From a virus: a stretch of 22,616 nt of DNA. Of this stretch, positions 1-22,616 are shown piece by piece; position 1 is the first letter of the stretch, and each line of letters starts with the position of its first letter. Location: the IMG/VR virus record IMGVR_UViG_3300035180_001221, positions 1 to 22,616 of that record; one strand, written 5' to 3'. The position numbers and the translations under genes are program-made. Below the pieces are notes generated by a model. That model was not told the origin of the DNA, ran no database searches, and worked only from the letters and a program-made list of their open reading frames with translations.

Positions 1-891
1 TGTAACCCTGATGTTAATTCATGGGTTAGACAATGGCTTGAATGGTATATTGGAGAAGATGGATATGCTATTCCTGAAAAATCAGGGGTAATACGTTGGT
101 TTATCCGTAAAGATGGAACGATGCATTGGGCCGATACAAAACAAGAACTTCTTGAAAGTTTTGGTAAAACAGAATTACCAAAATCCTTTACATTTATTTC
201 AGCCAAAGTAACTGACAATAAAATATTAATGGAAAAAGATCCTGATTATATTTCAAATCTAAAAGCATTGTCTCGCGTGGAGCGTGAAAGACTTTTAGAT
301 GCTAACTGGAATGTAAAAGTAACGGCAGGATGCTATTTTCAACAAGGTTGGTTTGAGGTTGTTGATGTTATTCAGGGAGGATATACACAAATTGTACGTT
401 ATTGGGATAGAGCTTCTACAAAGCCAAATGAAGATAATACAGATCCAGATTGGACACGGGGTGTTAAATTATACAAATATTCAAATGGTACTTTTCTTGT
501 TGCTGATGTAAGATCAATAAGAGACACGCCTTTAGCAGTGGAACAGCTTGTTAAAAATACAGCTTCACAAGACGGTCGTTCCGTTGTTGTGTACGGGGAA
601 CAAGATCCGGGAAGTGCTGGAGTATCAGATGTCGGAAACTTTGCGCGTATGTTAATGGGATATATAGTTAAAATAGCAAGACCAACAAAAGATAAAGAAA
701 CACGCGCTAGGCCGTGTTCCGCTCAATGTGAAGTTGGAAACATAAAAGTATTGCGTGGAGCTTGGAACAAAGAGTTTTTTGATGAACTTGAAAATTTTCC
801 ATTGGGCAAGCATGATGATATAGTTGATGCATTTTCAGGCGCATTTAATGCCCTTTGTGAAACTGTATCTATTTTAGATGCATATAGATAG
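1..891 (+). CDS. terL: Phage terminase large subunit, C-terminal part (5' partial)
   Basis: The reading frame is open from base 1, so this is the 3' part of a gene that begins upstream; 296 residues are visible. An internal ATG at 121 is not the real start, because homologous-looking sequence precedes it. The protein is the motor and nuclease that packages DNA into the procapsid through the portal. The ATPase domain is missing from the window. The RuvC/RNase H-like nuclease domain is visible: RYWDRAST with the first acidic residue at 406-408, a YGEQDPGS segment with acidic residues at 598-606, and a C-terminal KHDDIVDAFSGA motif with acidic residues at 814-828. These three clusters fit the metal-binding sites of the family. 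The portal gene follows after 8 bases, the usual order in tailed phages. Confidence 0.95.
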   Translation, partial: CNPDVNSWVRQWLEWYIGEDGYAIPEKSGVIRWFIRKDGTMHWADTKQELLESFGKTELPKSFTFISAKVTDNKILMEKDPDYISNLKALSRVERERLLDANWNVKVTAGCYFQQGWFEVVDVIQGGYTQIVRYWDRASTKPNEDNTDPDWTRGVKLYKYSNGTFLVADVRSIRDTPLAVEQLVKNTASQDGRSVVVYGEQDPGSAGVSDVGNFARMLMGYIVKIARPTKDKETRARPCSAQCEVGNIKVLRGAWNKEFFDELENFPLGKHDDIVDAFSGAFNALCETVSILDAYR

Positions 892-899
892 GATTAATT

Positions 900-2435
900 G
901 TGTCAAAAAAACATAGACAACAAAAAAGAATTGATAATGTAATCCCCATTAATAGCGGTTCAAATTCTATTAAAAATGATTTTAATGGAGCTGGTATACA
1001 AAGTTGGGGAATGAACCAAAATACATTTGGAACCCAGCTAAGCCAAGTCAATGAACTGTTTAACAACAATAGATGGTATTTAATCTCAAATATGAGACAG
1101 CTACTATCAGAATTATACGTTGAACATGGACTTATTCGCACAATAGTAGATCTTCCAGTTGATGATGCATTTAGGGGTGGAATTGAAATTTCATCCAAAC
1201 AATTAGATGAGGAAGAATTACAAAAATTACAGATATCTATAAAAAGAAATAATGATTTAAATATAGTTGCACAAGCAATAAAATGGAACAGGCTTTTTGG
1301 AGGTTCTGGAGTTTTGATCATGACTGATCAAGATCCAATAGAACCACTTGATGTAGAAGAAATTACAGAAGACTCAAATTTAGAATTTAGAGCTGTGGAT
1401 ATGTGGGAACTTTTTTACGATAAACAAAATGCAGAAGGATACAACCCAGCTATTCAAAGTGAAAAGTTTACATCTTACGATTATTATGGAACTTTAGTCG
1501 ATAAATCCCGCGTAATGAGAATGAAAGGATTAACAGCGCCATCATTTATTCGCCCTCGTCTGCGTGGTTGGGGATTTTCTGTCGTCGAGCATTTAGTGAG
1601 ATCTATTAATCAATATTTAAAATCAAATAACCTTACGTATGAAGTTTTAGACGAGTTTAAGATCGATATGTACAAGCTTGAAGGACTTAGTAGCACGCTT
1701 CTATCTGCGGATGGACAAGCGGCTGTAAAACGTCGTGTACAAGACATGAATTGGCAAAAAAGTTATCAAAATGCTGTGACGATGGATAGCAAAGACGATT
1801 TTGTACAAAAACAACTTTCGTTTGCAGGTCTTGCGGACACGATGAAGGAAATTCGTATGCAAATTGCATCCGATATGCGAATTCCTTTGACAAAACTTTT
1901 TGGCATAAGTGCCGCTGGATTTAATAGTGGCGAGGATGACATTGAAAACTATAATGCAATGGTTGAAGGCGATGTCCGTGGAAAAGCAGAATTTGACGTA
2001 TTGCGCGTTGTAGAAATTAGATGCCAAAAACTATTTGGGTTTATACCAACAGATTTATCTATAGCTTTTAAGTCTCTTCGTATGCTCTCAAGTGTTGACG
2101 AAGAAACAGTTAAAACCCAAAAATTTGGACGTATCATGCAAGCTACGCAAGCAGGATTAATGTCAACATCTGAATTTAGAGATGCCTGTAACAGAGCAAA
2201 ACTAGTTGAAATTCAACTTGATAATACAAAAGATAAACTTAACCCTGATGATTCTGAAGTAGAAGAAATTATGAAAAGAAAAATGGCAGAATCAAAACCT
2301 GACGAAGCTTCAGAAGACGGAGAATCAAAACCGTCTACGCAAGATTCTGGATCTAACAAAGAAGACACCATGAAAATTAAAGCATCTGATTCTAAATCGA
2401 CTTCTGTAAATATTAAAATTAAAGGAAAAAGTTAA
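900..2435 (+). CDS. Phage portal protein, DUF1073 type
   Basis: A 511-residue portal protein that forms the dodecameric ring at one capsid vertex, through which DNA is packaged and ejected. It starts with GTG at 900, preceded by an AGGAtt ribosome site, 8 bases after the terminase stop. Family-typical segments are visible: the IVDLPVDDAFRGG region near residues 83-95, GGSGVLIM near 134-141, and a RIPLTKLFGISAAGF followed by NSGEDDIENY in the crown/wing region (about residues 326-350). The last ~65 residues are low complexity and charged (Ser, Asp, Glu, Lys), probably disordered. Some DUF1073 portals carry an extra C-terminal enzymatic domain; none is seen here. Next is the small HTH gene, then MuF. 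Confidence 0.94.
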   Translation: MSKKHRQQKRIDNVIPINSGSNSIKNDFNGAGIQSWGMNQNTFGTQLSQVNELFNNNRWYLISNMRQLLSELYVEHGLIRTIVDLPVDDAFRGGIEISSKQLDEEELQKLQISIKRNNDLNIVAQAIKWNRLFGGSGVLIMTDQDPIEPLDVEEITEDSNLEFRAVDMWELFYDKQNAEGYNPAIQSEKFTSYDYYGTLVDKSRVMRMKGLTAPSFIRPRLRGWGFSVVEHLVRSINQYLKSNNLTYEVLDEFKIDMYKLEGLSSTLLSADGQAAVKRRVQDMNWQKSYQNAVTMDSKDDFVQKQLSFAGLADTMKEIRMQIASDMRIPLTKLFGISAAGFNSGEDDIENYNAMVEGDVRGKAEFDVLRVVEIRCQKLFGFIPTDLSIAFKSLRMLSSVDEETVKTQKFGRIMQATQAGLMSTSEFRDACNRAKLVEIQLDNTKDKLNPDDSEVEEIMKRKMAESKPDEASEDGESKPSTQDSGSNKEDTMKIKASDSKSTSVNIKIKGKS

Positions 2436-2436
2436 A

Positions 2437-2685
2437 ATGATGCTCATATGGAACCCTGGAACAACACTGGATTCAGTTGAAGAACAAGTTATCAAAGCGG
2501 CTATGGATTTTTATAAAGATGAAAAAACAGCCGCCGATTCTTTAAAATTAACAATTCAGCAATTCACCCAAAAACTAAAAAAACATCAAAAAGAATGGGT
2601 AAAAGCAGAAGAGTTAAAAGAATATGAACGCCAAAAGCAAGAAGAATACATGTTGAGAGCGCGAGGTAAATCACAAGTAGCGTAA
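2437..2685 (+). CDS. Small Fis-like helix-turn-helix protein between portal and MuF
   Basis: An 82-residue protein starting one base after the portal stop; its TAA overlaps the ATG of the next gene by one base, so it is translationally coupled on both sides. Residues about 14-45 (EEQVIKAAMDFYKDEKTAA followed by DSLKLTIQQFTQKL) look like a Fis/NtrC-C-type helix-turn-helix, in which the second helix pair normally binds DNA. The C-terminal third is a charged helix rich in Lys, Glu and Gln. From memory, small Fis-like proteins recur at this position in related phages, but their role is unknown to me. It could be a late regulator or a DNA-binding packaging cofactor. The fold call is moderate and the function is not established. 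Confidence 0.6.
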   Translation: MMLIWNPGTTLDSVEEQVIKAAMDFYKDEKTAADSLKLTIQQFTQKLKKHQKEWVKAEELKEYERQKQEEYMLRARGKSQVA

Positions 2686-3689
2686 TGGAACGTATTATAA
2701 AATTAAAACCAATTTTTGAAGATGTTTCATATCAAGATGAGATAGAAAAAAAGATAATAGAATTATTCAGAAAAGAATTTTATCTGCCAATACTATCTTT
2801 ATTAAACGAAGATAAAAAAATTTTAAACTCGAATACAAATTCCATTAGACAAGCGCTATCTTCTGGAAAAATATTCTATTCAAATGGAAAATTCCAAGGA
2901 AAATTTACCTCTTCAATATCAAAAAAATTGATAGAATATGGTGCAAAATGGAATTCAATAAATTCAACATATTCTATTAAACTAGAAAAATTGCCCATGG
3001 ATATTAGAAGTGAAATATCAATTTCAAAAGCAAGATTTGAAGAAAAATTAAACAAAATAGACAAAAATTTATCAAACTTTAACACAAATGAGATGATTAG
3101 TAAGTTGAATATTTCACCTATTTTTGATAAAAATTTATTAAAAATAGATAAAGAATTTCAAGAGTCAATAAAGAGCATTACTATCATTCCAAGACTTTCA
3201 AAGGTTCAAAGAGAGAAAATAGCAAAAGACTGGCAATATAATATGGAACTTGATATTAAAAAATTTTCTGATGCTCAAGTAGTAGATTTAAGAGAAGTTG
3301 TACAAGACAATGTTTTTAAAGCAGGAAATAGACGAGAAGCTCTTGTAAAAGGATTTATGCACAGTTACAATGTGACTGAAAGTAAAGCAAAATTTTGGGC
3401 TCGACAAGAGACAAATTTGTTGATGGCTAAATTTAAAGAAACAAAATACGTTGAAGCTGGTGTGCCAGAGTACGAATGGAGATGCGTTCATATGCCTCAT
3501 CAACCTACACCAAAAACTCCATATAAAGATGGAGAAGTGCGATATGCACATGGGGTACTTGAAGGAAAAATTTTTAAATGGAGCGATCCCCCTGTGACTA
3601 CACCGCCAGGACAAATTCAAAGAAGAAACAACCCTGGCCAAGATTATAATTGTAGATGTTTTGCTTTGCCAATTGTGAGATTTAAATAA
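2685..3689 (+). CDS. MuF / SPP1 gp7-like head morphogenesis protein
   Basis: A 334-residue minor head protein. The C-terminal part matches the Phage_Mu_F domain: KFWARQETNLLMAKF, then EAGVPEYEWRC, a YAHGVLEGKIFKWSDPP block, and a terminal NPGQDYNCRC motif. The conserved Cys and His residues fit a metal-binding or structural role in this family. The N-terminal half is Lys/Ile-rich and contains SSGKIFYSNGKFQGKF (about residues 59-74), a segment I recall from MuF proteins that travel with DUF1073 portals. MuF proteins bind the portal and are needed for head assembly; a few are ejected or carry toxin domains, but none is seen here. The start ATG overlaps the preceding stop, and its own stop overlaps the protease start (TAATG at 3687). 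Confidence 0.92.
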   Translation: MERIIKLKPIFEDVSYQDEIEKKIIELFRKEFYLPILSLLNEDKKILNSNTNSIRQALSSGKIFYSNGKFQGKFTSSISKKLIEYGAKWNSINSTYSIKLEKLPMDIRSEISISKARFEEKLNKIDKNLSNFNTNEMISKLNISPIFDKNLLKIDKEFQESIKSITIIPRLSKVQREKIAKDWQYNMELDIKKFSDAQVVDLREVVQDNVFKAGNRREALVKGFMHSYNVTESKAKFWARQETNLLMAKFKETKYVEAGVPEYEWRCVHMPHQPTPKTPYKDGEVRYAHGVLEGKIFKWSDPPVTTPPGQIQRRNNPGQDYNCRCFALPIVRFK

Positions 3690-4756
3690 TGACTTTAACA
3701 CAAAATTCAGTAGGTAAAATTTATTATGGTATGCATTTTTACCCTGGTTTAGCCCAATACAGCGAACCAAATAAAGAACCATTTAAAATATTTTTAAATG
3801 AAAATACGCTTCGAAAAATGGATGCAAGTTTTGCAGGAAGACCAATCTTTGTTGATCACGTAAATGAAGTAGAATCTAATTTAGATCAACTTAGAAAAGA
3901 AAGCGATGGTTGGGTAGTAGAAAGCTTTTTTAATGAAGCAGATGGAAAACATTGGGTAAAATTTATTGTCGTCTCCGATAGAGGAGATAGAGCAATAAAA
4001 AATGGTTTTAGATTATCAAATGCATATATACCAACTCTTAATAATAAATCAGGTCAATGGAATGGTATAGATTATCAAAATGAAGTTATAGCAGGTGAAT
4101 ACGAACATCTTGCTATAGTAGATAACCCTCGTTATGCGGAATCGGTTATAATGACCCCCGATGAATTTAAAATGTATAACGAAAAACTAAAAATAGAGTT
4201 GAATAAAATATCTAATTCTAAACCAAAGGAGAAAGAAAGTATGTTGAGTAAATTGAAATTTTGGAACAAAAAGGCGGTGGAAAATTCTATTGATATTGAA
4301 AATATATCAGTTACTCTTCCAAAATCAGGAATTGAATTTTCTATTTATCAAATAGTTAATGCTATGGATGAAATGGAAATGAAGAAAAAAGAAAATGAAT
4401 CAGATACAAGTCAAACTGGTTTAAAAAAAGAAAAAGTATCTTTAGATGTAGAAGGAGATCTTCATAACGAAGAAGATGACGAAGATAAAAAGAAAAAAAT
4501 GAAGAACAAAGACAAAGAAGTTGAAGATTGCATGTCTAACGAAGATGAAGAAGACGAAAAAGAAGATAAAAAAGCAAAGAAAAAGGCTGAAGAACTTGTT
4601 GAGCATGAAGATAAAGAAATTAAAAATAAGAAAATGAAAAATAGTGGAAACTTTGAAAAGCTTAAAAATGCAAATACAAATACACCACAAAATTTTCACG
4701 TAGATTTATCACAGGATAAAGTAGAGCGCGGAATTTCAAGATATGGATCAAATTAA
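3689..4756 (+). CDS. DUF2213-type prohead protease with C-terminal scaffold region
   Basis: A 355-residue protein. Residues 1 to about 160 look like the DUF2213 family, proposed to be a prohead protease: GRPIFVDHVN with His57, GFRLSNAYIPT with Ser110, and YEHLAIVDNPRYAESV with His140. These are candidate catalytic residues; the assignment is inference. Residues 185-355 are extremely charged (long Lys and Asp/Glu runs such as EEDDEDKKKKMKNKDKE) and probably coiled or disordered, as expected for a scaffold that is digested during maturation. Protease-scaffold fusions just upstream of the decoration and capsid genes are classical (lambda C/Nu3 arrangement). A strong internal ribosome site and in-frame ATG at 4241 suggest that the scaffold is also made alone. 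Confidence 0.85.
   Translation: MTLTQNSVGKIYYGMHFYPGLAQYSEPNKEPFKIFLNENTLRKMDASFAGRPIFVDHVNEVESNLDQLRKESDGWVVESFFNEADGKHWVKFIVVSDRGDRAIKNGFRLSNAYIPTLNNKSGQWNGIDYQNEVIAGEYEHLAIVDNPRYAESVIMTPDEFKMYNEKLKIELNKISNSKPKEKESMLSKLKFWNKKAVENSIDIENISVTLPKSGIEFSIYQIVNAMDEMEMKKKENESDTSQTGLKKEKVSLDVEGDLHNEEDDEDKKKKMKNKDKEVEDCMSNEDEEDEKEDKKAKKKAEELVEHEDKEIKNKKMKNSGNFEKLKNANTNTPQNFHVDLSQDKVERGISRYGSN
4225..4231 (+). promoter_or_regulatory. Internal Shine-Dalgarno site for nested scaffold
   Basis: AAAGGAG lies nine bases before an in-frame ATG at 4241, inside the protease gene. It is as strong as the sites before the decoration gene (4778) and capsid gene (5554), and sits exactly at the boundary between the protease-like domain and the charged region. 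Confidence 0.6.
4241..4756 (+). CDS. Nested scaffold protein (in-frame internal start of the protease gene)
   Basis: A predicted 171-residue product beginning MLSKLKFWNKK at codon 185 of the protease gene and sharing its stop. The internal AAAGGAG with nine-base spacing supports independent initiation. The product contains only the charged region: a short ordered stretch (LPKSGIEFSIYQIVNAMDEM) followed by alternating acidic and basic runs, and a less charged C-terminus (NFHVDLSQDKVERGI) that could bind the capsid protein. By analogy with lambda Nu3, nested in the C protease gene, it would supply the bulk internal scaffold, while the full-length protein supplies few protease copies. Expression from this start is inference from sequence only. 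Confidence 0.6.
   Translation: MLSKLKFWNKKAVENSIDIENISVTLPKSGIEFSIYQIVNAMDEMEMKKKENESDTSQTGLKKEKVSLDVEGDLHNEEDDEDKKKKMKNKDKEVEDCMSNEDEEDEKEDKKAKKKAEELVEHEDKEIKNKKMKNSGNFEKLKNANTNTPQNFHVDLSQDKVERGISRYGSN
4458..4645 (+). other. Purine-rich tract encoding the charged scaffold core
   Basis: The coding strand is almost entirely A and G here, built from GAA, GAT, GAC, AAA and AAG codons. This explains a long phenylalanine-rich open frame on the opposite strand, which is only a shadow. The composition reflects the Lys/Glu/Asp protein sequence and no separate element is needed to explain it. Confidence 0.6.
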
Positions 4757-4777
4757 TTAATAAAAAGGAGAAATATT

Positions 4778-5539
4778 ATGGTTTTGACAGCAGGTATTTT
4801 AACACTTTTAAGCGTTGGTTCTAACACAACTCAGCTTATTACTACTCCAGCAAGTGGAGGAACTGGCCCATACACTCAACAATGGTATAGATCTACAACA
4901 ACAGGTTTTACACCTGGAAGCGGTAATATACTCGCCGGACAAACAGATTTAACATTAAATGATTCTGTTCTTATTCCAAACACAACTTATTATTACAAAG
5001 TAGTTTTTACAGATGTAGGAGCATCAAGCGCAACAATCACGTCAGCACAATTAACAGTTACAACTATTCCATCTACAGTAAATATTAACCAATTTGCAAT
5101 GTCTCCATTTTTAGGAATGACAGATCTAAGAGTAGGAAATACAAATGTAACAGCTGCACAAATTGATGTTACACAAAGTGGACCTTTATTTAGCGGAAAT
5201 GCTGTTAAAATTGTAAATGGTCCTAATGGAATTCCAACAGTAATTGGTGCAGCGGCCGCAACAGATAACATTTGGGGATTTATTGTTTATGATATTAAAT
5301 CTCAAAATTATCCGATTGGCGCACGTTGTGAAATTGCCCAAGCTGGTACATGCATGTTCTTATACGCAACTACTGCAATAACACGCGGACAAAAAGTAGT
5401 ACTAGATTTAACAAGTCCTGCTTCTGTTCAAGCAGCAACAGGATCGAATACTATTGTAGGTTATGCATTTGATCAGTCTCCAGGGTATGGATCACTTATC
5501 AGAGTTATAATAAGTTCACCAAGCTTTTTAACTAATTAA
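4778..5539 (+). CDS. Capsid decoration protein with N-terminal Ig/FN3-like domain
   Basis: A 253-residue protein with a strong AAAAGGAG site before its ATG. It lies immediately upstream of the major capsid gene, the usual place for a head decoration or cement protein. Residues about 100-250 resemble compact beta-rich decoration proteins: AAATDNIWGFIVYDIKS, then PIGARCEIAQAG, ITRGQKVVLD and IVGYAFDQ. Residues 1-96 look like an extra Ig/FN3-like beta-sandwich (PASGGTGPYTQQWYRS ... PNTTYYYKVVFTD ... QLTVTT), ending in a Thr/Pro linker. Such domains on capsids are known in other phages and are thought to give weak adhesion to surfaces or mucus. The decoration role is inferred from position and fold pattern. 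Confidence 0.72.
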   Translation: MVLTAGILTLLSVGSNTTQLITTPASGGTGPYTQQWYRSTTTGFTPGSGNILAGQTDLTLNDSVLIPNTTYYYKVVFTDVGASSATITSAQLTVTTIPSTVNINQFAMSPFLGMTDLRVGNTNVTAAQIDVTQSGPLFSGNAVKIVNGPNGIPTVIGAAAATDNIWGFIVYDIKSQNYPIGARCEIAQAGTCMFLYATTAITRGQKVVLDLTSPASVQAATGSNTIVGYAFDQSPGYGSLIRVIISSPSFLTN

Positions 5540-5553
5540 TAAAGGAAAATAAA

Positions 5554-6642
5554 ATGATTCAAGAAGCAAGAAAAACAATTCTAAATGAAATGGAGATTAT
5601 GCAATCTGATTTACTTACGAGTCAAGTGCATAATCAAATGAAGATATTTGGTCAGGGACAATTTAAAAATAGTTTAGGATATGAAATTAATATCACTTCT
5701 CTAACTACAATTGTAAAAAGGATAAGTGAGCAAAAATTCTTTGAAATTCCACCGGCTGATTATATGCCAATTCGGGTTGGTGAAGGTGCTTGGTCATCTA
5801 ATTTAGTAACATACAGAAGTTTTGAATTAGGTGGTTTATTTGAGGAAGGTATTGTTAATACAGGTGCAAACAACACTAAAATTGCAACAACTGATGCAGG
5901 TGTTGATAGCGTAAGTGTTCAAGTATTTAACTGGGCAAAATCAATCGGATGGAATATTTTTGATCTTGAGTTAGCTGCTCGTTCTGGAAATTGGGATATT
6001 GTAAGTGCAAAAGAAGAAGCGCGCAAAAAAAACTGGGACTTAGGTATTCAAAAAATAGCTTTTCTTGGTTCTAATAATGGCACAAATAATCAATGTTTAG
6101 GACTTTTAAACCAACAAAATATTACTACAAATACTACGGTAATTCCTGGACCAATTTCTGCAATGACTCCAGATCAATTAAAAACATTTCAACAAAAAGT
6201 TGTTGAGGCATATAGAACAAATTGTAACCGTACAGCTTGGCCAACACATTTTATCATTCCTGAAAGTGATTATAATGGGTTGATTTCTCAAGCTGCGGCT
6301 AACTTTCCTATTAAAAGCACTCTTCAATTACTTGAAGAAGGTTTCCAAACAATTTGTAGAAACAAAAATTTCAAGATTTTGCCTTTAGCATATGGCGACG
6401 GACCTTACGGACTGTCACAATCTTTAGCACCTTCAGCACAAACACAAATTTATACACTTCTTCGTTACGATGAAAAAAGTTTAAGAATGGATATCCCAGT
6501 CGATTATACTTCTACCTTAGCCAACAGTTTGGATAATTTCATGTTTCAAAATGCTGCTTATGGTCAATTTACTGGTGTTCAAACTTATCGTCCTCTTGAG
6601 ATGATGTATTTTGTATGTCCAACTCCGTTACCATTTGTTTAA
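5554..6642 (+). CDS. Major capsid protein, DUF2184 family
   Basis: A 362-residue protein with an AAAGGA ribosome site. Length, position after the decoration gene and sequence pattern fit the DUF2184 major capsid family: a long N-terminal helix, EIPPADYMPIRVGEGAWS, SFELGGLFEEGI, a VQVFNWAKSIGWNIFDLELA segment, WDIVSAKEEARKKNWDLGIQ, and near the C-terminus LRYDEKSLRMDIPVDYT and QTYRPLEMMYF. The family adopts an HK97-like fold and builds the icosahedral shell. No separate propeptide is evident, in keeping with a separate scaffold from the upstream gene. It is followed after 17 bases by the connector genes. Confidence 0.9.
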   Translation: MIQEARKTILNEMEIMQSDLLTSQVHNQMKIFGQGQFKNSLGYEINITSLTTIVKRISEQKFFEIPPADYMPIRVGEGAWSSNLVTYRSFELGGLFEEGIVNTGANNTKIATTDAGVDSVSVQVFNWAKSIGWNIFDLELAARSGNWDIVSAKEEARKKNWDLGIQKIAFLGSNNGTNNQCLGLLNQQNITTNTTVIPGPISAMTPDQLKTFQQKVVEAYRTNCNRTAWPTHFIIPESDYNGLISQAAANFPIKSTLQLLEEGFQTICRNKNFKILPLAYGDGPYGLSQSLAPSAQTQIYTLLRYDEKSLRMDIPVDYTSTLANSLDNFMFQNAAYGQFTGVQTYRPLEMMYFVCPTPLPFV

Positions 6643-6659
6643 TATTGAAAAGGGATTAA

Positions 6660-7124
6660 ATGACATATATCAATCCTGATATTCCAACATTTAAAAATTA
6701 TTTCACAAGGGATTTTCCTTTTGGGACTGACCCTGATGTTTCTATTTTAGATGCGGATATTGGTAAAGCTTATGGACAAGTTAATTTTCAAATAAATCAA
6801 GGATTATTTACAAATCAAGCTAATTATACTCTTGGTTATCTTTGGCTTTCTGCGCATTATTTAGTAATTGATATGCGCGCAAGTTCGCAAGGTATTGCCG
6901 GGCGTTACAATTGGCTTGAATCATCTAAAAGTGCATCTAATTTAAGTTCAAGTTTTACAATACCTCAACGTATATTAGATAATCCAAGTATGGCCATGTT
7001 AACTCAGACAAGATATGGAGCAAAATATTTAGAGATGATCCTACCTGGTCTTTGTGGACAAACATTTATTTCTTATGGTCAAACAATACCGGATGGCCCA
7101 AGTGGCCCGTATGGGACGTGGTAA
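6660..7124 (+). CDS. Head-tail connector (adaptor) protein, DUF4054-like
   Basis: A 154-residue protein whose first half, MTYINPDIPTFKNYF ... FPFGTDPDVSILDADIGKA, fits the DUF4054 pattern of a short N-terminal segment followed by helices. Its position directly after the major capsid gene fits a head completion adaptor that docks under the portal. An aGGGAtt site precedes the ATG by a few bases. The C-terminus ends GPSGPYGTW, and the stop TAA overlaps the next start. The function comes from gene order and weak family resemblance, not from a catalytic motif. Confidence 0.75.
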   Translation: MTYINPDIPTFKNYFTRDFPFGTDPDVSILDADIGKAYGQVNFQINQGLFTNQANYTLGYLWLSAHYLVIDMRASSQGIAGRYNWLESSKSASNLSSSFTIPQRILDNPSMAMLTQTRYGAKYLEMILPGLCGQTFISYGQTIPDGPSGPYGTW

Positions 7125-7648
7125 TGGCTAGTTTTGGAAATGACGAGATAAATACAAAAGCATTAGATGCGCTTAACAAAGCTTTAAAAGATAGTAAAGT
7201 TATTGTTAGAGTTGGTATTTTAGGTGGTAAAAATGTTCGTAATAATGCCACATATAATCAAGAAAAAAGTAAATATAAAATCAATAAAAAGTCACCTGCA
7301 AATATTTCTAATGCAGAAATTGGCGCGGCGCATGAATTTGGTACTACAAATTTACCTGTCCGTTCATTTTTAAGAATGCCTATTGCTGAACAATTTCCAA
7401 AAGAATTAACTAAAGCAAATATTTTTAATGATAAAGATATTCAGGAAGTTATTAAAAATTCTAGTTTTAGACAATTTGCAAATAAAATAGGCGTACTAGC
7501 CGTTAGAACTGTGTTGATGGCATTTGATTCGGCAGGGTTTGGAAAATGGAAAGAATCAAATATGCATTATAAAAAAGTTAAACAAACGCTTGTAGAAACT
7601 CATCAGCTTAGAGATAGCGTAACTTTTGATGTAAAGAGTAAAAAATGA
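7124..7648 (+). CDS. Neck / tail completion protein, Mu gpG or HK97 gp10-like
   Basis: I take the ATG at 7124, which overlaps the previous TAA, giving 174 residues. An earlier in-frame ATG at 7052 would lie inside the upstream coding sequence and has no ribosome site. The core is typical of the virion morphogenesis / gp10 group: VRVGILGGKN near residue 30, then NAEIGAAHEFGT followed by LPVRSFLRMPI, and a C-terminal helix pair ending with an LVETHQLRDSVTFDV segment. These proteins act at the head-tail joint or complete the tail tip of myophages and siphophages. The stop overlaps the next ATG by four bases (ATGA), suggesting coupling. Confidence 0.8.
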   Translation: MASFGNDEINTKALDALNKALKDSKVIVRVGILGGKNVRNNATYNQEKSKYKINKKSPANISNAEIGAAHEFGTTNLPVRSFLRMPIAEQFPKELTKANIFNDKDIQEVIKNSSFRQFANKIGVLAVRTVLMAFDSAGFGKWKESNMHYKKVKQTLVETHQLRDSVTFDVKSKK

Positions 7649-8061
7649 GTTCGTCAATTGGTTGGATTAATAATGCTTGTAATGTGCCGCTAAATGCTAA
7701 TAGCGGAACAGTCCCCGACGCAAGCACAGCGCTTGATGACTGGTATCAACCTATGACTTTTGGATTAATTACAAAAACTGTTTCAGACTTTCAGGTGATT
7801 GAAACTATTGTTAACATTAAATTTTTAGGTGTGTGGCAACCTCTTTCTGGAAGACAATTAGTCATGAAACCAGAAGGTCAAAGAGCTTGGTCTTGGTGGA
7901 AATTATTTTCACAAAGGCAATTAAATTTAAAAATAGATGATGTTATTATTTACTTAACAAAACAATATCGAGTTATGGCAAATAAAGATTTTACCCTTGA
8001 GCAATACCAAGAATATGATCTTGTAGAAGACTATTTAAATTCAGGACCACCAACACCATGA
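7645..8061 (+). CDS. Head closure (stopper)-like protein
   Basis: A 138-residue protein with ATGA coupling to the gene before and the gene after. The pattern QPLSGRQLVMKPEGQRAW, IDDVIIYLTKQYRVMANKDF and YQEYDLVEDYLNS recurs in short proteins at this position in related myophages. The C-terminal small beta barrel (DDVIIY...YRVM) is like that in head-closure stoppers, which keep packaged DNA inside before the tail docks. The assignment rests on order (after the adaptor and gp10-like genes, before the terminator-like gene) and on fold pattern; it could alternatively be another collar component. Confidence 0.6.
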   Translation: MSSSIGWINNACNVPLNANSGTVPDASTALDDWYQPMTFGLITKTVSDFQVIETIVNIKFLGVWQPLSGRQLVMKPEGQRAWSWWKLFSQRQLNLKIDDVIIYLTKQYRVMANKDFTLEQYQEYDLVEDYLNSGPPTP

Positions 8062-8801
8062 CATTAACATTGGTATCAAATGTTTCAGCAATAGGTCCCG
8101 GATTAACAACGTATTTTCTTGCGTCTGGAGGAACTGCGCCATACATTTATTCCGTACTTCCTATGGGAGCGGGAGGATCAATAAATGCTTCTACGGGACA
8201 ATATTTTTCTCCTATTAATGTTCCTTCTTCTGTTAATAATGCTTACGATACTATTCAAGTCATAGATGCAACAAGTACTCTTTTAACTTTGAAAATACTT
8301 GTAGGAACCGCTCTTACATTATTTTGCGATATTTTACAAAATCAATTAGGTCTTGCTAATGATCATATTTACGTTTGGAATCAAAAATTAATGGAGCCTA
8401 CAGATTATAATCTTTATATTGCAGTAAGTGTTTTTAATTCAAAGCCTTTCGGCAATACAAATTATTTTAATGGTGCGACACAACAATCTATTCAATCAAT
8501 AAACATGCTAGATACATTACAAATAGATGCCATAAGCCGTGGCCCTTCTGCGCGTGATAATAGAGCAAATATTTTAATGGCGTTGAATAGCAATTACTCA
8601 GAACAACAACAAGAATGTAATAGTTTTAAAATTGGGACTTTGCCAGCAAATTCAAGTTTTATAAATTTATCCCACACAGATGGAGCAGCAATTCCCTACC
8701 GTTTTCAAATACAAGTTAATATGCAGTATTTTGTTCAATTAATTCAATCTGTAAATTATTATGATACATTTAATCAATCGACTGTACTGGTTAACCCATA
8801 G
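8058..8801 (+). CDS. Tail terminator-like neck protein with N-terminal BIG/Ig-like domain
   Basis: A 247-residue protein. Residues about 88-247 form the core: DILQNQLGLANDHIYVWNQ, AVSVFNSKPFG, SRGPSARDNRANILMALNS, SEQQQECNSFKIGTLP and AIPYRFQIQVNMQY. I recall these motifs from neck or terminator-like proteins that precede DUF3383 sheaths. Residues 1-82 are an extra beta-sandwich: ASGGTAPYIYSVLPMGAGGS, INASTGQYFSP, then DTIQVIDATS and a final Val/Leu strand. The same module type is found at the C-terminus of the gpJ-like protein (17841-18098). The gene starts within the previous stop and ends 11 bases before the sheath. The role as terminator is inferred from position. Confidence 0.65.
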   Translation: MTLTLVSNVSAIGPGLTTYFLASGGTAPYIYSVLPMGAGGSINASTGQYFSPINVPSSVNNAYDTIQVIDATSTLLTLKILVGTALTLFCDILQNQLGLANDHIYVWNQKLMEPTDYNLYIAVSVFNSKPFGNTNYFNGATQQSIQSINMLDTLQIDAISRGPSARDNRANILMALNSNYSEQQQECNSFKIGTLPANSSFINLSHTDGAAIPYRFQIQVNMQYFVQLIQSVNYYDTFNQSTVLVNP

Positions 8802-8812
8802 GAGTTATAAAT

Positions 8813-10558
8813 ATGACGTCTCTATCAATAGACAATGTAGTTAATGTTTCAGTTGCATCCTCAAATATTGGGGTAAATGCATACAACACAAGCAATTTAG
8901 CAATCATAACAGGTGAAGCAGTTACACAAGCTGTGCAAAACATTACATTTTCAGGTGTAGCGGCAAGTGGCGCATTTGTGTTGCAATTTGGATTATTGAC
9001 AACAGCATCAATTGCATGGAATGCAACTATTTCAACTATACAAAGCGATATTAATGCTTTATCTGGATTAGAAAGCGTTGTTGTAAGTGGTTCAATTGCT
9101 AGTAAAAATTTGACTTTAACTCAACCAGGAAATTTAGGAAAAATTCCATTAGCCATTGTACCAACAAATACTCTTGCTACCTCTGGATCTGTAGCGATTA
9201 CAGTAACTCCTATTAATACTTCAATTGGATGGAGTGGCCAAGCGTTAGGTTATGCTATTTATAATTCACCAACCCAAGTAGGGTTAGATTTCGGAACTTC
9301 GTCTAGAACATTTCAAATGGCTAATGATATATTTGGACAACAGCCAAATATTTTGGCAGGTAGCGGGCAATTAATTGCTATACTTAGTAATGTATCGCAA
9401 CAGACATTAACTCTTTCAGGTATTCCCGCAAGTGGAGCTTTTGAACTAGAATACAATGGAAATACAACTACAAGTCTTTCCTACAACTCAACAGTATCTC
9501 AAATACAAGCAGCGCTTCAATTATTACCAGGACTTGCCGGTGTTCAAGTTATTGGTGGTTTGCCAGGAGAATTATTAACAATAATATTTAATGGGGTATA
9601 TGGAATAGCATTACCTATTACAGTACCAACAAATACTTTAGCAACGTCCGCTCCCGCTGCAATTACGATAACAGTGGCAAGTTTGGTAGTTGGAGAATCA
9701 TACGGAGAAGTTATTAGCCGTACTCAAGGGGTAGTACAATATTTTGGCGTTATGCCAACAGAAACTTTAGCAGTAATAGGGCAAACAGATATGCTTGCCG
9801 CAGCTTCAATTATTTTACCATTAAACTTAATTGGCTTCTTTGTATCATATGATAGTGCTGATTTGCTTCCTGGCGGAATGATTTCTTTGTTAACAACGGG
9901 TTCTTTTCATAATACACGAGGACTTTACTATGGTGATTCATCATTGGTTGGAATTAACGCGGTATTATACATGGCAGCCTACGCCGGTCTTGCTTTATCT
10001 GTAAATTTTAACGGCAGTAATACAACTACTACTATGCACTTAAAAACACTTTTAGGAATTGAACCAGATCCTACAATGACTCAAACTATTCTTAATTTAG
10101 CTAAAATAGCGGGTGCTGATTGTTATGTTTCAATTCAAGGAGATCCTTGCGTATTTATCTCTGGTGCAAATAAATTTTTTGACCAAGTTTATAACCAAGA
10201 ATGGTTTGTTGGGTCATTAAAAGTTGCAGCCTTTAATTATCTTGCTCAAAGTGCAACAAAAGTTCCGCAAACTGAACAAGGTATGGATGGATTAAAAGGG
10301 TCTCAAAGGATTGTTTGTGACCAAGCAGTTACAAATCAATACGCAGCTCCAGGAACATGGACAAGTTCAACTACATTTGGAAATCAAACTTTATTTTATC
10401 AAAATATTTCCCAATTTGGATACTATATTTATTCTCAACCAATTTCACAACAACAGGCAACTGCGCGCGCGGGACGTATAGCGCCTTTAATTCAAATTGC
10501 ATTGAAAGAAGCCGGTGCTATACAAAGTGCAAATATCATTGTTTATATTAATAATTAA
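8813..10558 (+). CDS. Tail sheath protein (DUF3383-type) with two inserted beta modules
   Basis: A 581-residue contractile sheath protein with a GGAG site. Core sheath segments are visible: VNVSVASSNIGVNAYNTSN at the N-terminus, QVGLDFGTSSRTFQMANDIF (about 155-174), GMISLLTTGSFHNTRGLYYG, LVGINAVLYMAAYAGLAL, and a C-terminal IAPLIQIALKEAGAIQSANI. The core is interrupted by two ~90-residue modules related to each other, at residues about 41-135 and 196-281 (VQNITFSGVAASGAFVLQFG and QQTLTLSGIPASGAFELEYN). Removing both leaves a protein of ordinary sheath length. The modules would project from the outside of the tail. The sheath surrounds the tube and contracts on infection. Confidence 0.93.
   Translation: MTSLSIDNVVNVSVASSNIGVNAYNTSNLAIITGEAVTQAVQNITFSGVAASGAFVLQFGLLTTASIAWNATISTIQSDINALSGLESVVVSGSIASKNLTLTQPGNLGKIPLAIVPTNTLATSGSVAITVTPINTSIGWSGQALGYAIYNSPTQVGLDFGTSSRTFQMANDIFGQQPNILAGSGQLIAILSNVSQQTLTLSGIPASGAFELEYNGNTTTSLSYNSTVSQIQAALQLLPGLAGVQVIGGLPGELLTIIFNGVYGIALPITVPTNTLATSAPAAITITVASLVVGESYGEVISRTQGVVQYFGVMPTETLAVIGQTDMLAAASIILPLNLIGFFVSYDSADLLPGGMISLLTTGSFHNTRGLYYGDSSLVGINAVLYMAAYAGLALSVNFNGSNTTTTMHLKTLLGIEPDPTMTQTILNLAKIAGADCYVSIQGDPCVFISGANKFFDQVYNQEWFVGSLKVAAFNYLAQSATKVPQTEQGMDGLKGSQRIVCDQAVTNQYAAPGTWTSSTTFGNQTLFYQNISQFGYYIYSQPISQQQATARAGRIAPLIQIALKEAGAIQSANIIVYINN
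8933..9217 (+). repeat. Inserted beta module, copy A (sheath residues ~41-135)
   Basis: The first of four copies of one protein module in this window. Pattern: SG-x-A/P-x-SG-A/T-F-x-L-x-[FY], an aromatic or Ile strand with N-x-T/D/S, an I-Q-x-x-[LI] helix, a V-x-G strand, and closing beta strands. The closing part NTLATSGSVAITVT is shared with copy B (NTLATSAPAAITIT). Both copies contain the 15 bases GTACCAACAAATACT at 9168 and 9623. Confidence 0.8.
9398..9655 (+). repeat. Inserted beta module, copy B (sheath residues ~196-281)
   Basis: Second copy inside the sheath gene: LSGIPASGAFELEYNG, SLSYNSTVSQIQAALQLLPG, VQVIGG, LLTIIFNG and a closing TNTLATSAPAAITITV. It is separated from copy A by about 60 residues of genuine sheath sequence, so the two were inserted at different loops or moved together with the intervening core. 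Confidence 0.8.
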
Positions 10559-10574
10559 TAAAAAGGAGTAAAAA

Positions 10575-11030
10575 ATGTCAACAACGGCCATGTCTGGGAA
10601 TGATACTATAATTCTCAATAATAGATCGTATGTAGATTTCGGAGACGGAGATGTTGTTGAATTGACATTTCCTAGTGATATTGCCCAAGTAAAAACGGGT
10701 AAAAATGGTAATAGTATTTATGGGTTAAATACTACAGGTTTACAATGTGAAGTTAAAATTAGGCTTATTCGTGGCTCTCCTGATGATATTTTTACAAATA
10801 ATTTACTTGTTCAGCAAAATAATAATTTTGCAGGTTTTCCTTTAATGATTGGACAATTTATTAAGAAAATTGGTGATGGTGCAGGAAATATAACAAGTGA
10901 TACATATATTTTAAGCGGTGGAATTTTTCAAAAACAAGTTGAAGCAAAAAGTAACGTTGAGGGGGATGCCGCTCAATCTATTTCCGTATATATGTTGAAA
11001 TTTTCAAACGCACCAAGAACTTTAACTTAA
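10575..11030 (+). CDS. Tail tube protein
   Basis: A 151-residue protein with an AAAAGGAG site, directly after the sheath gene as in nearly all myophages. The length and pattern fit the tail tube family resembling DUF3277: SYVDFGDGDVVELTFPSDI, GKNGNSIYGLNTTGLQCEVK, LIRGSPDDIFTNNLL, and a C-terminal QKQVEAKSNVEGDAAQSISV. Copies stack as hexameric rings to form the inner tube that carries DNA and holds the tape measure. No inserted module is present, as expected for a protein enclosed by the sheath. Confidence 0.85.
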   Translation: MSTTAMSGNDTIILNNRSYVDFGDGDVVELTFPSDIAQVKTGKNGNSIYGLNTTGLQCEVKIRLIRGSPDDIFTNNLLVQQNNNFAGFPLMIGQFIKKIGDGAGNITSDTYILSGGIFQKQVEAKSNVEGDAAQSISVYMLKFSNAPRTLT

Positions 11031-11037
11031 GGTAAAT

Positions 11038-11436
11038 ATGAAAGAAATTAAATTACCAAGTGGAGCTACATTAAAAATTTCATTAGCTCCATTTGCAGAA
11101 TCAAAATCATTGTATCAAGCAATACTGGAAGAATTAAAATTCACAGATATAACGCCAAGAATGGAAGTTTCTGCGGTATTTAAAAACATTTCTTTTATTG
11201 CATTTTCTAGCAAAAAAATAGAATCATGTGTTGAAACTTGTTTTAAAAGATGTCTATATGATTCTGGAAAAGGTGATTTAAAAATTGATTCACAGACTTT
11301 TGAAAGTGCAGAAAATCGAATTGACTACATTTCTGCTTATACCGCAGTAATCGAGGAAAATATTACGCCTTTTTTGAGCGGCCTTTATGTAGAGTTTCAA
11401 CGGTTTATGCAGAGACTTCCAAGCGTCCCGCAATAG
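11038..11436 (+). CDS. Tail assembly chaperone, zero-frame product (G-like)
   Basis: A 132-residue protein lying between the tube and tape-measure genes, the position of lambda G. It starts at an ATG 8 bases after the tube stop, with a weak aaGGTaa site. It begins with a beta-rich segment (KEIKLPSGATLKISLAPFAE) followed by helices, a layout common in tail assembly chaperones of myophages. Such proteins coat the tape measure while the tube polymerises and are absent from the virion. A slippery heptamer at 11370-11376 allows a -1 shift into a second frame that continues to 11603. Confidence 0.8.
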   Translation: MKEIKLPSGATLKISLAPFAESKSLYQAILEELKFTDITPRMEVSAVFKNISFIAFSSKKIESCVETCFKRCLYDSGKGDLKIDSQTFESAENRIDYISAYTAVIEENITPFLSGLYVEFQRFMQRLPSVPQ

Positions 11437-11603
11437 AGGCCACAGATGATGATTTATTGATATATTTCAGACTTTCTAAAGCGGGTTATGGAACAGTAAA
11501 TCAAATAGAACAATGGGACGCGAGGAAAGTTTTACAGGCACTTAATTATGAAAAGTTTTGTACTGATTATGAAAACAGTTTTATTGAAATAAACAAAAGG
11601 TGA
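11038..11603 (+). CDS. Tail assembly chaperone, -1 frameshift fusion (GT-like)
   Basis: A predicted 188-residue fusion: codons 1-113 in the zero frame, then a -1 slip on T TTT TTG (11370-11376), then 75 codons in the -1 frame, ending at TGA 11601-11603. The -1 frame is open from 11325 to 11603 and has no ATG of its own. It encodes a plausible helical domain (IEATDDDLLIYFRLSKAGYG, VNQIEQWDARKVLQALNYEK) that fills the otherwise empty 171 bases before the tape-measure gene. Lambda and many other tailed phages make a minority fusion product by the same mechanism at the same position. The shift itself has not been shown here; it is inferred from frame, motif and gene order. Confidence 0.75.
11370..11376 (+). 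promoter_or_regulatory. Slippery heptamer T TTT TTG for programmed -1 frameshifting
   Basis: The heptamer fits X XXY YYZ in the zero frame (cct ttt ttg) and lies inside the 112-base overlap in which a -1 shift must occur. A GAGGA at 11353-11357, about 12 bases upstream, could act as a Shine-Dalgarno-like stimulator as in dnaX. I found no convincing strong hairpin downstream by eye; a GCGG/CCGC pairing (11378-11381 with 11428-11431) is weak. Confidence 0.7.
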
Positions 11604-11607
11604 GTAA

Positions 11608-12906
11608 ATGCCAAGTATCTCGGAACTTTTTGTCACACTCGGAGTAAAAGGATCTGAAAAAACTGTTGAAGCTTTTGCGAAAGTTGGAACAGGCATAAAA
11701 AACGTTGCTACTATGTCTTTTGAAGCAAAAGCGGCAATCATTGGGGCTACATATGCTTTGGAACAGCTTATGAGTTCTTCTGCAGAACGTGGTACTGAAT
11801 TATCAAATCTTTCTCAATACCTAGGAATTTCAACAAAACAGCTACAACAATGGCAATTTGCTGCAAGACAAGCGGGAGAATCGGGAGAAGAATTTACCGC
11901 TTCTTTAAAATCAGTTTATGAAAAAATTGCACAAATGCGCATGGGGAAACAAAGACCCGAAGGATTTGCAATATTTTCGCAGGCTGTAGGTGGTTTTGAT
12001 ATTGAAAAATCTTATCATGATATTTTCTACACTCTAAGTAAATTGCAAGAATTTGCAAAATCAAATATTGACACTCTCGTACAAAATCCTGTTTTAAAAT
12101 CATTTGGATTGTCTGAAAATACTATTGCAGCTATGAGAAAAGGCGTTTTTAACACAGTAAATATAAAAAGAGCACCTACATATAATGATCAGGAGATAAA
12201 AAGTCTCAATCAAGTAAAAGTATTATGGGATAATTTAGAAAATAAAGTTGCTATGTTTTTTGGACATTTTACCGCAAAAAACGGAAAAGAAATGATTGAA
12301 AATATTTCTAAAACAGTGGATCAGTTATTTAAAATAGCTGAAGCATTAGAAAAAATATCTTCAAAATTACATGCTATGGATCACATTACGGATGTTTTTA
12401 AAGGATGGTCTGTTTTATTACAAACAGTTTCTGATTTATTAGAAGGAAAATCTACAAAAGAATTAGAAAAAAATAAACTGTTAGGACCGGCAGTTATACA
12501 AGATGAAAAATTATCAGCTCAAAAAAATTTAGAAATGGCTCAAAAAAATATAGAATTTAGTTTAAAAAGAGAACAAATTGGAAATATATTACCATCATTT
12601 TTTGGAAGCATTAGAGATAGTTTATCAAATAGTAAAAGTTATTTGAATCCCGAGCTTGATAAAAGCACAGATTTTAAAGATATATTAAATAATATATTTA
12701 ATTATTTACCAAATAATCAACAGGGAGTAATAACTCCACCTGTTCCTTATACACAAAATTCATCTAATAAAGTTAATAATACTAGCATAAATCAAAATTT
12801 GTATTTTCAACATGAAGGAAAAGAATACGGTCAAATAAAGGAATCTGTGAATAAATCTATAGTTGATGCGTGGAAACAATTATCAGCACAAAGTCAGGCA
12901 ACATAG
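11608..12906 (+). CDS. Tape measure protein (short)
   Basis: A 432-residue, mostly helical protein following the tail assembly chaperone; a GGTGAG site precedes the ATG. N-terminal features are typical of phage tape measures: VTLGVKGSEKTVEAFAKVG, an Ala-rich hydrophobic helix (FEAKAAIIGATYALEQLM), then LSQYLGISTKQLQQWQFAAR, a block common in such proteins. The C-terminus is Asn-rich and ends EYGQIKESVNKSIVDAWKQL. It sets tail length and is expelled during infection. At the usual ~0.15 nm per residue, 432 residues imply a tail of roughly 65 nm, short for a myophage. No peptidase or transglycosylase domain is evident. Confidence 0.86.
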   Translation: MPSISELFVTLGVKGSEKTVEAFAKVGTGIKNVATMSFEAKAAIIGATYALEQLMSSSAERGTELSNLSQYLGISTKQLQQWQFAARQAGESGEEFTASLKSVYEKIAQMRMGKQRPEGFAIFSQAVGGFDIEKSYHDIFYTLSKLQEFAKSNIDTLVQNPVLKSFGLSENTIAAMRKGVFNTVNIKRAPTYNDQEIKSLNQVKVLWDNLENKVAMFFGHFTAKNGKEMIENISKTVDQLFKIAEALEKISSKLHAMDHITDVFKGWSVLLQTVSDLLEGKSTKELEKNKLLGPAVIQDEKLSAQKNLEMAQKNIEFSLKREQIGNILPSFFGSIRDSLSNSKSYLNPELDKSTDFKDILNNIFNYLPNNQQGVITPPVPYTQNSSNKVNNTSINQNLYFQHEGKEYGQIKESVNKSIVDAWKQLSAQSQAT

Positions 12907-12907
12907 T

Positions 12908-13819
12908 ATGTCATTGCCATCATTTAGCCCAAATATCTCTACAGCCTCACCTTTATTATCAAATGTAACGACAACGGCTGCAAATTTAGGAAATTTAGCT
13001 CTTGTTATTCCAAGTAAAACACAAGGATATCAGCCACAAAATCCTCCTAATTCTGATGGTACACCTTCACAAGCTAAACAACCTCCAGCATTTATGTTTG
13101 ATTACGAAGGAGAGCAATCTCTTGAGTTAAATTCTGATATTACAGATCATTACATCGAAGATAATACAGCAATTCAAGACCAGATTGCTCTTAAACCTGT
13201 ACGTGTAACGACAAAAGGTTTTATTTCAGAGTTAAATGATGTCGTTCCAGGAATTTTACAACCATTAAAAACAGTTTCTCAAAAATTAACATCAATAAAT
13301 TCTTATGCTCCTTCTGTCTCTTTAACTGCAACACTTGCATATAACCAAGCATTTCAAGCTTATCAAATTGCAACAAATGCAATAAATTCAGCAATTGCTG
13401 CTTGGGCATCTTTATCAGGAAATGGTACAAGTGTAATTTCTGGTAATTTCCCAATTGCTGTTCAGCCAGCGCAAAATAAACAACAAACAGCATTTCAAAC
13501 ATTTTATGGATATTGGTACAATAGAACATTTTTCACGATACAAACTCCATGGGCTATATTTCAAAATATGGTGATAGAAAAACTTAGGCCAGTTCAAGGA
13601 GAAGATACAAATACTATCTCTACATTTGAATGTATTTTTAAACAAATAAGAACAGCACAATCAGCAACATCTTTACCTCAAAGTTCTGTTTCACAAGGAA
13701 GATTATCTAACCAATCATCTTCAGTAACTAGTCAAGGTATATCAACTCCACCCAATAGATTGTCATTAAGTGACGGATTAAAAGGCCCTACTTCTGCAAG
13801 TTTTCCAGGAGTATTTTAA
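12908..13819 (+). CDS. Dit-like baseplate protein
   Basis: I take the ATG at 12908, one base after the tape-measure stop, giving 303 residues; an earlier in-frame ATG at 12863 lies inside the tape-measure gene without a ribosome site. The central part FDYEGEQSLELNSDITDHYI, ALKPVRVTTKGFISEL and the later FFTIQTPWAIFQNMVIEKL followed by DTNTISTFECIFKQIR resemble the N-terminal domain of Dit-like phage proteins, which form a ring joining tube and baseplate. The N-terminal ~55 residues and the C-terminal ~55 residues are Ser/Pro/Gln-rich and probably disordered. The stop overlaps the next start (TAATG). Confidence 0.75.
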   Translation: MSLPSFSPNISTASPLLSNVTTTAANLGNLALVIPSKTQGYQPQNPPNSDGTPSQAKQPPAFMFDYEGEQSLELNSDITDHYIEDNTAIQDQIALKPVRVTTKGFISELNDVVPGILQPLKTVSQKLTSINSYAPSVSLTATLAYNQAFQAYQIATNAINSAIAAWASLSGNGTSVISGNFPIAVQPAQNKQQTAFQTFYGYWYNRTFFTIQTPWAIFQNMVIEKLRPVQGEDTNTISTFECIFKQIRTAQSATSLPQSSVSQGRLSNQSSSVTSQGISTPPNRLSLSDGLKGPTSASFPGVF

Positions 13820-14172
13820 TGTATTTAATTCAACAACTTACAAATTCACCATTACAAAAGCAAACATTTATTTTATATAATGGAAAAATACTTACAGTAA
13901 CATTTTATTATAGTAATTCACAACAAGGTTGGTTTATAACAAATTTAACGTATGAAAAATTTATCCTAAATGGAATAAGAATAGTAGTAATACCAAATAT
14001 GTTAAATCAATTTATAAATCAAATACCTTTTGGATTGGGATGTTTTACAACATTATTAAGAGAACCAACGCAACAACAAGATTTTTCAAGCGGTAATTTT
14101 AATCTATATATTTTAGACCAAACAGAAATTGACGAATATGCTATATTATTAAGTAATAATGCACCTTCATGA
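13819..14172 (+). CDS. Baseplate plug-like protein (Pam3 gp18 / DUF6983-like)
   Basis: A 117-residue beta-rich protein starting on the last base of the previous stop. The sequence pattern (QTFILYNGKILTVTFYYSNS, GWFITNLTY, LNGIRIVVIPNMLN, PFGLGCFTTLLR, FNLYILDQTEIDEY) fits the short plug proteins found between the Dit-like and hub genes in cyanophage Pam3-type baseplates, which help seal the tube. The identification is from memory of the family pattern and from position. The codon use is very AT-rich, with ATA and TTA frequent. Confidence 0.68.
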   Translation: MYLIQQLTNSPLQKQTFILYNGKILTVTFYYSNSQQGWFITNLTYEKFILNGIRIVVIPNMLNQFINQIPFGLGCFTTLLREPTQQQDFSSGNFNLYILDQTEIDEYAILLSNNAPS

Positions 14173-14181
14173 AAGATTTAA

Positions 14182-15105
14182 ATGGCACAATATAAATTAG
14201 ATAGAAACTATTTTTTAAATATAGAACTTGCTGATAATAGTATCTTGCAAATATTTTTACCATTTACTATTGAATTTAATATAATTAGAAAAAATTTAGG
14301 TGGAATAAATAATTGTAATATAAGAATATATAATTTATCTCCAAAAAATAGAAATTTAATTAGATATGACATGTCTGATTATTCTACAATTAGAAATTTA
14401 AAGTTATATGCAGGATATGGAACAAATCTACCCGTAATATTTATAGGGAATATAAGTCAAGCGTGGTCATTTCGAGAAGGTACTGACTTTATTACTACAA
14501 TCGAATGTTATGACGGAGGAGATGGTTTTATAAATGGTTTAATACCAGGGACAGCGGGATTTCCAGCGGGTACACCATTACAAAGTATTTATAAAAAATT
14601 AATGAGTTACATGCCTAACACAACTTTTGGAGCAATTGGTCCATCATTTATTTATGAAAAAGGCACATCTTCTTTATTAAAAACATCTAGATATACGTCA
14701 TACACTGGAAATGCAGGGGATGTTTTGAGAAATTTAACTGGAAATGCTTTTTTCATAGATAATGGACAAACATATATTTTAGCTGATCATGAATGCATTA
14801 GTGGTAACGTAGCTCTTATTAATAATCAAAGTGGACTTTTAGATACACCTTTAAGAGAAAATAGTATTGTTACTGTTAACATGATTTTTGAGCCTGGAAT
14901 AATTATAGGTCAATTTATAGAATTAAATTCTTCTACATTTCAGGAATTAAATAGTGCAAGTTATAATCAAAATAATAATGTAAATGGTTATTACAAAGTA
15001 ACATCTATGACTCATAAAGCATTAATTTCACCGGCAGTTTGCGGAGATGCCATTACAACCCTAGAATTTTTTTCACCATCAGCGCCTTTAGAAAGAGTAA
15101 CATGA
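14182..15105 (+). CDS. Baseplate hub protein (gp27 / late control D-like)
   Basis: A 307-residue protein. N-terminal NIIRKNLGGINNCNIRIYNL, LKLYAGYGTNLPVIFIGNIS and the following TTIECYDGGDGF are the tandem beta-barrel features of baseplate hub proteins related to T4 gp27 and phage D proteins; the C-terminal domain contains VTVNMIFEPGIIIGQFIEL and GYYKVTSMTH, also family-typical. The hub forms the trimeric platform linking tube to spike. A GAAAGATT precedes the ATG. The stop overlaps the spike start (ATGA at 15102), fitting stoichiometric expression. Confidence 0.86.
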   Translation: MAQYKLDRNYFLNIELADNSILQIFLPFTIEFNIIRKNLGGINNCNIRIYNLSPKNRNLIRYDMSDYSTIRNLKLYAGYGTNLPVIFIGNISQAWSFREGTDFITTIECYDGGDGFINGLIPGTAGFPAGTPLQSIYKKLMSYMPNTTFGAIGPSFIYEKGTSSLLKTSRYTSYTGNAGDVLRNLTGNAFFIDNGQTYILADHECISGNVALINNQSGLLDTPLRENSIVTVNMIFEPGIIIGQFIELNSSTFQELNSASYNQNNNVNGYYKVTSMTHKALISPAVCGDAITTLEFFSPSAPLERVT

Positions 15106-15860
15106 GTGTACCTAGTATAAATCAAAATCTTAATCCTGTCCGTAATCCATCTTTAAAAGATTTGCTTGATTTATACCAAAAACAAACATTATTAAATTTA
15201 AACTGTCATCATTTAGGAACTATTCAAAGTTTTAATCCAGACAATCAAACCGTCCAAGTAACATTAAATTATAAAAAAACATATTTTAAAACAGATTCGA
15301 CTAGTAAACAACATGTGCCTTTTTTAGTAGATTATCCTATTATTGCAGATTGTCCGGTTATTGTTTTGGGAGGAGGAACTTGCCATATTACTTTTCCTAT
15401 TTCAAAAGGAGACCAATGTATATTAATGTTCAACGACAGAGATATTGACAATTGGTACTCTGGATCAACAACAAGTGCTAATCAATCTCCACGGCTTCAT
15501 TCTTTTTCTGATGCTGTAGCACTAATTGGTCCAAATAATTTAAACACAGTTATAGAAAATTATGATGCAATACGTGCTATCATAACAAACGGTACTGTTA
15601 AAAACGGGATTAATCCCCAAACTAACAAATTAACATTAACAAATGGAACTTCTTTGAATACATTATTGCAAAATTTATGTACTCAATTAGAAAATTTAAC
15701 GACAGCTATATCGGCAATTACTGTTATTCCTGGTACATTTAATGTGGCTAGTGTTCCAGTAACAGGAATAAGCGGAATACCAGTAAATTCGGTTGCAATA
15801 ACGACGATAGGAACTAATATCACTAGCATTGCATCTAATATAGCGCAGTTGATTGAGTGA
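15102..15860 (+). CDS. Baseplate central spike protein, Gp138 N-terminal domain type
   Basis: I choose the ATG at 15102, which overlaps the hub stop as ATGA, giving 252 residues; an upstream in-frame ATG at 15039 lies in the hub gene. The OB-fold N-terminal domain is recognisable: LGTIQSFNPDNQTVQVTLNY, PFLVDYPIIADCPVIVLGGG and ITFPISKGDQCILMFNDRDI followed by DNWY, as in the Gp138 N-terminal family of membrane-piercing spikes. A predicted trimeric needle follows, ending with Thr/Ile/Val/Gly-rich repeats (NVASVPVTGISGIPVNSVAI). It would pierce the outer membrane when the sheath contracts, which supports a Gram-negative host. Confidence 0.86.
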   Translation: MSVPSINQNLNPVRNPSLKDLLDLYQKQTLLNLNCHHLGTIQSFNPDNQTVQVTLNYKKTYFKTDSTSKQHVPFLVDYPIIADCPVIVLGGGTCHITFPISKGDQCILMFNDRDIDNWYSGSTTSANQSPRLHSFSDAVALIGPNNLNTVIENYDAIRAIITNGTVKNGINPQTNKLTLTNGTSLNTLLQNLCTQLENLTTAISAITVIPGTFNVASVPVTGISGIPVNSVAITTIGTNITSIASNIAQLIE

Positions 15861-15867
15861 GGTAATA

Positions 15868-16248
15868 ATGACTATAGTACGAGCTTTAAATCAAAATAAC
15901 GATTGGCTATTTGGAAAATCTTTGAATTATTATTTATCTGGAAATGATGCTATAAAACAAAATATAAAAACACGTTTATTGTCTTTTTTAGGTGATTGTT
16001 TTTTTGATATTACGGCTGGTATTGATTGGTTTAATTTATTAAGTGGTTCTAAAAATGAATTAGTTTTAAATCTCAATGTTAGTTCAATTATTTTGAATAC
16101 TACAGGTGTTACGGGTATTTTACAATTAAATATAAGTCTAAATGCACAAAGAGGATCATCTATATCTTATAAAGCACAAACAGTTTATTCTGTGACTGGA
16201 GATATATTTCAGTATGATCTTATAAATTTAGCGGGAACAGGTAGTTAA
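15868..16248 (+). CDS. Baseplate wedge protein, gp25/W-like
   Basis: A 126-residue protein. The ATG at 15868 has a GAGtGAGGT site; a TTG at 15853 in the same frame would add five residues but overlaps the spike gene. The pattern IVRALNQNNDWLFGKSLNYY, RLLSFLGDCFFDITAGIDWF, then NLLSG and the following ILNTTGVTGILQLNISL is typical of small gp25-like (lysozyme-fold, non-enzymatic) wedge proteins that connect sheath and baseplate. It stands directly before the gpJ-like gene, the standard order. No catalytic lysozyme residues are expected in this group. Confidence 0.82.
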   Translation: MTIVRALNQNNDWLFGKSLNYYLSGNDAIKQNIKTRLLSFLGDCFFDITAGIDWFNLLSGSKNELVLNLNVSSIILNTTGVTGILQLNISLNAQRGSSISYKAQTVYSVTGDIFQYDLINLAGTGS

Positions 16249-16250
16249 AT

Positions 16251-18101
16251 ATGCCAAATAGTTTAACAGCAACAGGAATAACCACATCAAGTCAAGCAGA
16301 ACTTCTTGCAAATCAAACTGCAAATTTGCAAGCAATTTATGGTACAGATATTGATTTAAGTTCTAATACTCCAGACGGCCAAGCTGTTAATATAAATATT
16401 CAAGCCCAAATTGATGTCCAAGAATTAGCTGTACAAATATATACTTCATTTGATCCGGATCAAGCAGTAGGCACACAATTAGATCAAAGATGCGCAATAA
16501 ATGGAGTGAAAAGACAAGCAGGGACATATTCTACAACGTCAATAAATCTTGTACTTACTCAATCTGTAAATTTATATGGTTTGGATCAAAATATTCAACC
16601 TGTTTACACTGTATCTGATAATATTGGTAATCTATGGAATTTACAACAAACTCAATTAGGTGTAGGACCTGGAACAGTTATTTATTCATTTCAAGCCGCA
16701 ACTCCTGGCGCAAATATTACCATACCAAATACAATTAATGTTCCTGTAACTATTGTTTTAGGTGTTCAATCAATAAATAATCCAACATCCCAAAGTATAG
16801 TTGGAATTAACGAAGAAACAGACCCTTCGCTAAGAATTAGAAGGCAATCATCTGTATCAATTTCATCTCAAGGATATCTTCAAGGTTTACTTGGAGCTTT
16901 AGAAAACATCAACGGCGTAGCATCTGCTTTAGTTTATGAAAATAATGGCGGAACAATAGATGCAAATGGTGTACCTGGGCATTCAATATGGGTGATCATA
17001 GATGGGACTCCTACAATATCACCAGTAACTGCATGGTCATCTATTACTATTTATTCATACGGACAAATAGTTACATATGCAGGAATAAATTATATATCTT
17101 GGAAAAATAACAATTTAAATAATGCAGTCACTAATACATTTTATTGGGGTGTATATAATCCAATAGCGCAAAATATATATGCAAAAAGAAATGCAGGATG
17201 TGGCATGTATGGCCAAACTAGTTATACGATAACTCAAATTGATAATAATCAATTTGTTGTTTTATGGGATTTTGTAGCAGAGCAAAATCTTTATATATCT
17301 TTTACAGCTACTTCAATTAATTCATTGAACCAGCCAAATATTAGAGGAATTATATCATCTCTCGTTGCTAATTATAAATTTAGTGTAGCTGAAGAAATTA
17401 ATATAAATCAAATGGCCACTATTGTACAACAAGCAGATCCTAATTGTTTAGTGACAAATGCTGGTTTAAGTTTATCTCTTACTCAAATAGCTAATCTTTC
17501 AGGTGTGGCAGCAAGTGGAACATTTCAATTTTCATATAACGGGAATAATTCATCTGCAATAAATTGGAATGACGCAGTAGGAACTATCCAAACAAAATTG
17601 CAAGCAATAACTGGATTATCAAATGCTACAGTATCAGGTTCAATTGCAAGTCAAATTTTAACAATTACATTAAATGTATTATCTTCTGCTAGTTTGATAA
17701 CAGTTATAAATAACTCTATTATTACAAGTGGTTCTGTTCCTGTCTCATTTTCATTTAATGAAGGTTATTCAAGTATTTTATCACCAACTTTAAAAAAAGA
17801 TAAATTTATATTAAGTGCTGAAAATATTATAATATTGCCTATGATATTATCTCCAACTATATCAACTTTATCTTCTCTTGCTACTCTGCAATTAACTGGT
17901 TTAGGTGGATATGGTAATCAATATCCTTCAGTCCCTGTTACTAATAATTTAATTTATTCTATGCAATCTAATCCAAGTGGTGGAACAATAAATAGCCAAA
18001 CAGGATTATATACCGCAGGTGCAGGAATTGGTACTGATATAGCTAAAGTTAAAGATGCTTTTGGAAACACTGCAACAGCAACAATATTGGTGACTGTATG
18101 A
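16251..18101 (+). CDS. Baseplate wedge J-like protein with three accessory domains
   Basis: A 616-residue gpJ/gp6-like protein. The core includes GTDIDLSSNTPDGQAVNINI (31-50), AVGTQLDQRCAINGVKRQAG (72-91), the EETDPSLRIRRQSSVSISS segment (188-206) and LENINGVASALVYEN (217-231). Three additions are seen: a CBM5/12-like module at about 258-303 (AWSSITIYSYGQIVTYAGIN), module copy C at about 411-505, and a BIG-like domain at about 531-616. The core resumes between the last two with LSPTLKKDKFILSAENIIIL. The core builds the baseplate inner ring that triggers contraction. The extra modules would be surface exposed. Its stop overlaps the next start (ATGA). Confidence 0.92.
   Translation: MPNSLTATGITTSSQAELLANQTANLQAIYGTDIDLSSNTPDGQAVNINIQAQIDVQELAVQIYTSFDPDQAVGTQLDQRCAINGVKRQAGTYSTTSINLVLTQSVNLYGLDQNIQPVYTVSDNIGNLWNLQQTQLGVGPGTVIYSFQAATPGANITIPNTINVPVTIVLGVQSINNPTSQSIVGINEETDPSLRIRRQSSVSISSQGYLQGLLGALENINGVASALVYENNGGTIDANGVPGHSIWVIIDGTPTISPVTAWSSITIYSYGQIVTYAGINYISWKNNNLNNAVTNTFYWGVYNPIAQNIYAKRNAGCGMYGQTSYTITQIDNNQFVVLWDFVAEQNLYISFTATSINSLNQPNIRGIISSLVANYKFSVAEEININQMATIVQQADPNCLVTNAGLSLSLTQIANLSGVAASGTFQFSYNGNNSSAINWNDAVGTIQTKLQAITGLSNATVSGSIASQILTITLNVLSSASLITVINNSIITSGSVPVSFSFNEGYSSILSPTLKKDKFILSAENIIILPMILSPTISTLSSLATLQLTGLGGYGNQYPSVPVTNNLIYSMQSNPSGGTINSQTGLYTAGAGIGTDIAKVKDAFGNTATATILVTV
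17022..17159 (+). other. CBM5/12-like module inserted in the gpJ-like protein
   Basis: Residues about 258-303 show the aromatic pattern of chitin-binding type modules: W-x(6)-Y-x(2)-GQIVTYAGINYISW, then NNNLNNAVTNTFYW. The same NLN-x-x-VT-[ND]-T-x-[YW]-W ending is found in the first fibre gene. It sits within the baseplate core between a beta region and the YAKRN segment. Binding activity is inference. Confidence 0.65.
17481..17765 (+). repeat. Inserted beta module, copy C (gpJ residues ~411-505)
   Basis: NLSGVAASGTFQFSYNGNNS, then SAINWNDAVGTIQTKLQAIT and VSGSIASQILTITL match the sheath copies (SGVAASGAF and SGSIASKNLTLT in copy A) and copy D. The 16 bases CAATAAATTGGAATGA at 17557-17572 recur exactly in copy D at 18297-18312. 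Confidence 0.8.
17841..18098 (+). other. C-terminal BIG/Ig-like domain of the gpJ-like protein
   Basis: Residues about 531-616: TLQLTGLGGYGNQYPSVPVT, SGGTINSQTGLYTAG and KVKDAFGNTATATILVTV. It matches the N-terminal module of the terminator-like protein (GGSINASTGQYFSP, TIQVIDA), suggesting a shared origin. Confidence 0.65.
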
Positions 18102-19018
18102 GTACTCTTGATCTTGTAAATTATTATAAAAATCTTCTTATAAAACAATATTCTGGTTTACCTAACGCAAGTGGAACTGTTGAAACAACAATAACACCAT
18201 TATTAATTCCTCAACAATCTGTACAAACTATTAAATTTAATCCAATTCCTACTTCTGGTACATTTGTCTTGTCCTATAATGGAGTTAATAGTTCTACAAT
18301 AAATTGGAATGATTCATATTCTACAATACAAACTAGTTTACGGACCATTCCGGCTTTAAGCCAAGTAATTGTTACAGGCTCAATCTCTTCGGGTTTAACA
18401 ATAAATTTTGTAGGGTTAACATTAGTTGCTCAATTATTAGTCATATTTTCAAGTAATTTATTATCCACAGGAAATCCTGTAACAATAACAATTAAAGAAA
18501 CAGACTTGACTTTACCTCTTGCTATTCAAGATGCCTTTAATTTAGATACTGCAATTGGAGTTCAGTTAGATATATTGGGAAAATATACAGGTGTTAAAAG
18601 AACAATAAGTACACCTACACAAACAATAACATTAAATGATTCAGATTTTAGAATTTTAATTAAATTCTCTATTGTACAAAATAATTCAGGTAGTTCATTA
18701 GAAACAATTGAACAAAATTTAAATATATTTTTTCCTGGAAATTTTCTTATAACAGACTATAAAAATATGTATATGAGTTATATATTTTCACAATCTATAG
18801 GTAGTCCTGATTTATTTAAAGCAATTATTCAAGAAAAATTAATACCAAAACCAATGGGTGTTGGATTTTCTGTTTTAGTTCCTCCTATTGTAAATGATTT
18901 TTTTGGATATAGTACATATGAACAGGGTGGAATAAATCCAGTAGTTAAACCATATAATACATACGAAAATTTTGATACAAATTGGTTATATTTAGACTAC
19001 AATAATTTTATTTATTAG
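18098..19018 (+). CDS. DUF2612-type baseplate protein with inserted beta module
   Basis: A 306-residue protein following gpJ with ATGA overlap. The core matches the DUF2612 pattern: VNYYKNLLIKQYSGLPNASG at the N-terminus, then AIQDAFNLDTAIGVQLDILG, KYTGVKRTI, LNDSDFRILIKFSIVQNN and IPKPMGVGFSVL. The first two core pieces are separated by module copy D at about residues 41-135 (TIKFNPIPTSGTFVLSYNG). The core takes the place of tail protein I in P2/Mu-like baseplates and links the wedge to the fibres. The C-terminus is Tyr/Asn-rich (YGYSTYEQ-like, ending YLDYNNFIY) and may contact the fibre. Next gene follows after 8 bases. Confidence 0.88.
   Translation: MSTLDLVNYYKNLLIKQYSGLPNASGTVETTITPLLIPQQSVQTIKFNPIPTSGTFVLSYNGVNSSTINWNDSYSTIQTSLRTIPALSQVIVTGSISSGLTINFVGLTLVAQLLVIFSSNLLSTGNPVTITIKETDLTLPLAIQDAFNLDTAIGVQLDILGKYTGVKRTISTPTQTITLNDSDFRILIKFSIVQNNSGSSLETIEQNLNIFFPGNFLITDYKNMYMSYIFSQSIGSPDLFKAIIQEKLIPKPMGVGFSVLVPPIVNDFFGYSTYEQGGINPVVKPYNTYENFDTNWLYLDYNNFIY
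18218..18502 (+). repeat. Inserted beta module, copy D (DUF2612 protein residues ~41-135)
   Basis: IPTSGTFVLSYNGVNSSTIN, WNDSYSTIQTSLRTIPAL and VTGSISSGLTINFVG align with copies A-C. It is closest to copy C, with which it shares SYNG, INWND and an exact 16-base stretch. It splits the DUF2612 core between its N-terminal helix and the AFNLDTAIG block. Confidence 0.8.
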
Positions 19019-19026
19019 GAATAAAA

Positions 19027-20193
19027 ATGTCAAATTTATTAAGATATACACAACAAATATTTGCATCATTAGCAGGAAATAATCAATTATCTGAGTATGG
19101 TTCTTTCATAGCATCTCCACCAGGAAATTTGTATAATGGATCAACAATAACTCCAGCAATTGTACAACAATTATCTAACTATTTAGAGGGTTTATACGCA
19201 GCAACTGGTGGAGCATATAGTCCTACAATTCAAGATCATAACTCTCTTTTTTATCTTTTATCATATCAAATCGCTTATTTATTACAAAAAGGAATACCTG
19301 AATGGGATGCAGGAACGACATATTTTATAAATGATTTTGTAAAAGTTGGAGAAAAAATATACATATCATTGCAAAATACAAATTTAAATCATTTAGTAAC
19401 AGATACGGCATGGTGGAGATATCCTGATGTTTATGCAAATAGTGTAACATCCAATACAAATATAAGTGCAGGAACAACAATCACGGCAGGAACAGGAATA
19501 ACAGCTACAACCGGAAATATTATAGCATCAGCCGGGGAAATATCATCAATGGGTGATATAACATCAGATAATGGTGATTTAAATGCTCCATCCGGTAATG
19601 TTAATGCTAATTTAGTTATTGCCTCAACAGGTTTAACTGTTAAAAATGGGAATAAATTATCATTATATAATGTAGCGGAAACTGCTTCTACTTCATTTAA
19701 ATCACATCCTACTGCGACACAACAAGATTATATTTTACCGCCTGCATTACCAACAACATCAGGACAATCATTAGTAAGTGATACAAGTGGGAATATGAGT
19801 TGGGGAAATATACAACCTTTAAATACAAGCTCAAGTTTAGTAACATTCCCTTTATCTACATGGTATTCTGTTGCTCCAGGATCGACATTACAAACTGGAA
19901 AATACTTAATCTGTGGACATGCGCAATTTAATATAACAACTAGTACCCCTTTTACTGCTACATTATATGTAGGAATAGAAGGAGGGGTAGGTGTTCCTTC
20001 TGATTTAGATGAGGGTATTAATGCTTTAACTCAATCATTTGGCGTATCAACAGGTGAGGCAATTATATCAATTTCATTAACTAATAGGTTCATAATTGTA
20101 AATTCACCTCGTGTTTTATACTTATACGCAAATGTAACTGCTTCATCATCTTGTACTGCGGGCGGTAATTTAATTGCAATCCCATGGCCTTAG
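19027..20193 (+). CDS. Tail fibre protein with CBM5/12-like module
   Basis: A 388-residue protein with an AGGAataa site. Residues 1-88 (QQIFASLAGNNQLSEYGSFI, YSPTIQDHNSLFYLLSYQIA) are a conserved N-terminal attachment domain I recall from myophage fibres with this baseplate type. Residues about 90-134 are a CBM5/12-like module (WDAGTTYFINDFVKVGEKIY, NLNHLVTDTAWW). Residues 140-200 are Gly/Thr/Ala/Ile repeats suited to a beta-helical shaft. The C-terminal ~125 residues look like a C1q-like beta sandwich (GKYLICGHAQFN, LYLYANVTASSS, IAIPWP). It probably binds a host surface receptor, possibly a polysaccharide. Confidence 0.76.
   Translation: MSNLLRYTQQIFASLAGNNQLSEYGSFIASPPGNLYNGSTITPAIVQQLSNYLEGLYAATGGAYSPTIQDHNSLFYLLSYQIAYLLQKGIPEWDAGTTYFINDFVKVGEKIYISLQNTNLNHLVTDTAWWRYPDVYANSVTSNTNISAGTTITAGTGITATTGNIIASAGEISSMGDITSDNGDLNAPSGNVNANLVIASTGLTVKNGNKLSLYNVAETASTSFKSHPTATQQDYILPPALPTTSGQSLVSDTSGNMSWGNIQPLNTSSSLVTFPLSTWYSVAPGSTLQTGKYLICGHAQFNITTSTPFTATLYVGIEGGVGVPSDLDEGINALTQSFGVSTGEAIISISLTNRFIIVNSPRVLYLYANVTASSSCTAGGNLIAIPWP
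19294..19428 (+). other. CBM5/12-like module in the first tail fibre
   Basis: Residues about 90-134: PEWDAGTTYFINDFVKVGEK followed by IYISLQNTNLNHLVTDTAWW. Spaced Trp and Tyr residues and a G-x-x-Y core fit carbohydrate-binding modules of the chitinase type. The ending matches the gpJ module (YIS, N-x-NLN-x-x-VT-x-T). Confidence 0.65.
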
Positions 20194-20220
20194 AAAATTT
20201 AATTAAAAGGATAAAATAAA

Positions 20221-20604
20221 ATGTTAGTATTTCAATACGTAATTAGTAATACGGGATCTTTAATATGGCCGTCTGCATTACCTGTAAACCAAAATCTTGA
20301 TACAATAATATCCCCTTCAGTCAATCAAATAACATGCATTTATTATAATGGAATTAGTTCTCCAGGTCCTACCGGGGTTATAACCCCAAATACTCCTGTT
20401 TTATCGGGTCTTTCTGGAACCATAAATATTCAAGCTAGAACAACTATAGATAGTGCATGGAGTAACATACAAAATGGTCTGTTAAATCTTTCTACAGGTG
20501 AAAATATGGCTTTTCCTATGGGATCTATTTACCAAGTTAATGCAGTTTGTACAGAAGTTACGGGTTGTAATTATATTTTAATTAGATTTGATATGGGAGT
20601 ATAA
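20221..20604 (+). CDS. Small protein between two fibre genes, unrecognised
   Basis: A 127-residue protein with an AAAAGGA site, two bases before the start of the next fibre gene. I do not recognise it. It is beta-rich with short polar strands (VNQITCIYYNGISSPGPTGV, LSGTINIQARTTIDSAW, MGSIYQVNAVCTE, YILIRFDMGV), has no signal peptide or membrane segment, and has three cysteines. The pattern would suit a small virion protein, for example a fibre tip, a decoration unit or part of a split fibre. Location between fibre genes suggests a role in host recognition or fibre assembly. GC of its first 120 bases is about 32% by hand count, like the upstream genes and unlike parts of the next gene. Confidence 0.6.
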   Translation: MLVFQYVISNTGSLIWPSALPVNQNLDTIISPSVNQITCIYYNGISSPGPTGVITPNTPVLSGLSGTINIQARTTIDSAWSNIQNGLLNLSTGENMAFPMGSIYQVNAVCTEVTGCNYILIRFDMGV

Positions 20605-20606
20605 TT

Positions 20607-22616
20607 ATGAGCGGAACAGATTATCCAGATTGGCGAGTTGGAGGAGGAGGAAATGCTACTATTAACTCCGTTGTATTACCTCTTGTTATAAATAGTGGAG
20701 TATTGAGTGTTAATAATTCTACTACCACGACTTCCGGTGTAGTTATCATTAATGACCTTTATACAAGCATACCGTCGCACACTGACGCAACAACATCATT
20801 TTTTGTAACGCAAGCAATTGCAGCGGCAATTGTAAGCGGAAAATCATTTCGCGGCGGTTATGACGCGTCCAGCGGTGCTTATCCTTCAACGGGGGGGTCA
20901 TTACCGGGCGGCGAGATAGGTGCGGGCGACTATTGGGTTATTACAGTCGCCGGGACTGTCGGATCAATATTAGTTTTAGTGGGTGATACATTAACAGCGT
21001 TAATACAAGACCCGGGCCAAATTTCAACAAATTGGTTTATAAATGCGGCCGGAGTTTCCAGCGTATTCGGTAGATTTGGTAACATTGTTGCAGTATCTGG
21101 AGATTATAATATATCTCAAATAACGAATGGTTTGAGCAATGTACTGCCATCGGCAAATATTTTCGTAGGTAATGGTTCTGGAATTGCCACAGGCGTATCT
21201 TTATCGGGCGACATTGGCATAAGCAACACAGGCTTAACAACACTTGCAACTGTGAACGCGACCGTTGGATCTTTCGGGTCATCTACCTCAATTCCTTCAT
21301 TTACAGTGAACGGAAAAGGATTAATAACGGCAGCAAGTTCAAGCGTGGTCATTGCACCGGCTGGAACTCTCACAGGAACTACATTAGCATCTAATGTAGT
21401 TTCATCTTCATTGACTAGCGTTGGTACTTTAATAACTGGTATATGGAATGCAACAGCAATAGATCTAACTAATTATGCAAGTGGAGTTCTACAAGCGGCT
21501 CAATTTCCAGCGTTAACCGGAGATGTGACAAATACAGTAGGATCGTTAGTAACCGCTATTTCTAATACGACAGTCACAGGAAAATTATTGACTGGTTATG
21601 TAGCAGGAACAAACACACCTATCGTAGCCACAGATTCAATTTTAACAGCATTTCAAAATTTACAAGCTCAAGTCAGCGGAACATCAGGGGCAGCAATTAC
21701 TTCACTTACGGGTGACGCAACAGCAACCGGGCCAGGTGCAAGCGCATTAACTCTAGCAACAGTTAATAGCAATGTTGGTTCATTTGGTTCCTCAACATCT
21801 ATCCCGAGTTTCACAGTAAATGGAAAAGGTTTACTTACAGCAGCAGGAAGCAGCGTAGTAATTGCGCCATCTGGAACTCTCACAGGTACAACATTAGCGT
21901 CAAACGTTGTTAGTTCTTCTTTAACAAGTGTAGGCATATTGACTAGCGGTGATACAGGTGCAACTCAAGTCGTAGATCCGACAACGACTACAAGTGCAGC
22001 CTTAAATTTAGCATTAAGCAATATCCTAGCGGCATCAGGCGTCACTAGCGTAAGCGTAGTAAGTGCCAACGGATTAGCCGGAACTGTAGCGACAGCGTCA
22101 ACGACGCCAGCTATTACTTTATCAACGACAGTGACAGGACTAGTAAAAGGAGACGGAACCGCGCTAAGCGCGGCAGTCTCAGGCACGGACTACAGCGCAG
22201 GTACAAGCGCGTTGGGCACGGGTATTCTAAAGTCAACGACAGGAACCGGGGCACTAACGATAGCTGTTGCGGCAGATTTCCCAATTCTCAATCAATCAAC
22301 GACAGGAAATGCGACAACCGCAACGACTTCAACAAATCTCGCCGAAACCACGGTAAACAGTATCCCGTATCAGTCTGCGAGTGCGACGACAGGATATGTA
22401 GCACCAATAAATAATGCAGTTCTAGCAACCAATGGTAGTGGAGTACCTAGTCTAGTTACTACTTTACCAGCTATTAATGGTGGTTCATTAACTGGATTAA
22501 CTGGTACTCTTAATAGCTCAGTTAATAGTATGACTGTAGCTGTTAATGGCGGGACTGCATCAAGTCCAGTGAATATCATAAACAGTAATGCACTTGGACT
22601 AACAGGCGTGACTTTA
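20607..22616 (+). CDS. Large tail fibre protein (3' partial)
   Basis: The frame starting at ATG 20607 (GGGAG site) has no stop through the last base, so at least 670 residues are encoded and the gene continues outside. It is Thr/Ser/Ala/Gly/Val-rich. A conserved fibre domain occurs near residues 77-142 (SFRGGYDASSGAYPSTGG, IGAGDYWVITVAGT, DTLTALIQDPGQ), then SSVFGRFGNIVAVSGDYN. Residues about 212-275 and 382-445 are two copies of a 64-residue repeat (ATVNATVGSFGSSTSIPSFT). Later parts (AAVSGTDYSAGTSALGTGIL, LNQSTTGNATTATT) are common shaft sequences. It probably forms a trimeric fibre that binds the host. Base composition is mosaic. Confidence 0.86.
   Translation, partial: MSGTDYPDWRVGGGGNATINSVVLPLVINSGVLSVNNSTTTTSGVVIINDLYTSIPSHTDATTSFFVTQAIAAAIVSGKSFRGGYDASSGAYPSTGGSLPGGEIGAGDYWVITVAGTVGSILVLVGDTLTALIQDPGQISTNWFINAAGVSSVFGRFGNIVAVSGDYNISQITNGLSNVLPSANIFVGNGSGIATGVSLSGDIGISNTGLTTLATVNATVGSFGSSTSIPSFTVNGKGLITAASSSVVIAPAGTLTGTTLASNVVSSSLTSVGTLITGIWNATAIDLTNYASGVLQAAQFPALTGDVTNTVGSLVTAISNTTVTGKLLTGYVAGTNTPIVATDSILTAFQNLQAQVSGTSGAAITSLTGDATATGPGASALTLATVNSNVGSFGSSTSIPSFTVNGKGLLTAAGSSVVIAPSGTLTGTTLASNVVSSSLTSVGILTSGDTGATQVVDPTTTTSAALNLALSNILAASGVTSVSVVSANGLAGTVATASTTPAITLSTTVTGLVKGDGTALSAAVSGTDYSAGTSALGTGILKSTTGTGALTIAVAADFPILNQSTTGNATTATTSTNLAETTVNSIPYQSASATTGYVAPINNAVLATNGSGVPSLVTTLPAINGGSLTGLTGTLNSSVNSMTVAVNGGTASSPVNIINSNALGLTGVTL
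20761..20940 (+). other. GC-rich segment at the 5' part of the large fibre gene
   Basis: Bases 20821-20940 contain 69 G or C of 120 (57.5%, hand count), while 20221-20340 just upstream contain 38 of 120 (32%). A second rich block (22141-22260, also 69 of 120) lies later in the same gene, and 22441-22560 falls to 46 of 120. The segment encodes the conserved fibre domain and suggests an acquired cassette. Confidence 0.6.
21240..21431 (+). repeat. Fibre protein repeat, copy 1 (64 residues)
   Basis: Runs from TLATVNATVGSFGSSTSIPS to SNVVSSSLTSVGTL. It matches copy 2 at 58 of 64 residues, by hand alignment, but 40 of those 58 identical residues use different codons. Confidence 0.85.
21750..21941 (+). 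repeat. Fibre protein repeat, copy 2 (64 residues)
   Basis: Runs from TLATVNSNVGSFGSSTSIPS to SNVVSSSLTSVGIL. The longest shared DNA stretch with copy 1 is about 16 bases (CTGGAACTCTCACAGG). Confidence 0.85.

What the first reader, a model, noticed from the sequence alone, without database searches (positions are those of the whole stretch)
8933..9655. Tail sheath carries two inserted copies of a ~90-residue beta module
Residues 41-135 and 196-281 of the DUF3383-type sheath do not look like sheath sequence but resemble each other (SGVAASGAFVLQF / SGIPASGAFELEY; TNTLATSGSVAITVT / TNTLATSAPAAITIT). Core sheath motifs flank both. Sheath subunits surround the tail in many copies, so two extra domains per subunit would give a dense coat of appendages. 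Inserted domains in sheaths are known, but a duplicated module also found in other baseplate genes of the same phage is unusual. The pattern reminds me of tandem beta modules in large bacterial surface proteins, which I cannot verify here.
Basis: partly seen in the sequence, partly recalled or inferred. Interest (0 to 1): 0.75.

Follow-up and report, generated by a model that had tools for sequence, protein, structure and literature searches.

The report
Repeated surface module on phage tail
The sheath of this uncultured phage's contractile tail carries two copies of a small domain that the phage also carries in two baseplate proteins; the same domain is already known from mycobacteriophage particles and giant bacterial proteins, so this is a new arrangement of a known accessory module.

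Summary
Observation confirmed. The DUF3383-type sheath (8813-10558) holds two homologous ~97-residue modules, residues 41-137 and 196-292 (43-45% identical), and the same module sits in the baseplate wedge gene 16251-18101 and the DUF2612 gene 18098-19018. A profile finds exactly these four copies. By sequence and predicted fold it belongs to the family of the Bxb1 C-terminal-extension domains (capsid gp14, tail tube gp19, tail-tip gp23 x3; Z up to 12.9), which have no Pfam model. It occurs in 433 phage records and, up to 18 times, in large bacterial proteins.

The two sheath copies are not equivalent. Copy 2 fills the loop where canonical DUF3383 sheaths carry an ordinary insertion domain of similar fold. 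Copy 1 is a true extra insertion, cleanly absent from close relatives. Relatives form a nested series: no copies, sheath-2, +DUF2612, +wedge, +sheath-1.

A mycobacterial sheath of another family (Bixzunavirus) carries one copy in the same first loop, so sheath copies are not unique. Dense outward display is likely; a role in weak host-surface adhesion is inferred from a Douge precedent and untested. Verdict: new variant of a known kind.

The parts
8813..10558 (+). contractile tail sheath protein, 581 aa (DUF3383 / phrog_205)
   Evidence: Pfam PF11863 E=3.4e-27; phrog_205 tail sheath E=1.1e-49 over residues 1-580; AlphaFold model pLDDT 84, best PDB match XM1 sheath 7kh1 Z 37.7
8933..9223 (+). 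module copy S1, residues 41-137, inserted in loop 1 (between core strand 1 and the first core helix); absent from close relatives
   Evidence: profile E 8.9e-44; clean empty site in L012-L018, phi1422, XM1, SE4; one clade on the tree, support 100/99
9398..9688 (+). module copy S2, residues 196-292, in loop 2 (after core strand 2), the site of the ordinary DUF3383 insertion domain
   Evidence: profile E 1.4e-44; present in all close relatives and phi1422, replaced by another domain in XM1-type sheaths, empty in SE4/EKP1/KM; excised model pLDDT 93.7
16251..18101 (+). baseplate wedge protein (phrog_6), 616 aa, carrying one module
   Evidence: phrog_6 E=5.6e-29
17484..17762 (+). module copy J, residues 412-504 of the wedge protein
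   Evidence: profile E 1.1e-40; missing from the phi1422, L011, L018 and L044 orthologues
18098..19018 (+). DUF2612 baseplate-region protein (phrog_587), 306 aa, carrying one module
   Evidence: PF11041 E=6.4e-21; phrog_587 E=2.2e-27
18221..18499 (+). module copy G, residues 42-134 of the DUF2612 protein
   Evidence: profile E 1.5e-41; missing from phi1422 gp66 and the L018 orthologue

Best explanation
The module is a ~95-residue mixed strand-helix accessory domain of the family of the Bxb1 C-terminal-extension (CTE) domains, used as a display module on the outer face of virion proteins. In this phage lineage it has been added step by step to four sites in three tail genes: the sheath insertion-domain loop (S2), the DUF2612 protein (G), the baseplate wedge protein (J) and last a second sheath loop (S1). 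Strand 1 and strand 2 of the sheath's parallel alpha/beta N-terminal domain should end at the same edge, so S1 and S2 should stick out side by side on the outside of the sheath, away from the tube. Scaling from XM1 (18 rings; gene in the tape-measure position 479 aa against 432 aa here) gives about 16 rings, about 95 sheath subunits and so about 190 modules per tail. The most likely job is many-fold weak binding of surface sugars of the host or its surroundings, which holds the particle near the cell before the fibres engage, while the conserved core does contraction. SHOWN: four homologous copies, family membership, predicted fold, empty sites, nested distribution. INFERRED: outward position, copy number, stepwise gain direction, sugar binding. 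Subjective likelihoods: identity and family about 0.9; outward display about 0.85; adhesion as main function about 0.5.
For: Four copies by profile, z 17-22 against shuffles. Family: PDB profile search hits Bxb1 gp23 (1.2e-25, three stretches), gp14 capsid (6.7e-9), gp19 tail tube (1.1e-3); structure Z 12.9 / 10.7 / 10.5, rmsd 2.0-2.1 A over 83-95 residues, and Patience gp22 Z 9.6. Both sheath copies have the same order of strands and helix in the full model, offset by ~155 residues. Empty sites in relatives and a nested series of genomes. S2 is the most divergent part of the sheath in several relatives (49-54% against 70-77% for the C-terminal domain), as expected of an exposed accessory part. 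Precedent: Bxb1 capsid and tail-tube extensions can be deleted with phage viable, and the authors report preliminary evidence that the capsid one is external (PMC8704799); similar extensions are called a dominant surface feature in LeBron/Wildcat (PMC3029335); capsid and tail-tube accessory domains of phage Douge bind mycobacterial surface glycans (PMC13033339); extra sheath domains lie away from the tube contact (PMC9230969).
Against: No ligand or binding site was identified here. The Douge domains shown to bind glycans are called Ig-like and were not shown here to belong to this family. Deleting the Bxb1 extensions leaves the phage viable, so the benefit may be slight. No virion structure exists for this phage; outward position rests on homology and topology. 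The host is unknown.
Confidence: 0.6

Rival explanations
1. The modules are cement: S1 and S2 of neighbouring subunits pack against each other and stiffen the extended or contracted sheath, as proposed for extra domains of phage 812, and the baseplate copies dock onto them.
For: Extra domain of phage 812 touches the neighbouring subunit (cited in PMC9230969). Modules sit both in the sheath and in the adjoining baseplate proteins. S1 evolves about as slowly as the core in some relatives.
Against: Close relatives without S1 and sheaths with no insertion at all (SE4, EKP1, KM) keep the conserved core. The same module sits on Bxb1 capsid and tube ends, where it is dispensable. S2 diverges faster than the core.
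Confidence: 0.25
2. Copy 2 is just the ordinary DUF3383 insertion domain, diverged beyond sequence recognition, and copy 1 is a simple duplicate of it; the likeness to Bxb1 domains is a shared old fold.
For: Same loop as the XM1 insertion domain; the excised model aligns with the loop-2 domain of many sheaths (A-1(L) Z 7.2, PhiTE 7.2, Mu 6.3, Milano 6.1, E217 5.6, XM1 5.3, all at residues ~82-211). XM1 sheath matches DUF3383 over its full length. An S1+S2 grouping is not rejected (p-AU 0.32).
Against: Profile-profile comparison of the module with XM1-type insertion domains finds nothing (probability 0.5%), while Bxb1 domains match strongly by sequence and score Z 9.6-12.9 against 5-7. S1 is not nested within S2 on the tree.
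Confidence: 0.3
3. The module is a promiscuous, near-neutral passenger spread by recombination between similar coding stretches, kept because these loops tolerate insertions.
For: 433 phage records in varied virion proteins; bacterial tandem arrays as a possible source; dispensable in Bxb1.
Against: Each site's copy stays intact and in frame across divergent relatives and forms site-wise lineages (S1 and J each one clade). Non-phage sequences could not readily replace the Bxb1 extensions.
Confidence: 0.15

Closest known systems
Bxb1 C-terminal-extension domains (gp14 capsid, gp19 tail tube, gp23 tail tip x3; PDB 9d93, 9d9w, 9d9x)
   Same: Same sequence family and fold; one module repeated in several virion proteins of one phage
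   Different: Bxb1 is a siphophage (own knowledge); there the module is C-terminal on capsid and tube subunits and repeated in gp23, here it is inserted inside a contractile sheath, a wedge and a DUF2612 protein
Bixzunavirus tail sheath (Mycobacterium phage Tonenili gp140)
   Same: Same module (profile E 4e-15), also after core strand 1 (loop 1); relatives Phabba and Settecandela lack it
   Different: Another sheath family (Phage_sheath_1), a single copy, followed by a second unrelated domain
Bdellovibrio phage phi1422 sheath gp55
   Same: Nearest named relative (41.5% over 436 aa) with the same gene order; carries S2
   Different: No S1, and no module in its wedge and DUF2612 proteins
Vibrio phage XM1 sheath gp6 and its insertion domain
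   Same: DUF3383 sheath, Z 37.7; insertion domain in the loop of S2 with similar fold, noted as FliD-like
   Different: Insertion domain not recognisably related by sequence; no module in loop 1
Ig-like accessory domains of phages (Fraser et al. 2006; Douge capsid/tube domains)
   Same: Works like them: mobile accessory domains on virion surfaces
   Different: No Ig Pfam match; the predicted module contains a helix and matches Bxb1 domains best

Membership tests
DUF3383 contractile tail sheath | Match to PF11863 / sheath PHROG | tested here: met
   95.9 bits against cut-off 34.9, profile positions 291-491; phrog_205 1.1e-49
DUF3383 contractile tail sheath | Sheath core fold | tested here: met
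   Z 37.7, rmsd 2.5 A over 352 residues with XM1 sheath 7kh1
DUF3383 contractile tail sheath | Gene order of a myovirus tail operon (completion protein, sheath, small virion protein, tape measure, baseplate) | tested here: met
   same order in phi1422
Bxb1 CTE-type domain | Sequence profile match | tested here: met
   gp23 1.2e-25, gp14 6.7e-9, gp19 1.1e-3
Bxb1 CTE-type domain | Same fold over the whole domain | tested here: met
   Z 12.9, 2.1 A, 95 of 97 residues with 9d93_Ma
Bxb1 CTE-type domain | Exposed on the virion surface and dispensable | not testable with these tools
   Reported for Bxb1 (PMC8704799); here by inference only
XM1-type sheath insertion domain (for S2) | Located in loop 2 of the sheath N-terminal domain | tested here: met
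   alignment with XM1, 1.052.A, BgManors32
XM1-type sheath insertion domain (for S2) | Common fold | tested here: inconclusive
   Z 5.3, 3.0 A over 80 residues with XM1; 5-7 with other sheaths at the same loop
XM1-type sheath insertion domain (for S2) | Sequence homology | tested here: inconclusive
   hhalign probability 0.5%; the insertion-domain profile had only 5 rows
Ig-like domain | Match to an Ig-type Pfam model | tested here: not met
   no Ig family among hits for 32 module sequences
Ig-like domain | Ig beta-sandwich fold | tested here: inconclusive
   model has a helix at 33-41; TCR chains only at Z about 4

The most novel reading that the evidence does not exclude
A phage lineage in which one surface module has been copied within the genome, one site at a time, into four sites of three tail genes (S2, then G, then J, then S1), ending with two modules per sheath subunit: a natural series for measuring what each added copy does for adsorption. 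The nested distribution is shown; that the copies arose from each other inside the genome rather than by repeated import is not excluded and not shown.
Probability: 0.35. Interest if true: 0.55.

Novelty: new variant of a known kind. Interest (0 to 1): 0.42.

Why it matters
It ties together three things described apart: the C-terminal extensions of mycobacteriophage capsids and tails, the variable extra domains of contractile sheaths, and tandem modules of giant planctomycete-type proteins. All hold one domain family that has no Pfam model. The relatives form a series with none, one, two, three and four copies, which makes the old question of what accessory virion domains do testable by comparison. 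It also suggests that the XM1 insertion domain, called unique to that phage, has counterparts of similar fold at the same loop in many sheaths.

Tried and rejected
Pfam and NCBIfam searches of the modules: no family. The source of S1 (S2, J or G) could not be resolved: all groupings tested remain open (p-AU 0.15-0.37). hhalign of module against XM1-type insertion domain: no signal. The Bxb1 structure paper (PMC12124961) is not in the library, so details of Bxb1 rest on the PDB entries and on other papers. The idea that both sheath segments are foreign to DUF3383 architecture was rejected for copy 2.

Full report
WHAT THE WINDOW IS. The window is a 22,616-base uncultured virus record with a head-and-tail block of a contractile-tailed phage: terminase, portal, head morphogenesis, protease, major capsid protein, completion proteins, sheath, tape measure, hub, wedge proteins, fibres. 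The nearest named genome found is Bdellovibrio phage phi1422, with the same gene order. The host of this virus is not known.

THE OBSERVATION. The 581-aa product of 8813-10558 contains two segments that align at 43-45% identity over ~100 residues (BLASTP E about 1e-16; 21 s.d. above shuffles). A profile made from them and two further segments finds exactly four copies in the record: sheath 41-137 and 196-292, wedge protein 412-504, DUF2612 protein 42-134. Pairwise scores among all four lie 17-22 s.d. above shuffles.

TWO LOOPS, TWO HISTORIES. Sheath relatives from viral contigs and named phages were aligned. Loop 1 (after core strand 1): copy S1 is present in the window's clade and cleanly absent in L012-L016, L018, L026-L028, phi1422, XM1, 1.052.A, BgManors32, SE4, KM and EKP1. 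Loop 2 (after core strand 2): SE4, KM and EKP1 have nothing; XM1, 1.052.A, BgManors32 and L026 have an ordinary DUF3383 insertion domain; the window's clade and phi1422 have copy S2. The XM1 sheath matches DUF3383 over its whole length, so a domain in loop 2 is normal for this family. The finding's own refutation test is therefore half met: for copy 2, not for copy 1.

FOLD. The sheath model (pLDDT 84, 21 sequences) shows the same order of elements in both modules, shifted by ~155 residues. Its best PDB match is the XM1 sheath, Z 37.7. The excised module (pLDDT 93.7) matches Bxb1 gp23 (Z 12.9, 95 residues, 2.1 A), gp14 (10.7), gp19 (10.5) and Patience gp22 (9.6); then, at Z 5-7, the loop-2 domains of many sheaths (A-1(L), PhiTE, Mu, Milano, E217, XM1) and domains of flagellin and FliD. 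The XM1 authors noted a FliD likeness for their insertion domain and called it unique to XM1 (PMC10457771); the present rows suggest that similar domains stand at that loop in many sheaths. Z of 5-7 alone may be a common arrangement; the repeated coincidence of site makes it more than that, but candidates were preselected by Foldseek.

FAMILY. By sequence the module profile hits Bxb1 gp23 (three stretches, 1.2e-25), gp14 (6.7e-9) and gp19 (1.1e-3). A module consensus finds 433 phage records: Mycobacterium 371, Gordonia 31, Rhodococcus 19 and others, under names such as minor tail protein, major tail protein, major capsid protein and tail sheath protein. PHROG families of tail proteins also contain it. 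There is no Pfam model. In bacterial genomes a profile built from phage copies finds it 1-18 times per protein in large proteins of Planctomycetota, Verrucomicrobiota, Solirubrobacter and others, for example 15 regular copies at ~87-residue spacing in L061.

A SECOND SHEATH WITH THE MODULE. The Tonenili sheath (another Pfam family, Phage_sheath_1) has one copy at residues ~61-158, after core strand 1, by alignment the same topological loop as S1; its relatives Phabba and Settecandela lack it cleanly. Some 190 records carry full-length relatives of this sheath at 90% identity or more. A 2022 survey lists Bixzunavirus sheaths (581 aa) as three-domain and Phabba (482 aa) as two-domain; the passages read do not name the module (PMC9230969). 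Loop 1 has thus received this module at least twice.

NESTED SPREAD. Presence by genome: L023 and L027, no copy found; phi1422 and L018, S2 only; L011, S2 and G; L014, S2, G and J; window, L003, L006 and L010, S1, S2, G and J. L044 has G and a wedge gene without J, its sheath not being in view. In phi1422, L011 and L018 the wedge gene is whole and simply lacks the module, and so does the DUF2612 gene of phi1422 and L018. On the module tree S1 and J are each one clade (100/99 and 96/80), and G and S2 cluster by site. Read with the outer relatives as root this is stepwise gain, S2, G, J, S1; loss in the reverse order is less simple but not excluded. Which copy gave rise to which is unresolved.

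HOW IT MOST LIKELY WORKS. Core: the sheath core contracts as in XM1. Modules: in the parallel alpha/beta N-terminal domain the loops after strands 1 and 2 should lie at the same edge; loop 2 carries the insertion domain in XM1, and extra sheath domains lie away from the tube (PMC9230969). So S1 and S2 should sit side by side on the outside. XM1 has 18 rings of six (PMC10457771) and a 479-aa gene in the tape-measure position; with 432 aa here, about 16 rings, 95 subunits and 190 modules follow (inference). [quoted passage not shown] In Bxb1 the capsid and tube extensions can be removed, are strongly immunogenic and resist replacement by non-phage sequence (PMC8704799). Accessory domains on the capsid and tube of Douge bind mycobacterial surface glycans (PMC13033339), but those are described as Ig-like and membership of the present family was not tested. 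Many-fold weak adhesion is therefore the best guess at about one in two; cement and near-neutral passenger are the main rivals.

VERDICT. Real, correctly seen, and a new arrangement: two modules per sheath subunit plus two baseplate copies. The module, its spread over several virion genes of one phage, and its insertion in a sheath are each known or already in public annotated genomes. New variant of a known kind; moderate interest, mainly for the nested series and for linking families described apart.

Noticed in passing
L015:1860-3647 and L018:9647-11434: These relatives' sheaths have an N-terminal extension of ~100 residues resembling the N-terminal part of the window's capsid-decoration gene 4778-5539 (GGT.PY..QWYRS...LTLNDS...P.T.YYY), so another accessory domain appears fused to a sheath.
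   Followed up: partly
window 16251-18101 (residues ~261-288) and 19027-20193 (residues ~92-117): Short weak CBM_5/12-like stretches in the wedge protein and in a tail fibre protein; in the wedge protein it is an insertion present in L003, L006 and L010 and absent from L014, L040, L045 and phi1422.
   Followed up: partly
window 4778-5539: Capsid decoration gene: XM1 gp53-like C-terminal part (PF23982) with a weak Ig_7-like N-terminal part.
   Followed up: no
window 8058-8801 (N-terminus) and 16251-18101 (C-terminus): Both carry a similar Ig-like-looking stretch (GG...Y..Y.....GG.IN..TG.Y......D...V.D), a third kind of shared accessory segment.
   Followed up: no
window 20607-22616: Open-ended frame of at least 670 aa with a 186-base repeat (71% identical, 510 bases apart), looking like a repetitive tail fibre; cut by the end of the record.
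   Followed up: partly
L046:1377-3581 and L047:4890-6047: Two further viral proteins of unknown role (735 and 386 aa) carry one module each, L046 in a 153-kb contig.
   Followed up: no
PDB sheath chains 8kee, 9cba, 9ki1, 8foy, 8env, 7kh1: Loop-2 domains of many contractile sheaths share a FliD/flagellin-like arrangement with the module (Z 5-7); could be one old domain at a fixed site.
   Followed up: partly
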